Assembly: GCA_015075275.1 (NCBI GenBank)
Contig: JABTUU010000001.1
Coordinates: 620,001-684,000 of the forward strand
From: Anaerolineales bacterium
Lineage (GTDB): Bacteria; Chloroflexota; Anaerolineae; Anaerolineales; Villigracilaceae
Direction: 5' to 3'
Length of the DNA: 64,000 bases
The notes below the pieces were generated by a model, which was given only the letters and a program-made list of their open reading frames with translations, ran no database searches and was not told where the DNA came from. Position 1 is the first letter of the stretch, and each line of letters starts with the position of its first letter. Shown here piece after piece: positions 1 to 64,000 of the stretch. The position numbers and the translations under genes are program-made.

Positions 1-24
1 GCGAAAAAACAGAAAACGCGCTGA
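1..24 (+). CDS. possible 3' end of an upstream nuo gene
   Basis: The first 24 bases can be read as seven codons ending in a TGA (residues AKKQKTR), a basic tail that would suit the end of the gene before nuoJ, often nuoI. A second frame is also open until a TAA at 43-45, so the assignment is not secure. There is too little sequence to name the product; only the position ahead of nuoJ suggests a complex I subunit. Confidence 0.2.
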   Translation, partial: AKKQKTR

Positions 25-75
25 CGGCGGATGCGCGCCGCTAACTCTCCGAATCTTTGCAGGGAGAATGCTTTT

Positions 76-585
76 ATGACTGTTGATCAAATTATCTTTC
101 TCATCGTCGCCGCTATTACGCTTTTTGCGGCGTTTAGCGTAGTGACGACAGGGAATCTTATCCGCGCCGCATTTTGGCTGATTGGCGCGTTGTTTGGCGT
201 TGCGGCGATCTTTGCGATCCTCCATGCCAGTTTTCTGGCTGTTGTGCAGGTAGTGGTGTACGTCGGCGCTATTGCCATCCTGTTCATCTTTGCGGTGATG
301 TTGACGCGCAAAGATATGCGCGATCAAGGCGCGCAGTTAAATCGAAATTGGAAATTTGGCGCGTTTTTGTCGGCGCTTGTGTTTGCAGGGCTGTTCTTCC
401 TTCTGCGAGGATGGGACGGCGTCTCGAAAACTGCGGCGGCCTTCCCGTCCGATTTTGACGCGGTGGCGGCGTTGGGAGGCGCGCTTGTCTCGCCCGACGC
501 TTATGTCCTGCCGTTTGAAGTCGCATCCGTATTATTAGTCGCCGCGCTGGTTGGCGCTGTGTATGTTGCGTATAACCACAAATAG
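76..585 (+). CDS. nuoJ: NADH-quinone oxidoreductase subunit J (NuoJ)
   Basis: Membrane subunit of complex I, which couples quinone reduction to proton pumping. The 169-residue protein starts at ATG 76, seven to eight bases after an AGGGAG ribosome site; the in-frame ATG at 31 adds a non-hydrophobic leader and was rejected. Five hydrophobic segments are visible, with the typical NuoJ stretch VVQVVVYVGAIAILFIF in the third. It is followed eight bases later by nuoK, the standard order in nuo operons. Length and helix count are normal for NuoJ. Confidence 0.93.
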   Translation: MTVDQIIFLIVAAITLFAAFSVVTTGNLIRAAFWLIGALFGVAAIFAILHASFLAVVQVVVYVGAIAILFIFAVMLTRKDMRDQGAQLNRNWKFGAFLSALVFAGLFFLLRGWDGVSKTAAAFPSDFDAVAALGGALVSPDAYVLPFEVASVLLVAALVGAVYVAYNHK

Positions 586-593
586 GAGATGCG

Positions 594-902
594 ATGATTC
601 CTTTGTCATGGTATTTGATTTTTTCGGCGGCATTATTTAGCATCGGTTTGTTTGGCGTGTTGACGCGGCGAAACCTGATTGCTATTTTGCTCGGCGTAGA
701 GTTGATGTTGAACGCGGTAAACGTCAATTTGGTCGCATTTTGGCGCTACGGTGATGTTCATAACATCGCCGGGCAGGCGTTTGCGATCATTGTCTTTGCC
801 GTCGCCGCCGCGGAAGTGTCGGTAGGGTTGGCGTTGGTGATCTCGGTCTATCGCAAACGCAATACGATTATTGCGGATGAAATTGATATATTGAAGTGGT
901 GA
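594..902 (+). CDS. nuoK: NADH-quinone oxidoreductase subunit K (NuoK)
   Basis: Small three-helix membrane subunit of complex I (102 residues), homologous to the MrpC antiporter subunit. The conserved helix-2 glutamate lies in GVELMLNAVNVN and a second one in AAAEVSVGLAL, both part of the membrane proton path known for NuoK. The start ATG at 594 follows an AGGAG six bases upstream. It sits between nuoJ and nuoL, as expected. Nothing unusual is seen. Confidence 0.95.
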   Translation: MIPLSWYLIFSAALFSIGLFGVLTRRNLIAILLGVELMLNAVNVNLVAFWRYGDVHNIAGQAFAIIVFAVAAAEVSVGLALVISVYRKRNTIIADEIDILKW

Positions 903-934
903 GGCGCGACGTATAGCCCGCTGCAAGGATCTTT

Positions 935-3070
935 ATGGTTACTGAAACTCTTATCTGGCTTATCCCTTTTCCTCCCGCGCTGGCGTTCTTTTTGATCGTG
1001 TTATTTACGAATCGAAATAAAGCCTTGAGTCACACCATCGCGATCGGCGCCGCGGCGCTTTCGTGGCTGGGCGGCATGGTCGTTTTTGCGCGCGCGCTTC
1101 GTGTGGATGATCTGGGCGCGCGTCCGTTTGCTTCGTCTATTAATTGGCTGGCGACGGGCGACACATGGTTTCGTATCGGCGTGCTGGTAGACCCGCTCAC
1201 AGCGGTGACGCTGTTCTTCGTCGCGTGGACGGTTTTGATGATCTTCATCTATAGCGTTGGATATCACAACTATGGTCAACCGCAAGGCGATCACGATCTT
1301 AAGGGGTTGCCTCCGCACGGAGCGACGGTTGAAGCGAGTGGGCAGAAGCGCGTCGTTCCATCGGTTGAGCCGATGTATTCGCGCTTCTTCGCGTTTATCG
1401 GCTTATTCGCCTTTGGGATGTTCACGCTTGTAGTTTCGGATAATCTGCTCACGCTATTTATCGGTTGGGAGATCATGGGCTTATGCTCGTATCTGCTGAT
1501 CGGATTCTGGTATGGGAAGAAATCTGCGCGCGACGCGGCGGTTAAAGCGTTTATGACCACGCGCATCGGCGACGTGTTTATGCTGTTGGGCATTGCGTAT
1601 TTATATTCAGCGACCGGCACGCTGACCTTCCGAGAGGTTTTCACCGAGTCGACGCTGCGAACGTTGGCGCTGATTCCCAGCGGCGTGTTAGGGCTTTCCG
1701 CCGCTGGCTTGATCGGCTTGTTGCTTTTCATCGGCACGATCGGCAAATCGGCGCAGTTCCCGTTGCACATCTGGTTGCCCGATGCGATGGAGGGACCGAC
1801 GCCCGTCAGCGCGATGATTCACGCCGCCACGATGGTTTCAGCGGGTGTCTATACCGCCATCCGTATGTTCCCGCTGTTGAGCCTCGATGCGCGAACGATG
1901 TCTTTCGTCGCATTTATTGGCGCATTCACTGCGCTATTCGCCGCTACGATCGCGCTCGCGCAAAATGATATTAAGCGCGTGCTGGCGTATTCGACGATTT
2001 CACAGCTGGGTTTTATGATCGCCGCGCTGGGCATCGGCGCATATATTGCGGCGGTTTTCCACCTCATCACACACGCATTTTTCAAGGCATTGCTATTCCT
2101 TGGTTCCGGCTCCGTTATTCACGGTATGGAACACGGTATTTTTCATACGGGCAATCACAAAGTTGACCCGCAAGATATGTTCAACATGGGCGGTTTAAAA
2201 AGTAGGATGCCGATCACGTTTTGGACGTTCTTCATCGGCGGTTTTGCGCTATCAGGTTTTCCGATCGTGACCGCCGGTTTCTGGTCGAAAGATGAAATTT
2301 TGGCGGATGCGTTTGCACACAACTTACCGATCTTCTTCACGTTGGCGGCCGCCGCTTTCTTGACGGCGTTTTACACGATGCGCCAGATCACGTTAACCTT
2401 CCTCGGCAAGCCGCGCACGGAAGAGGCAGCGCACGCGCACGAAACGCCGTGGACGATGACGCTTCCGCTTGTCGTCCTCTCGGCGCTGGCGATCGGATAC
2501 GGTTGGGTGGGCATTCCTGAACACTTTCCTCTCATCGGCGGATTCATCCCAAACTGGTTTCATGAATTCGTCGGCGGGACTCTCGCCGAGCGCCCTGCCG
2601 CTTTGGAGTTTAACGCCGTTCCTTTGCTGACCTCGCTCCTTGTCGCGCTCGGCGGTCTTGGGCTTGGCTACTTTGCCTATCGCAACGTCAACTCGCCTGC
2701 GGAAGATAAATTGCAGCTCGGCTTCCTCAAGAACAAATATTATATTGATGAAATTTATGACGCGGTCTTTATCAAACCCGCGATTTGGTTCGCCGATAAG
2801 ATCGTCTATCAAATCGTCGATAAGAGCTTAATCGACGGCTTCTTGCACCTGTTTGGACCTGGCACGCAACGGATCGGCGATGTCGTGCGCAATTACTTCG
2901 ACATACCGGTGATCAACCGCTTCTTCGGCGACGGTTCCGCGAACGTTACTTATGGATCGGGAGAGAAACTAAAACTGATGCAGACCGGGCGCATTCAACA
3001 ATATCTTATTCTCGCGCTGACGCTCTTCCTGCTTATCGGCGCATTCCTGTACTTCTTTATGCTGGCGTAG
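935..3070 (+). CDS. nuoL: NADH-quinone oxidoreductase subunit L (NuoL), with a long loop insertion
   Basis: The largest antiporter-like subunit of complex I, 711 residues, with about sixteen membrane helices and the long lateral helix at the C-terminal end. The helix-5 glutamate is in FIGWEIMGLCSYLLI, and the TM7 lysine and histidine-rich region appear in GKSAQFPLHIWLPDAMEGPTP. An extra polar loop of about 30 residues (roughly residues 110-145, positions 1260-1370) separates YSVGYHNYG from YSRFFAFIG, where most NuoL proteins have a short GDP-type turn. It lies 8 bp before nuoM. Function is assigned from family motifs; the role of the loop is unknown. Confidence 0.95.
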   Translation: MVTETLIWLIPFPPALAFFLIVLFTNRNKALSHTIAIGAAALSWLGGMVVFARALRVDDLGARPFASSINWLATGDTWFRIGVLVDPLTAVTLFFVAWTVLMIFIYSVGYHNYGQPQGDHDLKGLPPHGATVEASGQKRVVPSVEPMYSRFFAFIGLFAFGMFTLVVSDNLLTLFIGWEIMGLCSYLLIGFWYGKKSARDAAVKAFMTTRIGDVFMLLGIAYLYSATGTLTFREVFTESTLRTLALIPSGVLGLSAAGLIGLLLFIGTIGKSAQFPLHIWLPDAMEGPTPVSAMIHAATMVSAGVYTAIRMFPLLSLDARTMSFVAFIGAFTALFAATIALAQNDIKRVLAYSTISQLGFMIAALGIGAYIAAVFHLITHAFFKALLFLGSGSVIHGMEHGIFHTGNHKVDPQDMFNMGGLKSRMPITFWTFFIGGFALSGFPIVTAGFWSKDEILADAFAHNLPIFFTLAAAAFLTAFYTMRQITLTFLGKPRTEEAAHAHETPWTMTLPLVVLSALAIGYGWVGIPEHFPLIGGFIPNWFHEFVGGTLAERPAALEFNAVPLLTSLLVALGGLGLGYFAYRNVNSPAEDKLQLGFLKNKYYIDEIYDAVFIKPAIWFADKIVYQIVDKSLIDGFLHLFGPGTQRIGDVVRNYFDIPVINRFFGDGSANVTYGSGEKLKLMQTGRIQQYLILALTLFLLIGAFLYFFMLA

Positions 3071-3078
3071 GAGCGACT

Positions 3079-4602
3079 ATGGACTTCATTGCAAACCACT
3101 TCCTCGCGCTCATTCTGCTCCTCCCTGCGGCGGCGGCGCTGATCATGCTCTTCCTGCCCAAAGACGAGGTGAAACTATTGCGCTGGTTCGCGTTCGGCGC
3201 GAGCCTGCTCCCGCTGGCTTTATCTATTGGCGTTTGGTTTCAATTTAAATCGTTCCAGCCCGGCTTTCAATTCCGCGAGCGCTACGAATGGTATGAAGCG
3301 ATTGGCTCCTCATTCTACCTCGGCGTAGATGGACTCTCGCTTACGATGGTCTTGTTGACGACGCTTCTCACGCCGCTTGCCATCCTCGCCTCGTTCAATA
3401 TCTCCGAACGCGTCAAAGCATACATGATTCTCTTCCTGTTCTTAGAGACAGGCATGTTGGGCGTTTTTCTATCGCTAGACTTGCTCGTCTTCTTCGTCTT
3501 TTGGGAAGTGGGTCTCATCCCGATGTACTTCCTGATCAATCAATGGGGGAGCGCCAACCGCAACTACGCCTCAATGAAGTTCCTGATCTACACAATGGGC
3601 GGATCGGTGGGACTCCTGCTCGGCATCCAGTTGCTCGGCGTTCTCTTCGGGACCTTCGATCTGCTCGTCCTTACTCAGCGTTGGACGTCGTTAGACCCCG
3701 ACGCGACTCTTCTCGGCATGTCAGTCTCCACGGTGAAAACAGTCGCATTTTGGGCGTTCGTCGTCGCATTCTCCGTCAAAGTTCCGATCTGGCCCTTCCA
3801 CACTTGGCTGCCCGATGCCCATACCGAAGCGCCGACCGCTGGCTCAATGTTGTTGGCGGGCGTTTTACTCAAACTTGGCGCGTACGGGTTTTTGCGTCTC
3901 ATTCTCCCGCTGTATCCTGTCGAAGCGAGATATTTTGCGGGCGCACTGGCGTTTCTCGCTACTGCTGCGATTGTTTTTGGCGCGCTCTCCTCTTTCGCTC
4001 AAACTGATTTCAAACGGTTGGTCGCATACTCGTCCGTGAATCATATGGGGTTTGTCGTCCTCGGAATTGCCGCCGCCGCTTTAGCGTCTGGCACACCCGA
4101 TGCCGTTATCGCAATGAACGGCGCAGTTTTGCAAATGTTCAATCATGGGTTGTCCGCCGCTGGCATGTTCTTCCTTGTCGGCGTTATTTATGAGAGAACG
4201 CACACGCGCAATCTTGAGGAGTATGGCGGCTTGTTTACGCTGATTCCCGCGTACGGCGCTATATTGATCTTTACCGGCATGTCGTCGCTGGGGTTGCCGG
4301 GATTGAACGGATTTATCTCCGAGTTCCTTGTCGTGCGTGGAACATGGCCCATCTTTACGGGATATGTGGCGATTTCCATGGCGGGCTTGTTCTTTACCGG
4401 CGCGTATATTTTGAAAGCGCTTAAGAAAGTGTTGCACGGACCGTTGAACGAACGCTGGGCGCATGGCGAACATGTTCTGACCGAAGTCAACGCGCGCGAG
4501 ATTCTGGTAATGGCGCCGTTGATGATCTTGATGTTATGGATCGGCGTTTACCCTGCTTGGATTCTTGATGTGATCAACAAAGCGGTTGGGTTCTTATTCT
4601 AA
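3079..4602 (+). CDS. nuoM: NADH-quinone oxidoreductase subunit M (NuoM), first copy
   Basis: Antiporter-like proton-pumping subunit of complex I (507 residues, usual length). Family residues include the glutamate in VFFVFWEVGLIPMYFLI and the lysine region in FSVKVPIWPFHTWLPDAHTE, followed by the FAQTDFKRLVAYSSVNHMG helix typical of NuoM. The ATG at 3079 follows GGAGCGACT and is 8 bp after nuoL. A second, diverged NuoM follows directly, so this operon encodes four antiporter-like subunits (L, M, M2, N) instead of three. Confidence 0.95.
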   Translation: MDFIANHFLALILLLPAAAALIMLFLPKDEVKLLRWFAFGASLLPLALSIGVWFQFKSFQPGFQFRERYEWYEAIGSSFYLGVDGLSLTMVLLTTLLTPLAILASFNISERVKAYMILFLFLETGMLGVFLSLDLLVFFVFWEVGLIPMYFLINQWGSANRNYASMKFLIYTMGGSVGLLLGIQLLGVLFGTFDLLVLTQRWTSLDPDATLLGMSVSTVKTVAFWAFVVAFSVKVPIWPFHTWLPDAHTEAPTAGSMLLAGVLLKLGAYGFLRLILPLYPVEARYFAGALAFLATAAIVFGALSSFAQTDFKRLVAYSSVNHMGFVVLGIAAAALASGTPDAVIAMNGAVLQMFNHGLSAAGMFFLVGVIYERTHTRNLEEYGGLFTLIPAYGAILIFTGMSSLGLPGLNGFISEFLVVRGTWPIFTGYVAISMAGLFFTGAYILKALKKVLHGPLNERWAHGEHVLTEVNAREILVMAPLMILMLWIGVYPAWILDVINKAVGFLF

Positions 4603-4612
4603 GAGGCTGGCG

Positions 4613-6124
4613 ATGAATTTTCCTGTATTGAGCGTAATTACTTTTACCCCTCTGGTCGCCGCATTGATTCTATTGATGATACCGGCTGATCGCAAAAATG
4701 AGACGCGCGCGGTCGCAGCGGCTTCCGCCGCATTCACCTTGGCCCTTTCCTTGTGGGTTTATTTCACATACGACCAAACGTTGGGCGGCTATCAGCTTGT
4801 CGAGCGTTACGATTGGCTGCCTGCATTGGGCATTAGCCTCAGCCTCGGCGTGGACGGCATCAGCGCGCCGCTGGTGTTGCTGACAGGCGTGGTCATGTTT
4901 ACAGGCGTATTAATCTCATGGGGCGATGAGCGCCCGCATGTCATGGCGGGGATTCAAGACCGTCCGCGCGAATTTTTCGCCTTTTTGTTCGTCCTTGCCT
5001 GGGGCGTGTTTGGCGTGTTCGTTTCCCTCGACCTCTTCATGCTGTTCTTCTTTTACGAGATCGCCGTCTTTCCGATGTACTTGCTCATCGTCATTTGGGG
5101 CTGGAACGTTACACGCGAATACGCCGCGATGAAGTTGACGCTCTATCTGCTCTTAGGCTCGGTGATCGCTCTGGTTGGCGCGCTGGCAATGCTCATTGTG
5201 CAGTATCAAAACACAGGCGTATTAACCTTCGACATGCTGGCGATGGAAAGCGCCGGCTTTTCACAACAGTTTCAAATTATTTGGTTCTTGCCGGTTTTCT
5301 TAGGGTTTGCGATATTAGGCGGTCTTTGGCCCTTTCACAACTGGTCGCCAGATGGACACGTCGCCGCGCCAACCGCCGTTTCCATGTTTCACGCCGGCGT
5401 GTTGATGAAATTGGGAGCCTTTGCCGCACTACGCGTAGGCATTATGTTGCTGCCTGAAGGCGCGAAGCACTGGTCGTGGCTTATCATGTTATTCGCTGGG
5501 GTGGCGGTTGTGTATGGCGCATATATCGCTTTTGTGCAGACCGACTTTAAATACATGGTCGGCTTTTCATCTGTGTCGCATATGGGTTTGGTTATGCTCG
5601 GCTTCTCCACGCTCAACCGCGACGGGTTGTTGGGTTCGGGAATGCAGATGTTTTCGCACGGCGCGATGACCGCGCTCTTTTTTGCCGTCGTCGGCATGAT
5701 CTACGACCGGGCGCACACGCGTCAAATTCCTGAATTAGGCGGCATGAGCAAGATCATGCCGTTTGCGGCAGTGGGCTTTATTATCGGCGGCTTGGTCTCA
5801 ATGGGCATGCCGCTCTTCTCCGGCTTTGTCGCTGAATTTCCGATCTTCATGGGCGTGTGGCAGGTCAATTGGCTGGTCGCCGTAATTTGCAGCATTTCCA
5901 TCATTATCACCGCCGCTTACATTATGCGCATCGTGCGACAGGTCTTCTTTGGAGATGTTCCCGAACGGTTTGAAGGACATCTGACCGATATTACAATTTT
6001 AGATAAAACCGCGCTTGTAACGCTGTGCTTCTTTATGGTCATTATCGGTTTGTATCCCAAATTTATGGCGCCAATCGTGCAGACGGGCGTTGATAATATT
6101 CTGCGTTTGTTGGGAGGCTCTTAA
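4613..6124 (+). CDS. nuoM: NADH-quinone oxidoreductase subunit M, second copy (NuoM2)
   Basis: A second NuoM-type subunit, 503 residues. The start is taken at ATG 4613, ten bases after the first nuoM stop, with GAGGCTGG upstream; the earlier in-frame ATG at 4586 lies inside nuoM. The glutamate in FMLFFFYEIAVFPMYLL and the FVQTDFKYMVGFSSVSHMG helix are kept, but the usual lysine-containing KVPIWPFHTW motif reads LGGLWPFHNWSPDGHVA, so the pump-site lysine seems changed here. Complex I forms with two NuoM subunits are known in several bacterial lineages. Whether this copy joins the same complex or replaces a pump module is inference. It overlaps nuoN by one base. Confidence 0.9.
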   Translation: MNFPVLSVITFTPLVAALILLMIPADRKNETRAVAAASAAFTLALSLWVYFTYDQTLGGYQLVERYDWLPALGISLSLGVDGISAPLVLLTGVVMFTGVLISWGDERPHVMAGIQDRPREFFAFLFVLAWGVFGVFVSLDLFMLFFFYEIAVFPMYLLIVIWGWNVTREYAAMKLTLYLLLGSVIALVGALAMLIVQYQNTGVLTFDMLAMESAGFSQQFQIIWFLPVFLGFAILGGLWPFHNWSPDGHVAAPTAVSMFHAGVLMKLGAFAALRVGIMLLPEGAKHWSWLIMLFAGVAVVYGAYIAFVQTDFKYMVGFSSVSHMGLVMLGFSTLNRDGLLGSGMQMFSHGAMTALFFAVVGMIYDRAHTRQIPELGGMSKIMPFAAVGFIIGGLVSMGMPLFSGFVAEFPIFMGVWQVNWLVAVICSISIIITAAYIMRIVRQVFFGDVPERFEGHLTDITILDKTALVTLCFFMVIIGLYPKFMAPIVQTGVDNILRLLGGS

Positions 6125-7578
6125 TGTTTACCCCGCTCGCGTTTGCATCCATCCTCCCCGAAATATTGATCCTGATTGTGGGAATGCTGATTCTCATTAT
6201 TGAACCGTTCTGGAAAGAGGAGAAACGTCGCAATGTAGGTTGGCTCGCTGCTGGCGGGTTGTTTGCGGCGATGATTGTCAGCCTGATCGTGGGGCGCCCC
6301 GGCGAGCCGTTGCCCACTTTCGGCGGCATGATCCGCTTCGATTGGCTGGGATTCTTCTTGAAAATGCTCTTTATGTTTGCCGCCGCCGCAACCGCTCTGC
6401 TGATGATGGATCACGAGCGGCTCGCTGCGCGCGGAGAAGCGTATCTCCTGTTGCTCGCTTCATTAATCGGCATGAATTTAATGGCGGTATCCGCCGACCT
6501 GATCATGCTATTCCTTGCTATAGAGACTGCTTCGATCCCGTTATATGTACTGGCGGGATTTATGTTGGGCGACAAACGTTCGACGGAAGCGGGATTCAAA
6601 TATTTTCTCTTCGGAATTCTGGCTACAACGATCATGCTGTACGGCTTTAGCCTCGTGTTCGGATTCTCCGGCACGACGGACATCTATCGGCTAGCCGAAA
6701 TGTTCAAAGTAGGGGAAATCGCTCCGCTGACCGCGTTCGGCGTTCTTGCGCTGATTTTTGTGGGCATCGGCTTCAAGGTCACTTTTACGCCTTTCCATTT
6801 TTGGGTGCCGGACGTATATGAAGGCTCGCCTACTCCGGTAGCCGGATTCTTATCCACAGCTTCGAAAGCCGCCGGATACGCCGTCCTTTTGCGATTATTC
6901 TTTGTGGCGTTCCCCGGCTCGAACCTTTCCGTGGCATGGACAACGGCTCTCGTCGTATTCGCCGCCGCTTCGATGCTGGTAGGGAACTTGCTTGCATTGC
7001 CGCAAATGAACATTAAACGCTTGTTGGCTTATTCTTCCATTGCGCACACTGGCTACACTTTGATCGGCGTGGCGGCGTTTACGCAGTTCGGCGCAGCGAG
7101 CGTAGTGTTTTATTTGGCGGCGTATATCCTCACGAACCTGCTCGCGTTTGGCGTAGCGATGGCGTTTAGTAAAGCAACTGGGCTGGAAGATCTTCGCGAT
7201 TATGCGGGAATGAGCCGCCGTTCGCCTTGGCTGGGATTGATGATGTTGACGGCGTTCCTGTCGCTGGCGGGCATCCCTCCGTTTGGCGGGTTTATCGCAA
7301 AAGTTATCGTCTTTGCGGCGGGCATTCAGGCCGGTTATGTCTGGCTGGTTGTCTTTGCCGTAGTGATGTCGGTGGTCGGCGCTTACTATTACTTAAACGC
7401 CCTCAAATTTGTATATTTGTATCGTATGCCCAATCAAGATGAAGAGAATCATCCGATCCCGCTTTCGCGCCCGTACGCGATCGCGCTGATTGCACTGACG
7501 ATCGGCGTGATTCTAATCGGCACAGTATTTGCGCCTTGGTTCCAGTGGTCGAATGCGGGCGCGCTCAACCTATTTTAA
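6124..7578 (+). CDS. nuoN: NADH-quinone oxidoreductase subunit N (NuoN)
   Basis: Third antiporter-like subunit type of complex I, 484 residues, about fourteen helices. Diagnostic stretches are AIETASIPLYVLAGF, the pump-site lysine region GFKVTFTPFHFWVPDVYEG, and LPQMNIKRLLAYSSIAHTGY, all characteristic of NuoN. The start codon shares its A with the TAA stop of the preceding gene, so translation is probably coupled. It is the last gene of the nuo operon; a new promoter follows within 16 bp. Confidence 0.95.
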   Translation: MFTPLAFASILPEILILIVGMLILIIEPFWKEEKRRNVGWLAAGGLFAAMIVSLIVGRPGEPLPTFGGMIRFDWLGFFLKMLFMFAAAATALLMMDHERLAARGEAYLLLLASLIGMNLMAVSADLIMLFLAIETASIPLYVLAGFMLGDKRSTEAGFKYFLFGILATTIMLYGFSLVFGFSGTTDIYRLAEMFKVGEIAPLTAFGVLALIFVGIGFKVTFTPFHFWVPDVYEGSPTPVAGFLSTASKAAGYAVLLRLFFVAFPGSNLSVAWTTALVVFAAASMLVGNLLALPQMNIKRLLAYSSIAHTGYTLIGVAAFTQFGAASVVFYLAAYILTNLLAFGVAMAFSKATGLEDLRDYAGMSRRSPWLGLMMLTAFLSLAGIPPFGGFIAKVIVFAAGIQAGYVWLVVFAVVMSVVGAYYYLNALKFVYLYRMPNQDEENHPIPLSRPYAIALIALTIGVILIGTVFAPWFQWSNAGALNLF

Positions 7579-7593
7579 AATCGCTGGCTTCAA

Positions 7594-7623
7594 TTGACAA
7601 TTTGCGAAGCGCTAGGGTATAAT
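7594..7623 (+). promoter_or_regulatory. sigma-70 type promoter ahead of the V/A-ATPase operon
   Basis: A perfect TTGACA (7594-7599) and a perfect TATAAT (7618-7623) are separated by 18 bases. They lie between nuoN and the first ATPase gene, giving a leader of about 110 bases. This argues that the ATPase operon is transcribed separately from nuo. Confidence 0.75.
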
Positions 7624-7674
7624 TTGTGCATTATTACACAAAAAGCCCAAATCATCCGATTCTTTCGATAAGCC

Positions 7675-7703
7675 TTGATGATGAGGGCTTTATACTTTAC
7701 AAT
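7675..7703 (+). promoter_or_regulatory. possible second promoter for the V/A-ATPase operon
   Basis: TTGATG (7675-7680) and TACAAT (7698-7703) are 17 bases apart, closer to the first ATPase gene than the perfect promoter upstream. The match is weaker, and it may be chance in an AT-rich leader. Confidence 0.35.
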
Positions 7704-7742
7704 AGCGTTTCTAGGTACGAATTTTAGCGAGGTGATAACCTG

Positions 7743-8054
7743 ATGAACGAGAAGAACATTCGGAAAGTCCTTGAGATCGAAAAACAAGCGCAAGAACTTC
7801 AGGATAAGGCGAAGCGTAACGCGCAGGAAATCCCAGTGAGGGCAGAGCAAGAAGCGCAGGCGATGCTGGCGCGTGCGCGTTCGGAAGCCCAAGAAGAGGC
7901 GCGCCGAGTCGTTGCGGCGGTACAGTCGGAAGATCGCTCGAAAGAAGTGCTGGCGAACGTCAGCGCGAAATCAGATGAATTTGACGCGCTCGCCAAAAAG
8001 AATTTCGATAAAGCTGTCGCCTACGTGTTGGACCGCGTCCTCGGTAAGGCGTAA
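7743..8054 (+). CDS. V/A-type ATPase peripheral stalk subunit G/H
   Basis: A 103-residue, almost wholly helical, charged protein rich in Ala, Glu, Gln and Arg. Heptad-like KAQELQDKAKR and EAQAMLARARSEAQEEARR stretches predict a long coiled coil. In V/A-type ATPases this small subunit pairs with subunit E to form the peripheral stalk that holds the catalytic head. The assignment rests on this composition and on its place as first gene of a complete ATPase operon, three bases before subunit C. The GAGGTG ribosome site lies eight bases before ATG 7743. Confidence 0.75.
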   Translation: MNEKNIRKVLEIEKQAQELQDKAKRNAQEIPVRAEQEAQAMLARARSEAQEEARRVVAAVQSEDRSKEVLANVSAKSDEFDALAKKNFDKAVAYVLDRVLGKA

Positions 8055-8056
8055 TT

Positions 8057-9145
8057 ATGGCTGGAGGCGTTTCAGGGTACGCGGCAATCAGCGCCAAAGT
8101 GCGGGCGATGTATTCTAATTTACTTACCCCGCAAGATATTTCTCGGTTAAGCGAATCCCCCGATTTTTCATCGTTAATTAGTGCGCTCAAGCACACGCAA
8201 TACGGTCCGTATCTTTCCGCGCTGAAAGACAATGAATTGACGCCGCGTCGCGCTGTGCAACAAATTAAACGACGGCTGGCGGACACCTATGCGAGCGTCG
8301 TACAAATGTCGCCCACCCAGGCGCGTCCGTTGATTCGGCAGTTATACCGTTCTTTCGAATTGGGCAACTTAAAGGCTGTGCTTCGCAGTATCGTTACCGT
8401 CTCTTCTTCGTGGAATGCAGATGAAGCCCCGTGGGATCGCGTGCGCGAAGTGTTGTTTCCGTTCGGCTCATTCTCCACTTTACCGGCGCAGGCGATGGTC
8501 GAGTCGGGCAGCGTCGCTTCAGCGGTAGAACTGCTGAAAGGCACGCCGTACGAATCGGCGATTTCATTCGCTTTACGGCGTTTTTCGGCTGAGCAGAATT
8601 TATTTCCTATTGAAGTTGCGTTGGATTTGGATTATTGGCGCCGCCTATGGACGGAGGCGCGGAAACTTAAGGGGTTAGATCGCGAAGCCGCCACGAAAAT
8701 CATCGGTTCATTGCTGGATATGAATAATCTGATGTGGACGGCGCGCTATAAAATTTATCATAAACTTTCAGAAGAAGAATTGATCAACTACACGCTTCCG
8801 TTCGGCTTTCGCGCACACGATGACGACATCCGCGCGATTGCGGCGGGCGCAGATGCGGCGGCGGTTATTTCGCGCATCTTCCCGACGATCCCAGACGTGG
8901 CGGCGCTGTTGGAAAAACCGCATACCGGCTTGCCCAAGCTGGAAGTTCAGATTAAACGCCAGGTGATTCAGCAATGCGCCGCGGCGTTTATCGGCAATCC
9001 GTTTCATGTTGGTCTTCCCTTGGCGTTCCTCATTCTGAGCGACCTTGAAATTCAAGACTTAATCGCGCTGATCGAAGCGAAATCGTCCGATATTTCCGAC
9101 GAAGAACTTCATTCGGCGCTGTTGAAAACTGCATTACAGAATTAA
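8057..9145 (+). CDS. ntpC: V/A-type ATPase subunit C (central stalk socket, V0 d/AC39 family)
   Basis: A 362-residue soluble protein of the V0D/AC39 family, which sits on the c-ring and couples it to the central rotor shaft. Family-like features are the N-terminal GYAAISAKVRAMYSNLL opening, a repeated three-lobed helical pattern, and the Arg-rich LRSIVTVSS region. It starts three bases after the preceding stop and is 10 bp before subunit I. The length fits bacterial NtpC (about 330-380 residues). Identification is strengthened by the flanking ATPase genes. Confidence 0.85.
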   Translation: MAGGVSGYAAISAKVRAMYSNLLTPQDISRLSESPDFSSLISALKHTQYGPYLSALKDNELTPRRAVQQIKRRLADTYASVVQMSPTQARPLIRQLYRSFELGNLKAVLRSIVTVSSSWNADEAPWDRVREVLFPFGSFSTLPAQAMVESGSVASAVELLKGTPYESAISFALRRFSAEQNLFPIEVALDLDYWRRLWTEARKLKGLDREAATKIIGSLLDMNNLMWTARYKIYHKLSEEELINYTLPFGFRAHDDDIRAIAAGADAAAVISRIFPTIPDVAALLEKPHTGLPKLEVQIKRQVIQQCAAAFIGNPFHVGLPLAFLILSDLEIQDLIALIEAKSSDISDEELHSALLKTALQN

Positions 9146-9155
9146 TGGAGATAAA

Positions 9156-11147
9156 ATGTTTTTTCCAAGAGAGATGACCGAAGTAGAGCTGATTATCCCG
9201 TCCAAAGATCTTGTAACGGTGACAAAGGCGTTAAGCGGGCGCGGAGTTTTCCATCAGGTGGACAGCGCTTACCTCGGGATCGAAAGCCTAGGACCGAACG
9301 CTTGGCAGGAGAAGGCGGCGAACTATTCCGCGCTTGAACGCCGCATTCAAGCGACGATGCACACGCTAGGGCTTGAAGAACAACAGCGAAGCGCATCAGA
9401 CTTTGACACGATCATTGACCTCGGCGCCGCCCACGCGGATATAGATCGTATCGAGGGAGAGGTGAAAGAGGTTGGCGAACGATTGCTTGCTGAGAAGAAG
9501 CGGATGGAATTGCTTGAGAGCCAGTTGCGGCAGATCGAGCCGATTTCAGACGTTAATGTTGAAGTGGGCGCGTTGAGCAAGTCGGAACATTTATATTCTA
9601 TTTTGGGCGTGATGCCTGCCGCGCAGATGAGCCGTCTTGAAACGAGCCTTGCGCGTGTGCCGCATGTCTTCTTCACGTTAAAGGAAGATTCGCAAAAGCC
9701 GGTAGTTTGGCTGCTTGGTCCGCGCAGCGCGTACGACGTTCTCGACCGTGCGGCGAAAAGCGCTTACCTTAACCCGCTTGCTCTGCCGGAAGAATTTATC
9801 GGAACGCCGGAAGAGATCGCGGCAAAGACGCGCAAGGCTATCGAAACTTCGAAGCAAGCGATTTTTGGATTAGAAGCGCAGTTGAAAAAATTGGGCGACG
9901 CGCATAACGCCGAATTGCAGAAACTGTGGTGGGATGTCCACGTCAGCCGTTTGATGGCAGACGCGATCGCCCGCTTCGGGCAGTTACGCCACACATATGT
10001 AGTCGTAGGTTGGGTTCCGACCGCGGAATTGCAAGCGTTGACCGAACGGCTTAAAGCCGCTTCAAAAGAAATTCTGATCGAGACCATGCCGACAGAGCGC
10101 ACTGTGCACAGCGCGAACGTTCCGGTCGCGTTGACGAATAATAAATGGCTGAAGCCTATTCAAGAATTGATCACGACGTATGGGCGTCCGGGCTACGGCG
10201 AACTCGATCCGACCTTTATGGTAATGTTGACTTTCCCGATCCTGTATGGCGCGATGTTTGGCGATTTGGGGCAAGGGCTTTTGATGATGCTCGTAGGCGC
10301 GCTGGCGCACAAGCGCATCTTTATGAAAGGTTTGCAAAGTATCGGCTTATTGCTCGTCTACTGCGGTTTCTTCGCTTCGGTGTTTGGCACGCTATATGGC
10401 AGCATCTTTGGGTTTGAAGGTCATCATATTCAAGAATATTTAGGCTTCCATTTTGAACCTCTTTGGATCAGCCCGGTCAACGATATTCTGACGATCTTGG
10501 GGCTTGCGATTGACGCTGGCATTGTTATTCTGCTGTTTAGCTACCTGTTGAGCCTATTCAATGCGGCGCGCGCGAAAGATTGGGCGCACTTCTGGTTTGG
10601 TCATACCGGCGTTGTCGCAATCGGCTTCTACTTGTGTTTCTTGACCATCCTCAACAGCCTGCTGGGCTCCACGCCTATCGCGCCGAAACTTGCCGCAGCC
10701 ATCAGCCGGCTTCCGCTTCCATTCGGCATTCTCACGCCCATCTTCGCCATCGGCGTGATGCTTAACGGTCTATTTCGCAATATCGTGGAAGGGCATCGTC
10801 CTTTGTTGGATGGCGGCGCGATGTTCTTCGTTCAGGCGTTCATGGATCTATTTGAAGGCGCGATTAGCATGCTTTCCAACACGTTGTCTTTTGTGCGTGT
10901 GGGCGCGTTCGCGGTGGCGCACGGCGGCTTGAGTTTGGCGATCTTCTCGTTGGCTGGCACAGAGCCGACGATCGGGTTCTGGATCACCATTATTATCGGA
11001 AATATTTTCATTACCGGCTTTGAGGGCTTGATCGTATACATCCAGACGATGCGTTTGCACTACTACGAAATTTTGGGCAAGTTCTTCCATGGCGGAGGCA
11101 TGCGCTTCGAGCCATTGCGGCTGAACCCCTCTCAAGAGGAGGCGTGA
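9156..11147 (+). CDS. ntpI: V/A-type ATPase subunit I (membrane stator, a subunit)
   Basis: The stator membrane subunit that forms the ion half-channels against the c-ring (663 residues, normal length). The N-terminal 340 residues are a soluble alpha/beta and coiled-coil arm; about seven or eight membrane helices follow from FPILYGAMFGDLGQGL onward. The conserved GDLGQG loop, the LSNTLSFVRVGAFAVAHGG segment with its essential arginine, and the terminal LHYYEILGKFFHGGG motif are all hallmarks of this family. ATG 9156 follows a GGAGAT site. It ends 86 bp before subunit K. Confidence 0.95.
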   Translation: MFFPREMTEVELIIPSKDLVTVTKALSGRGVFHQVDSAYLGIESLGPNAWQEKAANYSALERRIQATMHTLGLEEQQRSASDFDTIIDLGAAHADIDRIEGEVKEVGERLLAEKKRMELLESQLRQIEPISDVNVEVGALSKSEHLYSILGVMPAAQMSRLETSLARVPHVFFTLKEDSQKPVVWLLGPRSAYDVLDRAAKSAYLNPLALPEEFIGTPEEIAAKTRKAIETSKQAIFGLEAQLKKLGDAHNAELQKLWWDVHVSRLMADAIARFGQLRHTYVVVGWVPTAELQALTERLKAASKEILIETMPTERTVHSANVPVALTNNKWLKPIQELITTYGRPGYGELDPTFMVMLTFPILYGAMFGDLGQGLLMMLVGALAHKRIFMKGLQSIGLLLVYCGFFASVFGTLYGSIFGFEGHHIQEYLGFHFEPLWISPVNDILTILGLAIDAGIVILLFSYLLSLFNAARAKDWAHFWFGHTGVVAIGFYLCFLTILNSLLGSTPIAPKLAAAISRLPLPFGILTPIFAIGVMLNGLFRNIVEGHRPLLDGGAMFFVQAFMDLFEGAISMLSNTLSFVRVGAFAVAHGGLSLAIFSLAGTEPTIGFWITIIIGNIFITGFEGLIVYIQTMRLHYYEILGKFFHGGGMRFEPLRLNPSQEEA

Positions 11148-11230
11148 GCCGGAGAGAAGCAATTACAACATTATAGAGAACGCGCACGAAGATTGAATAC
11201 TATAAAAATGTTACATTCATAAGGAGATAA

Positions 11231-11665
<435 letters not shown>

Positions 11666-11682
11666 GGCGTAAGGAAATTTGC

Positions 11683-11988
11683 ATGAAGGTTCTGGTAATC
11701 GGTCACCCTGATGCGGTGCTGGGATTCTCGCTGGCGGGTGTTGGCGGCAGAGTCGCTGCGACCGCCGACGAAGTGAATCAAGCCTTGGACGAGGCGCAAT
11801 CTGCCAAAGATGTGGGCATCGTTCTTGTGACGCAAGATGTGGCTGAGTTGATCCCGGCGCGTATGGAACACCTTAAACTACGCAGCACAATTCCGCTGGT
11901 AGTGGAGATTCCCTCGCGCGGCGGCGTTCCAGAGGGCCAGGCTTCGCTTGGCGACATCGTGCTTCGTGCAATTGGCATCAAGTTATGA
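11683..11988 (+). CDS. ntpF: V/A-type ATPase subunit F
   Basis: Small Rossmann-like rotor subunit (101 residues) that binds subunit D in the central shaft. The family pattern is clear: MKVLVIGHPDAVLGFSLAGV at the start, IVLVTQDVAELIP in the middle and VVEIPSRGG near the end. ATG 11683 follows AAGGAAATTTGC. It lies between K and E in the operon. Confidence 0.92.
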   Translation: MKVLVIGHPDAVLGFSLAGVGGRVAATADEVNQALDEAQSAKDVGIVLVTQDVAELIPARMEHLKLRSTIPLVVEIPSRGGVPEGQASLGDIVLRAIGIKL

Positions 11989-12071
11989 CCTCGCGCTCCG
12001 TCAACGCCGCGTACGCTTTCGAGGAGGCGCGGCTGAACGGCGAGCGATACTAGAGATTGGATTGTCAAGAT

Positions 12072-12692
12072 ATGAAATCTGAAGCGGAAAATATTGAAAT
12101 GCTTGAAAGGGCGATCCTTACGGAAGCCCGCGAAGACGCTGAGCAGTTACAGGTAGAAGCCAAAGAAAAAGCCGAAACCGTTTATAAACGCGCGCAAGCG
12201 CAGGCGGCTGAAGAGCGGAAGGCGATTCTAGAACGCGCTCAGCAGGACGCTGAACGACTTCGCAGCCAGGCAATGGCGACGGCGCAATTGAAGGCGCGCT
12301 CTTCGCAGTTGGAACATCGCGAGAAACTGTTGGATGGCGTTTTTGAAGAAGCGAAAAAACAGCTTGGCGACGTTATAAAACGAGCCGACTATGAGAAAAT
12401 TGCGGCTTTATTGGCGCGAGAAGCGTTGTCGCAATTGCGCGTGGATAAGGCTGAAATTCGAGCCGACGCCGCGACGCAGGCGGCGCTCAAGAAAGGCGCG
12501 TTAGATGAGATTGCGAAAGACTTGAAAGGCGAATTTACGATCGCTGGCGGACTGACGGAAGGCTCTGGCGTGGTCGTAGAAGCGGCAAACGGCAAACTCC
12601 ACTATGACAACACGCTTGAGACGCGCTTACATCGCTTGCAAGGCGCGCTTCGCTCCTCGGTCTATAAAGTGTTGATGGGAGAATCGGCATGA
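12072..12692 (+). CDS. ntpE: V/A-type ATPase subunit E (peripheral stalk)
   Basis: Peripheral stalk subunit, about 206 residues. The N-terminal half is a long charged coiled coil (EAREDAEQLQVEAKEKAETV and onward) that would pair with the small G/H subunit. The C-terminal part is globular, with GGLTEGSGVVVEAANGKLHYDNT matching the family's end domain. ATG 12072 is chosen; an in-frame TTG at 12057 would add five residues, and neither has a strong ribosome site. It overlaps the start of the A subunit gene by four bases. Confidence 0.85.
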   Translation: MKSEAENIEMLERAILTEAREDAEQLQVEAKEKAETVYKRAQAQAAEERKAILERAQQDAERLRSQAMATAQLKARSSQLEHREKLLDGVFEEAKKQLGDVIKRADYEKIAALLAREALSQLRVDKAEIRADAATQAALKKGALDEIAKDLKGEFTIAGGLTEGSGVVVEAANGKLHYDNTLETRLHRLQGALRSSVYKVLMGESA

Positions 12693-14454
12693 GTAACGAA
12701 GTAGGAAAAATTATCTGGATCAGCGGACCCGTTGTCCGCGCCCGCGGTTCGCGCAATGTCGGCATGTTGGAACTTGTCGAGGTGGGCGCTGAACGGCTTG
12801 TGGGCGAGGTCATCGGTCTCAATGGCGACCAGATGACCGTGCAAGTGTATGAAGAGACAGCGGGCATGCAGCCCGGCGCGCCGATTTACGGCACCGGCTT
12901 GCCGCTCTCTGTTGAATTAGGACCAGGCTTGCTCCAATCTATTTACGACGGCGTGCAGCGCCCGTTGCCTTTAATCGAGCAAGCGGAAGGTTCGTTTATC
13001 ACTCGCGGCGCGCGATTTGATTCAATTAGCCGCGAGAAGAAATGGTCCTTTACGCCGAAAGCCAACGTGGGCGATGCCGTGAAAGGCGGAGCCGTCCTCG
13101 GCGTAGTTATGGAGACGGACACCTTTGAGCATCGCGTCATGGTTCACCCTGACGATGCCGGCACGCTGACTTGGATCGCTTCGGCGGGCGAGTATACGAT
13201 CAACGATATAGTCGCCAAAATCAAGATAGGCAAAGAAGAGAAATCCGTCACCATGCTGCAGCGTTGGCCCGTTCGTCGGGCGCGCCCGTTTGTGGGTCGT
13301 CGCGGCGCGAACGTTCCGTTGATTACTGGTCAACGTATTTTGGATACCTTTTCCCGGTGGCAAAAGGCGGCGCGGCGGGCATCCCTGGTCCTTTTGGTTC
13401 CGGCAAAACCGTCACCCAGCATAGCATTGCTAAGTGGGCGGACGCCGATATTATCGTATATATCGGATGCGGCGAACGCGGCAACGAAATGACCGAAGTG
13501 TTGCAAGAGTTTCCGCACCTTGTAGACCCGCGTTCGAATCGCCCTTTGATGGAGCGCACTGTGCTGATTGCGAACACTTCGAACATGCCAGTGGCGGCGC
13601 GCGAAGCGAGCATTTACACCGGCATCACGATCGCCGAATACTATCGCGATATGGGCTACCATGTCGCGCTCATGGCGGATTCAACCTCTCGCTGGGCGGA
13701 AGCGCTGCGCGAAGTTTCGGGCCGCCTCGAAGAAATGCCCGCCGAGGAAGGTTACCCCGCTTACCTCGCCGGTCGTCTTGCGGAGTTTTACGAGCGCGCC
13801 GGCTTCGTGGACAATTTGAACGGCACGCAAGGATCGGTCTCCATTGTAGGCGCGGTTTCGCCTCCGGGCGGCGACTTCTCCGAGCCGGTTACGCAACATA
13901 CCAAACGTTATATTCGCTGCTTCTGGGCGCTGGATAAATCGCTTGCATCGGCGCGTCACTTCCCCGCCATTAACTGGTTAGATTCATACAGCGAATATAT
14001 CGAAGACGTTAGCGGCTGGTGGCGCGAGAAGGTCGGCAAAGACTGGCTGGAAATGCGCAACAAAGCGATGGAATTGTTAAGCGAAGAAGCGCGTCTTTCG
14101 CAGATCGTCAAACTGGTCGGACCGGACGCCTTGCCCTATACGGAACGCATGATCTTAGAGACAAGCCGTCTAATTCGCGAAGGCATTTTACAACAGAACG
14201 CTACCGACGCAGTAGACGCCTACTCTTCCATCGAAAAACAAATTCGCCTTTTGGAAATGGTGCTGTACTTCCATGAACGCGGCATGGCTGTCGTGCGCCG
14301 CGGCGCGCCGATCAACCTCATCCACGACCTGCCGGTCGTAGATACGATCATCCGCGCGAAATCATCTGTGACCAATGAAGAAATTCATAAACTCGATGAC
14401 ATCCAAAAAGCGATTGACGAGCAGATGAGTCAATTAGATGCGGAGTATAGATAA
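12689..14454 (+). CDS. ntpA: V/A-type ATPase catalytic subunit A, reading frame broken by one base
   Basis: Catalytic ATP-binding subunit of the V1 head. The reading runs from ATG 12689 to about 13352 in one frame and continues one frame back to the TAA at 14454; joined, it would be about 588 residues, the family's normal length. The first part has the beta-barrel and non-homologous region, the second the P-loop [18 protein letters not shown], and [13 protein letters not shown]. The shift falls in a TTTT run (13349-13352); one more T gives the expected RILDTFFPVAKGG. It is either an assembly error in a homopolymer or a real mutation. Since the enzyme cannot work without A and its neighbours are intact, an error seems more likely. 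Confidence 0.9.
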
Positions 14455-15881
14455 TGAGCGATGTAACAGTTTTAGGCGGTCAAGAAGTTGTCGGCGTTGG
14501 GCGCATCGAAGGACCGATCATGGTTGTCGAAGGCGCGTCAAACGTTAGTTACGACGAAGTAGTAGAAATCGAGGATTCGCGCGGCGATCTCCGTCGCGGA
14601 CGCGTGCTTGAGGTGGGCGAGGGCTTTGCCGTTGTGCAGGTATTTGCCGGCTCTACGGGTCTTTCGATTGACGGCACGCGCGTGCGCTTCCTTGGCAACA
14701 CGCTTCATATGCCCGTTGCCGAAGAAATGCTTGGACGCATCTTCGACGGTTTGGGCAACCCGATTGACGGCGGTCCTGAGCCGTTGACGGACGTCTATCG
14801 CGACGTAAACGGACAGCCGATTAACCCGACGGCGCGCATCTATCCGCGCGACTACATCCAGACCGGTATTTCCACGATTGACGGCGTGAATACGCTGTTG
14901 CGTGGGCAGAAACTGCCGTTATTCTCTGGAGCGGGTATGCCGCACGATCAACTCGCGGCGCAGATCGTGCGTCAGGCGACGCTTGGCAAGGTCGCTGGCG
15001 CGCCACATACCGAGGGCGAAGAATTTGCGATCGTGTTCGCAGCCATGGGCGTCAAAAACGACGTAGCGGATTATTTCCGACGCTCGTTCACCGAAAGCGG
15101 AGCGTTGACCCGCGTGGCAATGTTCTTGAATCTGGCGGACGATCCTCCAGTCGAGCGTATCGTCACCCCGCGCGCGGCGCTGACTTTGGCTGAGTACCTC
15201 GCGTACGACCTTGGAAAGCATGTGCTTGTGGTGCTGACCGATATGACCAACTACGGCGAAGCCCTGCGCCAAATCTCGAACGTGCGCGGCGAAGTGCCGA
15301 GTCGCAAAGGTTATCCTGGATATTTGTATTCCGATCTTGCGTCGTTGTACGAACGCACGGGACGCATCCGCACCAGCCAGGGTTCAATTACGCAGATTCC
15401 CATCCTCACCATGCCGAACGACGATATGACTCACCCGATGCCGGACCTCACGGGTTACATCACCGAAGGTCAGATCGTGCTAGGGCGCGAGTTGTATTAC
15501 GCGGGCATCTATCCGCCGGTAACCGTACTGCCCAGCCTTTCGCGCTTGATGAAAGACGGGATCGGCAAAGGGCGCACACGCGACGATCATCCGCGTTGGG
15601 GCGCGCAATTGTATGCGGGGTACGCCAAAACGCAAGATATCCGCGCGTTAGCGTCCGTGATTGGCGAGGAAGAGCTTTCAGAAGTAGATCAGCAATACTT
15701 GAAGTTTGGGCGCGCTTTTGAGCGCGAATTCGTCAACCAAGCGTTCACTGAGAACCGAACGATCGAGCGTACGTTAGAGATCGGCTGGAAACTCCTTTCT
15801 ATGCTGCCCAAGGGCGAGCTCACCCGCGTTACGCTGGACGAGATCTCGCAATACTATAAGGGTGACGATGCCACAAGTTAG
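14454..15881 (+). CDS. ntpB: V/A-type ATPase subunit B
   Basis: Non-catalytic nucleotide-site subunit of the V1 head, alternating with A (475 residues, normal length). It lacks a Walker A P-loop and has the B-type sequence [19 protein letters not shown] in its place. Other family stretches are [33 protein letters not shown] and [19 protein letters not shown]. The ATG shares one base with the A-subunit stop, and it overlaps the D start by 14 bases, so translation is tightly coupled. Confidence 0.96.
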
Positions 15882-16503
15882 CATTGCTCCAACTCGTACG
15901 AATCTGATTCGTCTAAAGAAGGAATTGCGCTTCGCGAAAGAGGGTTATGAAATCCTAGATCGCAAGCGCGAAGCTCTGACGGGCGAACTCGTCCGCGTGG
16001 CGAAAGAAGCGGACACGCTCCAAAAGGAAGTGTGGGCGTTGTTGCGAACGGCGTACGATGCGATGGAGAAGGCGCGCCTTGTGATGGGCTCCGATCATGT
16101 GGAGTGGGCGTCGCTCGCCGTCAATAAAACTGTAGACGTGCATTTGCGGTTGCGCGGTATTATGGGCGTAGCGATCCCGCAGATCGAATCGCGCGGCGAG
16201 CCGCCGAAGTTGCTCTATAGCCCCGCCGATACCGCTGCTTCGCTGGACGAAGCCAGCGAAGCGTTCCGCGAAGTGCTGATGAGAATCCCGCAGCTTTCAA
16301 TGCTTACTGCCGCGGTGTGGCGGCTTGCCAATGAATTGAAGAAGACACAACGCCGCGTGAATGCGCTCCAGCATATCTTTATTCCGCAATACCAACATCA
16401 AATTGACTTTATTGTCAGTTCGTTGGAGGAGCGTGAACGCGAAGAGACCTTCCGCCTAAAATGGTTAAAGACCAAGATGACGAAACAGGCGCAGGCGGCG
16501 TGA
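15868..16503 (+). CDS. ntpD: V/A-type ATPase subunit D (central rotor shaft)
   Basis: Central shaft subunit of the V1 motor, 211 residues. It opens with the family signature [21 protein letters not shown] and ends with a long C-terminal helix, both helices forming the antiparallel coiled-coil axle; [15 protein letters not shown] is the conserved C-terminal stretch. ATG 15868 is preferred over the in-frame GTG at 15862 because AAGGG lies seven bases before it. It is the last gene of the operon; a terminator follows within 50 bases. Confidence 0.93.
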
Positions 16504-16551
16504 ATAACGACCTCGATTAGAAAACGTTGCTCTGCGCTAACGCCAGACTGC

Positions 16552-16596
16552 AAAAAATGGGTTCTGACGGTATACTCGTCGGAGCCCATTTTTTTA
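16552..16596 (+). terminator. intrinsic terminator of the V/A-ATPase operon
   Basis: A long near-perfect stem (AAAAAATGGGTTCTGACG against CGTCGGAGCCCATTTTTTT, with two G-T pairs) closes a short TATACT loop and ends in a T run. It lies about 50 bases after the D subunit stop. Confidence 0.85.
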
Positions 16597-16602
16597 TTAG
16601 AC

Positions 16603-16765
16603 CTCTTGCAAAAGTCATGATTTGAGTTCCAGGTTGAAAATGGCTGCAATCAAATTGAAACGCAAACCAAAGCGCCGCTGATTGCGCGTTCACCAAGATC
16701 CGGGGAAGATTTCAATTTGACATGATGTTCTCGATCACAATGCGTTTCTGGATAACTTGCGATTG
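16603..16765 (-). pseudogene. 3' remnant of an IS5-family type transposase
   Basis: Read on the minus strand across frameshifts, the fragment gives RIVIENIM, LK, RILGER and RRFGLRFNLIAAIFNLEL, the C-terminal pattern of IS5-type DDE transposases (a VIEHVI..LK..RIL..RY..RRRFGLRFNLIAG consensus remembered, not searched). At least one frame change and a stop interrupt it. The left boundary lies next to the ATPase terminator, and the rest of the element is missing. The adjacent AGACCTCTTGCAAAAGTC could be a surviving terminal repeat. It abuts the decayed murE, whose 5' end it may have replaced. Confidence 0.55.
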
Positions 16766-16869
16766 GCGGTCTTTGTGCCGCGCTCAAGGAACGGACGGCC
16801 GCATCTGGCTATTCGATGCAGACGCGATCCAGCCGGCTAAAAATCCGCGGTTTCTGCGACCCTGGAGCG

Positions 16870-18570
16870 ACTTTGAAAGATGTTGCGGAGCAAGTTGGCG
16901 ATCGGTCCCTTACATCCTGGCTTGCGAATGCGCGCGCTGTAATGCTGTTTTGTCTTTTTGGTCGTGGATCAGCCGCCGCACAATTTTACCGGCAGCCGGC
17001 GCGACGCTTTGACCGTGATCGGCGTGACCGGCACATTTTCGACGGCAAGACGACGACGACCAGCACATAACCTTGATGTCGCATGCCAATCTCATCTATT
17101 CACGCCAGCCATCAAAGTCATCAGTAACTGGTCCGCTCGCTTGAGCGTATGGCCTCGACAAAGTCAACGCGGTTGCCATCATTTGGGACGAAGCGCTGGA
17201 CACCGGCTTCGTTTGACGTCTTCATCCAGGTTTTGTACCCGACGCGCACGATTATGGCACACAATGCAAGAGGTCTATCTGGCGAAGATATATCGAGAAA
17301 TCCCAAACCGTTTCAACGGCCAGCCAATGCTGACGAAACGCACATCCCATGCGCATGGGAAAGCAACATCGCGTGGACGCGTGTATATCGAGTTCGATCG
17401 CATCGGCGCGTCGTCACGAATATGTTGCGCACTTGGCGATGTCCCTTGGATCAGCATGGCTCGTATGAAAACGTGGATCGCCGCGCGGCAAAGGCGCGAC
17501 TCTGATCGTGATCGGCGTGGAAAACGGATGGAAAACGCACTGGCAATCTAATTTATAAAATTCTGTTGGCTGAACCATAACGCGAATGACGATCAACGCT
17601 CTTATTGAATCTCGCTGACAAAACGTTATTTCACGCCCGACGCGCATGAATTCAATTATGGCGCAAATGGTTGAACGCGGATGCGAAAATCCGCGCGGTG
17701 GAGGTGAGACACTTGCCGTCGGGAATCCATTTCACGGCAAAGAGCAAAGACTTCGAGATTCCCGTCTTGTGCAAATTGGTCGGCGGATACAACGTATCCA
17801 ATTGCCTCGCCGCGTTGACCGCGACAATTTACGGCTTGGGAATCCAACCCGAAACCGCCGCGCAGGGAATCGCCTCGCTGGAAAACGAGGCAATCCGGGT
17901 CGCCAGCGCAAGTTCGCGCGGAACGGATTGATATGGGACAAGACTTCTTTGCTATTGTAGATTTTGCGCATACGCCGAATGCGTTGGCTGCGGCAATCTG
18001 GCTCAAAGTCGCGCCTGAGGAAATTGCCTGCCAAGGAATTCCGGCGAAGGATGGAACTGAGATAGGGGCAAGACTTCGCGCTTTTAGCATACGCCCAATG
18101 CGTTGAAGTCTGCGCTTGAGGCTTCGCAATATGCCGTGTTACGGTTCTGCCGGGTTGCGCGATAAAATCGCGGTTTTCGGATGGCATGGCGGAGATCGGC
18201 GCGGAATTGGCGGATGTGTGCATCCTCACTGCGGAAGATCCGCGCACCGAATCGCTGGATGGAATTCTCGCGGAGATGGCGGCGGGCGCTGGAATCTAAA
18301 GGCGGACGCGAGAACGAAAGTTTTTGGCGCATCCCCGACCGGGGCGAAGCGATCCGTTTTGCAGTGCGATTAGCGCGCGCGGGCGATGTTGTTATCGCCT
18401 GCGGTAAAGGACACGAACAGTCGCTATGCTTTGGAGCGAAGGAATTTGCATGGGATGAACGCGCCGCTGTTCGAACGGCGTTAAGCGAACGGCTGGGCAT
18501 CGCTGGGACGGATATGCCTTATTTACCTACGCAAGATAAAAGAGAGGCAGAATGGCTGACCTTGATATAA
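16870..18570 (+). pseudogene. murE: decayed murE-like UDP-N-acetylmuramyl-tripeptide synthetase gene
   Basis: Pieces of a Mur ligase appear in the right order in all three plus frames: LTVIGVTGT then DGKTTT (near 17005-17060, the ATP P-loop), KVNAV then DEALDTGF (17160-17210), QHRVDA and RRVVTN (17360-17420), QHGSYENVDRRAAKARL (17450-17505), KLVGGYNVSNCLAALTATI (17770-17830), GQDFFAIVDFAHTPNAL (17937-17990), AELADVCILTAEDPRTES (18200-18255) and CGKGHEQSLCFGAKEFAWD (18400-18460). More than six frame changes separate them, so no full product can be made. The GQDF..HTPNAL segment occurs again in a diverged form near 18060-18110, so the locus looks like a mosaic of two copies. Residues are well kept between indels. 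The 5' boundary is uncertain. The last frame overlaps the GNAT gene start by 19 bases. Confidence 0.8.
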
Positions 18571-19160
18571 AGCCGGTCACGTTGACTGGCAATTATGCGC
18601 GCTTGGAACCGTTAACGCTGGAACATACCGAGGCGTTGGCGCAGATCGGCATTGGCTGTGATTTCTGGGATTTCATGGTATATGGGAAGATGGAAAGCGT
18701 CGAAGATATGCGTAATTGGGTAAAGAGCATCTTGGCACGCGCCGAGCGCGGAACCGACCTGCCGTTTGTCGCGATCCAGCTTGCATCGGGGCGCGTGGCT
18801 GGGGCAACGCGTTACCTGAATATCATGGCGCATGATCGCGGGCTGGAAGTGGGCGGCACATGGTATGGACTCGAATTTCAACGGACGGCGCTCAATACGG
18901 AATGTAAATATCTGTTGTTGCAGCACGCCTTTGAAACGCTCGGCGCGGTGCGCGTACAGTTGAAGACCGATTCGCGCAACATACGTTCGCAACATGCTAT
19001 CGAACGTATTGGCGCGCAGAAGGAAGGCGTGTTGCGCAATCACATGATCCTGCCGAATGGCTACATCCGCGATTCAGTGTTTTATTCGATCCTCGATTCG
19101 GAGTGGCTGGATGCGAAGAAGCGGCTGGAAGAAATGATGGCAAAACATGTGGACAAGTGA
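18552..19160 (+). CDS. GNAT family N-acetyltransferase (RimJ/RimL-like)
   Basis: A 202-residue acetyl-CoA-dependent N-acetyltransferase. The order of elements fits the RimJ/RimL group: GNYARLEPLTLEHTEAL at the start, a central beta strand AGATRYLNI, the acetyl-CoA region with TECKYLLLQHAFETLGAVRVQLKT, then SQHAIERIGAQKEGVLRNHM. In this group the substrate may be a ribosomal protein N-terminus or a small amine; the sequence does not decide. ATG 18552 follows AGAGAGGCAGA. The gene overlaps the end of the murE remnant, so it was probably once cotranscribed with it. Its 3' end faces zwf with 15 bp between. Confidence 0.88.
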   Translation: MADLDIKPVTLTGNYARLEPLTLEHTEALAQIGIGCDFWDFMVYGKMESVEDMRNWVKSILARAERGTDLPFVAIQLASGRVAGATRYLNIMAHDRGLEVGGTWYGLEFQRTALNTECKYLLLQHAFETLGAVRVQLKTDSRNIRSQHAIERIGAQKEGVLRNHMILPNGYIRDSVFYSILDSEWLDAKKRLEEMMAKHVDK

Positions 19161-19175
19161 AGACGATCGTTCGCG

Positions 19176-20642
19176 CTATTTTTTATCCGTATGCGCGTTC
19201 CACACAGTCCATGTTCTTCCGTCGCGCGCCAGCAGCGCATCCGCTTTGGCGGGACCCCACGAGCCGATCTCATACGTATCGAGCGTCTGATGCGACGCGT
19301 TCCATGCTTCAAGGATGGGATCGATCAACCCCCAAGCGGCTTCCACCTCGTCGGCGCGCGTGAAGAGCGAAGCGTCGCCGGAGATCGTATCCAGCAACAG
19401 GCGTTCATAGGCTTCAGGCAGCGCCGTCTTGGTGAATGAATCAGCGTAGTGAAATTCCATATCTACCGAACGCGTCTCTGAGATCGTATCGGGAACTTTC
19501 GCCTCAAAGCGCCAATGAACGCCTTCGTCGGGCTGTAAGTAAAGAATGAGCGCGTTGGGATTAGGTCCGCCGTTCGCCCCATTGAAGAGTAAGTGCGGCG
19601 GCTCTTTGAACTGAATGACAATCTGACTTAATTTCTCTTTCAACGCTTTGCCAGATCGCAAATAGAACGGAACGCCCTGCCAGCGCCAATTATCCACGTG
19701 TAGTTTGAGCGCGGCGAACGTGGGCGTCTTCGATTCGGGATTCACACCGTCTTCTTGCAAATAGCCTCGATACTGTGCGCGGACTGTGTTTTTAGACGCC
19801 GCCTCCATATTTATTGGACGGATCGAGGCTAAGACCTTGACCTTTTCATTCCGCAATGCGTTCGCTTCGAACGCCGACGGCGGTTCCATCGCCACCAGCG
19901 ACAGCAATTGCAATAGATGATTTTGAAACATATCGCGCATGACGCCCACGCTATCGTAAAAACGAGCGCGATGTTCCACGCCGACCTTTTCTGCGACGGT
20001 GATCTCCACATGGTCAATGTAGTTGCGATTCCACAACGGCTCGAAGATCGTATTGGCGAACCGTGCCACCAGGATATTTTGCACGGTTTCCTTGCCGAGG
20101 TAATGATCAATGCGGTAGATTTGATTCTCGCTCAGCGTCTTATGAATTTGCCGATTCAAGCTTTGCGCTGAAACAAGGTCGGCGCCGAAGGGTTTTTCGA
20201 TCACCACGCGCCGCCAACCGCCGCGTTCGTTAAGCTGCCCGGTCGCCCCCAGCAAGTCAATAATATTGGGGTACACGGAAGGCGGCGTCGCCATATAGTA
20301 AATGCGGTTGTCCGCGCCGTTTTCCAATTTGCTTATTTCCGCGTCGAGCGTTTCAAAGTCGGCGAGCTGATCGTATTTGCCCTGCAGGTAGAAAATAGTT
20401 TCCGCAAAAGCCGCCCATTGTTCAGGTTGAAACTCGAGAGCAGCGAACTGCCGAATGCCATGCTCTAAATGTGCGCGAAAGGCTTCATGGGTGTAAGCGG
20501 TTCCGCCATAGCCGAGGATGCGAACTTGTTTGGGCGCGCGTCCCTTGCGGCATAAATTGAACAGCGAAGGGATGAGTTTGCGCCGAGTAAGATCGCCCGA
20601 CGCTCCGAAGATGATGATGGAAGTAGGAAGCCCGTTGCCCAT
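19176..20642 (-). CDS. zwf: glucose-6-phosphate 1-dehydrogenase
   Basis: First enzyme of the oxidative pentose phosphate pathway: oxidises glucose 6-phosphate to 6-phosphogluconolactone with NADP+ (or NAD+). The 488-residue length is normal. The nucleotide-binding motif is FGASGDLTRRKL near residue 10; the active-site motif is RIDHYLGKETVQN, with its catalytic histidine paired with the later EITVAEKVGVEHRARFYD region. It is last in the minus-strand run plsC-pgl-gnd-zwf, 11 bp after gnd, so all three oxidative steps are encoded together. The start is at 20642, with GAGAAGG just upstream. Confidence 0.97.
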   Translation of the reverse strand: MGNGLPTSIIIFGASGDLTRRKLIPSLFNLCRKGRAPKQVRILGYGGTAYTHEAFRAHLEHGIRQFAALEFQPEQWAAFAETIFYLQGKYDQLADFETLDAEISKLENGADNRIYYMATPPSVYPNIIDLLGATGQLNERGGWRRVVIEKPFGADLVSAQSLNRQIHKTLSENQIYRIDHYLGKETVQNILVARFANTIFEPLWNRNYIDHVEITVAEKVGVEHRARFYDSVGVMRDMFQNHLLQLLSLVAMEPPSAFEANALRNEKVKVLASIRPINMEAASKNTVRAQYRGYLQEDGVNPESKTPTFAALKLHVDNWRWQGVPFYLRSGKALKEKLSQIVIQFKEPPHLLFNGANGGPNPNALILYLQPDEGVHWRFEAKVPDTISETRSVDMEFHYADSFTKTALPEAYERLLLDTISGDASLFTRADEVEAAWGLIDPILEAWNASHQTLDTYEIGSWGPAKADALLARDGRTWTVWNAHTDKK

Positions 20643-20653
20643 ACCTTCTCTTG

Positions 20654-21562
20654 TTATTCTTCTTTCTTCACTGCATGACCGCCAAACTGATTGCGCAGCG
20701 CCGATAACATGCGCGCCGTGAAATTCTCCTCGTCGCGGCTGGCGAGGCGCATTTGCAATGCCAGCGTCAGCACGGGCGCGGGTACGTTAAGATCAATTGA
20801 TTCGAAGACCGTCCACCTGCCTTCGCCTGAATCCGCTACCCAAGGTTTAATATCAGACAGATCGGAATCGTTATCCAACGCGCGCGCGGCAAGGTCGAGC
20901 AGCCACGAACGCACCACACTGCCGTATTGCCAAATATGCGAAATCTGCGCAAGGTCCAGCCCAAACTCTTCCTTTGCTTTGATCACGCTAAACCCTTCCG
21001 CGTAGGCTTGCATCATGCCATACTCAATGCCGTTGTGGACCATTTTGACGAAATGTCCCGCGCCGTATGGACCGACATGCCCCCAACCTTTATCTGCGGC
21101 GGGAGCCAGCGTTTCGAAAATCGAACGCGTCTTTTCCACGACTTCGGGTTTGCCTCCAACCATCAGGCTATAGCCTTCTTGCAAGCCCCATACCCCGCCG
21201 CTTGTGCCGCAATCTATAAATTCGATGTCCTTTTCCGCGAGCATTGCGGCGTGGCGAATGGAGTCTTTGTAATTTGAATTGCCGCCATCAATGACAATAT
21301 CGCCTCGCGATAGCGTCTCAGACAGCGTGCGTATCGTGTCGTTTGTTGGCTGCCCTGCGGGGATCATCGTCCATACTATGCGCGGCGCATTCAGCTTTCC
21401 GATCGCTTCCGTTAGCGAGTTCGCGCCTTCCGCGCCGATTTTGATCGCCTCGTCCACGTTAGCGGCGGCGCGGTCATAACCTATTACGCGATGACCGCCG
21501 CGCAATAAGCGCGCGGTCATATTCAAGCCCATCTTTCCCAATCCGATCATTACAATTTCCAT
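20654..21562 (-). CDS. gnd: 6-phosphogluconate dehydrogenase, decarboxylating, short form
   Basis: Oxidises and decarboxylates 6-phosphogluconate to ribulose 5-phosphate. The protein has 302 residues, the length of the short GntZ/YqeC-type enzymes that commonly prefer NAD+, not the roughly 470-residue NADP+ form. The Rossmann motif is MIGLGKMGLNMTARL; the substrate motif GGTSGGVWGLQEG appears here as CGTSGGVWGLQEGYSLMVGG, with the catalytic lysine in HFVKMVHNGIEYGMMQ. A good AAAGGAAACACC site precedes the ATG. It lies between pgl and zwf. Confidence 0.95.
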   Translation of the reverse strand: MEIVMIGLGKMGLNMTARLLRGGHRVIGYDRAAANVDEAIKIGAEGANSLTEAIGKLNAPRIVWTMIPAGQPTNDTIRTLSETLSRGDIVIDGGNSNYKDSIRHAAMLAEKDIEFIDCGTSGGVWGLQEGYSLMVGGKPEVVEKTRSIFETLAPAADKGWGHVGPYGAGHFVKMVHNGIEYGMMQAYAEGFSVIKAKEEFGLDLAQISHIWQYGSVVRSWLLDLAARALDNDSDLSDIKPWVADSGEGRWTVFESIDLNVPAPVLTLALQMRLASRDEENFTARMLSALRNQFGGHAVKKEE

Positions 21563-21627
21563 GGTGTTTCCTTTCAGTGCATGTTCTGTTTATCAGAAGG
21601 ATAGAGCGGCTTTATCTTACTGAGATG

Positions 21628-22392
21628 TTATCCTTCGCAGAAATTCAACCCCCTGAGATTTCTTGACAGCCGGCTCGCCGCCGCTTCGTCTATCAACCAA
21701 ATAGACTGACCATTTTGCGGGTCAATGCGTTGTGCGGGATAAATCTCTGGGTCGTATCTGTCGCTCAAAATCTTCGCCAAAATATCCGCCTTCTTCTCGC
21801 CTGTCGCCATGAAAACAACCGTCTGTGCTCGGTTGAAGACCATTTGCGTTAAAGTGACTCGATTGGCGGGACGATCTCGATAGTTCGCAGTTACGGCGAT
21901 TACCGGTTCGCGCGCTTGCACAGGTGAGTGTGGGAATAGGGAGGCGGTGTGACCGTCTTCGCCCACGCCGAGGTAGACGAGATCTAATGCGGGAAAATCT
22001 AAGCCTGGGGGGGCGAATGTTTTCAGAAGCCCTGCATACTCTTGAGCCGCCGAACTCGGATCAAGTTCGCCTTTGATGCGGTGTGCATTTTCTTTAGGGA
22101 TGGCGACTTTGGAGAGCAACGCCTCGTCTGCCTGACGATAATTGCTGCCCGGTTTGGCCGGTGAGACGCAGCGTTCATCGCCCCAGAAGAGGTGAATTTG
22201 ATTCCAGCGGATTTCTTTGCGGTAATCCGATGCCAGCAACTGAAAGAGACGTTCCGGTGTGCCGCCTCCGCTTAACGCGATGAGACAGCGACCTCGTTCA
22301 TGAATCGCCTGATCGGACTTTTCTTTGAATAATGTCGCCGCGCGGTGGCTTAAACTCTCGGGTTCTTTGAAGATAAAAATATCAGGCTTCAT
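21628..22392 (-). CDS. pgl: 6-phosphogluconolactonase
   Basis: Hydrolyses 6-phosphogluconolactone to 6-phosphogluconate, the step between Zwf and Gnd. The 254-residue protein, counted from the ATG at 22392, has the DevB/SOL motifs: ALSGGGTPERLFQLLA, HLFWGDERCVSP and GVGEDGHTASLFPHS. An upstream in-frame ATG at 22452 would place 20 residues inside the preceding gene and is unlikely. The chosen start overlaps the end of the acyltransferase gene by 11 bases, suggesting coupled translation. Confidence 0.95.
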   Translation of the reverse strand: MKPDIFIFKEPESLSHRAATLFKEKSDQAIHERGRCLIALSGGGTPERLFQLLASDYRKEIRWNQIHLFWGDERCVSPAKPGSNYRQADEALLSKVAIPKENAHRIKGELDPSSAAQEYAGLLKTFAPPGLDFPALDLVYLGVGEDGHTASLFPHSPVQAREPVIAVTANYRDRPANRVTLTQMVFNRAQTVVFMATGEKKADILAKILSDRYDPEIYPAQRIDPQNGQSIWLIDEAAASRLSRNLRGLNFCEG

Positions 22393-23272
22393 CGGCTTGC
22401 CGTCCCAAATGCTGCGCAAGGACGCGCTGCGCAGCATGTTCGATATCGGCAAGCATATCAGCGTGATCTACCCCTTGAACGATTTCGCCGAATGTCGCTC
22501 GCGGCGCAAGATCATACAATTGTTTGCCGCGCAAAATTTGACGAGTCACTTGATAAATGAACGCCAGCCGTTGACGGTTTGCCCGCGATCTTCGAAATCG
22601 TGTGAACGGGTTCTTCATCGCTGAAGGCGCGATCACCCCGCTGACGATAGTGACGACGACCTTCAGGTCGGGTACGCGCTTGAGGAAAACTTCCAGGCTG
22701 CGCGACCAGCGGTGAAATTCGCTATCCGCGTGCGGCATAAATTCGGGATCAGGCTCGATGTCGCCAAGCGGAAAAAGGATCATTCCGCCGCCGCTTTGTA
22801 AGTGACGCAAGCTTTCGCGAACGATCCACATCCTGCCGGAAGCGTCGCTTTTTGGAGGCGCGAAAAGAAATTGCTTGCGCGCATTCGGCATATGCCGAAG
22901 GAAGTCAACGTCTCCGATAATGAACTTGATGTCGTCGCGCGTAGAGTGAGCAGCGATGACGACTGCGTCAATTGAGCCGGGGTGATTGGCGGCGATGATG
23001 AATGGACCGCTGGCGGGGATGTGTTCAGCGCCGCGCGCGCTATGCGATTTGGTGAAATACGGCAATAACCAACGCGCCCCGGCGGCGAGTCCCTCCGCGC
23101 CGATAGCGCGATCCAACCCTAGAATAATTTGCGCGCCGTAGCGAATGGCTTTCCCAAAAACAAATTCGAAGAGTCGGCGGGAATAAGGAGTCAGTTTAAG
23201 GGCGAACGTCTTGCTTATTCCCAGAAGCAGCGTTTCGTGGAGAAGTTCAGCGTCTGATGCGGTCTGAGTCAT
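22382..23272 (-). CDS. PlsC-type lysophospholipid acyltransferase family protein
   Basis: A 296-residue protein with the acyltransferase motif NHPGSID (NHxxxxD type) around residue 95 and the later FPLGDIEPDPE region, in the FPEG-like position. Enzymes of this family acylate glycerol phosphate or related lipids at the membrane. It leads the minus-strand run before pgl. No purine-rich ribosome site is visible ahead of ATG 23272; the upstream 25 bases are pyrimidine-rich. Its substrate cannot be named from sequence. Confidence 0.82.
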   Translation of the reverse strand: MTQTASDAELLHETLLLGISKTFALKLTPYSRRLFEFVFGKAIRYGAQIILGLDRAIGAEGLAAGARWLLPYFTKSHSARGAEHIPASGPFIIAANHPGSIDAVVIAAHSTRDDIKFIIGDVDFLRHMPNARKQFLFAPPKSDASGRMWIVRESLRHLQSGGGMILFPLGDIEPDPEFMPHADSEFHRWSRSLEVFLKRVPDLKVVVTIVSGVIAPSAMKNPFTRFRRSRANRQRLAFIYQVTRQILRGKQLYDLAPRATFGEIVQGVDHADMLADIEHAAQRVLAQHLGRQADEA

Positions 23273-23372
23273 GGCGAAGAAGGGAGAAGGCAGAAGAGGA
23301 TAAAAAATATGTCGCGATCAAGGCAATTGAGCGACTCGGTAGAGAAAGCGTGGAAGTTTTCGCCTTGTTGCT

Positions 23373-23401
23373 TTGACAATTCATCTGAGTTTGTTTACAA
23401 T
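23373..23401 (+). promoter_or_regulatory. sigma-70 type promoter of the EF-G paralogue
   Basis: Perfect TTGACA (23373-23378) and TACAAT (23396-23401) with a 17-base spacer, 44 bases before the ATG of the EF-G-like gene and divergent from the acyltransferase gene. Confidence 0.75.
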
Positions 23402-23444
23402 GATGCGACGTTTCATATCCCAACTGCATAGGAAGGGCTTTTCG

Positions 23445-25526
23445 ATGAAAGAGTATACCACCGAGTTTCTTCGCAATGTTGCGCTGGTATCGCATGGGGG
23501 AGCGGGAAAGACTATGTTGGCAGAATCGTTTTTGCGCGCATCGGGGGCGACTACGCGGCTTGGCAAAGTAGAAGACGGAACGACAATTTCAGATTATGAC
23601 GAAGAAGAACAGCGCCGCAAGATCTCGATCTATTCCAGCGTCGTTCCAATTGAATATCGCGATCACAAAATTAATGTAATTGACGCGCCGGGCTATGCTG
23701 ATTTTGTCGGCGAGATCGTCTCTGCGCTTGGCGTTGTAGACGGTGCAATCATCTTAGTAGACGCGGTATCCGGCATCGAAGTTGGCGCCGAGATCGCATG
23801 GCAATACTGCGAAGAGTTTAACTTGCCGCGCGCATTCGTCATTAATAAAATGGATCGCGATAACGCCGATTTCCAGAAGACGTACGCCGCCATCAAAGAA
23901 TTCGTAGAAGCGCAAGGTAAGCGCGTATTTCAAGCGCACCTCCCGATTGGCGAGAAGCAAGATTTCAAAGGCGTTGTTGATGTTGTAAATATGAAAGCTT
24001 ATGTAGGCGACGATAAGACTACAAGCGAAATTTCCGCCGAGTTGAAAGAAGTCGCGCATGCGATGCGACTTGAAGCGATGGAAGACGCCGCTGAAGGCGA
24101 AGATGAATTAATGGAGAAGTATCTCGACAGCGGTTCTCTTTCGGACGAAGAGATGATGCGCGGCTTAAGGAGCGTTGTCTCTTCTGGAGATTTCGCCCCT
24201 ATCTTCTGCGCCGCCGGCGGGCGCGAGATCGGCGCGGTCGCATTGCTGGACGCTATCGTTGACTTGATGCCGTCTCCTGTCAACAGCCCGAAGCGCGTCG
24301 CGCAGGGGAAAGATGGAGAAGAAGCATTGCAATTTATTGACAGCGAACCGCTCGCCGCGTATGTGTGGAAGACCACTGCCGATCCGTTCGTCGGGAAGAT
24401 GACTTACTTCCGCGTCTTGCAAGGCGTGATTCAGGCGGATATGCATGTGTGGAATCAAAATAAAGGCGCGGATGAACGTATGTCTGGGTTGCATTTCCAG
24501 CGCGGTAAGGAGGTTATCCCTGCCAAAGTGGCGCACGCTGGCGATATTGCAGTCGTTTCGAAATTGAGCGTAACGACGACGGGCGACACGTTCTGTGACA
24601 AAGGGCATCCGCTGACCGTTGAAAAACCCAAATTTCCCGCTGCCTTGTATCGCGTAGCCATTACTCCCAAGACTCAAGCTGACGCTGCGAAAATCTCGCC
24701 GACGTTGACTAAATTATGCGAGGAAGATCTGACGTTGACCTGGCAGAACGACATGATCACGCATGAGACCGTTTTACAAGGCATGGGCGATCAGCACGTG
24801 GAAGTGGCGCTTAACCGCGCGCAGACGAAATTTCAGGTGGGGTTGGCGGCTCACCAACCGAAGATTCCCTACCGCGAAGGAATTACGCGCAAAGCCTCCG
24901 CCCAGTATCGTCACAAGAAGCAAACTGGCGGCGCTGGTCAGTTCGGCGAAGTGCACCTTCGTATTGAACCGTTGCCAAGCGCCGATTTTGAATTCAGCGA
25001 TGAATTGGTGGGAATGAATCTCTCGCGATCTTATTTGCCTCCTATTGAGAAGAGCATTAAGGCTACGATGGAGCACGGCGCTTTTGCGGGTTATCCGATG
25101 AACAACGTCAAAGTGATCGTATATGACGGTAAGGAGCATGAGGTTGATTCCAAGCCGGTCGCTTTTGAGATCGCTGGGCGCGAAGCGTTCAAATTAGCGG
25201 TGCAAGATGCGGGTCCCGTGTTGTTTGAACCGATCATGACCGTGCGAATTACGATTCCAGACGCGAACATGGGCGATGTTATGAGCGATCTTAGCGTGCG
25301 GCGCGGCCGTGTGCAGGGAACGGAATCGGAGCATGGACGCACGGTCATAGTCGCGCAGGCGCCGATGGCGGAGATGGCGCGCTATACAACCCAGTTGCGC
25401 TCGTTAACGGGCGGTCGCGGTTACTTTACGATGGAACTTGATCGGTATGATGTTGTGCCTGCGCACATTGCCAGCCCGATTGTGGAAGCGCATAAGAAGG
25501 AAACGGAAGGCAAGAAAGAAGAATAG
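23445..25526 (+). CDS. fusA: elongation factor G paralogue (EF-G2 type)
   Basis: Five-domain translational GTPase of 693 residues. G motifs: SHGGAGKTMLAES (P-loop), DAPGYADF and NKMDRDNADF; the C-terminal domains include YRHKKQTGGAGQFGEVHLRIE. The P-loop has GGAGKT instead of the GHIDAGKTT of canonical EF-G, which places it with the EF-G2/FusA-like paralogues whose exact role (translocation under special conditions or recycling) is not fixed. ATG 23445 is chosen because AGGAAGGG stands before it and the sequence MKEYTTEFLRNVAL matches the family start; the in-frame TTG at 23373 lies within the promoter. A hairpin follows the stop. Confidence 0.92.
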   Translation: MKEYTTEFLRNVALVSHGGAGKTMLAESFLRASGATTRLGKVEDGTTISDYDEEEQRRKISIYSSVVPIEYRDHKINVIDAPGYADFVGEIVSALGVVDGAIILVDAVSGIEVGAEIAWQYCEEFNLPRAFVINKMDRDNADFQKTYAAIKEFVEAQGKRVFQAHLPIGEKQDFKGVVDVVNMKAYVGDDKTTSEISAELKEVAHAMRLEAMEDAAEGEDELMEKYLDSGSLSDEEMMRGLRSVVSSGDFAPIFCAAGGREIGAVALLDAIVDLMPSPVNSPKRVAQGKDGEEALQFIDSEPLAAYVWKTTADPFVGKMTYFRVLQGVIQADMHVWNQNKGADERMSGLHFQRGKEVIPAKVAHAGDIAVVSKLSVTTTGDTFCDKGHPLTVEKPKFPAALYRVAITPKTQADAAKISPTLTKLCEEDLTLTWQNDMITHETVLQGMGDQHVEVALNRAQTKFQVGLAAHQPKIPYREGITRKASAQYRHKKQTGGAGQFGEVHLRIEPLPSADFEFSDELVGMNLSRSYLPPIEKSIKATMEHGAFAGYPMNNVKVIVYDGKEHEVDSKPVAFEIAGREAFKLAVQDAGPVLFEPIMTVRITIPDANMGDVMSDLSVRRGRVQGTESEHGRTVIVAQAPMAEMARYTTQLRSLTGGRGYFTMELDRYDVVPAHIASPIVEAHKKETEGKKEE

Positions 25527-25537
25527 CGAGCGCAAGT

Positions 25538-25578
25538 AATTGATCAGAGGCTCTCCGAAAGAAAGCCTCTGATCAATT
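25538..25578 (+). terminator. hairpin terminator after the EF-G paralogue
   Basis: A perfect 15-bp stem, AATTGATCAGAGGCT with its complement, around an 11-base loop, 12 bases after the stop codon. The following AAATCTTTTCC gives only a weak U tract. Confidence 0.65.
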
Positions 25579-25656
25579 AAATCTTTTCCTGTCTCTCCGC
25601 AAGAAAATCGCATTTGTAAACGCGAGTATTATGTTATCCCAAAGCGGAAATCTACC

Positions 25657-25684
25657 TTGACGATCTCGATAAGAACTGTAAAAT
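25657..25684 (+). promoter_or_regulatory. promoter of a short RNA or leader
   Basis: TTGACG (25657-25662) and TAAAAT (25679-25684) with a 16-base spacer. The predicted start, about 25691, coincides with the first hairpin of the structured RNA candidate. Confidence 0.5.
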
Positions 25685-25690
25685 AGCGTT

Positions 25691-25853
25691 TCAAGCTATG
25701 AAAACGCTTAACCATTGCTTGTGTATCGGGCGGGGCTCGTAACCGCCGCCTGAGAGACAGATTGCATTCAATAGACCTCTAAGACGGCTGGACGACCTCC
25801 GCGTGCAAAATATACGACGTGTGGAGCTTGTTCGCCGTCTTTTTATTTGTCTG
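25691..25853 (+). ncRNA. structured small RNA or riboswitch-like leader, family unknown
   Basis: No open reading frame. Three stems can be drawn: AGCGTTT with AAACGCT (25687-25710), GGGCGG with CCGCC (25729-25750), and a long terminal hairpin AGACGGC with GCCGTCT, whose inner CTCC and GGAG also pair, ending in TTTTTA (25791-25848). A promoter lies just upstream, so it can be a free RNA of about 160 bases or the terminated leader of the sulfur operon that begins at 26097. It contains CTGAGA, as TPP riboswitches do, but lacks the rest of that consensus. Confidence 0.45.
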
Positions 25854-26083
25854 TGGTTGCTCTTGTTTAATTTAGGAGTTACGCAGTTGCGGATAAGATG
25901 TAGGTAGGATGTTTGAGGTAAGCACGGATAGCCTGATGAATAATGATTTATTTGACTTCAAACTAAGAGGCGTCAGTTTTCAAGTTTTCCGGGCTGCTAT
26001 ACCAACCGTCGAAAGCAGCCAGTTCTGGCGTAAAACCGCGTTCTTGGGCAGAAAGTTGAGCGCCCATACTTGCTTGAGAAATT
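25854..26083 (+). other. non-coding stretch before the sulfur operon, one hairpin
   Basis: No gene is recognised. GGCTGCT and AGCAGCC (about 25996-26020) can form a stem. The segment near 25870 reads GGAGTTACGCAG, similar to ends of some insertion sequences, but no partner end was found. It would form part of a long leader if transcription reads through the upstream terminator. Confidence 0.3.
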
Positions 26084-26096
26084 AGGAGATTTTAAT

Positions 26097-26345
26097 ATGC
26101 CCATTTTACGAATTCCAACCCCGTTGCGCGCTTATGTGAGCGGCGCGGGCGTTTCCGAGGCGTTGAGCGATCTCACGACTCAACGTTCCGTCATTAAGCC
26201 GCATTTATTTAATGGGAACGATGAACTGCGCCCATTTGTCAATCTCTTTATCGGTCAAGATAATATCGAAGATTTACAAGGGACTGCGACGTCGATTAAA
26301 GATGGAGAAGAGATCGCGTTTGTTCCATCTATTGCAGGAGGTTAA
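26097..26345 (+). CDS. cysO: MoaD/ThiS-family sulfur carrier protein (CysO-like)
   Basis: Small ubiquitin-like carrier of 82 residues ending in the required Gly-Gly (FVPSIAGG), which is adenylated and converted to a thiocarboxylate. The start is ATG 26097, with AGGAG nine bases upstream; an in-frame TTG at 26070 is unlikely. The next genes encode a MoeZ-like activating enzyme fused to rhodanese and a PLP-dependent cysteine synthase-type enzyme. In Mycobacterium the same trio (CysO, MoeZ, CysM) makes cysteine from a protein-bound thiocarboxylate, so that role is inferred here. A molybdopterin or thiamine role is the alternative. Confidence 0.82.
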   Translation: MPILRIPTPLRAYVSGAGVSEALSDLTTQRSVIKPHLFNGNDELRPFVNLFIGQDNIEDLQGTATSIKDGEEIAFVPSIAGG

Positions 26346-26346
26346 G

Positions 26347-27498
26347 ATGTTGCCAGAATTATCGCGCGAAGAGATTTTGCGTTATTCCCGTCATCTTTTG
26401 ATTCCCGAAGTGGGCTTGGAAGGTCAACGCAAGTTAAAGAATTCGTCGGCGTTGATTGTTGGCGTCGGCGGGCTCGGCTCGCCTGTGGCATTGTATCTCG
26501 CGGCGGCGGGCGTTGGGCGGCTCGGCATTGTAGACCACGACGCGGTTGATTCGTCGAACTTGCAACGGCAGGTAATTTTCGGAACTTCCTCTATTGGCAG
26601 GTTGAAAGTGGAGAGCGCGCGGAGTAAACTGCTTGATCTCAACTCCGATATTCAAGTGGACGCGTTCAACGAACCATTCACTTCAGGGAACGCGCTGCGC
26701 ATTGCGCGAGATTTCGATTTGATCCTCGATGGCACCGACAATTTTCCTACGCGTTATCTCACTAACGATACGGCGGTCTTCCTCGGTAAGCCGAACGTCT
26801 ATGCTTCGATTTACCGCTTTGATGGACAAGTCAGCGTTTTCTACGCTAAGGAGGGACCGTGCTATCGCTGCCTCTTCCCTGAACCGCCTCCGCCCGGACT
26901 CGTCCCTTCATGCGCCGAAGGCGGCGTTTTAGGCGTGTTGCCGGGAACGATCGGTATGCTTCAAGCCACTGAAGCGTTGAAACTTTTGCTTGGCATCGGC
27001 GAACCGTTAGTCGGAAAACTCTTGTTGTATAACGCGCTTGACATGTCGTTTGACTTTGTGAAATTGAAGAAGAATCCAAACTGTCGCGTATGTGGACCGA
27101 ACGCCGACGTCAAAGAATTGATTGATTACGAAGAATTCTGCGGTGCGCCGAGTCACGACCATGAGGAAGCCTTCGCTGACGCTCGTGTAGATATTACCGC
27201 ATCCGAACTTGCCGAGCGGATGAAGATAAATCATATTAAATTACTCGATGTTCGTGAACCGCATGAATTGGAGATTTCCAAATTGCCGAATGCGATCAAT
27301 ATTCCGCTGGGGCAATTGGCGGGTAGGCTCGTCGAGTTGGATAGCGCTGACGACATGGCGGTCTTTTGCAAGAGCGGAACGCGCTCCATGCGCGCGTTAG
27401 AATTGTTGTCTGGCGCGGGATTCAAGAAGGTGAGAAACCTTAAAGGCGGTATTAACGCCTGGGCGAAGGAAGTAGACGCGAGTTTGCCGATTTATTAA
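26347..27498 (+). CDS. moeZ: MoeZ-like adenylyltransferase/sulfurtransferase (ThiF fold plus rhodanese)
   Basis: A 383-residue fusion. Residues 1-250 are the E1-like domain: VGVGGLGSPVALYLAAAGVG binds ATP, DGTDNFPTRYL follows, and two Cys pairs (CYRCLFP and CRVCGP) bind zinc. Residues about 280-383 are a rhodanese domain with the active cysteine in FCKSGTRS. It adenylates the C-terminal glycine of the small carrier and passes sulfur to it. AGGAGG precedes ATG 26347; the carrier stop is one base upstream. An intrinsic terminator follows the gene. Confidence 0.92.
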   Translation: MLPELSREEILRYSRHLLIPEVGLEGQRKLKNSSALIVGVGGLGSPVALYLAAAGVGRLGIVDHDAVDSSNLQRQVIFGTSSIGRLKVESARSKLLDLNSDIQVDAFNEPFTSGNALRIARDFDLILDGTDNFPTRYLTNDTAVFLGKPNVYASIYRFDGQVSVFYAKEGPCYRCLFPEPPPPGLVPSCAEGGVLGVLPGTIGMLQATEALKLLLGIGEPLVGKLLLYNALDMSFDFVKLKKNPNCRVCGPNADVKELIDYEEFCGAPSHDHEEAFADARVDITASELAERMKINHIKLLDVREPHELEISKLPNAINIPLGQLAGRLVELDSADDMAVFCKSGTRSMRALELLSGAGFKKVRNLKGGINAWAKEVDASLPIY

Positions 27499-27500
27499 CG

Positions 27501-27537
27501 AGAACTCCGAAGCGTCAAAAATATGGGAGTTCTTTTT
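27501..27537 (+). terminator. intrinsic terminator after the MoeZ-like gene
   Basis: AGAACTCC (27501-27508) pairs with GGAGTTCT (27526-27533) and is followed by TTTTT. It separates the carrier/activator pair from the downstream PLP enzyme gene, 40 bases before its start, so it may only reduce read-through. Confidence 0.7.
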
Positions 27538-27577
27538 CATGGAGTACAATACTCCTATCCAAACCAAAGGAGCGAGA

Positions 27578-28987
27578 ATGGCTTTGCTGGCATCTGAGGA
27601 AAAACGAGTCTACGACAATATTTTGGGCGCGATGGGTAATACGCCGCTCGTGCGACTGGGAAAGATCGCCAAAGATTTGCCTGTCCCGTTGTATGCGAAA
27701 TTGGAGTGGATGAATCCGGGCGGATCGGTAAAAGACCGAGTGGGGGCGTTTATTGTTGAGCAGGCAGAGAAACGCGGAGAACTTAAACCGGGTGGAACAA
27801 TTGTTGAAGCGACATCGGGGAATACGGGAGTAGGGCTGGCAATTGCCGCGGCTCTGAAAGGCTATAAAACCATCTTTGTTATGCCCGATAAAATGAGCAA
27901 CGAGAAGATTTTGCTGTTGCGCGCGTACGGCGCCAGGGTGGTGATTACGCCTACTGCGGTTGCTCCTGAAGATCCTCAATCGTACTATGAAGTGGCGAAA
28001 CGTTTCGCGCGCGAGACACCGAATGCGATCCTTGCAAATCAATACCATAATCCTGATAACCCGAGGACGCATGAGCGAACGACTGGACCTGAAATTTGGG
28101 AACAGACTGCAGGGCGCGTGACCGATGTTATTATCGGTATGGGGACCGGGGGAACGATCTCTGGCGTAGGACGCTTCCTCAAGTCTAAGAATCCGAACAT
28201 TCAGATCGTGGGCGTGGATATTGAGGGTTCAATCTTGACGGAAATTTGGCAGAACAAGGGGACGATTCCCGCTGGCGCGTATCCGAAAACGTATAAAGTA
28301 GAGGGGATCGGCGAAGATTTTTTGCCGACTACGCTTGACTTGTCCGTTGTAGATGCGATCGAGCGCGCAGGCGACCGCGAATCATTTTTGTGGGCGCGCC
28401 AACTTGTGCGACAAGAAGGCATCTTTGCCGGCGGTTCGTCCGGGTCTGCGCTGGCGGGCGCGATTAAATATTGCCGCAAGTTAAAAGGCGAGCGTTTCCC
28501 TGTGGTAATCTTCCCCGATTCGGGTTCGCGCTATCTTTCTAAATTTTATGACGATAAATGGATGCGCGAATTTGGCTTTCTTTCCATGGAATTTGGCGAG
28601 ACTTCGCTTGGCGATTTGTTAATCGCTAAGCCCGATAAGGTTTTATACTCGGCTGCTCTAGGCGATTCGATGCGCAAGGTTATCGCCATTATGCACCAGC
28701 ATGGAATTTCGCAAATGCCTGTCGTTGGCGCCGGTGGTGCGCTGGTCGGTTTGATCGAAGAAGTGGATTTGCTGAATCATATGCTCGAGAGGCACGACCA
28801 TAGCCATGAAGAAACAATTGATGCGCTTGTGCAGAACGCCGGAGCAGTCTTCCCGCAGGGGACTTCGCTGGAGGAAGCGATGCCGGCGCTGAAGAGCGGG
28901 TTGGCTTTGCTGATTGTAGAGAGCAGCCGTCCGGTTGGGATTTTGACAAAAATTGACGTATTGGACTATGTGGCGGGGAAAATCTGA
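27578..28987 (+). CDS. PLP-dependent cysteine synthase / cystathionine beta-synthase with C-terminal CBS pair
   Basis: A 469-residue enzyme. Residues 1-330 are the fold-type II PLP domain: MGNTPLVRLG, the PLP lysine in NPGGSVKDRVGAFI, ATSGNTGVGLAIAA and GTGGTISGVGRFLKS. Residues about 345-469 hold two CBS repeats (MRKVIAIMHQHGISQMPVV and the second ending VGILTKIDVLDYV), as in cystathionine beta-synthase, where they bind a regulatory nucleotide or S-adenosylmethionine. ATG 27578 follows AAAGGAG. It lies beside the CysO/MoeZ-like genes, so it could use the carrier thiocarboxylate to make cysteine, or homocysteine in transsulfuration; sequence alone does not decide. Confidence 0.88.
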   Translation: MALLASEEKRVYDNILGAMGNTPLVRLGKIAKDLPVPLYAKLEWMNPGGSVKDRVGAFIVEQAEKRGELKPGGTIVEATSGNTGVGLAIAAALKGYKTIFVMPDKMSNEKILLLRAYGARVVITPTAVAPEDPQSYYEVAKRFARETPNAILANQYHNPDNPRTHERTTGPEIWEQTAGRVTDVIIGMGTGGTISGVGRFLKSKNPNIQIVGVDIEGSILTEIWQNKGTIPAGAYPKTYKVEGIGEDFLPTTLDLSVVDAIERAGDRESFLWARQLVRQEGIFAGGSSGSALAGAIKYCRKLKGERFPVVIFPDSGSRYLSKFYDDKWMREFGFLSMEFGETSLGDLLIAKPDKVLYSAALGDSMRKVIAIMHQHGISQMPVVGAGGALVGLIEEVDLLNHMLERHDHSHEETIDALVQNAGAVFPQGTSLEEAMPALKSGLALLIVESSRPVGILTKIDVLDYVAGKI

Positions 28988-29003
28988 CGGCGATTTAAAT
29001 TTG

Positions 29004-29012
29004 TGCTACAAT
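29004..29012 (+). promoter_or_regulatory. extended -10 promoter of the RRM protein gene
   Basis: TGCTACAAT is an extended -10 (TGnTACAAT) just after the PLP enzyme gene. It would give a 5' leader of about 158 bases with a GCTTTAGCG/CGCTAAAGC hairpin at 29124-29151, 25 bases before the start codon. Confidence 0.45.
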
Positions 29013-29176
29013 CGTAGCGTGTTGCATGAAGGTCGGCGGTCCGACAATCAGAGGGAATATACATTCGCTTCCTGGCGCCTGGGTGTCTGCGATCTCAAGA
29101 GTCATGCACGGTCAACTCGTTTTGCTTTAGCGGCTGCTTCATCGCTAAAGCCCACACTCAGGAGAAGAGAACCCCT

Positions 29177-29485
29177 ATGGAAGCGAAACTCTATGTTGGC
29201 AACCTGCCGTTCAATGTTAATGACGTTGATTTGCAGGGATTATTCGCGCAAGCCGGTGCGGTGAAGTCTGCGCAAGTGATCAAAGACCGAGCCAGCGGTC
29301 GCTCAAAAGGCTTTGGCTTCGTCGAGATGGAATCGTCGGAAGATGCGCAGAGCGCGATTACGATGTTTCACGGTAAAGATTACAATGGGCGCGCGCTCAC
29401 CGTGAATATCGCTCGTCCGCGCGAGGAACGTTCCGGCGGTTTTCGCGGCGGAGACCACAACCGCGAACGAAGACGCGACTATTAA
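29177..29485 (+). CDS. RNA-binding protein with one RRM domain
   Basis: A 102-residue protein made of a single RNA recognition motif plus a short Gly/Arg tail. RNP2 is KLYVGNLPF at residues 3-11 and RNP1 is SKGFGFVEM near residue 46; the tail reads RSGGFRGGDHNRERRRDY. Similar small RRM proteins in cyanobacteria and other bacteria are cold or stress induced; here this is inference. GGAGAAGAG precedes ATG 29177, and a terminator follows, so it is a single-gene unit. Confidence 0.93.
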   Translation: MEAKLYVGNLPFNVNDVDLQGLFAQAGAVKSAQVIKDRASGRSKGFGFVEMESSEDAQSAITMFHGKDYNGRALTVNIARPREERSGGFRGGDHNRERRRDY

Positions 29486-29507
29486 GCCATTGAGATCGTT
29501 CTAGCGT

Positions 29508-29549
29508 TGAGCCAAATGGGCGGTGCCAGCCATTTGGCTCAATTTATTT
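29508..29549 (+). terminator. intrinsic terminator of the RRM protein gene
   Basis: TGAGCCAAATGG (29508-29519) pairs perfectly with CCATTTGGCTCA (29530-29541), followed by ATTTATTTG. Confidence 0.75.
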
Positions 29550-29601
29550 GTCGAATAGTCGCGCTCAAACATGAGAACAAATCGCAGGTTGTCATTATTT
29601 T

Positions 29602-30702
29602 ATGCGCCCCACGTTTCTTGAAGTTAATCTGACTCAGCTTGAAAAGAATATTTCTGCGATCCGCGCGCATGCGGCGCCCGCGAAAGTAATGGCAATGGTA
29701 AAAGCCAATGCGTACGGTCATGGCGTGGATGGCGTTGCGCCTTTTCTAGAAGCGAGCGTAGATTATTTCGGCGTGGCGATCGTTGAAGAAGGAATTCATT
29801 TACGCGAGTTAGGCGTTCGCAAGCCAATTCTGGTTTCAGGCGGCATCTTGCCTGAACAAGTTTCCTCCTTAGCCGAGTATGATTTAACGTTGAGCGGCGC
29901 GTCGGTTGAACTATTGAAAGCGGCGGAAGAGACGTCGCGGCGCGCGGGTAAGCGCATCAAAATTCATTTGAAATTCGATACCGGCATGGAGCGTATCGGC
30001 GTTCATGAATATGAAGCCGCTCCGCTGATCGAACAGTCGTTGCGTTTGAAGCATGCCGAAGTTGAAGGAATATTTACGCACTTTGCCAATTCGGAAAGCG
30101 CCGATCGCGAATATTCCAACCGTCAGATAGAGCGTTTTTACGAAATTTTACGCATTTATGAAAAATTAAATGAACCCTGCCCAGCGTTGAGACATGCCAA
30201 TAATTCGGGCGGAATCTTGAATTTTCCCGAAGCGAATTTTGACATGGTTCGTTCGGGCGTGTTAACCTATGGCGTATATCCGGGCGATGAAACGCCGCGA
30301 ATCGTTGATGTAAAACCTGCGCTCTTGTGGCGGTCGTCTGTGACGTATTCAAAAATTACCAAGCCCGGTCGCCCGGTGAGTTATGGATCGTTGTGGCAGT
30401 CTGAAAAAGAAACGCGCGTCATTACCGTTCCATGCGGCTATGCAGACGGCTACTTTCGCCGTATGTCGAATCGCGCGTGCGTTATGATCGGCGGGAAGAT
30501 GTATCCGCAAGTAGGACGAATCTGCATGGATCAATTTATGGTGGACGTTGGCGGCGACGACGTGAAGGTTGGCGAGGATGTGGTCTTGCTCGGCGGCGGC
30601 ATTGCGGCGGAAGATCTCGCCGAGTGGGCTGGCACCAATGCATATGAAGCGATGACGAATATTGGCGCGCGCGTACCGCGTGTGTTTGTGCGGGAGCGAT
30701 GA
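29602..30702 (+). CDS. alr: alanine racemase
   Basis: PLP enzyme that makes D-alanine for peptidoglycan; 366 residues, normal length. The PLP lysine is K34 in MVKANAYGHG. The later MVRSGVLTYGVYPG and VSYGSLWQSEKETRVITVPCGYADG stretches are family landmarks, and GRICMDQFMVDVGG carries the substrate-binding loop. ATG 29602 gives a natural N-terminus, though its ribosome site (GCAGGTT) is weak. lspA and an RluD-type gene follow in the same direction. Confidence 0.95.
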   Translation: MRPTFLEVNLTQLEKNISAIRAHAAPAKVMAMVKANAYGHGVDGVAPFLEASVDYFGVAIVEEGIHLRELGVRKPILVSGGILPEQVSSLAEYDLTLSGASVELLKAAEETSRRAGKRIKIHLKFDTGMERIGVHEYEAAPLIEQSLRLKHAEVEGIFTHFANSESADREYSNRQIERFYEILRIYEKLNEPCPALRHANNSGGILNFPEANFDMVRSGVLTYGVYPGDETPRIVDVKPALLWRSSVTYSKITKPGRPVSYGSLWQSEKETRVITVPCGYADGYFRRMSNRACVMIGGKMYPQVGRICMDQFMVDVGGDDVKVGEDVVLLGGGIAAEDLAEWAGTNAYEAMTNIGARVPRVFVRER

Positions 30703-30735
30703 TAGAATGATGAAATCGTTGACTTAAGGAGCATT

Positions 30736-31275
30736 GTGAAGCGAATATACGAAAATTATGGATTGCTTGTTACTGTAGCCAGCGCGGTCGTGGCGCTCGA
30801 CCAGTGGACGAAGTGGATTGTGCGCGACAACTTGCCGTTTAGTGCGTCGTGGCTGCCTTCGACGCTTGACTGGTTGCGCCCTTACGCGCGCATTGTTCAT
30901 TGGCAAAACTCGGGCGCGGCGTTTGGAATGTTCCAAAATGGAAGCATGGTCTTTACCGCGCTGGCATTCCTTGTGATCGGCGCGATCATCTACTACTTTC
31001 CGCAGACCGATAAGCGCGATTGGACGCTGCGCCTTGCGATGAGCATGCAATTGGGCGGAGCGAGCGGCAACCTGCTCGACCGCATCTTGCGCGATGGGCG
31101 TGTGACAGACTTTATTTCAGTCGGCGCTTTCCCCGTCTTCAATCTTGCAGACGCTTCGATTACTGTCGGCACGATAATTCTATTATTAGGCGTTTATATG
31201 CAAGAGCGCGCCCTGAAGAAAGAAGCGGCTGGCATAGGCGCGATTCAGCAGCCCGGCGAAGCGAAACGTGAGTGA
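30736..31275 (+). CDS. lspA: lipoprotein signal peptidase (signal peptidase II)
   Basis: Membrane aspartic protease that removes lipoprotein signal peptides after lipidation by Lgt, which is also encoded in this window. The 179-residue protein has four hydrophobic helices. The conserved NSGAAFGMF motif is near residue 58, and the catalytic aspartates are in RVTDFI and FNLADASI. GTG 30736 is the start, five bases after AAGGAG. The charged C-terminal tail overlaps the next gene by eight bases. Confidence 0.94.
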   Translation: MKRIYENYGLLVTVASAVVALDQWTKWIVRDNLPFSASWLPSTLDWLRPYARIVHWQNSGAAFGMFQNGSMVFTALAFLVIGAIIYYFPQTDKRDWTLRLAMSMQLGGASGNLLDRILRDGRVTDFISVGAFPVFNLADASITVGTIILLLGVYMQERALKKEAAGIGAIQQPGEAKRE

Positions 31276-32194
31276 GCGTATTCTGCATTTTCGATTCGAG
31301 CGAGAAACGAACGAGCGGCTGGATAAATTCCTGGTCGAATCTCTGCCCGAATTCTCACGCTCGCGGATTCAGGGTTTGATCGCGGCTGGGTATGTAGACG
31401 TGAACGGCCGCGCCGCGCGGAAGACTGGTCAGCTGTTGGAGGCTGGGACTGCGCTTGAGGTTCGCATCCCGCCTCCTGTGCAGACCGAAATTATTGCTGA
31501 GCAAATTCCGCTTGACGTAGTTTTTGAAAACGACGACTTGCTCGTTGTGAACAAGCCTGCTGGGATGGTTGTGCATCCTGCTGTTGGTCATTCTTCAGGC
31601 ACGCTCGTCAACGCTGTGTTGGGTTATGACGCGGAGATCGAAGGTATTGGCGGCGAAGAGAGACCGGGGGTTGTGCATCGGTTGGATAAAGATACCTCCG
31701 GTTTAATTTTACTTGCTAAGAACGAGCGCGCTCATCGCTGGCTGCAAGACCAGTTCCGCTTGCGAAGAGTGGAGAAAACCTACCTTGCGCTGGTGGATGG
31801 GAAACCGCCTACGTCATCGGGTCGCGTGGAGACGTATATTGGGCGCGATCCTAGAAATAGGAAACGCATGGCAAATGTCTCCGCGAGCAGAGGGCGCGAA
31901 GCGATCTCGGAATACAAAACGCTTGAAAATTTCAAGCGCCACACGCTACTTGAATTTCATCCATTCACCGGGCGCACGCACCAGATTCGTTTGCATTGCG
32001 CCTTCTTGAAATGTCCTATCGCGGGCGATGAGGTGTACGGGAGGAAATCATCAACGATTTTGCTCTCGCGTCATTTTTTGCACGCGGCTGAACTCCAAAT
32101 TATTTTGCCCGGCGAAACGACCGAGCGAACGTTTGAGGCGGCTTTGCCTGACGACTTAAGAGAGACATTGGGGCAATTAAGAAAGGAGAATTAA
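31268..32194 (+). CDS. rluD: RluD-family 23S rRNA pseudouridine synthase
   Basis: Converts specific uridines of 23S rRNA to pseudouridine. The 308-residue protein has an N-terminal S4 RNA-binding domain ([20 protein letters not shown]) and the RluA/RluD catalytic domain with the aspartate in [14 protein letters not shown] and a later [13 protein letters not shown]. The exact target uridines are not readable from sequence. Its GTG start overlaps lspA by eight bases, and the next gene begins one base after its stop. Confidence 0.93.
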
Positions 32195-32195
32195 A

Positions 32196-33233
32196 ATGAA
32201 ATATATTGACCTTCGTTCCGATACGGTGACTAAGCCCACGCCCGAAATGCGCGAGGCAATGGCGGAAGCCGAAGTGGGCGACGATGTATATGGCGACGAT
32301 CCGACGGTCAACCGTTTAGAGGAGTTAGCCGCGCAGAAACTTGGAAAAGAATCTGCTATGTTCGTTCCTTCCGGCACGATGGGAAATCTAATCGCTATAT
32401 TGACTCACTGCCAGCGCGGCGACGAAGCGATTATGGGAGATCGCTCTCATATTTATTTGAACGAAGCGGGCGGGATGTCGGCTCTGGGAGGCGTGCAACC
32501 CAACCCCGCGCCAAATCAGAAAGATGGCATACTGGCGTTAGAAGATATTCGTGCGCGGATTCGAACTGTAGATATTCATCATCCGACGACGCGTTTAATC
32601 TGCATCGAAAACACGCAGAATTTTTGCGGCGGCGTTGCGCTGACCGCTGAATATACTCGTCAAGTGGGGGAGCTTGCGCGAGAAAATAGCCTGCGCCTTC
32701 ATCTCGATGGCGCGCGCATCTTTAACGCTGTCGCTGCGCAACAAGTGGACGTTAAGGAATTGACCGCCCCGGCAGATTCTGTAATGTTCTGTTTAAGCAA
32801 GGGATTGGCTGCGCCAGTTGGCTCGATGCTTGTAGGCGCGGCAGAATTTATTGCGCGCGCACGGCGTTTTCGTAAGATGCTTGGCGGAGGTATGCGCCAG
32901 GCGGGCGTGCTTGCCGCCGCTGGCATTCTCTCGTTGGAAACGATGACGTTGCGTGTAGCGGAAGATCATTGTCGCGCGAAAATGTTTGCGGACGGGCTTC
33001 GCGGAGTTTACGGCATTGTCTTAGACGAAGATACGCCTCAGACCAATATGATCTATTTTAATCTCGCTCCACATGTGACGTTGAGCGCGGAAGAGATTTC
33101 TCAAAGGATGGCGGAGCGCGGCATTCTACTGAGTTGGATTGACGCGCGTCGCAGTCGTTTGGTTACACACTACGAAGTTGATGATGTTGCGGTAGCGAGG
33201 GCGGTGGAGGCGTTTAAAGGAATTCTGGGGTAG
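32196..33233 (+). CDS. ltaE: low-specificity L-threonine aldolase
   Basis: PLP enzyme splitting L-threonine or allo-threonine into glycine and acetaldehyde; 345 residues, as usual. The family start [17 protein letters not shown] is intact, followed by the [13 protein letters not shown] motif, and the PLP lysine is in [23 protein letters not shown] lies before ATG 32196. Its last 20 bases overlap, tail to tail, the end of the GAF/HD-GYP gene on the other strand. Confidence 0.95.
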
Positions 33234-35811
33234 GCTGGTAAGATTCGTTTTGCTCGTTGCCTTCTGCGGCGAACCGACGATTAAGGACATGTGTTAATGC
33301 GACGACGATATCGGGATCGAATAAGATGCCGCTGTGTTGTTGCATATATTGTAGGGCTTCCTCGTCGGGCAGTCGTTCACGATATTTGCGGCTGCTGGTG
33401 AGCGCGTCAAACACATCGGCAACGGCGAAAATGCGCGCTTCTATGGGGATTTCTTCGGCGCGCAACCCCAACGGATATCCGCTTCCGTTCCAGCGTTCGT
33501 GGTGATGGCGGATGACCAAAATGGTTTCTTGCAAAAATGGAATGTCTTTTACGATACGGGCGCCGATGTCGGGGTGAGCGCGCATGATCTTCCACTCATC
33601 GTCAGTGAGTTTATCTGGCTTATGAAGTATCGCGTCGCTAATGCCGATCTTGCCGATGTCGTGAAGCAGGGCGCCCCGTTCAAGCGCCTTGATTTGTTTT
33701 TCAGTCCAGCCGAGTTGCACGGCAAGTGTGCAGGTAAGGCGGCTAACGCGAACGCTGTGACCTTCTGTTTCCCGGTCTCTAGCGTCCAGCGCCGACATTA
33801 ACGATTTGAGCGTGCGGTCGTATGTGATCTCTAGCTCAGCGTACGCTTTTTGGAGTTCTGTCGCCTGCCGCCGCGATTCAGCCAGCAAGATGGCGCGGTC
33901 AAGCGCGATGGCGGCTTGGTTTGCCAGCGTTTGGAGGCTGGCAAAGTTTTGTCCGCGGTTATCGGGGATTTTTATCCATAGCGCGCCTTTTGTTTCGCTG
34001 CTTCTTAACAAGGGATAACATACTAGCGTCCCGTTATCGTTTGAAATAATGATGCTTTGACCGGTCTGAATCGCCTGATCAATCGTTTCTTGCGGGCGTT
34101 CGCGGCGTGAGTGGAAACCGTTTGCGTCCATTTCAACCTCTACTTCGACAGCTCCTTGTTTTGAGAGAAGCATAACGCCGGTCTCTGTTGAATTGGCGAG
34201 TGTATGCGCGGCTTGGCTGATCAGTTTTGCGGCGTCGCTTACCTCTTCCGCCTGAATAACGTCTACGCTAAGTTGGTAGAGCATAGCGGTGGTGTTCAAT
34301 GTATTGCGCAATTCCTGATACAACCACGAACTTTCAATTGCGGCTGCCGCTTGAGACGATAATAAGTCAGCAAGCGATTCATCGTCTTCTGAGAAAGATG
34401 CGCCGTCCTGCTTTCCAAATGCGAGAATCGCGCCGATACTTAAACGATGTAAACGGATCGGGATTGCGATCGCACTTCTCAGAGTTGGGCGGTCAATTTC
34501 AAGAGAACCTGCGCGGATATATTTTCGCGCATCTCGAACGCGAAACGGATATTTCGCGTTTAATGCCGCCGTCAGCAGCGTCTCATTGTGAGCGGCGTTT
34601 TGCAGTCCCTCAAGTAACTTAGGAGCGTCGCCGGCAGAAGCGGTGCGCGAGAAGCTCCCCTGTTGGTCGAGTAGAGAGATAAAGACGAAATGCGCTTTGA
34701 GCGTTTTGCGCACGATTGTCGCGATCTCTTGCACGGCGGCTTGCGCGTCTAGCAGGGTGGCAAGCGAGATGCCCGCTCGAATCAGTTCTTTCAAACGCTG
34801 ATGATAGCTTGCGCGTTCCCATGCCCGTGTTAGTTCGCCGGCGATGTCTTCGGCGATGGCAATATCTTCGCGGGTGAATGCGTAGGGCGCATCGGAACAA
34901 ATCTCAATTACGCTTCTAATTTTGTTGTGCTGCATGATGGGAATGCTGATCAGCGAGATTACGCTGCGCCCGGGCAACGCTATAAAGTCGGGATCAAGAC
35001 GAGCGTCGTTGATGATTTGCGATTTCTTTAGCTGCGTTACGCGCCCCAATACGCCTGTTGTTGAGTCCTGCTGGTAGCCTGATGGAATATGGGTTGCGTC
35101 TTTGCCGGCATACGTTATAGCGACATAGCTTTGTTCTTCCGGCTTATGCCACATCAGCGAGACCAGCGTGCAATTGATAGCTCGCTCAATGGCGTTGACC
35201 GCTAGTTGTGCGGCGACTTCCAGTTCCAGTTCGGCTTCGAGTTGTTTACTTAATTCATTGAGATAAGTTAACTGCGTTGTCCGTTGTTTTTCCGCGTTCA
35301 ATTGCTGGGTGAGGAGTTCAACTTGTCCGTTCAGCCGCTTGACAGTCGCTTCCGCTTGATTTGTATCGACGGCGGCTGTTGGTAGAGGCGCGTAGTTCAT
35401 TTGGAGAACGGCGAATATGCCGAGATTTGTCAGCAAAGTAACGATGCTGCTGAAAGCGTATCCTGTTTCTTGCGCGTGCGAGCCGTTTCCGTGAGTTAGT
35501 GATATTGCGCCCACGATGGCGCTTAGTTGAATGCCGAGAAAGAGCCACAGGAGCGCGGTCTTGTGAGTTGATCTTTGTACGGCGCTGACGTAAAGAAAAA
35601 AAGAGAGGCAAAGAACGACGATCGCCGGCAATGCGGCGCCTAACGTCGAGAGAGGTTGGAGAATCGGATTGAGAATGCGCGGCGCGAGAAGGAATCCTTG
35701 CCCGAGCAAAGATGCTGTTACGGCGCAGAGAAGCAGAATCCTTCTTAACGCGAGAGAGGGAGCGGTTCTTATGTCGCGTATGGCGGAAGGCATTTTGTTA
35801 TTGTACTTCAT
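33214..35811 (-). CDS. membrane GAF/HD-GYP signalling protein (probable c-di-GMP phosphodiesterase)
   Basis: An 865-residue sensor. Residues 1-145 have four hydrophobic segments, then a coiled coil ([20 protein letters not shown]). About three GAF domains follow (roughly 185-335, 345-490 and 500-640). A helical connector, then the HD-GYP domain (about 680-850) with [29 protein letters not shown] and [15 protein letters not shown], all metal ligands present. HD-GYP enzymes hydrolyse cyclic di-GMP. Start chosen at 35811; ATG 35793 is possible. A paralogue without membrane segments lies at 55926-59831. Confidence 0.9.
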
Positions 35812-35823
35812 GCCCGTCTAATC

Positions 35824-35832
35824 TGATATAAT
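35824..35832 (+). promoter_or_regulatory. extended -10 promoter of the purine nucleoside phosphorylase gene
   Basis: TGATATAAT is a perfect extended -10 sequence, 55 bases before ATG 35888 and divergent from the HD-GYP gene. No good -35 at normal spacing is seen, as is common for extended -10 promoters. Confidence 0.5.
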
Positions 35833-35887
35833 TTTAAACATTGCAGCAACTCGAGCCAAAAATTTACTTAAAGAGAAGATAATTGCT

Positions 35888-36724
35888 ATGTCTACGTTTG
35901 TGACTCTTGAACAAATTGATCAAGCGGCGGATTTTATCCGCTCGCGTACGTCGCATCGCCCTCGCGTTGGGTTGATCCTTGGATCGGGGCTGAACAGTTT
36001 GGCAGATTCCATCGAAAACGCCGATTATATTCCTTTTAGCGAGATTCCAAATTGGCCCCTCTCGTCGGTGCAAGGGCATGCTGGCCGGCTGGTGATTGGC
36101 GAGTTGGAAGGACAGACCGTGTTGACAATGCAAGGGCGCGTTCATTTTTATGAAGGCTATAGCATGTCGCAGATTACATTGCCGGTGCGCGTGATGATTC
36201 GATTGAATATCGAGATCATGATCGTTACTAACGCGGCGGGCGGCGTGAATCCCGAGTTTACGCCCGGCGACGTGATGTTGATCGCCGATAACTTAAACAT
36301 GGTGGGAATGGCGGGTGCGAATCCGTTAATTGGTCCAAATATTGATGAATTTGGTCCGCGTTTTCCGGATATGAGCCAAGCCTACGATCCCGCTTTGATG
36401 ACGCTGGCGCGTAAAGTCGCTTTGGAGCGCCAAATAACGCTTCGCGAAGGCGTATATTGCGGACTAAGCGGACCGTCGTTTGAAAGCCCGGCGGATCTGC
36501 GCTTTTTGAAGCTTATCGGCTCGGACGCGGTGGGAATGTCTACTGTTCCAGAAGTGATCGTAGCGCGACACGGCGGTTTGCGAACGCTGGGCTTTTCAGG
36601 CATTAGCAATAAAGCCAACCTCGACGGTTCTACGGTGACGACGCATGAAGAAGTAATCGAGGCTGGGAAAGTAATCACGCCGAAGATCGAGGCGATTGTA
36701 CGCGGCGTATTGCACGCGCTTTAA
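35888..36724 (+). CDS. punA: purine nucleoside phosphorylase, trimeric type
   Basis: Phosphorolytic cleavage of purine nucleosides in salvage; 278 residues. Motifs of the PNP/MTAP family are LILGSGLNSLAD, VQGHAGRLVIGELEG, the phosphate-binding MQGRVHFYEGY, TNAAGGVNPEF, and GPSFESPADLRF with the base-binding glutamate near residue 200. The SGISNKA segment has asparagine near residue 240, which in this family favours 6-oxopurines (inosine, guanosine). ATG 35888 follows AAAGAGAAGATAATTGCT. Confidence 0.94.
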   Translation: MSTFVTLEQIDQAADFIRSRTSHRPRVGLILGSGLNSLADSIENADYIPFSEIPNWPLSSVQGHAGRLVIGELEGQTVLTMQGRVHFYEGYSMSQITLPVRVMIRLNIEIMIVTNAAGGVNPEFTPGDVMLIADNLNMVGMAGANPLIGPNIDEFGPRFPDMSQAYDPALMTLARKVALERQITLREGVYCGLSGPSFESPADLRFLKLIGSDAVGMSTVPEVIVARHGGLRTLGFSGISNKANLDGSTVTTHEEVIEAGKVITPKIEAIVRGVLHAL

Positions 36725-36734
36725 TTTCGATTGC

Positions 36735-37424
36735 ATGAATTCTTTTTATCGTTTACTCGCCGCCTATGAACCGTTAATCTACATTGCGCTGGTGATTTGG
36801 GGGACGTTCATCGTCCGCGCCATGATACGAGCGTGGATTGAATGGCGAAATGCTGTTTATGGACTCGAACGTGAGTTTGCCTTGCAGCGGTTGGTGCGTT
36901 CGGTGATTTTCAGCGTATTGGCTCTCGCTTTGATCTTCGCAGAGTTTTTCATCGCAACGTTTCTTGTCCCTACGCTTCCCGCCTCGGACGTTTTGCCGAC
37001 TGCCACGCTTGATCTTCGCGGCGTTCCGACCAACACGCTGGCTCCCGAAGCGGCTACACAAGCTGCGCTGAATCCTATTGAGGCTGCGGCGGTGGAAGTT
37101 CCCAGCGGTATGAGCGGCTGCGACCCGAAACGGATCATGCTTACCGCGCCGAAGCCGGGCGCTTCAGTGCAAGGGATTGTCGAATTGACCGGCACGGCGG
37201 ATATTCCTAATTTTGGTTTTTACAAATACGAGATCTCTGCTATGGGGACGAACATTTGGGCGACGATCTCCGCGGGCAACCAGCCGATTGTAGAGGGCGA
37301 TCTGGGCGCTTGGGATACGACCACGCTTTCTAACGGCGACTATTTCCTACAATTGGTATTGATTGATAACGCCGGTAAAACGCTCGAACCCTGCGTTATT
37401 GCCGTGCGCATAGAAAACCCGTGA
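36735..37424 (+). CDS. membrane-anchored protein with an extracytoplasmic Ig-like domain, function unknown
   Basis: A 229-residue protein starting at ATG 36735, ten bases after punA. Two hydrophobic helices (about 12-34 and 54-78) are followed by a Thr/Ala/Pro-rich linker and a beta-rich domain with KPGASVQGIVELTGTADIP and AWDTTTLSNGDYFLQLVLIDN, resembling bacterial Ig-like folds of surface proteins. An earlier in-frame start lies inside punA and is rejected. No catalytic motif is seen. It may be cotranscribed with punA, but a functional link is not evident. Confidence 0.75.
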   Translation: MNSFYRLLAAYEPLIYIALVIWGTFIVRAMIRAWIEWRNAVYGLEREFALQRLVRSVIFSVLALALIFAEFFIATFLVPTLPASDVLPTATLDLRGVPTNTLAPEAATQAALNPIEAAAVEVPSGMSGCDPKRIMLTAPKPGASVQGIVELTGTADIPNFGFYKYEISAMGTNIWATISAGNQPIVEGDLGAWDTTTLSNGDYFLQLVLIDNAGKTLEPCVIAVRIENP

Positions 37425-37442
37425 TATAGAAGAGGAGTAAAT

Positions 37443-37982
37443 GTGTTCGATATTCGTCTGACTGTCGCAACTGATATTCCACGCTTGACGGCGCTTGACC
37501 ACGCCTCTCAGAGCGATTATGTCTGGCAGTTGAATCTTATCCATAATGGCGGTCAAATTGACGCTAGTTTCCGCGAAGTGCGCCTGCCTCGTGCAATAGA
37601 CGTGGCGTATCCGCGCGACCCAGCTTCGCTCGCAGACGATTGGGCGCGGCGTGATTTAAACCTTATTCTCTTGGAGGCGGGCGCGCCAATCGGCTACCTC
37701 TCTGCAAAAGAAGATAGAGTCTCCGCGACGGCGTGGGTGACTGATCTGGTTGTTGGCGTTCCGTCGAGACGCAGGGGCGGCGCGTCTGAACTGCTGTCGG
37801 CGGCGCAAGGATGGGCGGTTGAGCGCGGCGTACGCCGCCTTATACTTGAGATGCAATCGAAGAATCAGAACGGCATTCGTTTGGCGCGAAAATTCGGATA
37901 TGATTTCTGCGGGTATAATGACCGCTATTACGCCACGCAAGATGTGGCTTTATTTTTTGCAAAGACGATTAAATCAGGTTGA
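37443..37982 (+). CDS. GNAT family N-acetyltransferase
   Basis: A 179-residue protein with the acetyl-CoA binding pattern VTDLVVGVPSRRRGGASELL (the R/Q-x-x-G-x-G/A loop) followed by AAQGWAVERGVRRLILEMQ and NGIRLARKFGYDFCGYNDRYY, a standard GNAT C-terminal half. The start is GTG 37443, six bases after AGAGGAG. It sits 18 bp after the Ig-like protein gene and 6 bp before the 7TM sensor. The acceptor substrate is unknown. Confidence 0.85.
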   Translation: MFDIRLTVATDIPRLTALDHASQSDYVWQLNLIHNGGQIDASFREVRLPRAIDVAYPRDPASLADDWARRDLNLILLEAGAPIGYLSAKEDRVSATAWVTDLVVGVPSRRRGGASELLSAAQGWAVERGVRRLILEMQSKNQNGIRLARKFGYDFCGYNDRYYATQDVALFFAKTIKSG

Positions 37983-37988
37983 CCTATA

Positions 37989-39908
37989 GTGAACGGCTGG
38001 CAGGATTGGCTACTAACAGCGCTTCAAACGCTGAATGATATTTTGACGGCGGGCATCGCAATCACCGCGTTCTCGTTGCTTTTATATGCGTTATCTTTCA
38101 ATCTGCGCAATCGTGTTGCGCGCTCGTTTGCGGTGATTCTATTGTGCGTAGTGGCAATTTTTACTTCAGAGGCGCTGCAGAATGATAGCCTGCCGAAACA
38201 TGGGATTGAATTACTGTTAAGAGCTCAGTGGATCGGGGTGATATTTTTGCCGCCGGCATATTTGCACCTTTCAGATGCGTTGTTAGCGACGGCGGGACAT
38301 CCCTCGCGCGGCAGGCGAAGGATTGCGTTGCGCCTGACGTACGCGTTGGCGCTCGGCTTTATCATTCTGCTGGCGGCAGGGACGCTCGTCGGTTCGCTTG
38401 CCTCAAGCGAACTTCCCGCGCCGCATTTAAGCCGAACAGTTTGGACGCAAGCGTTCACCGCTTTCTATTTTACGATCATCGCTTGGGCAGGCTACAACTT
38501 CATTCGCGCTTATTCGTTGATGTTGACCGGGCTGGGAAAGCGTAGAATGATCTACTTGATCGCGGGCGCGACCGCTCCGGCGCTTGGCTCGTACCCCTAC
38601 CTTTTGTTAGGCTCCAATTTTGCTGCGCAGCATGTGCTTCTGTTTTGGAGCGTCGCCTTTATTAATAACTTGCTGGTCGCTGCGTTGCTGATTGTTATGG
38701 CGTACGCAGTCGCATTCTTCGGAGTGACATGGCCTGATCGAGTGGTGAAAAGTCGGCTGTTCAAATGGCTCTTGCGCGGGCCGATCACCGCGTCGTTGGC
38801 GCTGGCTGCGATGACCTTGGTGCGGCGCACAGGGCAATTTCTTGGCGGTGAGCCATATTCGGGATTCGTGCCTCTGGCGGTCGTAGTGACGGTCTTGCTA
38901 TTTGAACATGCGGTCACGCTGTTTTCACCGCTGTGGGAACGTCTACTTTTCTATGGGCGCGACCGTCAGGAGATTCAACTTCTTCAAAATATTGAAGAAC
39001 GTTTGCTCACGCGTGGAGACTTGCATCAATTTCTTGAAACGACGCTTGCCGCCGTGCGCGATCACTTGCAATCGCCATGCGCGTTTACCGCCGCATTGGA
39101 CGGAAATGAGTTAACGCTGAGTCTAACGGCAGGGAATCAATCCTTGCTTGAAGAAGAAAATCTTGATGAAGCCCTGCAGATCGTCCATTCGAACGGGATG
39201 GGGCGCCGCGCCGAATATGTATGGGGAAACTTCTGGATTCTTCCGCTTCGTAAGCGAAAGGAAATCGGCGATAGAGACGAAATTCCGCCGTTGCTGGGGC
39301 TGCTTGGAGTTGCGCGAAGGCCGGAGAAAATACAGCTGGATAAAGATCAGCGCGACGCGCTCTGGCTGCTTGCTGAACGTATCGCGCTGGCTTTGGAGGA
39401 CCGCCTCTTGCAACAACGCGTTTTCCTGTCACTTGAAAGTTTAAAACCGCAGATCGAATTCCTGCAGCAAATACGCGCCGCTGGACGCTACGACACGCGC
39501 GCTACATTGTTGCGTGAGCCCTTGCCGGACGAGTCGGAATTTGCAGATTGGGTGAAGGATGCGCTTGCGCATTATTGGGGCGGACCGAAACTTACCAACA
39601 GCCCGCTGATGAAATTGCATGTTGTGAAATCGCTGGTTGAAGATCACGATGGCAACGCGCAAAACGCTTTGCGCGCGCTGCTCCGTAGAGCGGTGGATCA
39701 GGTGAAACCTGAAGGCGATCGCCGCTTTACAAGCGAGTGGATTCTTTATAATATTCTTGAAATGAAATTTATCGAAGGCAGGAAAGTGCGCGAAGTAGCG
39801 GGCAGGCTCGCCATGTCTGAAGCCGATCTGTATCGCAAACAGCGCGTGGCGGTCGAGGCTGTGGCTCATGCCATCCTCAAGATGGAACACACCGAAGAGA
39901 CTGGGTGA
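37989..39908 (+). CDS. seven/eight-helix membrane sensor with GAF-like domain and C-terminal HTH-like segment
   Basis: A 639-residue protein, GTG start. Residues 1-310 have about eight hydrophobic helices, resembling the N-terminal 7TM module of some sensor histidine kinases. Residues about 330-470 look like a divergent GAF domain (RGDLHQFLETTLAAVRDHL and EQRDALWLLAERIALALED-like spacing). No kinase H-box or ATP-binding motif is found. The C-terminal part ends in ILYNILEMKFIEGRKVREVAGRLAMSEADLYRKQ (positions 39742-39845), which looks like a helix-turn-helix of the sigma-region-4 or RNA-polymerase-associated kind. It may thus be a one-component membrane regulator. Function is unproven. Confidence 0.75.
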   Translation: MNGWQDWLLTALQTLNDILTAGIAITAFSLLLYALSFNLRNRVARSFAVILLCVVAIFTSEALQNDSLPKHGIELLLRAQWIGVIFLPPAYLHLSDALLATAGHPSRGRRRIALRLTYALALGFIILLAAGTLVGSLASSELPAPHLSRTVWTQAFTAFYFTIIAWAGYNFIRAYSLMLTGLGKRRMIYLIAGATAPALGSYPYLLLGSNFAAQHVLLFWSVAFINNLLVAALLIVMAYAVAFFGVTWPDRVVKSRLFKWLLRGPITASLALAAMTLVRRTGQFLGGEPYSGFVPLAVVVTVLLFEHAVTLFSPLWERLLFYGRDRQEIQLLQNIEERLLTRGDLHQFLETTLAAVRDHLQSPCAFTAALDGNELTLSLTAGNQSLLEEENLDEALQIVHSNGMGRRAEYVWGNFWILPLRKRKEIGDRDEIPPLLGLLGVARRPEKIQLDKDQRDALWLLAERIALALEDRLLQQRVFLSLESLKPQIEFLQQIRAAGRYDTRATLLREPLPDESEFADWVKDALAHYWGGPKLTNSPLMKLHVVKSLVEDHDGNAQNALRALLRRAVDQVKPEGDRRFTSEWILYNILEMKFIEGRKVREVAGRLAMSEADLYRKQRVAVEAVAHAILKMEHTEETG

Positions 39909-40141
39909 GAATTCATATAGTTTCTATAACACAAAAAGAACGTATTTTGCGGGATGTGCTTTGAGTCGGTGATTTGACCATACTGGCGGCGAGGAGAGCG
40001 CGAGTCACCGAGAGGGAAATTTGTCAGACAGATTTTGCAGTCCGTTTTGCAGCCTGGTGTGTGAGACAATAGATTACAGAACCACAATCGATCACAAAGA
40101 AGGACAATGTATCTTGCCTGCTTGACATATTCAGGGGGGGG

Positions 40142-40301
40142 TAGGGTAATCGCATTTGACTTTCTAATAAGCGTATATATGGCTATTTTTTCGATTAATC
40201 CCTTGTCATGTCTAAATATAGGTTTCCACATATTGGCTATATCCTATAAATATGACGATTCCTTCCATATATAGGGATTACATTTTGAAATGCGATTACC
40301 C
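40142..40301 (+). mobile_element. 160-bp MITE-like element with 16-bp perfect terminal inverted repeats
   Basis: TAGGGTAATCGCATTT (40142-40157) and its exact complement AAATGCGATTACCCTA (40286-40301) bound an AT-rich, non-coding 128-bp interior. The element is flanked by runs of eight G (40134-40141) and nine G (40302-40310), which may be a target-site duplication in a G tract. It lies in the 459-bp gap between the 7TM sensor and the beta-propeller gene, which holds no other feature. Confidence 0.6.
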
Positions 40302-40367
40302 TAGGGGGGGGGTAGTATAAAAGCATGGAAATTCATACCATGGGGGAAACCCCAAAGGAGCAAAGCC

Positions 40368-41769
40368 ATGAAAAAGACACACAAGTCGAACAGAACGCTG
40401 GAAACCCTGTTGGTCATCGGGCTGATTTTGTCTATCCCGCTTTTCTTCGTGATTCGGACGGCGGCGGAGCAAAGCGCGGCGACGAATACTTTGGCGAGCG
40501 CTGAACCGACAATTGCCAACGCGCCCGCTGTCACGCAAGCAAATGTGCCCGATGACGGCAACGCCATGAAACCCAAACAGCCGCCTGCCTGCACCTTCCC
40601 GCTGGCCCCGCTAGCGGGAAGTAAGGCGGAAGAGACAATGCCGGAGGAATATACATTTTCAGAACCGCAGGTGGTGTTGACTGCGCCACAAGGTAATAGA
40701 TACAACCTTGCCGAATGGTTGCCTGATAACCAGCAAGTTTTGATGACAGAAGATCTGAACAACGTAGATGTTGGGAATGACAAACCTAATCAACAATCCA
40801 TAAGTCTTTATAACCCTGAGACAGGCGAGACAAAAATAATTGCCTTCCGCGGTATCAGAGGCGCCCCCCCCGTCATGGCTACCTGATTTGAACGCAGTGG
40901 TGTATCCGTCTCTAACTTTTACAGACATCAACAGAAAGGCAGGCACGTATAAAGTTACTCGTCAGATATGGATTAGTTATGGCGACCCCGCTTCCGCCCA
41001 GATACTCGCAGAGAACCTGCCGCAACTGCTCTTTGCGGTAAAGCCGGGCGGAGGCGAAATGCTGTACCTTGCGGATAAGAAAATATCCAAACTGGATAAA
41101 TCCTTGAAGAAACTCACGCCAACCCTCTTTGATCCTGCTCAGTGGGATTATGGCGAGGGTAAAAGGGATGAAAACCCCGTATCGTATGACATGGCTTGGC
41201 AACCGGGCGCGCCGCTTGTTTTTTTGTATAGCAACCCAAACAACCCGGCAAATGGCGATTATACGTTTATATTAGATACCGATACCGGGCGGGTTTGCGA
41301 GTTGGATCTAGGGGGATGGGCAGGTAAGGCGCGTTGGAGTCCAGACGGGCGCTATCTCGCGTTTGAGAGGTCGGCTGTCTATTATGATTCAATTGATTTG
41401 CTGGTGTTAGATACGACGTCCGGGCAACTATACGCGCCGATACTTACGTCTCAAGATATAACAAGACAACATGTTGTAAATGATTTTATATGGGCGCCGG
41501 ATAGCCGCCATCTGCTTGCCGTCGAATATACCCGATCACAGGATATTCATTCTGTTCCTACCGAACTGTATCTCGTTGATTTTATGGCTGATCAAGGTAT
41601 TCAAATCCTCCCTGAATATAATTTCTTCGGAGCAGGTGGGGCGCCACAGAATAATCTTGTGTGGTCGCCAGATGGCACCAAATTATTGATACGTTGCCCG
41701 GTTGGTGAAATACCCAATAATGTAGTAGAGCAGATATGTTTTATCAATGTTCAAAGAACAGGCAAATAA
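40368..41769 (+). CDS. membrane-anchored beta-propeller (TolB/PD40-like) protein, frame broken in a C8 tract
   Basis: From ATG 40368 (GGAGCAAAGCC upstream) a 172-residue frame runs to 40886; the rest continues in the next frame to the TAA at 41769. They join at eight Cs (40864-40871): removing one C gives a continuous product of about 466 residues. It has an N-terminal membrane anchor (LLVIGLILSIPLFFVI) then blade repeats such as ARWSPDGRYLAFERS, FIWAPDSRHLLAVEY and LVWSPDGTKLLIRC, typical of TolB-like propellers. The fault may be a homopolymer error, decay or phase variation. It ends 11 bp before the SpoIID-type gene, probably an operon. Confidence 0.78.
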
Positions 41770-41835
41770 AGGGGGATGTCATGAAATATAAAAAAATACT
41801 CCTGATTGTTTTCTTGTTGATATTGTTTGTTTTTC

Positions 41836-42619
41836 GGGAGTGTCCAAGATAAGAAGTAAAATAGGGAGATGAAATGTCCAAACTGTGGAGCAAACTGGCG
41901 GCAAAGGAAAGCAGGATTCAATCATTCAGGAAGCCAACGATACAAATGTGGAGAATGCGGGCGGGCATATACGCCTGTGGCAAAGGAGAAAGGGTATCCG
42001 AAGGAAACACGCATGTTGGCATTGCGGATGTATATGGAAGGAAGTAGTCAGCGTTCAATTGCTCGCATCTTGAAGGTCAGTCCGCAAAGTGTCTCGAACT
42101 GGATCAATGTCTATGTAGCACAATTGCCGCCAGCGCCAGTCCCTCGCAAGCCCAGAGTGGCAGAGTTGGACGAGTTGTACACCTTTTTGAAGCGTAAAAA
42201 AACAAAATCTACGTCCTGACGGTGGTAGATCGAGCCACGCACTGCCTGCTGAGTTGGGATGCGGTCACGGAACGAAGCACAGCCAACCTGCAAGCCTGCC
42301 TCGAACGCGCCCCACAAGCCCGACAATACTATAGTGATGCGTTTCCAGGCTACGACAACTTGTATTACGGCGCTCCCTATGAAATGCGCTCGGATAAAAA
42401 GGAAACCTATTCAGTCGAAGCCGTCAACGCGGATTTACGTCATTATCTCAAGCGGCTAGCACGTAGGTCTCGTTGTTTTTCCCGTCGTCTGGATGCTTTA
42501 CTCAAAAATCTGCGCCTCTTCGCATACTGCTACAACCAACGACAATTGATGAAACAACAATATCCGCAATACAATTTGCCGCTCATTGATTTCCTGTATC
42601 CTCTATGATGGACACTCCC
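41836..42619 (+). mobile_element. IS1-family insertion sequence, 784 bp, complete with target duplication
   Basis: The ends are GGGAGTGTCCAAGATAAG on the left and, read inwards from the right, GGGAGTGTCCATCATAGA, sharing ten terminal bases and most of the next eight. Direct repeats TGTTTTTC flank it exactly (41828-41835 and 42620-42627), an 8-bp target duplication typical for IS1. The only genes are the insA/insB pair of the family. The intact ends, perfect duplication and intact reading frames suggest a recent, still functional insertion. Confidence 0.93.
41869..42608 (+). CDS. insAB': IS1-family transposase InsAB', made by -1 ribosomal frameshift
   Basis: InsA (41869-42219) has the zinc-finger start CPNCGANW..CGECGRAY and a helix-turn-helix (RSIARILKVSPQSVSNWI). 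InsB' continues in the -1 frame to 42608 with the DDE-type catalytic part (YVLTVVDRATHCLLSWD, YSDAFPGYDNL and ETYSVEAVNADLRHYLKRLAR). The switch point is AAAAAAAC at 42196-42203; slipping one base back gives KKNKIYVLTVVD, which matches the family closely. Programmed -1 shifting on A6C/A7C is established for IS1. The fused protein has about 246 residues. Confidence 0.92.
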
Positions 42620-45600
42620 TGTTTTTCAACAGGCGCAGGCAAGCGCAGTTATACCATCCTCAAAAAATCCAGTCCCTGCAAACACGAGTCTTCGTTCTAC
42701 CATTGCGATCTATCTATATCCTTTGGATACGACTGGAGCACTCGCTTCGGCGGATTTATGTAAGTGGCCTGATGACGCGAAGAGTCAATGGAATGAGGGT
42801 ACATATGGCTGTGGGGATATGGATCCTAACGGGGATGGTCAGTTTAATGCTAGTGAACCTGTTAACCCTGAGAACTTCTACCTTGATGATGTTCTCGCAA
42901 CCGAAATGAATTTAGCGCAAATTCCGCCCGAACCTGAAGCGCTAAAGGCTCAGGCGGTCGCTTCGCGCTCTGTTGCAACCTGGAAGGCTGAACATCAACC
43001 ATGGGCTGGAACTGGTACAAATTCTATAAACAATTCCAGTAGTTATCAAGTGCTTAATCCAGGCGCTCGTAACTTTGGAGGTTATCAATCTGTTATTCAT
43101 GACGCGGTTACTGGAACCAAAGGACAATTTCTTCGATATATTATGTCGTGTCCCACCGATACCGATCCTAATGCTATGTGTGATGCCATTGACGCAGAGT
43201 TTAGTTCAGACTTTGCAGTTTCCATGTCTGAAGGAAGTAAAGATTATTTAATAGAGGGTATAAAAGACCCAATCACAACTACATCCAACCTTCCCTTTCC
43301 CGACGGTGTATGTCAGCCAGGTGCGCTCGCCAATAGCTGGGGCATGAGTGTCAGTTGGGAGCTGTCCGCTGGGCAAAGGGTAATACATGTCCCAATGGGA
43401 CTGGCGCGGTTTGGCCCGTGAAATGGGACTACAAACAAATCCTTGCCCATTATTATACGGGGGTAGATTTTATGTACGACGATACCGGCACCTCCTTCGC
43501 CCCGGATGACCGCTGGAATTTGATCAATCACACCATCCCGCTCGACGCTAATCGCATGGCAAATGTAAATGCGGGAGGAACATTATCTTTCACCATAACA
43601 GTGCAAAACACATCCGCTGCAAATTCCAATTGGTCTGATGTCGTGATTGGGTACAAGTGGAACGATGGAAGTTGGACAGTTTTACCAAATAGCGTGTCTT
43701 CTACGTCATTAGGGAATCCCCCTGCTGATCTTGCGCTATCCATTCCCGTTCCAACTGATCTTCCCGCTAACACAACGCTCCATTTAGATTTGGGGCATCA
43801 AGTCAATCCCCAAACGGTTAATTGGTTTTCAAATGGCGGCAACGGCGGCTGGCCCGATGCGCAGATTGCGGTTACGGTAAATGGTGGCGTTCCAACTCTC
43901 ACGCCAACCCCAGCCATAACAAACACCTCTGCCCCAAGCGTTCTACTTCAATGCGTAGGCGCGTTGTCTGTGTGTTCCGATATTAATCCCGGCACGACGC
44001 TGAACGAGACGATTGACATTAGAAATGATGACAGGCGTATTGAGTTCAAGATACTTTGTCAGGGTTGGGGTTGCACCAAGATAAATATTCAATATTCCGC
44101 TACCATGTATGTTGAATGGGGGAATGGCATTAACGCGCCGTGGTTTATCGAATATGCAAGCCTGTCAGTTCCGGGAGGTAGTGGCGGTAAAGTGGAAGAA
44201 TCATGCGGCAGTGGATTATCAGGCAATTGCACCATATCCACCACAGGCATCATTCCTTCTACAGCAGACTACAACCCCGATCCTAACGCAAGTTGGCATT
44301 TTGCCATCGAAAATACGGGGGGAACCTCTGCGTCTGGTGAGTGGCATCATAGAGTCCTCAATATTGTAGTTTTTATTATCGACTCTCTGCCAACGCCGAC
44401 GCCTACCCCTCAGCCCACAGCCACACCCGAATCCTGTAACTGTCCTTCCCTAAAGGTTTTTAATAAGTGCTACTCATTACCATTCTCAAGCGGAGGCCGC
44501 CTTGCGGCTTTGAAAGCATTGTCGTCAGTGCAAGACGGAGAGGCGATTATAAATTTGCTCTATCGCGTGAGAGATGAAATCCTGAGTCAAACTCCAACAG
44601 GGCAGCGCTATATTGATCTATACTATGAGAATGGGGTTGAGATTTCGTCCATTCTCGCAGCCTCGCCAGAATTAACAAACGAAGCCATCGCCACGCTCCA
44701 ATTGTGGGAGCCCAACCTGCAAGCCTTGGTGGACGGGAATGGCAACAGCGCAACGATTACCAGCGGGCAAGTCCAAGCGATCCAAGATTTTCTCGATCAC
44801 TTGTCCGCTCAGGGAAGCGCGACCTTGCAACAAACGATTGCCAGCGAGCGGTCAAATTTGGACATGCAGGGATTGGTTGGGCAAACCATGAGTCAAGCCT
44901 GGGACGAGATCAATGCGGTAGGAACTCCTACGCCCACATCAACGCCAACATTGACTCCCACATATACAAGTACTCCAAGCGCGACTCCCACATCTACTCC
45001 TACATTTACCTCGACGCCGACACAAACGAACACTTCAACGCGTACTCCCACCTTTACGCCAACCGCAACGCCAGCGTCCCTCTTTCCTACTACCATCATC
45101 CTCGACAACTTCAACCGCGCGAACGGAGCGCTGGGACACAACTGGTCAGGGAACAAAAGCAAATACGCCATCAACGCCAACCGGTTGAAAGTGATCAGTA
45201 GCGCTTCCAACTCCGATGCCTTCTGGTCAAGCGGACCGTTCGGAGCGGATCAGGAGGCTTACTTCACCTTTAGCGATGTCGGCGCGACGGCGACAGAACA
45301 AGACCTGCTCCTCAAATCGCAGAGCAATTCCACGTGGGGGCATGGAGTCCTCGAAGTGTTATACGACGCTCCAAACCAGCGCGCCCAAGTCTGGACGTAT
45401 GAATGGCACGCAGGCTGGGTGAAACATGGGGCAGATATTCCCGTCACATTTGCAAATGGCGATCAATTCGGTGCGCGCGCTTTCGCGGATGGAAGTGTGG
45501 AAGTCTACAAAAACGGAACCTTGCTTGCCGTGCGCGACATCAGCAGTTGGTCGTATTACAATCAAGGCGGCTACATGGCTTATGGTTCATCGGCGCTCAA

Positions 45601-46064
45601 AACGCCAGGGTGGATGATTTCGGCGGAGGAACAATCGCAGGCGGAGCGCAATCCATGATCGCGAGTCCAATCACTGAACGAACAGTCACATCAGATCAAC
45701 TAGATGTGACCGTCAACACAGCGTCTCAATTCTGGCAGGGCATTCCGACGAAAACAGATCAGACTGTCAGTGTCACGTTTGCCAGTCTGCAAGCCAGCGT
45801 CAAACCGCAGAGTAACGGTGTGTGGGGCGAGGGAACAGTACAAGTGTTATACGATGTTCCCAACCAGCGCATTCAAGTGTGGATATATGATCCAAACAAA
45901 GGTTGGATGCAGATCGGCAAAGACATTGCCGCGAAGTTTGCCAAAGGAGATACTTTCACCGCCCGCGTTCTCTCCGATGGCGCTCTTGAAATTTCTCGTA
46001 ATGGGAAATTGATTGCCAAACGTAAGATCAATCCGTAAGCGACCAACAAATCAAGATACCATCC

Positions 46065-46104
46065 ATAACGCCCATGTTTATCGCATGGGCGTTATAATTC
46101 TTTT
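46065..46104 (+). terminator. intrinsic terminator between the SpoIID-type gene and ftsK
   Basis: ATAACGCCCATG (46065-46076) pairs with CATGGGCGTTAT (46084-46095), with seven bases in the loop, followed by AATTCTTTTG. It closes the damaged accessory block. Confidence 0.75.
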
Positions 46105-46147
46105 GTAAAATCTACCTATTCTACGGATGACAAAAGAATACTGATTG

Positions 46148-48340
46148 ATGCAAAAACGTCCTCATTCAAACCCTGTAAACGAACCCGAGCCGCGCAACAA
46201 CTGGCTCGACCGCCTCGCGCGCCTCGACGACCATTTCGGCAAATACGCGCGCGACGCGTTCGGCGTGTTCATGCTCGCTGTCGCGCTGATGACTCTCCTC
46301 GCACTCGGCAAATTCACCGAAGGCTGGATTCTTACGCCTTGGGCAGATACGCTGTTGCGCTGGCTGGGCTGGGGCGCGTATTTCGCCGTCGTTGCGTTTG
46401 GATATATCGGATTTATTGCGCTATATCGCGACGCGCCTCGATTAGGCTGGAGCAGGCTTTTCGCGCTTGAACTCGCCTCGCTTCTGACTCTGGGCTTGCT
46501 CGCCGCTATCGGAGGCGGATCGCTTATGCGAGCCGAAGCCGGCGCGGACGGCGGACGAATCGGTTGGGGACTTGTTACGTTGTTTTGGCGCATTGACCGC
46601 CTGGGGGGTACGCTGATCTTACTAATCTTGTGGTCGCTTTCGTTGATGACAGGCTTGGGAATTTGGGCGCTGGTCGAACACTGGCTGTTGAAAGTGGCTG
46701 GTGAGGAAGCGTCGGTCGAAGCAACGGCGACCCAGCTTGAATTGGCGAAAGAAGTGGAGACTGAAATGCCAGCGCGCCACCCGCGCAAGAAATTATCTCC
46801 TGCGCTGCCTCCTGAATTTAGAAAATCCTTACGCGTAGCGGAACAAGGCGACAAGAAACCGTCCGCGCCGCGCAACCGCGATGAACGCTTGCCCTCGTTG
46901 AATATTTTGCTCGCCGACCAAAATGCGCGTCCCGATGAGCGCACGATCAACCAGACCGCCGGCATGGTCGAGAAAACGCTCGCCGAATTCGGTATTGCCG
47001 CGACAGTGATCGGTTTCCGCGTGGGACCAACTGTGACACAATTTGCTGTGCAACCCGGTTTTATGAAGAAGCCCGGTGCGACCGAAGAAGAAGCGCAACA
47101 GATGAAAGTGCGTGTGGCGCAGATCGCGTCGCTGCAAAAAGATCTGGCGCTCGCGCTCTCCGCCGAACGGTTGCGCATCGAAGCGCCGGTGCCGGGCAAG
47201 GCGTACGTCGGCATTGAAGTCCCGAATGCGCATTCGTCGGTAGTCAGGATGCGATCTATTTTGGAGACCGATGCGTTCTATCGAGTCGGTGCGCCGCTGG
47301 CGATGGCGTTAGGGCGCGACGTGTCCGGTCAGCCATTGGTCGCCGATTTGGCGCGAATGCCGCATTTACTGATCGCCGGTGCGACAGGTTCTGGAAAGTC
47401 TGTGTGTATTACATCGCTGGCGGCGTGTCTTGCCATGAATAATGCGCCTGAAGATTTGCGGATGGTGATGATCGACTCGAAGATGGTTGAGTTATTGCGC
47501 TTCAATGGTCTGCCGCATTTGTACGGCAAAGTGGAGACCAACGTGGAGCGCATTCTCGGCGTGCTTCGTTGGGTTGTCGTTGAGATGGAACATCGCTATC
47601 GTCTGCTGGAAGGCGCGCACGCGCGCGACCTTGATACGTATAATCGTAAACTTGCGCGTAAGAAAGAAAACGCGCCGCTTCCGCGTATCGTTGTGCTGAT
47701 TGACGAACTGGCGGATTTGATGATGTCAGCGCCCGATCAGACTGAGCACAACCTTGTCCGCCTTGCTCAGATGGCGCGCGCTACTGGAATTCATCTGATC
47801 GTCGCTACGCAACGCCCATCTACCGACGTAGTGACCGGTTTGATCAAAGCAAACTTCCCTTCACGGCTGGCGTTCTCCGTCGCTTCGGGCGTGGATAGCC
47901 GCGTCATCCTCGACACGACCGGCGCGGAGACGTTGCTGGGTCGCGGCGATATGCTGTTCTTGAATCCAGAGGTCGGCTCTCCGATCCGCGCGCAGGGCGT
48001 GATGATCACCGACATGGAGATCGAGCGTCTCATCGCTCACTGGAAGAAAACAGCGGACGAATCGAAAGACGCAGCGCCATGGGAGAAACTGCTCTCCGAG
48101 CCGGAAGCGAACGAGGACGAGAGTCTGATTGAAAAGGCGATCGTGATCGTGCGTCAAAGTCAGCGGGCGTCGGCTTCGTTGTTGCAACGTCGTTTGCGAA
48201 TTGGGTATCCGCGCGCGGCGCGTTTGCTCGATCAACTCGAGGAAATGGGCATTGTTGGACCTTCGCAAGGCGGCGGCAGAGAGCGCGATGTGCTGGTCGA
48301 GCCGTTAGATGAAGATGAAATGAATAAGAATGACGCGTAA
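46148..48340 (+). CDS. ftsK: DNA translocase FtsK/SpoIIIE
   Basis: ATP-driven DNA pump that clears chromosome ends through the division septum; 730 residues from ATG 46148. Four N-terminal membrane helices (about 35-185), a linker, then the motor: GATGSGKSV near residue 411 (Walker A), LIDELADLMM near 517 (Walker B) and ATQRPSTDVVTGLIKANFPSR. The C-terminal winged-helix gamma domain (RASASLLQRRLRIGYPRAARLLDQ) reads the polar DNA signals. An in-frame TTG three bases upstream is possible. A long open frame opposite this gene is not a gene. Confidence 0.95.
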   Translation: MQKRPHSNPVNEPEPRNNWLDRLARLDDHFGKYARDAFGVFMLAVALMTLLALGKFTEGWILTPWADTLLRWLGWGAYFAVVAFGYIGFIALYRDAPRLGWSRLFALELASLLTLGLLAAIGGGSLMRAEAGADGGRIGWGLVTLFWRIDRLGGTLILLILWSLSLMTGLGIWALVEHWLLKVAGEEASVEATATQLELAKEVETEMPARHPRKKLSPALPPEFRKSLRVAEQGDKKPSAPRNRDERLPSLNILLADQNARPDERTINQTAGMVEKTLAEFGIAATVIGFRVGPTVTQFAVQPGFMKKPGATEEEAQQMKVRVAQIASLQKDLALALSAERLRIEAPVPGKAYVGIEVPNAHSSVVRMRSILETDAFYRVGAPLAMALGRDVSGQPLVADLARMPHLLIAGATGSGKSVCITSLAACLAMNNAPEDLRMVMIDSKMVELLRFNGLPHLYGKVETNVERILGVLRWVVVEMEHRYRLLEGAHARDLDTYNRKLARKKENAPLPRIVVLIDELADLMMSAPDQTEHNLVRLAQMARATGIHLIVATQRPSTDVVTGLIKANFPSRLAFSVASGVDSRVILDTTGAETLLGRGDMLFLNPEVGSPIRAQGVMITDMEIERLIAHWKKTADESKDAAPWEKLLSEPEANEDESLIEKAIVIVRQSQRASASLLQRRLRIGYPRAARLLDQLEEMGIVGPSQGGGRERDVLVEPLDEDEMNKNDA

Positions 48341-48518
48341 GCCGATTGATTTAAGACCTACGCAAAATCTCAAGACCAAGCCGCAAATACTTGATGGACT
48401 CAGCGTGAGTTTCGCTGCTTCACGTGAATTATTTTAAGAATTAGGGATAATTCGCGGTAAAAGATTTTGGCTTATGTAAACTGTATGAGTGAAAAACGAA
48501 TCGCACTAAAGGATTAAC

Positions 48519-49166
48519 ATGGAAAAATCTGCCGCCGGACTGCCGGATCGAAAAACATTCACCGATTATCTGCGCCTATGGTTCAAGTGGGTGCTGGATC
48601 CGCTGGGGAATTTCTTCAACCGCCTGGGTCTCACGCCGAACATGATGACCGTCATCGGCATGATCGGCAACTGTATCGGCGCGTATTTCCTCGCGCGCGG
48701 AGAATTCCTCACCGGCGGGTTGTTCGTGCTGATCATGACTCCCATTGACGCGTTGGACGGCACCATGGCGCGTTTGCGCGGCGAGCCAGGCGATTTCGGC
48801 GCGTTCGTCGATTCGGTCAGCGACCGCTATTCCGAGTTGATCATCTACGGCGGATTGTTGTATCACTTCCTCTCCATCGGCGAACCGCTGGGAGGTATGT
48901 TGACCTTCGTCGCGGCGGCAGGATCGGTCCTCGTCTCGTATGTGAAAGCGCGCGCCGAGGGACTTGGCTATGGCGCAAAGGTTGGCTTGCTGACACGCGT
49001 GGAAAGATATTTAGTTCTAGCCCCATCGCTTGTGTTTGGAAAACTGTATATCGGCTTAGGCATCATTGCCGTGTTTGCGAACATCACGGCGTTTCAACGC
49101 ATCTGGCACGTCCGCGCGCAGGCGCATGCAAAGATGCAAATGGCGAAGAAGAAAGGCTCCGCATAA
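48519..49166 (+). CDS. CDP-alcohol phosphatidyltransferase family protein
   Basis: Integral membrane enzyme of 215 residues that transfers a phosphatidyl group from CDP-diacylglycerol to an alcohol. The full signature D-x2-DG-x2-AR-x8-G-x3-D-x3-D is present as DALDGTMARLRGEPGDFGAFVDSVSD near residues 81-106. The alcohol (glycerol phosphate, inositol phosphate or other) cannot be told from sequence. AAAGGA precedes ATG 48519, and lgt begins on the last base of its stop codon, so the two are coupled. Confidence 0.9.
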   Translation: MEKSAAGLPDRKTFTDYLRLWFKWVLDPLGNFFNRLGLTPNMMTVIGMIGNCIGAYFLARGEFLTGGLFVLIMTPIDALDGTMARLRGEPGDFGAFVDSVSDRYSELIIYGGLLYHFLSIGEPLGGMLTFVAAAGSVLVSYVKARAEGLGYGAKVGLLTRVERYLVLAPSLVFGKLYIGLGIIAVFANITAFQRIWHVRAQAHAKMQMAKKKGSA

Positions 49167-50020
49167 TGCCATTTTTTCAATTCGATGGAATGCACTTCTT
49201 TTTATTCGGCGATGAACGCACCATTCATTGGTACGGCATCGTCCTCATGCTCGGCGCGGTGGCAGGCTCGTGGCTTGCCGCCAGATCAGCCAAACAACAT
49301 GGATACGACCCTGAGATCGTTTGGGATTTGTTGACCTATTTGCTGATCGGCGGAATCATCGGCGCGCGGCTGTGGCACATCTTTACGCCGTCGCCGTCCT
49401 TGATGACGATCGACCCTTCGACAGGCGAACTGGGCAACCCGTACTTTGCCGGCGGCACAATTCAAATTTTGGACATCTTGTCCATTTGGAAGGGCGGGCT
49501 GGGGATTCCCGGCGCTGTGATCGCAGGAGTTATCGTTCTATATTTCTACACACGCAAACGCGGACTCAACTTCGCGGAGTGGGCAGACATCGCTGCGCCG
49601 AGTCTTCCGCTGGGGCAGGCGATCGGGCGCTGGGGAAATTTTTTCAATCAGGAACTCTATGGTGCGCCGACGAATCTTCCGTGGGCGATACATATTGACC
49701 CGGGTCATCGCGTGACGGGCTATGAGCAGTTCGAAACGTATCATCCGCTGTTCTTTTACGAATCGGTTTTGAATCTCGCCAACATGTTCTTCCTGCTTTG
49801 GCTTTCGCGCCGATATGCAGATAAATTGAAGAACGGAGATATTTTCCTCGCTTATCTTATGACCTATCCGCTGATCCGATTCTCTCTCGACTTTTTGCGG
49901 CTCGATGCTTCGTTGATAGCGGGCATCAACGTCAATCAAACCTTTATGGCGCTTATCGCCTTATACGCTGGAGCGGCATTGTTCCTGCGTCATCGCAACG
50001 ACTTCTCTACGGCGCAATAG
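49166..50020 (+). CDS. lgt: prolipoprotein diacylglyceryl transferase
   Basis: First enzyme of lipoprotein maturation: moves diacylglyceryl from phosphatidylglycerol to the lipobox cysteine. The 284-residue protein has about seven helices, and the Lgt signature GRWGNFFNQELYGAPT is at residues 153-168; IHWYGIVLMLGAVAG is the conserved opening. The upstream CDP-alcohol phosphatidyltransferase may supply its lipid donor. LspA, the next enzyme, is encoded at 30736. Confidence 0.95.
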   Translation: MPFFQFDGMHFFLFGDERTIHWYGIVLMLGAVAGSWLAARSAKQHGYDPEIVWDLLTYLLIGGIIGARLWHIFTPSPSLMTIDPSTGELGNPYFAGGTIQILDILSIWKGGLGIPGAVIAGVIVLYFYTRKRGLNFAEWADIAAPSLPLGQAIGRWGNFFNQELYGAPTNLPWAIHIDPGHRVTGYEQFETYHPLFFYESVLNLANMFFLLWLSRRYADKLKNGDIFLAYLMTYPLIRFSLDFLRLDASLIAGINVNQTFMALIALYAGAALFLRHRNDFSTAQ

Positions 50021-50062
50021 AGCGAACGCGCTTATCAAATTTGCAGGGGGACTGTTGTCTTA

Positions 50063-50091
50063 TTGACTGTAAAATTGGCTCTGGCTATGCT
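50063..50091 (+). promoter_or_regulatory. sigma-70 type promoter of the ABC exporter
   Basis: TTGACT (50063-50068) and TATGCT (50086-50091) with a 17-base spacer, 31 bases before the ABC ATPase start. Confidence 0.6.
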
Positions 50092-50122
50092 TGATATCGA
50101 AAACAGAAAGAAAAGGCTTTGA

Positions 50123-51061
50123 ATGATTGAGGCGTATGATTTAAGCAAGGAATTTAACGGTAATTTTTGGGCGGTGGAAGGTGTTTCGTTGAATGTGCAA
50201 GCGGGCCAAATACTCGCGTTATTGGGGCAAAATGGCGCGGGGAAGACGACCACCGTCCGCATGCTGAACGCACTACTGACTCCGACACGGGGTTGGGCGC
50301 GCGTGGCTGGCTATGATGTGATTAAGAATCCGCAAGAGGTGCGATCGAATGTAGGCGTGTTGACGGAACAACATGGTTTGTATGTGCGCATGACCGGCGA
50401 TGAATACCTTGATTACTTTGGCAGGGTGTATAGATTGAGCGCGGAAAAGAGAAAAGCGCGCGCCGTGTATTTATTAGATTATTTCGGACTTACCGAGGCG
50501 GCGAAACGACGCACGGGCGAGTACTCTAAAGGGATGAAGCAGAAATTGGCGATGGCGCGCGCGTTGATCCATGATCCTGCCGTGTTGTTGTTGGACGAAC
50601 CCACTTCAGCAATGGACCCGGAAGCGTCGCGTTTGGCGCGCGATGAGATCGCGCGTTTGAAGTCGTCGCAGCGGACGATAATTATCTGCACTCATAATCT
50701 TGTCGAAGCAGAGACGTTGGCGGATCATGTTGCGATTATTTATCGCGGCAAGATCTTGTTGAGCGGCGCGCTGGACGAATTAAAACGTCAGGTATTGGGA
50801 GCGGCGGAGTATGAAGCGAAGTTTGCCGAATCGTATGATGCGGAGGCGTTGGATTTGCCCGCCGGCGTGGAAATCGTTGCTCGGAACGCGACCCGCTTGA
50901 GATTTCGCATCGAGTCGCCGCAGACGACGAATCCGAGTTTGGTGGCTGCGTTAACATCTCGCGGCGCGCGAGTGGTTTCGTTCTATGAGGTCCCGAGGAC
51001 ATTGGAGCAAGTTTATTTGAGAACGATGGAGCGCGCGCAGGAGACAACCTATGCGGAATAA
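50123..51061 (+). CDS. ABC transporter ATP-binding protein (NatA-like)
   Basis: Nucleotide-binding subunit of an ABC-2 type exporter; 312 residues. Walker A is GQNGAGKTTTVRML near residue 35, the ABC signature reads YSKGMKQKLAMARAL and Walker B is VLLLDEPTSAMDP. The roughly 80-residue C-terminal extension is typical of exporters of the NatA or DrrA type. Its last 11 bases overlap the permease gene, so the two form one transporter. The cargo is not known. Confidence 0.92.
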   Translation: MIEAYDLSKEFNGNFWAVEGVSLNVQAGQILALLGQNGAGKTTTVRMLNALLTPTRGWARVAGYDVIKNPQEVRSNVGVLTEQHGLYVRMTGDEYLDYFGRVYRLSAEKRKARAVYLLDYFGLTEAAKRRTGEYSKGMKQKLAMARALIHDPAVLLLDEPTSAMDPEASRLARDEIARLKSSQRTIIICTHNLVEAETLADHVAIIYRGKILLSGALDELKRQVLGAAEYEAKFAESYDAEALDLPAGVEIVARNATRLRFRIESPQTTNPSLVAALTSRGARVVSFYEVPRTLEQVYLRTMERAQETTYAE

Positions 51062-52484
51062 CTGGGACGGCATCTGGCTCGTGGCGCGGCGCGAGTTTGT
51101 AGATCAGTTCCGCGACTGGCGCATTATTGCGCCTATGATCATTATGATTGGTCTGTTTCCGTTTATTGCCGATGCGAACACTCGCGAAGCGATTAATTTC
51201 ATGAATCGATACGGGGGCGATTTGATCTTAGAACGGTTGGTTCCGTTTGTGGTGTTGGTAATCGGTTTCTTCCCGTTAGCGTTCACCTTGGGCGTCGCAT
51301 TGGAGGCGTTTGTCGGCGAGAAGGAGCGCGGTACGATCGAGCCTTTGCTGAATTCGCCTCTGACAGATAGCCAGATTTATCTGGGTAAGCTGTTAGTCGG
51401 CATTGCAACGCCGCTGATCGCCAGCTATTTGTCGACCGGGCTTTACCTCGCGTTGCTTTTGCGGCGTGCAGTGACGTTTCCTAGCGCGTATATCCTCTTA
51501 TTGATATTGCTGCTGACTTTTGCCCATGCGGTATTGATGGTGAGTTCGGCGATTATTATTTCGGTGCAGGCTACGTCGATCCGCGCTGCGAATCTGCTGG
51601 CTTCGTTTGTGGTTATGCCGGTAGCATTCATCTTGCAGGGCGAAACTACCCTGATCTTTTGGGGCGACGAGGAAGTGTTATGGTACGCCATTGTCGCGGT
51701 AACGTTGCTCTCAGGGTTGCTCGTGCGGCTTGGGCTGGCGCATTTCCGCCGCGAATATTTGCTGGGACGTGAAATTGATACGCTGAACCTTAAGCGGCTG
51801 GCGCGTTTATTCTCTGATCGCTTTACGGGCAAGGCGAAAGGCATATTCAATTGGTATCGAGAAGAATTGCCGCTAACGCTGGCTCAGTTAAGAACGCCCT
51901 TGCTGATCGTAATTACGATCAGCGCCGTCGCCGTCTTTGCGAGTTACGGATGGACGATTGTCCAAATTCCTGCTTATATTACGATTACTCCTGAGCGCGC
52001 GGAAGAACTTCGCGCCTACGCTTTAAGCAACGCATCTTCGCTTGAGATGATCAGCAGCCAGTTGCCGGCGCCGGTTTTGTTCTATCATAATGCGCGGGCG
52101 ATATTAGCTATTTTCCTGCTTGGCATTGCGTCTTTTGGCGTTCTTGGATTGGGGCTTTTCCTAGTCAATATGGGTTTGGTTGGCGGAGTGTTAGGCGCCG
52201 CAAAATTGATCGGTTTTTCGCCGCTATTGACGTTCTTTGCGGGGGTGGCGCCGCACGGCGTTTTCGAATTGACCGCTTTCTTTCTTGCGACTGCCGCGAT
52301 GGTGAAAGCCGGCGCCCAACTGGTAACTCCGCAAACAGAAAGGAGCATGGGAGAGACTTTGATTGTTTCTATCGCGGACTGGTGTCGTGTTTTTGTAGGA
52401 ATTGTCCTACCTCTGTTGGCGGTCGCGGCGATGATTGAAATTTACGCGACTCCTTATATACTGAAAGCGGCGTTTGGACTATAG
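51051..52484 (+). CDS. ABC-2 type transporter permease
   Basis: Membrane partner of the preceding ATPase; 477 residues. One N-terminal helix (IIAPMIIMIGLFPF) and a cluster of five or so helices are split by a large extracytoplasmic part. The FVGEKERGTIEPLLNSPLTDSQIYLGK segment (nt 51309-51389) is the typical cytoplasmic coupling loop of ABC-2/NatB permeases. A second helix group near residues 345-470 resembles the stage-II sporulation protein M type (GVLGAAKLIGFSP and FFAGVAPHGVFEL), suggesting a fusion of an ABC-2 and a SpoIIM-like part. Substrate unknown. Confidence 0.87.
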   Translation: MRNNWDGIWLVARREFVDQFRDWRIIAPMIIMIGLFPFIADANTREAINFMNRYGGDLILERLVPFVVLVIGFFPLAFTLGVALEAFVGEKERGTIEPLLNSPLTDSQIYLGKLLVGIATPLIASYLSTGLYLALLLRRAVTFPSAYILLLILLLTFAHAVLMVSSAIIISVQATSIRAANLLASFVVMPVAFILQGETTLIFWGDEEVLWYAIVAVTLLSGLLVRLGLAHFRREYLLGREIDTLNLKRLARLFSDRFTGKAKGIFNWYREELPLTLAQLRTPLLIVITISAVAVFASYGWTIVQIPAYITITPERAEELRAYALSNASSLEMISSQLPAPVLFYHNARAILAIFLLGIASFGVLGLGLFLVNMGLVGGVLGAAKLIGFSPLLTFFAGVAPHGVFELTAFFLATAAMVKAGAQLVTPQTERSMGETLIVSIADWCRVFVGIVLPLLAVAAMIEIYATPYILKAAFGL

Positions 52485-52496
52485 TGCGAGACAATA

Positions 52497-53252
52497 ATGG
52501 CTAGAGTGATTATTTTAGGATCGTCGAACGCTATTCCGAGCAAAGATCACGAAAACACCCATTTTATTATTGTGGGTGAAGAACGTACGATTCTTGTAGA
52601 TTGTTCGGGCACGCCGACGGTCCGCCTGGAACAGGCGGGCGTAGAACTTCACTCGTTAACCGACGTTATCGTTACCCATTTTCACCCCGATCATGCGGCA
52701 GGTTTGCCGCTTTTGCTCATGGATATGTGGCTGTTGGGACGCGTTGCCCCGCTAAATATTTATGGTTTGCGCGGCGTTATGAGCAAGTTGAAAAAATTAA
52801 TGAACTTCTATCACTGGGGCGAATGGCCCGCACTTTTCCCGGTCAGTTTTTATTGCCTGCCTAAAGCGACGCTGACTCCTGTTGTAGAATGCGCTGAAAT
52901 GAGCATTAAAGCCTCGCCGGTGCAACATATCGTCCCGACGATTGGTTTGCGGATTGAATGCCGCACGACTGGACGAATCCTCGCCTATTCTTGCGACACG
53001 GAGCCGTGCGAACAAGCTATAGAACTTGCCGCTGGAGCGGACATATTAATTCACGAAGCGACGGGCGCTGCCTATGGTCACTCGTCCGCTGAGCAAGCGG
53101 GGGAAATCGCCGCGAAGGCGGGCGTGAAAAAGCTATATCTCATTCACTATCCGACGGGACGCTTCGCTCAAGGCGATCTTGTCTCAAGAGCGCGGCAAAC
53201 GTTTGGCGGTGAAATTGAACTGGCGGTTGACTTTCTGACGATTGATTTCTAA
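52497..53252 (+). CDS. MBL-fold metallo-hydrolase (RNase Z-like)
   Basis: A 251-residue metallo-beta-lactamase-fold enzyme. The metal motif is THFHPDHAAGLPL near residue 61, the later aspartate is in AYSCDTEPC, and the final histidine in LIHYPTGRF. The overall order resembles RNase Z-type hydrolases, but the long exosite insertion of tRNase Z is missing, so a phosphodiesterase or unspecified hydrolase role is equally likely. It follows the ABC permease by 12 bp, probably in one operon, and converges with the HNH gene. Confidence 0.85.
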   Translation: MARVIILGSSNAIPSKDHENTHFIIVGEERTILVDCSGTPTVRLEQAGVELHSLTDVIVTHFHPDHAAGLPLLLMDMWLLGRVAPLNIYGLRGVMSKLKKLMNFYHWGEWPALFPVSFYCLPKATLTPVVECAEMSIKASPVQHIVPTIGLRIECRTTGRILAYSCDTEPCEQAIELAAGADILIHEATGAAYGHSSAEQAGEIAAKAGVKKLYLIHYPTGRFAQGDLVSRARQTFGGEIELAVDFLTIDF

Positions 53253-53267
53253 CCGTTGGAGCGCCGT

Positions 53268-53771
53268 TTACCAACCTTGAATAAAAGGCTCCCATTCGTG
53301 ATACTCGATTAAGTGCCTGCCAAAAATATAGGCGGCATTGGCGGGAGGTTCTCTCGGTGGGAAAGGCAGGCGCATATGGGCTTCTTCCATTTTTCTGCCG
53401 CCTTTGCGATGATTGCAAGACGGGCAAGCAGCGACTACGTTCGTCCATATGTGCGCTCCGCCGAGATGGCGCGGAATCACATGATCAACGGTCAGCCCGC
53501 CTTCGCGCCTGCCGCAATACTGACAGGTATAATTATCGCGGCGGAAAATCTCGCGCCGCGTCAACTTGACGCGCGGGCGCGGGCGATTGATCTGATATTC
53601 GAGACGAATAACGGATGGGCGCGGTATTAAGGCTTCTACGGTCCGGACGTATCCGCGTCCATTGATGATCATATCGGCTTTGCCTGTCAGCAGTAAACCT
53701 AACGCCCGCCGCAACGCGCAAACGTGGATCGGTTCAAAGTTGGCGTTCAACACCAGTACAGGATCGTACAT
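53268..53771 (-). CDS. HNH endonuclease family protein
   Basis: A 167-residue protein with the HNH zinc motif: CQYCGRREGGLTVDHVIPR, then LGGAHIWTNVVAACPSCNHRKG, giving two Cys pairs and the catalytic DH. The N-terminal part VLNANFEPIHVCALRRALGLL is typical of the common stand-alone bacterial HNH proteins whose cellular role is unclear. GGAG lies five bases before its ATG, and a TATAAT lies at 53805-53810 on the same strand. Confidence 0.9.
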   Translation of the reverse strand: MYDPVLVLNANFEPIHVCALRRALGLLLTGKADMIINGRGYVRTVEALIPRPSVIRLEYQINRPRPRVKLTRREIFRRDNYTCQYCGRREGGLTVDHVIPRHLGGAHIWTNVVAACPSCNHRKGGRKMEEAHMRLPFPPREPPANAAYIFGRHLIEYHEWEPFIQGW

Positions 53772-53885
53772 CGAGTCTCCGTATGCTGGGCGTGATTATA
53801 CTGCCAATTTTTTAATTTGTAGAATATACGCGCTGTCGTCGCGCAATGACGGCGACAGCGCATAGGCTTTGATAAAGGAATGTTG

Positions 53886-54551
53886 ATGAAACGATTATTG
53901 TTAACGCTAGGTTTCCTTATTTCGGCTTGTTCTTCGGCTAACGCGCCGCAGGGATTCGTCCAGCCTCTTCCGACTGCGCTTATTGACCCATCGTACCCGA
54001 CGGTTCAAGCCGCGCCGGTTGCGCCAGTCCAATCGTCTGACGGGTTGAATGTGAGCGCAGCGCGCGCGTGGCGCGACGGTAAAGATGTGAATGTCGAGAT
54101 CTGTTTCACTCTGGTAGATTCTTCCGATTGGTCTATTTGGAGCGCAAACCTCCAGTATGGCGAGACAGCCGTTTTTGATTTTGCCTCAGCTATGCTCAGC
54201 TTGCAAGAGCCTAGGGAGGGGCAATTGGGGTTGCGTTGCGACACCTTGTCGTTCTTCAATATTCCGCCGGATGCAGACTTGTCCAATGCGATTGTCACGG
54301 TGGATGCGATTGCGGCTGTTCCGCGTCCCGAGGATTATTGCGCGATCTACGCGCCCAAAATTCAACAGACGCTCGATGCGCGCGGCGCAGGCATCGTCTT
54401 AAGCTGTACAGATGCAAGCGGGGCGCCGATAGTGCAGATTGTGGATAAACCCGAAAGCATGTCGCAACAAGAAGCGGAAAACATGGTCTTTAGCGATGAG
54501 TTTTACACGATTCACGGTCCGTGGTCGTTTGCTTTCAACCTTGAACAATGA
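53886..54551 (+). CDS. putative lipoprotein, function unknown
   Basis: A 221-residue protein whose N-terminus (MKRLLLTLGFLISAC) is a type II signal peptide with lipobox LISAC, so it should be lipidated by Lgt and cut by LspA. ATG 53886 is preferred over the in-frame ATG 53880 because AAAGGA is correctly spaced to it. The mature part is beta-rich with no recognised catalytic motif; two Cys (CAIYAPK and LSCTDASG) might form a disulfide. It stands alone between HNH and tyrS. Confidence 0.8.
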   Translation: MKRLLLTLGFLISACSSANAPQGFVQPLPTALIDPSYPTVQAAPVAPVQSSDGLNVSAARAWRDGKDVNVEICFTLVDSSDWSIWSANLQYGETAVFDFASAMLSLQEPREGQLGLRCDTLSFFNIPPDADLSNAIVTVDAIAAVPRPEDYCAIYAPKIQQTLDARGAGIVLSCTDASGAPIVQIVDKPESMSQQEAENMVFSDEFYTIHGPWSFAFNLEQ

Positions 54552-54556
54552 TGATG

Positions 54557-54562
54557 TATAAT
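54557..54562 (+). promoter_or_regulatory. -10 element ahead of the tyrS leader
   Basis: A perfect TATAAT right after the lipoprotein stop. The -35 match (TTTCAA, about 18 bases upstream) is weak. Transcription from it would give a leader of about 140 bases that contains a terminator hairpin before tyrS. Confidence 0.4.
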
Positions 54563-54638
54563 CGGCGTATGCTTGGCTTTGTTGCTTGCAACGCTCGCTC
54601 ATATTACTCGGATTAAGAAATGCGATGGCGATTTGTCT

Positions 54639-54670
54639 ACGCGGCGCCATACGCCGCGTGTTTTTATTTA
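54639..54670 (+). terminator. intrinsic terminator or attenuator in the tyrS leader
   Basis: ACGCGGCG (54639-54646) pairs with CGCCGCGT (54652-54659) and is followed by GTTTTTATTTA. It may end the lipoprotein transcript or, since a TATAAT lies upstream, act as an attenuator before tyrS 37 bases further on. Confidence 0.75.
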
Positions 54671-54706
54671 TAGCCCTATATCTATTATGTCCTTTTGGGA
54701 GACAGT

Positions 54707-55906
54707 ATGAACGTCGAAGAACAAGTTGAAATATTAATGCAAGGCGTTGAATACGGCGATGAAGAGCTTAAAGAGGCGATGACATCTGAATTGCGCGCGC
54801 GTCTTTTGGAGGGGCGGCCGTTGCGCGTGTATTGCGGTTACGATCCCACCTCAACAGATCTCCACTTGGGACATACGATCACTATGCGGAAACTGCGTCA
54901 GTTTCAAGACCTGGGGCATGAAGTTACGTTCTTGATCGGGAGTTACACTGCGCTGGTTGGCGATCCATCGGATAAAAATAAGGCGCGCCCGGTGCTTACG
55001 CATGAGCAAGTTGAAGAGAATGCCAGAACGTATGCGGAACAAGCGTTTCGCGTTTTGGATGAGTCGAAAACGCTCGTTCGGTATAACGGCGAGTGGTTGA
55101 GCAAACTATCGTTAGTGGATTTGATTCGACTGGGTCAAAATTTCACCGTGCAACAATTCTTAGCGCGCGAAAATTTTGCGAAACGGTTAGAGAAAGGCGA
55201 ACCGATCTTTCTGCATGAAACTTTTTACGCTTTGATGCAGGGCTACGATGCAGTGGCGATGCAAACCGACGTTCAGGTTGGCGGAACGGATCAGTTATTT
55301 AATATCATCGTCGCAGGAAGAAAGTTGCAGGATGCGCTGGGTCAGAAACCGCTGGTTGGCATTATTACCGGGATTTTGCCCGGAACCGACGGTGTGCAGA
55401 GGATGTCCAAATCTACAGGCAATATTGTGCCGATCAACACCGGCGCGGAAGATATGTATGGCAAGTTGATGTCCATTCCCGATTTTGTAATGGGAAAATA
55501 TATGCGCTTAGCTACGCGCTGGAGTCCGCGCGAGATTGAGGCTTTAGAAGAGGAACTCGCTAGTGGAAAGGCGCATCCGCGCGATGTAAAGATGAAACTG
55601 GCGTGGGAAATTGCGTCCATCTTTTACGGCGATACGGATGCACAGGCGGCGCAGGAAGCGTTCGTCAAGCTTTTTCAGCAGAAGGAATTGCCGGAGGATA
55701 TGCCGGAACTTCAATGGCAACCCGACCTGACGGCGCTTGATGCGTTGCTTGCAACGCGACTCGTATCGAGTAAATCGGAAGCGCGCCGGCTGTTTGAACA
55801 AAAAGGGGTGCGGTTGGACGGGGAAACGATTGAAAATGGAAACGAGCCGCTTCCTCATCCCGGTGTATTACAGGTAGGGAAGAGGAAGTTTTTGCGCGTA
55901 AAATGA
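54707..55906 (+). CDS. tyrS: tyrosyl-tRNA synthetase
   Basis: Charges tRNA-Tyr; 399 residues from ATG 54707, with GGGAG eight bases upstream (the in-frame TTG at 54695 is less likely). Class I signatures: HLGHT near residue 52 and RMSKS near residue 232. The tyrosine pocket is recognisable in [13 protein letters not shown]-terminal S4 RNA-binding domain ([21 protein letters not shown]) completes the standard layout. It converges with the response regulator gene 19 bp downstream. Confidence 0.96.
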
Positions 55907-55925
55907 AGGCGCGGCGAAGCGATCG

Positions 55926-58900
55926 CTATAGTTGATCGGCGCTGAGCAGCGTCAGAAACCGCCTGACGACGTCCGGGTCTAGGAGAATGCCTGCGTTATC
56001 TTTGATGTACTGGATGATCTGATCGGTGGGCCAGGCTTTACGATAGGGGCGGTCGGAACGCAAAGCGTCCCACACATCCACGACCGAGAAAATTCTGGCG
56101 GCGAGCGGTATCTGTTCGCCTTTCAAGCCGCGCGGATAGCCGCTTCCGTCCCAGTGTTCATGGTGACAGTAGGGTATATCTAATGAAGGGTGGAGATAAT
56201 GAATTGGCGAAAGCAAATCGTAAGCGTATTGTGGATGGCGGCGCATCTCTTCCCATTCGGTTTCCGTGAGCGGGCCCGTTTTCCTGAGGATTTGGTCGGG
56301 CACGCCCATTTTGCCGATGTCGTGTAGAAGCACTCCGCGATAAATATTTGCCAGTTCTTCGTCGCTGAGCCCCATGGATTTGGCGAGTCTCATTGTTAAT
56401 TCGGTAACGCGCCTGGTGTGCCCTTCGGTTTCCCGGTCTCGCAGCTCCAGCGCGCGCGCCCAACCTTCGAGCGTGATGTCGTAGGCTTGGATGATCTCTT
56501 GATTTGATTTCTGCAGGTTTTCGAAAAGGTGAGCGTTTTCAATTGCGATGGCGGCTTGCCCAGCCAGCGTTTGTAGAAACTGCATCCAGTCTGCGCTGAG
56601 GGCTGGCGCAGTGCGATGGAAGGCTTCAAACACTCCCTTGACCTGTCCTTTTACGATCAGCGGAATGCCAATATAGGAAACGAATCCTTCTGTGCGTATC
56701 ATAGGGTTATTTTTCAATTCTGAAGAATTCGCTAGATTGATAATCTGATGAATTTTCCCCTTAAAAAGAATCTGACTTGCTAACCCATCGCCGATTTTTA
56801 AGATAGGGTTGGTAGGCGTAGGCGAGTTGAAGCCGGCGCCGTATAGATAAGTGAGATTCTGGAGTTCAGGGCGATATAGCAGGATATCCATCGCGTCTAC
56901 TTTGAGGTGTTTCAGAGTATGTTCGCCAAGGATATTGAGCGTTACGCGCAGGTCGGCGGAGGAAGCTATGGCTGAGTCAATATCGCGCAGCGCAGTTAAC
57001 CTGCGGATTTGTTCTTGGCTATGGTCGTATAGCTCAATGCGATGAATTGCATTTCCAGCGATCTCTGCCAGCGTGGTCAGCAGGCTGATATGCTGCGCGA
57101 ATTGACGCCTCGGTGCCATTTGGATGAATACCGATCCCAGTGTTCCCGCCGTAGAGGTTATCGGGACGCTTATGCCGCCATATTCCAGCAACGCCGGCTC
57201 GAAGTTAGGCAGGAAGGTTAGCGGATCCTCGCTAAGTTTTGGTGAAATATGCGCTTCCCCGGTGGTAAAGACATGCGCGACGATGCTGCCGGTCGTGTTA
57301 AGTTGTTTATGCTTAGCGTTCTTTGCCATGCCGCGCGCCGCATGTTGAACAAGTTTAGCGCTAACCTGATCGTATATCCATACCGCGCCATTTTCTTCGC
57401 CAAGGAGTGCGAGCGTTTCGTCAATGAAAACCTCGAACATTTCTGCTTGCGAATTTGCTTTTCGCAACGCGGTGGACAAGCGGTTAATCGTCTCCATTTC
57501 GCGGAAGCGGTTTTGAGTCTCGTTGAATAGACGCGTGTTCTCGATGGCAGTGGCGGCGGATGAGGCTAATATTTCTAGAAGCGCTTGCTCCTCTTCATGA
57601 TAGGCGTTTGGTTCATAAGATTGCGCTGAGATAGAGCCGATAATTCGTTCGTCAATGCGCATGGGGACGAATACCGCGGAAAGAACATGGGTGGAACTGC
57701 CAAAACGCGTAGCGGGGCTGGCGGCGATCTCTCGTTCGTTCTGTAAAATAACACTTTGCCCCGTGGTTGCTATTCGCGTAGTTAGACCGGCGCCTGAAGC
57801 AAAACTTTCAAATGGGAGGCGCTGTCCGTTTTCTATACGGTATACGAAATCGTTGACGCCCTTTTCCTCGTTTCGCAACGAAATAATAAATACGTCGCAA
57901 GGCATTAGTTTTTTTGCGGCGGCATGGATCGCGACGTAGATTTGTTCAAAATCTTGCGAGAAGCTTATGATCTCTTGGCTGATCTGATGTAAGACGACGC
58001 GACGCTCGGCGGCTTGGAGCGCGTTTCCGTAAGAGCGGGTGTTTTCGATCGCAATAGCGGCAGAACTGGCGAAGGTTTGCAGCGTGGTGGCGTCTTGCGC
58101 TGTAAATGCGGCTGTATGATGGCTGTCTAAATTGATAAAGCCGATGACTTTGTCTTGCGCGATCATGGGCACGCCCATCCATCCGCGTATATACTTTGAC
58201 TCATCCCATGCTTCGAAACGCGGATCGGCTTGCGCGTCGGAGAGAATTAACGGCTTGCGCAATGCGGCAAGCTCGCTCCACTTTGCGCTCTTGGGAAAGG
58301 TCTTCCCGATAATATTAGCGACGTGGTCGAATCCATGAGCGGCTACAATTTCCATGCTGTCGTTTTCGCGCTCAAAAAATATGGAGGCGCTGTCGTAAAT
58401 GACGAGTTTGTTCAAAGAACTGAAGATGATTTGATAGAGCTCTTGAATATCCAACGTTGTAGAAAGCGCCGCGATCGCCCCTTGTAAATTTTCCGCTTGT
58501 TTACGGCGCGCGCTTTCGGCTTCAAGCGATTCTTGCGTGTGGCGTTGTTCTTCTTTAGCGAGCCGCAAGCGTTCCAGAGCGGTGCCGAGGCTGCTGGCAA
58601 CCGTGTTGATAAATTGCTCGTCTTCTTGATCGAATGCGTTGGGAATTTTGCTCTCTACATTGAATATGCCGATCACGCGCGTATTGACGCGGATCGGAAC
58701 GCAGAGCTCGGAACGCATTCCTGTTGCAATTTCAATATATGTCGCTTCTTGCGCGACGTCTCCGATGCGTATAGTTTTCTCTAATAGGGCCGACCTGCCT
58801 GTAACGCCTTTTGTAATTTCGATGCCTGCCGCCCAATTGAGGACGTTTGCGCCGATGTAAGAGGAATGCGGTATAAGGCTTCTTCGGTCTTTGCTGAGCA

Positions 58901-59831
58901 AAAGAACGCCGCACACTTCGTTGTAAATCTGCGAAGCGATCCGTACGACGCGTCCTATGATCTCGTCTTCGGTGTCGCTGTCGGCGCCGGCTACGGCGAT
59001 TGTGTGAAGAACGGTCAGTTGTTTTAATTGCCTTTGCAGGGCATTCTCGGTTTGTTTATCTTTGGTGATATCGAATAAAACACCCTGCCAATAAAGCGGG
59101 TCGCCGTATTCGTCTTTAATTAAATCAATTACTTCTTTGACCCAGATCACGTTTCCGTCTCGCCGTATAACCTGATACTCTTCGTCGAACGGCGCGCTGT
59201 TTTGTTGTGCGAGGCGATACGCTTCGATAATCCTCTCGCGATCATTGCTGTGGATTAAATCTTCCCATAAATACTTGTGCGTCAACCATTCGATGGAGGA
59301 ATAGCCGGTAAATTCTTCTAAGCGCGGACTGATATAAATCGTCGCTGTTTTACTGCTTACTAGCGTCGAGTCGAGGAAGACGACGGCGGGCGTTTGCTCG
59401 ATAAGCGATTGGTAGCGAATCTCCGCTTCGCGCAAGGCGGATTCTCTACGGAGCAGGTGGTTTTGTGCGACAGCATTGGTAAGCGCGAATGGCAGGCGGC
59501 GTAGGTAATCGCTTTGCTTGACGAGATAATCAGCCGCTCCTGCTTTAAGCGCCGCTACGGCGACCTGCTCGTCGCCTTGCCCAGTGACCAGCACGACGGC
59601 GGGCGGCATCTTGCGACGCTTAATTGTCGCAAGTAGGTCAAGCCCGCTTCCGTCGGGCAAACGCAGGTCGGAAAGAATCAGTTCGAGATCAGGATGCGAT
59701 TCTAGATAGTCTAACGCGGCAGCGATCGTTTCGACGTGAACCAATTCGAATGAATGATTCGCATTGTCTTCCAGCGCACGGCGCGTGAGTGCGACGTGAT
59801 CGAGATCATCTTCGACGTATAGGAATTTCAT
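55926..59831 (-). CDS. response regulator with PAS, multiple GAF and HD-GYP domains
   Basis: A 1301-residue soluble signalling protein. Residues 1-120 are a receiver domain with acidic E7/D8/D9, phospho-acceptor D55 in LILSDLRLPDG and the lysine in ADYLVK. A PAS/PAC domain follows (about 133-255), then roughly five GAF domains to about residue 1095. The HD-GYP domain (about 1110-1295) keeps LLHDIGKMGV, HHEHWDGSGYP and VDVWDALRSDRPYRK, so c-di-GMP hydrolysis is likely. No cognate kinase is adjacent. Its -10 TATAAT lies six bases before the ATG, suggesting a leaderless mRNA. Confidence 0.92.
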   Translation of the reverse strand: MKFLYVEDDLDHVALTRRALEDNANHSFELVHVETIAAALDYLESHPDLELILSDLRLPDGSGLDLLATIKRRKMPPAVVLVTGQGDEQVAVAALKAGAADYLVKQSDYLRRLPFALTNAVAQNHLLRRESALREAEIRYQSLIEQTPAVVFLDSTLVSSKTATIYISPRLEEFTGYSSIEWLTHKYLWEDLIHSNDRERIIEAYRLAQQNSAPFDEEYQVIRRDGNVIWVKEVIDLIKDEYGDPLYWQGVLFDITKDKQTENALQRQLKQLTVLHTIAVAGADSDTEDEIIGRVVRIASQIYNEVCGVLLLSKDRRSLIPHSSYIGANVLNWAAGIEITKGVTGRSALLEKTIRIGDVAQEATYIEIATGMRSELCVPIRVNTRVIGIFNVESKIPNAFDQEDEQFINTVASSLGTALERLRLAKEEQRHTQESLEAESARRKQAENLQGAIAALSTTLDIQELYQIIFSSLNKLVIYDSASIFFERENDSMEIVAAHGFDHVANIIGKTFPKSAKWSELAALRKPLILSDAQADPRFEAWDESKYIRGWMGVPMIAQDKVIGFINLDSHHTAAFTAQDATTLQTFASSAAIAIENTRSYGNALQAAERRVVLHQISQEIISFSQDFEQIYVAIHAAAKKLMPCDVFIISLRNEEKGVNDFVYRIENGQRLPFESFASGAGLTTRIATTGQSVILQNEREIAASPATRFGSSTHVLSAVFVPMRIDERIIGSISAQSYEPNAYHEEEQALLEILASSAATAIENTRLFNETQNRFREMETINRLSTALRKANSQAEMFEVFIDETLALLGEENGAVWIYDQVSAKLVQHAARGMAKNAKHKQLNTTGSIVAHVFTTGEAHISPKLSEDPLTFLPNFEPALLEYGGISVPITSTAGTLGSVFIQMAPRRQFAQHISLLTTLAEIAGNAIHRIELYDHSQEQIRRLTALRDIDSAIASSADLRVTLNILGEHTLKHLKVDAMDILLYRPELQNLTYLYGAGFNSPTPTNPILKIGDGLASQILFKGKIHQIINLANSSELKNNPMIRTEGFVSYIGIPLIVKGQVKGVFEAFHRTAPALSADWMQFLQTLAGQAAIAIENAHLFENLQKSNQEIIQAYDITLEGWARALELRDRETEGHTRRVTELTMRLAKSMGLSDEELANIYRGVLLHDIGKMGVPDQILRKTGPLTETEWEEMRRHPQYAYDLLSPIHYLHPSLDIPYCHHEHWDGSGYPRGLKGEQIPLAARIFSVVDVWDALRSDRPYRKAWPTDQIIQYIKDNAGILLDPDVVRRFLTLLSADQL

Positions 59832-59837
59832 GGCGCT

Positions 59838-59843
59838 ATTATA
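59838..59843 (-). promoter_or_regulatory. -10 element of a probable leaderless transcript (response regulator gene)
   Basis: On the minus strand TATAAT is followed by AGCGCC and then the ATG at 59831, placing the expected transcription start on the start codon. No clear -35 and no ribosome site are seen. Confidence 0.55.
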
Positions 59844-59920
59844 AGTCGAAGCGTTGAGGATGGGGAATGCGTTTTAAGAATATGAGTCTTGGCATGGCGC
59901 GTCGCTCTGTTTAATAAGGG

Positions 59921-59949
59921 AAATAAAAATGACGCGCGCCCGCGTCATT
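59921..59949 (-). terminator. intrinsic terminator of the tRNA operon
   Basis: On the minus strand AATGACGCG pairs with CGCGTCATT around a four-base loop and runs into TTTTTATTT. It lies 25 bases beyond the 3' end of tRNA-Cys. Confidence 0.75.
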
Positions 59950-59973
59950 GTGCTGCTGCTTCTTCATTAGTAG

Positions 59974-60044
59974 AGGCGTCGACGGGATTCGAACCCGTGG
60001 TGAGGGTTTTGCAGACCCTTGCCTTACCACTTGGCCACGACGCC
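59974..60044 (-). tRNA. tRNA-Cys (GCA)
   Basis: On the minus strand the acceptor stem GGCGTCG pairs with CGACGCC; the anticodon arm GGGTCTGCAAAACCC exposes GCA; the T arm contains GGGTTCGAATCCC. The 71-base length is normal for tRNA-Cys. CCA is not encoded (CTA follows). Last of three clustered tRNA genes. Confidence 0.95.
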
Positions 60045-60060
60045 GAAAGAAGAGAAAATG

Positions 60061-60132
60061 AGCGGGCGATGGGATTCGAACCCACGACCTTCTCCTTGGC
60101 AAGGAGACGTACTACCACTGTACTACGCCCGC
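60061..60132 (-). tRNA. tRNA-Gly (GCC)
   Basis: On the minus strand GCGGGCG pairs with CGCCCGC in the acceptor stem; the anticodon arm CTCCTTGCCAAGGAG exposes GCC; the T arm has GTGGGTTCGAATCCCAT. 72 bases; the middle gene of the cluster, 16 bases from tRNA-Cys. Confidence 0.95.
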
Positions 60133-60154
60133 ATTCGGCAACGTTCGCCGAGAG

Positions 60155-60227
60155 TGCCGAGACACAGAATCGAACTGTGGACACCGCGATTTTCAGTCGC
60201 GTGCTCTACCAACTGAGCTATCTCGGC
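60155..60227 (-). tRNA. tRNA-Phe (GAA)
   Basis: On the minus strand GCCGAGA pairs with TCTCGGC; the D arm GCTCAGTTGGTAGAGC is standard; the anticodon arm CGCGACTGAAAATCGCG exposes GAA; the T loop is GTTCGATTC. 73 bases, first in the transcript. Confidence 0.95.
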
Positions 60228-60315
60228 GATATTCTGTTGTTAAGCGTGCGAATTTTACATTGGGAAAGGGGGATTGTCAAGCAACAGTCGGGGAAACGTT
60301 CGGAGCGCGATGGCG

Positions 60316-60321
60316 TATAAT
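60316..60321 (+). promoter_or_regulatory. -10 element of a probable leaderless transcript (ffh)
   Basis: TATAAT is followed by TGCGGC and then ATG 60328, so transcription should begin on the start codon. This is the same six-base spacing as at the response regulator gene. No -35 or ribosome site is evident. Confidence 0.55.
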
Positions 60322-60327
60322 TGCGGC

Positions 60328-61650
60328 ATGTTTGAGAATTTAACCTCACGACTTAATCAAGTATTTGACCAACTGCGCCGACGCGGCAAACTCTCCGAAG
60401 CGGACGTGGACGCGGCGATGCGAGAAGTTCGCCTCGCCCTGCTCGAAGCGGACGTGCATTTCAGCGTCGTCAAAACATTCATCGCGCGCGTGCGTGAACG
60501 CGCCGTTGGCGCTGAAGTATCGAAGGCGTTGGTGCCTGGTCAACAAGTCATAAAGATAGTCAACGAAGAATTGATCGCCACTCTCGGCGAACCTGCGCCG
60601 TTGAAATTTTCAGGACCTAAGCCGCATGTGATCATGATGGTCGGTTTGCAAGGTTCGGGTAAAACGACTCACGCAGGCAAGATCGCAAAGATGCTGCGTT
60701 CAAAAGGGGAGCGGGTGATGCTCGTTGCGGGCGACCCGTATCGTCCCGCCGCAGTGACTCAGTTGCAACAACTCGGCGAACGTATTGATGTCCCTGTTGA
60801 ATCGGATTTGAACGTCAAGCCGCCCGAACTCGTGGGGCGCGCGTTCGAAAAAGCCCAAAAGGGCGGATACGGCGTCGTGATCGTGGACACAGCTGGACGG
60901 TCGCAGTTGGACGCGGAGTTGATGAGCGAGTTAAAGTCCATCGTGGCGAAAGTCCCGCCTGTGGAAACTCTGCTTGTGGTCGACTCCATGATCGGACAAG
61001 AGGCGTTGAACATCGCGCAAGGATTCCGCGATAATGTTTCGATCACGGGTTTGGTGATGACGAAAATGGACGGCGACTCGCGCGGCGGCGCGGCGATCTC
61101 GATCCGTTCGGTGACGGGCGTGCCGATCAAGTTTATCGGCACGGGCGAAAAACTCGACGCGCTCGAAACGTACGACCCCGCGCGCTTGTCGTCGCGCATT
61201 TTGGGCATGGGCGACATGATCGGCTTGATCGAAAAAGCCGAAGCCGCGTTCGATCAGGAAGTGGCGCAAAAATCTGCCGAGCGCATGATGAAGGGACAGT
61301 TCTCGCTCGAAGACTGGCTCGACCAGATGAAGCAAATGAAAAAGATGGGACCGCTCGCGCAGATCATGGACATGTTGCCAGGGCAAATGGGACAAGCCGC
61401 GCGTCAGATTGACCCGAAGGATATCGAAAAGAATTTCAAGCAGACCGAAGCGATCATCCATTCGATGACATTGAAAGAACGTCGCGACCCCGATATTTTG
61501 AACGCCTCACGCCGACGTCGCATCGCCGCTGGCTCAGGCATGGAAGTGCAGGACGTGAACCGCTTGATCAAACAGTTCCGTGAAGCACAGAAGATGATGA
61601 AGATGTTGACGAAGACGGGAGGAAAAGGGTTGGGGAGGTTGTTTGGGTAA
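60328..61650 (+). CDS. ffh: signal recognition particle protein Ffh (SRP54)
   Basis: GTPase that binds signal sequences and SRP RNA for cotranslational membrane targeting; 440 residues. The N domain is residues 1-90; the G domain has GLQGSGKTTHAGKIA near residue 106, VDTAGRSQLD and TKMDGDSRGGAA. The Met-rich M domain follows (DQMKQMKKMGPLAQIMDMLPGQMG and RRRRIAAGSGMEVQDVNRL), split here only by a normal loop. ATG 60328 matches the family start MFENLTSRLNQVF; an upstream in-frame TTG would cross the promoter. Its last 68 bases are repeated downstream. Confidence 0.96.
   Translation: MFENLTSRLNQVFDQLRRRGKLSEADVDAAMREVRLALLEADVHFSVVKTFIARVRERAVGAEVSKALVPGQQVIKIVNEELIATLGEPAPLKFSGPKPHVIMMVGLQGSGKTTHAGKIAKMLRSKGERVMLVAGDPYRPAAVTQLQQLGERIDVPVESDLNVKPPELVGRAFEKAQKGGYGVVIVDTAGRSQLDAELMSELKSIVAKVPPVETLLVVDSMIGQEALNIAQGFRDNVSITGLVMTKMDGDSRGGAAISIRSVTGVPIKFIGTGEKLDALETYDPARLSSRILGMGDMIGLIEKAEAAFDQEVAQKSAERMMKGQFSLEDWLDQMKQMKKMGPLAQIMDMLPGQMGQAARQIDPKDIEKNFKQTEAIIHSMTLKERRDPDILNASRRRRIAAGSGMEVQDVNRLIKQFREAQKMMKMLTKTGGKGLGRLFG
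61582..61649 (+). repeat. ffh 3' end, copy 1 (within the gene)
   Basis: The original 68-bp unit beginning GAAGCACAGAAG and ending TTGTTTGGGTA, which encodes the last 22 or so residues of Ffh. Two further copies follow at 61752 and 62000. Confidence 0.9.
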
Positions 61651-61653
61651 CCA

Positions 61654-61745
61654 ATGTCATTGCGAGCGGAGCGAAGCAATCTCCTCGCCGTGTTAGAGAT
61701 TGCTTCGTCGCAATGGCGCTAATGCGCCACTCCTCGCAATGACAT
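61654..61745 (+). repeat. nested palindromic repeat between ffh-tail copies 1 and 2
   Basis: The outer arms ATGTCATTGCGAG (61654-61666) and CTCGCAATGACAT (61733-61745) are exact complements; the inner arms GAAGCAATCTC (61673-61683) and GAGATTGCTTC (61696-61706) also pair. No coding potential. Repeats of this GTCATTGCGAG..GAAGCAATCTC type are, from memory, common in many bacterial and Chloroflexota genomes. Confidence 0.85.
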
Positions 61746-61751
61746 GGATGC

Positions 61752-61819
61752 GAAGCGCAGAAGATGATGAAGATGTTGACGAAGACGGGAGGAAAAGGGT
61801 TGGGAAGGTTGTTTGGGTA
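61752..61819 (+). repeat. ffh 3' end, copy 2
   Basis: A 68-bp copy of the end of ffh with only two mismatches to 61582-61649, including the stop codon position. It begins six bases after the palindromic repeat. It has no start codon of its own and is not a gene. Confidence 0.9.
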
Positions 61820-61999
61820 GGGTTAGTTGGATAGTTTGTTAGTCTGATAGTCGCTTGGTCGTGGTTTGGCGGGACGCTACGCAGTCCCTGCCTCAGTTCG
61901 TAAAAGTCGGCTGGAAGCCGACTCGCTCATCAGTCCGAAGGGCTTCTATGTGCTGAGCCGCCGGGTTGAGCTTGTCGAAACCAGGCGGCTTTAGCCTAC
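61820..61999 (+). repeat. intergenic repeat-like segment between ffh-tail copies 2 and 3
   Basis: About 180 bp without a gene. It contains a hairpin GTCGGCT/AGCCGAC (61906-61922) and GAGCTTGTCGAAACC, phrases that look like dispersed intergenic repeats. It separates the second and third ffh tails as the palindrome separates the first two. Confidence 0.5.
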
Positions 62000-62054
62000 G
62001 ATGAAGATGTTGACTAAGACGGGAGGCGAGGGGTTGGGGAGATTGTTTGGGTAG
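62000..62054 (+). repeat. ffh 3' end, copy 3 (diverged)
   Basis: A 55-bp copy (GATGAAGATGTTGACTAAG to TTGTTTGGGTAG) with about six mismatches to copy 1, again ending at the Ffh stop codon. It abuts the 3' end of the HEPN-type gene on the other strand. Confidence 0.85.
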
Positions 62055-62786
62055 TTAGCTAAATACCGCGAAAACATTCTGAGCCAAGAACTCAATATGT
62101 GCTTCTACATTGAGTTTGCCAATCTTTATGGAATTTGGGTGGCCGCAAGAGTTTCGCAAATTAAGACTTGTATTTTTTAGGTGTTCTTTGACATTCTTGT
62201 TCAGAATAGATAGCGCCCCCAAAATGTCCAAGAAATCCGATTCCTTCATTCTCGTAAAATCATCACGATTTGTTGCTGGTTTCCACCTTGCATCACGTCT
62301 ATTTGCTTCACGATTGAAGTCTGACAAGTGATTCGCTATCACGAAATCATATAAAACTGAAATTGCTCCAATCCAGATAAATACAACTGCGGCTTTATAA
62401 GCATCAACATTGAGACACGTAATTGCTTCTTTTACAAATGCTTGGGAATCGGTATTCTTAATGGCTGACAGAAGTACACGTAAATCCGCTGACATAATCT
62501 TCACTGAAGATGGTTGATTCAAGTGGTTTTCTTTTACATACCTTTTGCCATCATTTGCAAGAATCCAACCATCTTTTACTCTCACAGCTAAGCCATTGGC
62601 TTTTGTGAGCGAATCGGAAACATTCCAGTTTTCCGCTTCATGCAAGCCCGACTCTATAGCTAATTTTTTTACGTCCGCTGATTGTAGAGGCTTTTCGTTC
62701 GCCGCATTAAGTATTAGGAGCAACTTATCGCGATTCGATATTTCTGTAGAAGCCAGCATATTTGATAACTCGTAGTTGGAAATCAA
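62055..62786 (-). CDS. HEPN-motif protein with N-terminal winged-helix-like region, candidate defence or toxin effector
   Basis: About 243 residues. GGAGG stands five bases before TTG 62786, chosen as start; GTG 62792 is also possible. Residues about 15-95 look like a winged helix (LLLILNAANEKPLQSADVKKLA and VRVKDGWILANDGKRYV). The C-terminal half is helical, with VVFIWIGAISVLYDF, the MKESDFLDILGAL block and LRNSCGHPNS, an R-x4-H motif typical of HEPN ribonucleases, then VEAHIEFLAQNVF. Such domains act in toxin-antitoxin and abortive infection systems; this use is inferred. Last gene of a three-gene operon, visibly more AT-rich than its surroundings. Confidence 0.75.
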   Translation of the reverse strand: MISNYELSNMLASTEISNRDKLLLILNAANEKPLQSADVKKLAIESGLHEAENWNVSDSLTKANGLAVRVKDGWILANDGKRYVKENHLNQPSSVKIMSADLRVLLSAIKNTDSQAFVKEAITCLNVDAYKAAVVFIWIGAISVLYDFVIANHLSDFNREANRRDARWKPATNRDDFTRMKESDFLDILGALSILNKNVKEHLKNTSLNLRNSCGHPNSIKIGKLNVEAHIEFLAQNVFAVFS

Positions 62787-62801
62787 GTCCACCTCCGTTT
62801 A

Positions 62802-63347
62802 TTAATTTGTTTCTTTCTTACTTGACTTGCGTTTAGGTCTCGGTTTGTTTTCGTCAAGTAGCCGCTTTACTTCCTTTTCATTGGGGAGTGCCTCTACAAT
62901 CTTTTTACCTAATAGAGTAATCTTTTTGTATCCCTTATCGCCTACGCTCATAAAAAATCTACTACGCTGTGCGGCGTTGTTGACAGTTTTTGTGATATTT
63001 CCAAAAACCTGACCCGTTGCTGCTTCTCTGTTCAGTCCTTCTAAATCTGCCGTCTTAAATAGTTCTTGTTTTCTGTACATAGTCAGGTAATATGCTAAGA
63101 CAGTCACAGCCTCTGCATCATTCTTGGTTTTCTTTGAAAATACAAAGTCTTGAAGATTCGGATGATTCTCATTCGACTCAGCGCTTTGTTCCTTAAGAAG
63201 GGAGGTGGTTAAATTACCAGAATCCTTAAACCATGCGGATGCGGATAAAAGCACAAACTTTCTCTGCTCTTCATTCAAAGGCGTGATGAGCTCTACAACC
63301 TTTTTCAAGACATCCTGAACTGAATCAAAATCTGAGGTTGTTCCCAT
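62802..63347 (-). CDS. uncharacterised protein with C-terminal winged-helix-like region
   Basis: A 181-residue protein; ATG 63347 follows AAGGA by six bases (TTG 63353 is an alternative). The N-terminal half is helical (DVLKKVVELITPLNEEQRKFVLLSASAWF). Residues about 95-160 (YYLTMYRKQELFKTADLEGLN, then KGYKKITLLGKKIVEAL) look like a winged helix, and the tail is strongly basic (KPRPKRKSSKKETN), which suits nucleic acid binding. I do not recognise the family. It lies 16 bp before and 15 bp after its two operon partners. Confidence 0.7.
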   Translation of the reverse strand: MGTTSDFDSVQDVLKKVVELITPLNEEQRKFVLLSASAWFKDSGNLTTSLLKEQSAESNENHPNLQDFVFSKKTKNDAEAVTVLAYYLTMYRKQELFKTADLEGLNREAATGQVFGNITKTVNNAAQRSRFFMSVGDKGYKKITLLGKKIVEALPNEKEVKRLLDENKPRPKRKSSKKETN

Positions 63348-63362
63348 TTTCAATCCTTCTTA

Positions 63363-63749
63363 TTACTTTAGAATCTTTTCAACTTCACTGATTAAGAAAG
63401 TTGGGGCAATTTCGTAACCAGATTCTGTGCGGACAATAATATTCTTCTTGGTTAGCTCGCCTAGTTTTGGCCTGACGGTGCCTCCAGGGAGTTTCGTACC
63501 CGACTCAATCTCACTAGGGGAAAGGCTGGCTGTTATTTCTTGGTTTATAAGAGAAATTACCTTACGAGCAAGTATATAAATTAAAATTAACTGCAAGGAG
63601 GTTAGGTTCTTTACCTTTTCCGTAAAGGCTATAAGATCGTTTTCAGGATCAAGCCATACAAACGGTTCTAGAATATCAGCCAAACGTTGCTTAGTTTCAA
63701 GTTCAAATTGAGCCTTGGGGCGTATTAATTTTGCAAATGGGTCAGTCAT
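63363..63749 (-). CDS. winged-helix protein, first gene of the HEPN operon
   Basis: A 128-residue protein from ATG 63749, with AAAGGA seven bases upstream. After a helical start it has a clear winged-helix region (ASLSPSEIESGTKLPGGTVRPKLGELTKKNIIVRTESGYEIA, positions 63411-63536 on the minus strand), like MarR/ArsR-type or adaptor wHTH domains. It could be a regulator or antitoxin for the downstream HEPN protein. The frame remains open upstream as far as a TGA at 63984-63986, so a longer product cannot be excluded, although only a GTG at 63902 could start it. Confidence 0.7.
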   Translation of the reverse strand: MTDPFAKLIRPKAQFELETKQRLADILEPFVWLDPENDLIAFTEKVKNLTSLQLILIYILARKVISLINQEITASLSPSEIESGTKLPGGTVRPKLGELTKKNIIVRTESGYEIAPTFLISEVEKILK

Positions 63750-63769
63750 TTCAAATCCTTTGAGTATTT

Positions 63770-63787
63770 TGTCACAAACATGTAACA
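63770..63787. promoter_or_regulatory. possible operator upstream of the HEPN operon
   Basis: TGTCACAAACATGTAACA is an imperfect palindrome of the form TGTnACA-N4-TGTnACA, about 20 bases before the first start codon. A site in that place could be bound by the winged-helix protein itself. Confidence 0.35.
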
Positions 63788-64000
63788 TATCATTTGTGTT
63801 ATTCACTTTCTGGTTTGGGATTTTACGCAGAAGGAAATGTTTTGCCAATATTAAGGAATAGCTCCACAATAGCAATAGTGATTTCGATATTCTTAGGCAC
63901 ACCTGTTCTCGCAGTTTTCCGAATTTAGTTTTTTCAATTAAATCATGAGCAAAGATTACAGTGGCTTCTTCTCCCTCCTCTCTTCACACTGAATTCACAA
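63788..64000. other. AT-rich stretch at the window edge, no confirmed gene
   Basis: On the minus strand a stop-free frame (63983 to 63750) runs in phase into the winged-helix gene and could encode helical sequence (LREQVCLRISKSLLLL), but it has no good start codon. It may be a displaced gene end or chance. Nothing else is recognised. Confidence 0.3.

Follow-up and report, generated by a model that had tools for sequence, protein, structure and literature searches.

A probable trp-type attenuator reading cysteine codons ahead of sulfur genes in Anaerolineales

Introduction

What is the strongly folded RNA element that sits between an EF-G-like gene and a sulfur operon in this Anaerolineales genome, and does it control the genes that follow it? 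The window, the whole 64,000-nucleotide stretch of DNA that was analyzed, contains a 570-bp gap between the stop codon of the EF-G-like gene (25526) and the start of a ThiS/CysO-like gene (26097). A sequence-only reading of this gap had described a compact unit placed before a CysO-like operon, and had suggested either a metabolite-sensing leader or a trans-acting RNA. The extent of the gap and the nature of the gene that follows it, a match to Pfam ThiS, agree with that description. On the sequence comparisons set out below, the element at 25657-25853 is very probably a trp-type, ribosome-mediated transcription attenuator that would read charged tRNA-Cys for cysteine-biosynthesis genes. Its features are as follows.

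25657-25684, + strand: sigma-70-like promoter, TTGACG-16-TAAAAT (promoter scan; TTGACA and TAnAAT boxes at the matching place in close relatives)
25698-25742, + strand: leader peptide ORF of 14 codons, MKTLNHCLCIGRGS followed by a stop codon (sequence; homologous ORFs in relatives)
25716-25724, + strand: regulatory codons TGC-TTG-TGT, Cys-Leu-Cys (codon conservation in 69 homologues)
25716-25766, + strand: pause hairpin (segments 1:2), the Cys codons and GGGCGGGG with CCGCCGCCTGAGAGACAG (ribosome-free fold; swap test weakly positive)
25730-25802, + strand: antiterminator (segments 2:3), GCGGGGCTCGTAACCGCCGCCTGAGAG with CTCTAAGACGGCTGGACGACCTCCGC (swap tests, aligned pair counts and model search)
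25781-25844, + strand: intrinsic terminator (segments 3:4), GACGGC...GCCGTC plus TTTTT (folding; swap-test covariation)
25764-25776, + strand: 5' strand of an outer helix enclosing the terminator, partly decayed in the window (homologues; imperfect pairing in the window)
25849-25873, + strand: 3' strand of the outer helix, then a second T-rich stretch (sequence; homologue comparison)
26097-26345, + strand: ThiS/MoaD-like sulfur carrier (CysO-like) that opens the operon (Pfam ThiS, 31.1 bits at a cut-off of 22.5)
26347-27498, + strand: MoeB/ThiF adenylyltransferase with a rhodanese domain (profile and similarity matches)
27539-28987, + strand: PLP cysteine synthase/cystathionine beta-synthase-like enzyme with CBS domains (domain matches)

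Results

The promoter-like pair TTGACG-16-TAAAAT lies at 25657-25684; a promoter scan over 1.1 kb gave 3 promoter-like sites as against 1.0 in shuffles. RNA from 25685 to 25853 was predicted to fold into three hairpins at -61.5 kcal/mol, compared with -46.0 kcal/mol for shuffles (n = 200; z -4.09), and 0 of 200 shuffles folded equally well. The GC-rich terminator stem runs from about 25781 to 25841, with TTTTT at 25840-25844. It was not listed by a simple terminator scan of the region, which accepts loops of 3-8 bases only. The promoter pair, the three hairpins and the U-tract terminator of the sequence-only reading were all recovered at nearly the same coordinates. The unit is as compact and structured as that reading held, and it also contains the leader ORF at 25698-25742, which the reading had missed. 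A 19-bp inverted repeat (25537-25579) lies immediately 3' of the EF-G-like gene and is probably that gene's own transcription end.

Homologues of the element were collected in several ways. A DNA search of 61 genomes (the window's own and 60 relatives) matched 26, all from the window's family. Of 30 loci fetched, 29 were true homologues; the other, L025, was a chance match inside a coding region and was removed before all alignments. The covariance model R1 matched 103 of the 120 genomes searched in the family, 136 of the 301 searched in the order (with E capped at 0.01 for each genome, so that a few order-level matches may be chance) and 27 of 400 genomes sampled across the phylum, with all 27 from the same order, Anaerolineales. 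Absences in these covariance searches are soft because the stricter filters of Infernal were used. In the searches run, the switch was found only in this one order of Chloroflexota.

A DNA pattern that joined the Cys codons to the GCGGGG block and the stop codon, and used no gene information, found 102 stretches in a one-genome-per-species collection of 84,980 species. Of the 80 matches listed, 76 are from Chloroflexota, for the most part Anaerolineales, and 4 are from elsewhere. These four (L074, L094, L109 and L132) had no nearby panel gene and no proper leader, and were dropped as chance matches; the leader frame of L132 is merely the end of a 92-residue frame. L098, whose sequence stops 66 nt past the motif, was left out. 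Twenty weaker model matches also have a C-x-C leader; 19 of them were hand-chosen among six further families of Anaerolineales, and the last, L186, is a second copy in the window's family. Nineteen of the 20 have the ATG (the exception is L171), and a panel gene follows within 300 nt in 19 of the 20 (the exception is L183). Removal of sequences at least 0.88 similar to one already retained reduced the 124 collected sequences to 69. Conservation and covariation in relatives, whose absence together with that of a transcript would have told against the sequence-only reading, were looked for and both are present; on this point the reading stands.

The leader ORF of the window reads ATG AAA ACG CTT AAC CAT TGC TTG TGT ATC GGG CGG GGC TCG TAA. 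Its start, ∼13 nt 3' of the -10 box, lacks a Shine-Dalgarno sequence, and its translation would therefore be nearly leaderless. All 29 of the first homologues contain a leader ORF which, read in register, ends C-x-C-x-x-R-[GD]-[SL]-stop. An in-frame ATG, counted if it lies upstream of the Cys codons and is separated from them by no stop and by no more than 19 codons, is present in 66/69 non-redundant homologues, compared with 2/69 and 4/69 in the other two frames; a Shine-Dalgarno-like motif accompanies it in 29 of the 66. The feature common to the peptides is C-x-C (69/69). At the first Cys codon TGC stands in 68/69 and TGT in 1/69, and the second is TGT in 69/69, a choice that was preset by the DNA pattern for the pattern-derived loci and free in the others. 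The Cys codons are thus nearly always TGC and then TGT, yet the TGC:TGT ratio across nine genes of the window is 16:4. The arrangement is that of the trp type, with a short leader ORF carrying codons for the amino acid product of the operon, here Cys codons ahead of cysteine genes.

The position of the element 5' of sulfur genes and the strong fold of the leader RNA would also suit a riboswitch binding a metabolite such as cysteine, O-acetylserine or sulfide, in which the ORF is untranslated. However, the coding-frame signal in 66/69 homologues speaks against such a switch, as does the observation that no conserved unpaired binding core was seen apart from the codons. Rfam 15 at gathering level identified three tRNAs and otherwise nothing in the whole window and matched none of the elements of 18 relatives, and at E up to 10 the 570-bp gap gave chance-level matches only. 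The low-scoring ones (mir-26, Yfr10 and others) fell on the inverted repeat at 25537-25579 or were chance. The window element accordingly belongs to no Rfam 15 family (T-box, SAM, TPP and others), in agreement with the sequence-only reading, which had recognized no riboswitch, and we consider a riboswitch highly improbable. Of the metabolite-sensing leader first proposed, the cis-acting and sulfur-related parts are retained but the aptamer is not, as cysteine would be read indirectly through two translated Cys codons.

The RNA of the proposed attenuator can adopt alternative pairings, which were assessed by arm-swap tests. Covariation in the pause hairpin is weak by this test (-18.95 for true arms and -17.39 for re-paired arms, p 0.002). 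The antiterminator pairs GCGGGG-nTCGT-CCACCG-CTGAG with CTCAG-CGGTGG-ACGA-CCCCGC. Its cognate arms, tested independently of any alignment, gave -20.1 kcal/mol, compared with -15.2 kcal/mol for re-paired arms, and 0/10,000 permutations were as good; when the arm of the nearest neighbor was substituted the values were -20.1 and -17.8 (p 0.001; 40 better, 29 worse). The terminator arms gave -23.6 when true and -18.8 when re-paired, and -23.75 compared with -22.75 for the nearest neighbor's arm (p 0.03). The CTGAGA that the sequence-only reading had singled out as suggestive lies within the segment common to the pause hairpin and the antiterminator.

RNAalifold, applied to the MAFFT alignment A2, detected the base of the antiterminator only, because MAFFT misaligned segment 3; the antiterminator structure for model R2 was for this reason written by hand. 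The window scores 114.8 bits (E 3.4e-23) with the antiterminator covariance model. Across 71 model-aligned copies, 86.1% of antiterminator cells are paired and two-sided changes occur at 16 of 21 pairs, counts that lean towards the hand-written structure supplied to R2, the model used for the alignment. Only 2/500 shuffles reached 16 two-sided pairs and 0/500 matched the paired cells or the covariation score, and versions of the antiterminator slid out of register were 42-57% paired. By folding, swap tests and pair counts, the antiterminator and the intrinsic terminator are mutually exclusive, as in trp-type attenuators.

The peptide itself could in principle be the sensor. In a TnaC-like arrest-peptide switch the nascent C-x-C-x-x-R-G-S would itself stall the ribosome when cysteine or some other small molecule is sensed, instead of the stall arising at empty Cys codons, and the strong conservation of the tail CxCLxRGS-stop in the window's family, where the leader nearly always ends RGS-stop, would fit this behavior. 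In other families, however, the residues after RG vary freely (tails there are RGL, RGPL, RG, RGLSQPPRI, RGR, RGH and RGT), whereas the bases after RG covary with their RNA partner. The conserved RG is itself explained by the GCGGGG:CCCCGC pairing, in which 99.8% of cells are paired. Since the tail residues vary while the bases hold the pairing, the constraint at this point appears to be on the RNA and not on the peptide, and we judge an arrest peptide very improbable.

The effect of ribosome position on an attenuator of this kind was modeled by folding RNA up to just before segment 4, with an assumed ribosome footprint reaching 12 nt beyond the first base of the A-site codon or of the stop codon. 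An antiterminator of at least 8 pairs formed in 68/69 homologues when the ribosome occupied the second Cys codon, in 3/69 when it occupied the stop codon and in 68/69 with no ribosome, in a model that gives no weight to earlier formation of the pause hairpin during transcription. The ribosome-free count speaks against the attenuator reading, in which the weakly covarying pause hairpin would have to keep the antiterminator from forming. In the folding model with its assumed footprint, whether the ribosome is on the codons or on the stop codon decides the structure, and the modeled outcomes are those of a trp-type attenuator. In the complete RNA the terminator is the lowest-energy structure in most rows among those listed, even with a ribosome on the Cys codons, and the decision must therefore be kinetic, made during transcription. 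In known attenuators the decision is likewise accepted as made while the RNA is being synthesized.

We propose that RNA polymerase would start at about 25691 and that a ribosome would load on the leader ORF at once. With Cys-tRNA plentiful, the ribosome would pass both Cys codons, reach the UAA and cover segment 2, so that the antiterminator would be blocked, the terminator would form and transcription would end at about 25844. With Cys-tRNA scarce, the ribosome would wait at UGC/UGU, masking segment 1 and leaving segment 2 free; segments 2 and 3 would pair before segment 4 is made, no terminator would form and the polymerase would enter cysO-moeB-cysK/CBS. What we infer from the sequence is that the leader is translated, that starvation stalls the ribosome on it, and which way and how strongly the operon responds. 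Many attenuators have more regulatory codons than the two Cys codons present here, a point that counts against the attenuator reading.

The genes that follow the switch were assigned by taking the next recognized same-strand gene at a distance of up to 600 nt. By this rule a cysteine or sulfur gene lies directly downstream in 73 of the 80 listed loci, the next gene being cysM (41), a sulfurtransferase (17), cysK (11), DUF4395 (3) or a CBS-type synthase (1). Three of the remaining 7 loci end too early, and the other 4 are the non-Chloroflexota records, which have no recognized gene. At the 17 sulfurtransferase loci the gene is mercaptopyruvate-sulfurtransferase-like and is usually followed by sufE. 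The cysM operons usually go on to a JAMM protease, sometimes a DUF4395 or DsrE-like gene, a ThiS/CysO carrier and MoeB-rhodanese. The switch thus stands before unlike gene sets, and one leader is common to cysteine and sulfur-transfer genes. Genes for DUF4395 occur within, or first in, the putatively cysteine-controlled operons (L088, L069, L143, L167 and others), as do DsrE2-like genes. Two switch copies are present in one locus in L072 (2432-2565 and 4710-4836) and in L133 (415-543 and 2447-2577), so neighboring cysteine operons can carry separate copies.

This linkage bears on the trans-acting alternative of the sequence-only reading, a free-standing small RNA that lies before the operon by chance. 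The element does have its own promoter and a strong terminator, and a terminated leader would be about 150 nt long. However, all 73 judgeable Chloroflexota loci among those listed (3 more are cut off) lie directly 5' of same-strand cysteine or sulfur genes, 19 of the 20 further loci do likewise, and the promoter scan found no + strand site between the terminator and cysO. We regard a trans-acting RNA as extremely improbable.

The window's own genome contains a single copy of the switch (covariance search, E up to 0.01). The pair cysM then JAMM protease, which neighbors the switch in most relatives, is missing behind the window switch, and this absence counts against the attenuator reading. A search of the window's own genome for a close match to cysM gave none, the best hit being the CBS-type enzyme encoded in the window itself, at 37% identity. 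Searches of the same genome for the JAMM protease and for the second-type sulfurtransferase gave no match, and these blanks are weak, as both searches had no positive control. In the close relative G011 a cysM-like piece lies between the switch and cysO (locus L002, around 1850-2050), whereas the corresponding window sequence, 25860-26096, has none. From these results, cysM seems to have been deleted behind a retained switch in the lineage of the window, probably along with the JAMM protease, leaving cysO-moeB-cysK/CBS under the control of the switch.

In most homologues, an outer helix around the terminator can form between the bases that separate segments 2 and 3 and those that follow the U-tract. 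With a threshold of at least 11 pairs and at most 1 mismatch, this helix is present in 50/68 homologues compared with 5.5 in shuffles. The 11-pair threshold replaced one of 8 pairs, which was too lax (33-44 of 68 in shuffles). The arms of the outer helix gave -19.1 when true and -12.0 when re-paired, with 0/10,000 permutations as good, and -19.3 compared with -15.5 for the nearest neighbor's arm (p 3e-5). In the window the helix (25764-25776 with 25849-25860) is partly decayed, at -11.2 kcal/mol. A T-rich run is often found 3' of the helix in homologues; only 36/68 had the helix followed by 5 or more T within 10 positions, at the lax 8-pair threshold. The outer helix may act as a nested second terminator or may stabilize the RNA end. 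We put forward, tentatively and with some doubt, a two-stage exit in which the terminator is nested in a second one. In this view most of the order's sulfur-carrier and cysteine operons would have the leader as their common cysteine control, with no transcription factor involved.

Discussion

The comparison of homologues establishes, at the level of sequence, the leader frame, the Cys codons, the alternative pairings with their covariation and the linkage to cysteine and sulfur genes. The trp operon attenuator of enteric bacteria is built of four segments, namely leader codons, pause hairpin, antiterminator and terminator, and all four are present in the Anaerolineales element. Unlike the enteric attenuator, the element is concerned with a different amino acid, is unrelated in sequence, has two regulatory codons separated by one and has an outer nested helix.

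Two types of cysteine leader have been described elsewhere. The uORFC-8-2 motif of the Rhodobacterales cysS leader has a short Cys-codon uORF and an intrinsic terminator, with read-through proposed on Cys-tRNA shortage (PMC8632094). The Anaerolineales element shares the short Cys-codon ORF, the intrinsic terminator and the proposed starvation read-through with this motif. However, uORFC-8-2 has tandem Cys-Cys near positions 14-15 and stands before cysS in Alphaproteobacteria (PMC8632094), whereas the Anaerolineales element has C-x-C, stands before cysM, cysK, cysO or a sulfurtransferase gene, and has a covarying antiterminator and an outer helix. With neither tandem Cys codons nor a downstream cysS, and lying outside the Rhodobacterales, it is not a member of that motif.

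Cysteine leader peptides also precede cys genes in Mycobacterium, P. acnes and B. longum, where they have no conserved terminator (PMC1262725), and such leaders are described as translation attenuation (PMC13236596). The full terminator and antiterminator of the Anaerolineales element set it apart from the actinobacterial leaders, which lack a conserved terminator (PMC1262725). Nor does it have the polycysteine ORF without a conserved terminator that marks the mycobacterial type, having two Cys codons and a strong terminator. It resembles the mycobacterial leaders in that a Cys-codon ORF precedes cys genes and in that the copy in the window is nearly leaderless. The mycobacterial cysteine leader peptides studied by Canestrari in 2020 are reportedly leaderless.

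In the literature available to us, mostly outside subscription journals, no cysteine attenuator in Chloroflexota was found. The attenuation principle is classical, and the Anaerolineales switch family appears to be uncatalogued; as cysteine attenuators have been published for Rhodobacterales and Actinobacteria and none was found for Chloroflexota, the family would be new and the type already known. A phylum with no cysteine attenuator in the literature searched would thereby gain one that has both a full antiterminator and a full terminator.

For the Anaerolineales, a large and mostly uncultured order, the element gives a concrete and testable account of how cysteine synthesis may be controlled. 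The leader is a useful marker for sulfur genes in the order. It ties the CysO-MoeB-protease route, cysK-cysE, sulfurtransferase-SufE and DUF4395 to cysteine supply, and for the uncharacterized DUF4395 its linkage to a cysteine leader is a clue to function.

What the first reader, a model, noticed from the sequence alone, without database searches (positions are those of the whole stretch)
61582..62054. The 3' end of ffh is present three times, each spaced by a different repeat segment
The last 68 bp of ffh recur at 61752-61819 with two mismatches and, more diverged, at 62000-62054. Between copies 1 and 2 is a nested palindromic repeat; between 2 and 3 a different repeat-like segment. Each copy ends exactly at the Ffh stop codon. 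This resembles repeats that insert at a gene end and recreate it, or repeated segmental duplication that carries a repeat along. The increasing divergence (2, then about 6 mismatches) suggests successive events, the outermost being oldest.
Basis: seen in the sequence. Interest (0 to 1): 0.62.

Follow-up and report, generated by a model that had tools for sequence, protein, structure and literature searches.

The report
Gene-end-duplicating DNA insertions at ffh
In this Anaerolineales bacterium and its relatives, foreign DNA keeps arriving just behind essential genes together with a replacement copy of the gene's last few dozen bases, so the gene stays whole and its old ends pile up downstream like growth rings.

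Summary
In detail: the 3' end of ffh occurs three times, at 61582-61650, 61752-61820 and 62001-62054, separated by a nested palindrome and by a second repeat segment.

It is not a local oddity. At least seven further Anaerolineales genomes carry displaced ffh ends, up to four behind the working one. Some enclose toxin-antitoxin or other cassettes between ffh and rpsP. The window's own genome shows the same layout behind at least three other genes: a class-III aminotransferase, methylmalonyl-CoA mutase and a saccharopine-dehydrogenase-like gene. Empty sites in relatives show that the outermost old end is still joined to the ancestral downstream DNA.

Displaced ends differ from the working end mainly at synonymous sites (60 against 22; neutral expectation about 28%). 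They are therefore other alleles of the gene, not freshly made local duplicates. One cassette is 98% identical in two species whose flanking gene differs by about 11%.

Best reading: integrase-free insertion, homologous on the gene side and illegitimate on the other. Incoming DNA replaces the gene's end and pushes the old end downstream. The closest precedent is 'insertion with long target duplication' of restriction-modification genes.

The parts
60328..61650 (+). ffh (signal recognition particle protein, 440 aa); its working 3' end is copy T0
   Evidence: TIGR00959 E 2e-169; frame
61582..61650 (+). T0: functional ffh end, stop TAA 61648-61650
61651..61751 (.). spacer 1: REP-like nested palindrome (type A), outer arms 61654-61666/61733-61745, inner arms 61672-61683/61696-61707; half-sites dispersed in the genome
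   Evidence: the same kind of spacer sits between ffh ends in G002 and G004
61752..61820 (+). T1: displaced ffh end, homologous from -66, two synonymous differences from T0, stop TAG
61821..62000 (.). spacer 2: type B repeat segment (TAGTTGGATAG tract, GTCGGCTGGAAGCCGAC hairpin, ...GGCTTTAGCC end); similar segments follow ffh or a displaced ffh end in G010, G011, G013, G014, G021, and precede one on contig C11 of G004
62001..62054 (+). T2: displaced ffh end, homologous from -52, five differences from T0 (4 synonymous), stop TAG; the left limit -52 recurs in G013, G014, G004 (contig C11) and twice in G021
62055..63902 (-). three ORFs of unknown family (245, 183, 179 aa), presumably older cargo of the ffh-rpsP hotspot; outside the window follow a two-component system and rpsP

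Best explanation
The three ffh ends record repeated insertion of foreign DNA behind ffh. In each event DNA from a related genome, carrying its own ffh 3' end plus whatever lay behind it (palindromic repeat, repeat segment or a small gene cassette), became joined to the resident gene. On the gene side the join was homologous, so ffh received a foreign but functional last 50-110 bp. On the far side the join was illegitimate and fell inside the resident gene's own last bases, so the resident end was displaced downstream together with everything behind it. A plausible molecular route is a break in the gene end, invasion of a foreign ffh allele, copying of its end and neighbour, and end-joining or microhomology closure to the other side of the break. 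No recombinase is needed. Once two ends exist they are homologous landing pads, so cassettes can be added or lost by ordinary homologous recombination and arrays build up with the newest insert next to ffh. Shown: the copies, recurrence at ffh and other genes, empty sites, synonymous divergence, cassette transfer, and absence of an integrase in the cargo examined. Inferred: break repair, illegitimate closure, route of DNA entry.
For: Displaced ffh ends in G000, G002, G004, G007, G013, G014, G021, G146, plus an ffh -260..-221 fragment in L155. Ancestral order is ffh-rpsP. In G007 a BrnT cassette sits between two ffh ends and the second end abuts the ancestral rpsP leader. In G000 itself: aminotransferase end with a BrnT/CopG pair between; mcm end with a Phd-YefM/PIN pair between; saccharopine-dehydrogenase-like end with an ABC transporter pair. 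mcm: relatives G011 and G002 have the empty site, and the DNA after the displaced end in G000 matches G011's. The mcm cassette is 98% identical in G013, whose displaced end and downstream DNA differ; the mcm end attached to it in G000 departs from sister G011 from about -132 onward. Synonymous bias: ffh first-displaced pairs 26 syn/7 nonsyn; with the other loci 60/22; p about 3e-17 against 28% neutral and 8e-8 against 44%, my rough estimate for one constrained and one free copy. Left limits vary (-52, -65 to -70, -102, -107, -108, -186). No tyrosine recombinase lies near these loci and no serine resolvase was found. ComEC is present.
Against: Left limits at ffh cluster at -52 and -65 to -70 across species, which random illegitimate joins would not give unless there were few founding events that then spread, or microhomology (CGCGAAGCGC shared by type B and ffh fits the -69 class only). 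In the window's own locus T0 and T1 differ at two sites only, too few to exclude a local duplication there. The allele switch in the working end could be placed for mcm only, and that stretch of mcm is hypervariable. The rearrangement has not been observed directly.
Confidence: 0.6

Rival explanations
1. Site-specific integration, as with prophages that integrate in icd: elements carry a substitute gene end in their attachment site and a recombinase integrates them, restoring the gene; the inserts are remnants or trans-mobilised cassettes.
For: Element-borne gene ends with synonymous differences and a displaced resident end are what such integration leaves; left limits at ffh recur at -52 and -65 to -70; one mcm cassette moved recently between species at the same site.
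Against: No integrase in the inserts examined; the five tyrosine recombinases of the genome lie elsewhere and no serine resolvase was found. Unrelated genes are used, each with its own end; limits vary for the same gene. No ffh end of this type in 2.9 million viral contigs with one degenerate exact pattern.
Confidence: 0.12
2. In-place tandem or segmental duplication of the ffh end with a repeat carried along (unequal crossing-over or slippage), followed by decay of the extra copies.
For: G000 T0/T1 and G007 T0/T1 are nearly identical (two differences each); type B shares CGCGAAGCGC with ffh, a possible site for unequal exchange.
Against: The spacer is not itself repeated after the next end, as a simple tandem duplication requires; at the clean sites the displaced end abuts ancestral DNA; divergence is mainly synonymous.
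Confidence: 0.13
3. Palindromic REP-like repeats transpose to gene ends and generate long target duplications; genes are passengers.
For: 3 of 12 intact palindromes (type A at ffh; type C at HsdS and at the aldehyde dehydrogenase start) are flanked by long direct repeats, against 2 of 300 random sites.
Against: Many displaced ends enclose no such palindrome. The genome's Y1 (RAYT-like) transposase genes checked have neither the type A nor the type C motifs within 700 bp; two are flanked by other palindromes. Most of the twelve intact palindromes lack a clear long flanking repeat.
Confidence: 0.1

Closest known systems
Insertion with long target duplication of restriction-modification genes (Nobusato et al. 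2000; Furuta et al. 2010, as summarised in PMC3874152 and PMC3031569)
   Same: Insert flanked by direct repeats of the order of 100 bp and of variable length, made of target-gene sequence; addiction-type cargo; no transposase; empty site in relatives
   Different: Cargo here includes type II toxin-antitoxin pairs, ordinary genes and bare repeats; repeated insertion builds arrays at one gene end; the two repeats are diverged alleles (synonymous bias) rather than copies of one target sequence
Integrase-free hotspots driven by homologous recombination in flanking core genes (Oliveira et al. 2017, PMC5635113) and Neisseria minimal mobile elements
   Same: Changing cargo at one intergenic site between conserved genes, no recombinase, housekeeping recombination suffices
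   Different: Those replace one cassette by another between two intact homologous flanks; here cargo is added and each event leaves a displaced gene end
Homology-facilitated illegitimate recombination (e.g. PMC3240628)
   Same: One homologous and one illegitimate join
   Different: Known mainly as a laboratory reaction; here inferred from natural genomes, at gene 3' ends, iterated
Prophage e14 / phage 21 integration in icd (from general knowledge)
   Same: Incoming DNA supplies a substitute gene end with mostly synonymous differences, old end displaced
   Different: No integrase, no fixed core, many target genes, cargo as small as about 100 bp
Integron cassette arrays (from general knowledge)
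   Same: Successive small cassettes including toxin-antitoxin, newest next to the fixed platform
   Different: No integron integrase near the locus; attC sites not tested; the platform is the end of a housekeeping gene

Membership tests
Insertion with long target duplication | relative with a single copy of the target and no insert (empty site) | tested here: met
   mcm: G011, G002 against G000; ffh: G008, G015 against G007
Insertion with long target duplication | flanking direct repeats of order 100 bp, variable length, made of target sequence | tested here: met
   52 to 186 bp
Insertion with long target duplication | insert is a restriction-modification unit | tested here: not met
   The two spacers in the window hold no gene; elsewhere BrnT, PIN and Phd-YefM pairs, ABC transporter and others; a methyltransferase-like ORF lies beyond the displaced aminotransferase end
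Insertion with long target duplication | both repeats derive from the one resident target sequence | tested here: not met
   Differences mainly synonymous, 60 against 22; at mcm the working end is a foreign allele. Inconclusive for the window's own T0/T1 (2 differences)
Site-specific integrative element | recombinase gene in or next to the element | tested here: not met
   Genome-wide PF00589 and PF00239 searches; ORF lists of inserts
Site-specific integrative element | constant crossover core | tested here: inconclusive
   Two recurring left limits at ffh, others at -102, -107, -260; different genes share no evident core
Integron | integron integrase and attC recombination sites | tested here: inconclusive
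   No tyrosine recombinase near the locus; attC folding not tested
REP/RAYT system | transposase (RAYT) flanked by the same palindrome family | tested here: not met
   Four Y1_Tnp genes in the genome, none with type A or C motifs within 700 bp
Homology-facilitated illegitimate recombination | one homologous and one non-homologous junction in a single event | tested here: inconclusive
   mcm: allele switch near -132, non-homologous joint at about -108; one case, hypervariable stretch
Homology-facilitated illegitimate recombination | dependence on uptake of linear DNA and RecA | not testable with these tools
   ComEC present but competence unknown

The most novel reading that the evidence does not exclude
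Anaerolineales capture and trade small cassettes, many of them toxin-antitoxin pairs, by an integrase-free route in which a break in the 3' end of a housekeeping gene is repaired by copying a foreign allele's end plus its neighbour, and the resulting displaced gene ends serve as a self-made, general recombination platform (an integron-like array without an integrase) at many genes.
Probability: 0.3. Interest if true: 0.72.

Novelty: new variant of a known kind. Interest (0 to 1): 0.52.

Why it matters
Many bacterial hotspots of gene gain have no recognisable integrase, and to my knowledge the mechanism of 'insertion with long target duplication' has stayed open. Here the flanking gene ends lie in a coding frame, so their divergence can be read: they are alleles, not duplicates. 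That turns a descriptive pattern into a test of mechanism (foreign end copied together with cargo versus target duplicated on the spot), and it offers a search signature, displaced 3' gene ends, for finding recombinase-free gene acquisition and its order of events in other genomes.

Tried and rejected
1) 1044-aa ORF C1:470218-473352 with a displaced 3' copy: rejected, it looks like a diversity-generating retroelement variable/template repeat pair with accessory and reverse transcriptase ORFs downstream (read by eye). 2) Matches at C1:950.5-957.6 kb are a CRISPR-like array. 3) Several local 3' matches are tandem paralogues with matching 5' ends. 4) Allele-switch mapping within ffh was uninformative because divergence there is even along the gene. 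5) One degenerate exact pattern for an ffh end found nothing in viral contigs. 6) The three ORFs after the last ffh end have no family (one weak CARF-like hit, E 0.0024). 8) Literature: the library lacks Furuta et al. 2010; no paper pairing Anaerolineae with REP sequences was held.

Full report
OBSERVATION. The window lies at C1:620001-684000 of a 2.88 Mb, two-contig genome; its closest named relatives are metagenome-assembled Anaerolineales. The last 68 bp of ffh recur at 61752-61819 with two mismatches, and the last 54 bp at 62001-62054 with five. Homology ends at the stop codon each time. The first spacer is a nested palindrome, the second a different repeat segment.

RECURRENCE AT FFH. Ffh was located in 92 of 101 relatives and the downstream DNA of 40 of them was read. 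Using each genome's own ffh end as query, extra same-strand copies lie downstream in G002 (+166), G014 (+252), G013 (+213), G007 (+703), G004 (+853, +1020, and one more on contig C11) and G021 (+1318, +1512, +1719, +6182). One more case in another genus, L146 = G146, has +1206. L155 has an ffh fragment (-260 to -221) behind a PIN-type cassette. Most relatives read have one end only, so this is not a fixed feature of ffh.

ANCESTRAL STATE AND EMPTY SITES. In several relatives ffh is followed within 36-212 bp by rpsP. In G007 the order is ffh end, a 0.7 kb cassette with a BrnT toxin gene (PF04365), a second ffh end, then the same rpsP leader that directly follows ffh in G015 and G008. The insert therefore entered within ffh's end, the gene got a substitute end, and the old end stayed with the ancestral downstream DNA.

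CONTENTS OF INSERTS. G000: bare palindrome (type A), bare repeat segment (type B). G002: type A. G013, G014: type B. G004: a small ORF plus an aspartyl-protease-like ORF; type A; a PIN toxin pair followed by type B. G021: PIN toxin pair; type B twice; 4.4 kb with three ORFs. G146: a 346-aa ORF that reads as an acyltransferase (my reading). No recombinase was seen.

OTHER GENES IN THE SAME GENOME. 1.98 Mb of G000 was put together from fetched stretches and each ORF's last 150 bp compared with its surroundings. Besides ffh, displaced ends follow a class-III aminotransferase (C1:736342-737670; spacer 581 bp with a CopG/BrnT pair), methylmalonyl-CoA mutase (C2:89423-91075, minus; spacer 655 bp with a Phd-YefM/PIN pair, then rplI) and a saccharopine-dehydrogenase-like gene (C1:747498-748706; 2.3 kb with an ABC transporter pair; displaced end 170 bp at 86%). 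A weaker case is an HsdS gene with a type C palindrome between (72%), and the start of an aldehyde dehydrogenase is duplicated for 39 bp around the same palindrome. In relatives, G6PD of G012 and a DinB-like gene of G004 show displaced ends. Gene names without a family search are my reading of the translations. Mirror-image duplications of gene starts are rarer (1 clear in G000, 2 in relatives), but outside ffh I do not claim the difference is significant.

THE COPIES ARE ALLELES. For seven independent pairs of working and first displaced ffh ends, differences are 26 synonymous to 7 nonsynonymous; adding the aminotransferase, mcm and saccharopine-dehydrogenase-like loci gives 60 to 22. Neutral expectation is about 28% synonymous, and about 44% by my rough estimate if only one of the two copies is free to drift; the pooled data reject both (p about 3e-17 and 8e-8). 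Most of the divergence thus arose while both sequences were ends of working genes. Local duplication followed by decay does not give this.

ONE TRANSFER CAUGHT. The mcm cassette of G000 is 98% identical over 655 bp to one at the same place in G013, although mcm itself is about 89% identical between them. The displaced ends and the DNA behind them differ between the two species: rplI leader in G000, a different cargo in G013. In G011 and G002 the site is empty. G000's mcm follows its sister G011 up to about -132 and then switches to another allele, while the displaced end starts at about -108. Foreign end and cargo therefore seem to have come in together, with the far junction inside the resident gene's end. 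That stretch of mcm is hypervariable, and part of the working end (-46 to -29) differs between G000 and G013, so this is suggestive, not proof.

MECHANISM. The most economical account is one homologous join (in the gene) and one illegitimate join (at the displaced end's left limit), for example repair of a break in the gene end by copying a foreign allele and its neighbour. Left limits vary: -52, -65 to -70, -102, -107, -108, -186. At ffh the -52 class always follows type B, and the -69 class in G021 fits a 10-bp identity (CGCGAAGCGC) between type B and ffh, so these classes may each descend from few founding joins that then spread by homologous recombination between ffh ends. A recombinase is not excluded but is unsupported: five tyrosine recombinases lie elsewhere, no serine resolvase was found, and the targets are unrelated genes. 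Palindromes take part more often than chance (3 of 12 against 2 of 300) but many inserts have none, and no matching transposase was found.

KNOWN RELATIVES. [quoted passage not shown] see also PMC3031569). Integrase-free hotspots with recombination in flanking core genes are established (PMC5635113), as is homology-facilitated illegitimate recombination (PMC3240628, abstract). The present case combines these and adds arrays, toxin-antitoxin cargo and evidence that the repeats are alleles. It meets the structural criteria of insertion with long target duplication but not the idea that one target was duplicated, so it is a variant, not a plain member.

LIMITS. Only 69% of the genome was scanned; the search used one identity threshold; most relatives are draft metagenome assemblies; for the window's own T0/T1 pair two differences cannot by themselves separate import from local duplication.

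Noticed in passing
G000 C1:470218-474200 (fetched stretch L234): Likely diversity-generating retroelement: variable repeat at the end of a 1044-aa protein, adenine-rich template repeat, accessory and reverse transcriptase ORFs.
   Followed up: partly
G000 C1:950477-957704: Long CRISPR-like repeat array.
   Followed up: no
G000 C1:996056-996149 and C1:740158-740251: A second palindrome family (AGACCTGACAGGT...ACCTGTCAGGTCT) flanked by long direct repeats of HsdS and aldehyde dehydrogenase sequence.
   Followed up: partly
window 62055-63902: Three minus-strand ORFs without family; the third has a weak CARF-like match (E 0.0024).
   Followed up: partly
region between ffh and rpsP in the genus (L041-L080): A two-component system and a small membrane-protein ORF lie behind the variable cargo in most genus members but are absent in G007, G008 and G015.
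   Followed up: no
G000 C1:299498-299842 and C1:1299773-1300117: Short Y1 transposase genes flanked by their own GC-rich palindromes (CCCCGAAGGGG and CCCGCACGGGG), typical of RAYT/REP pairs.
   Followed up: partly
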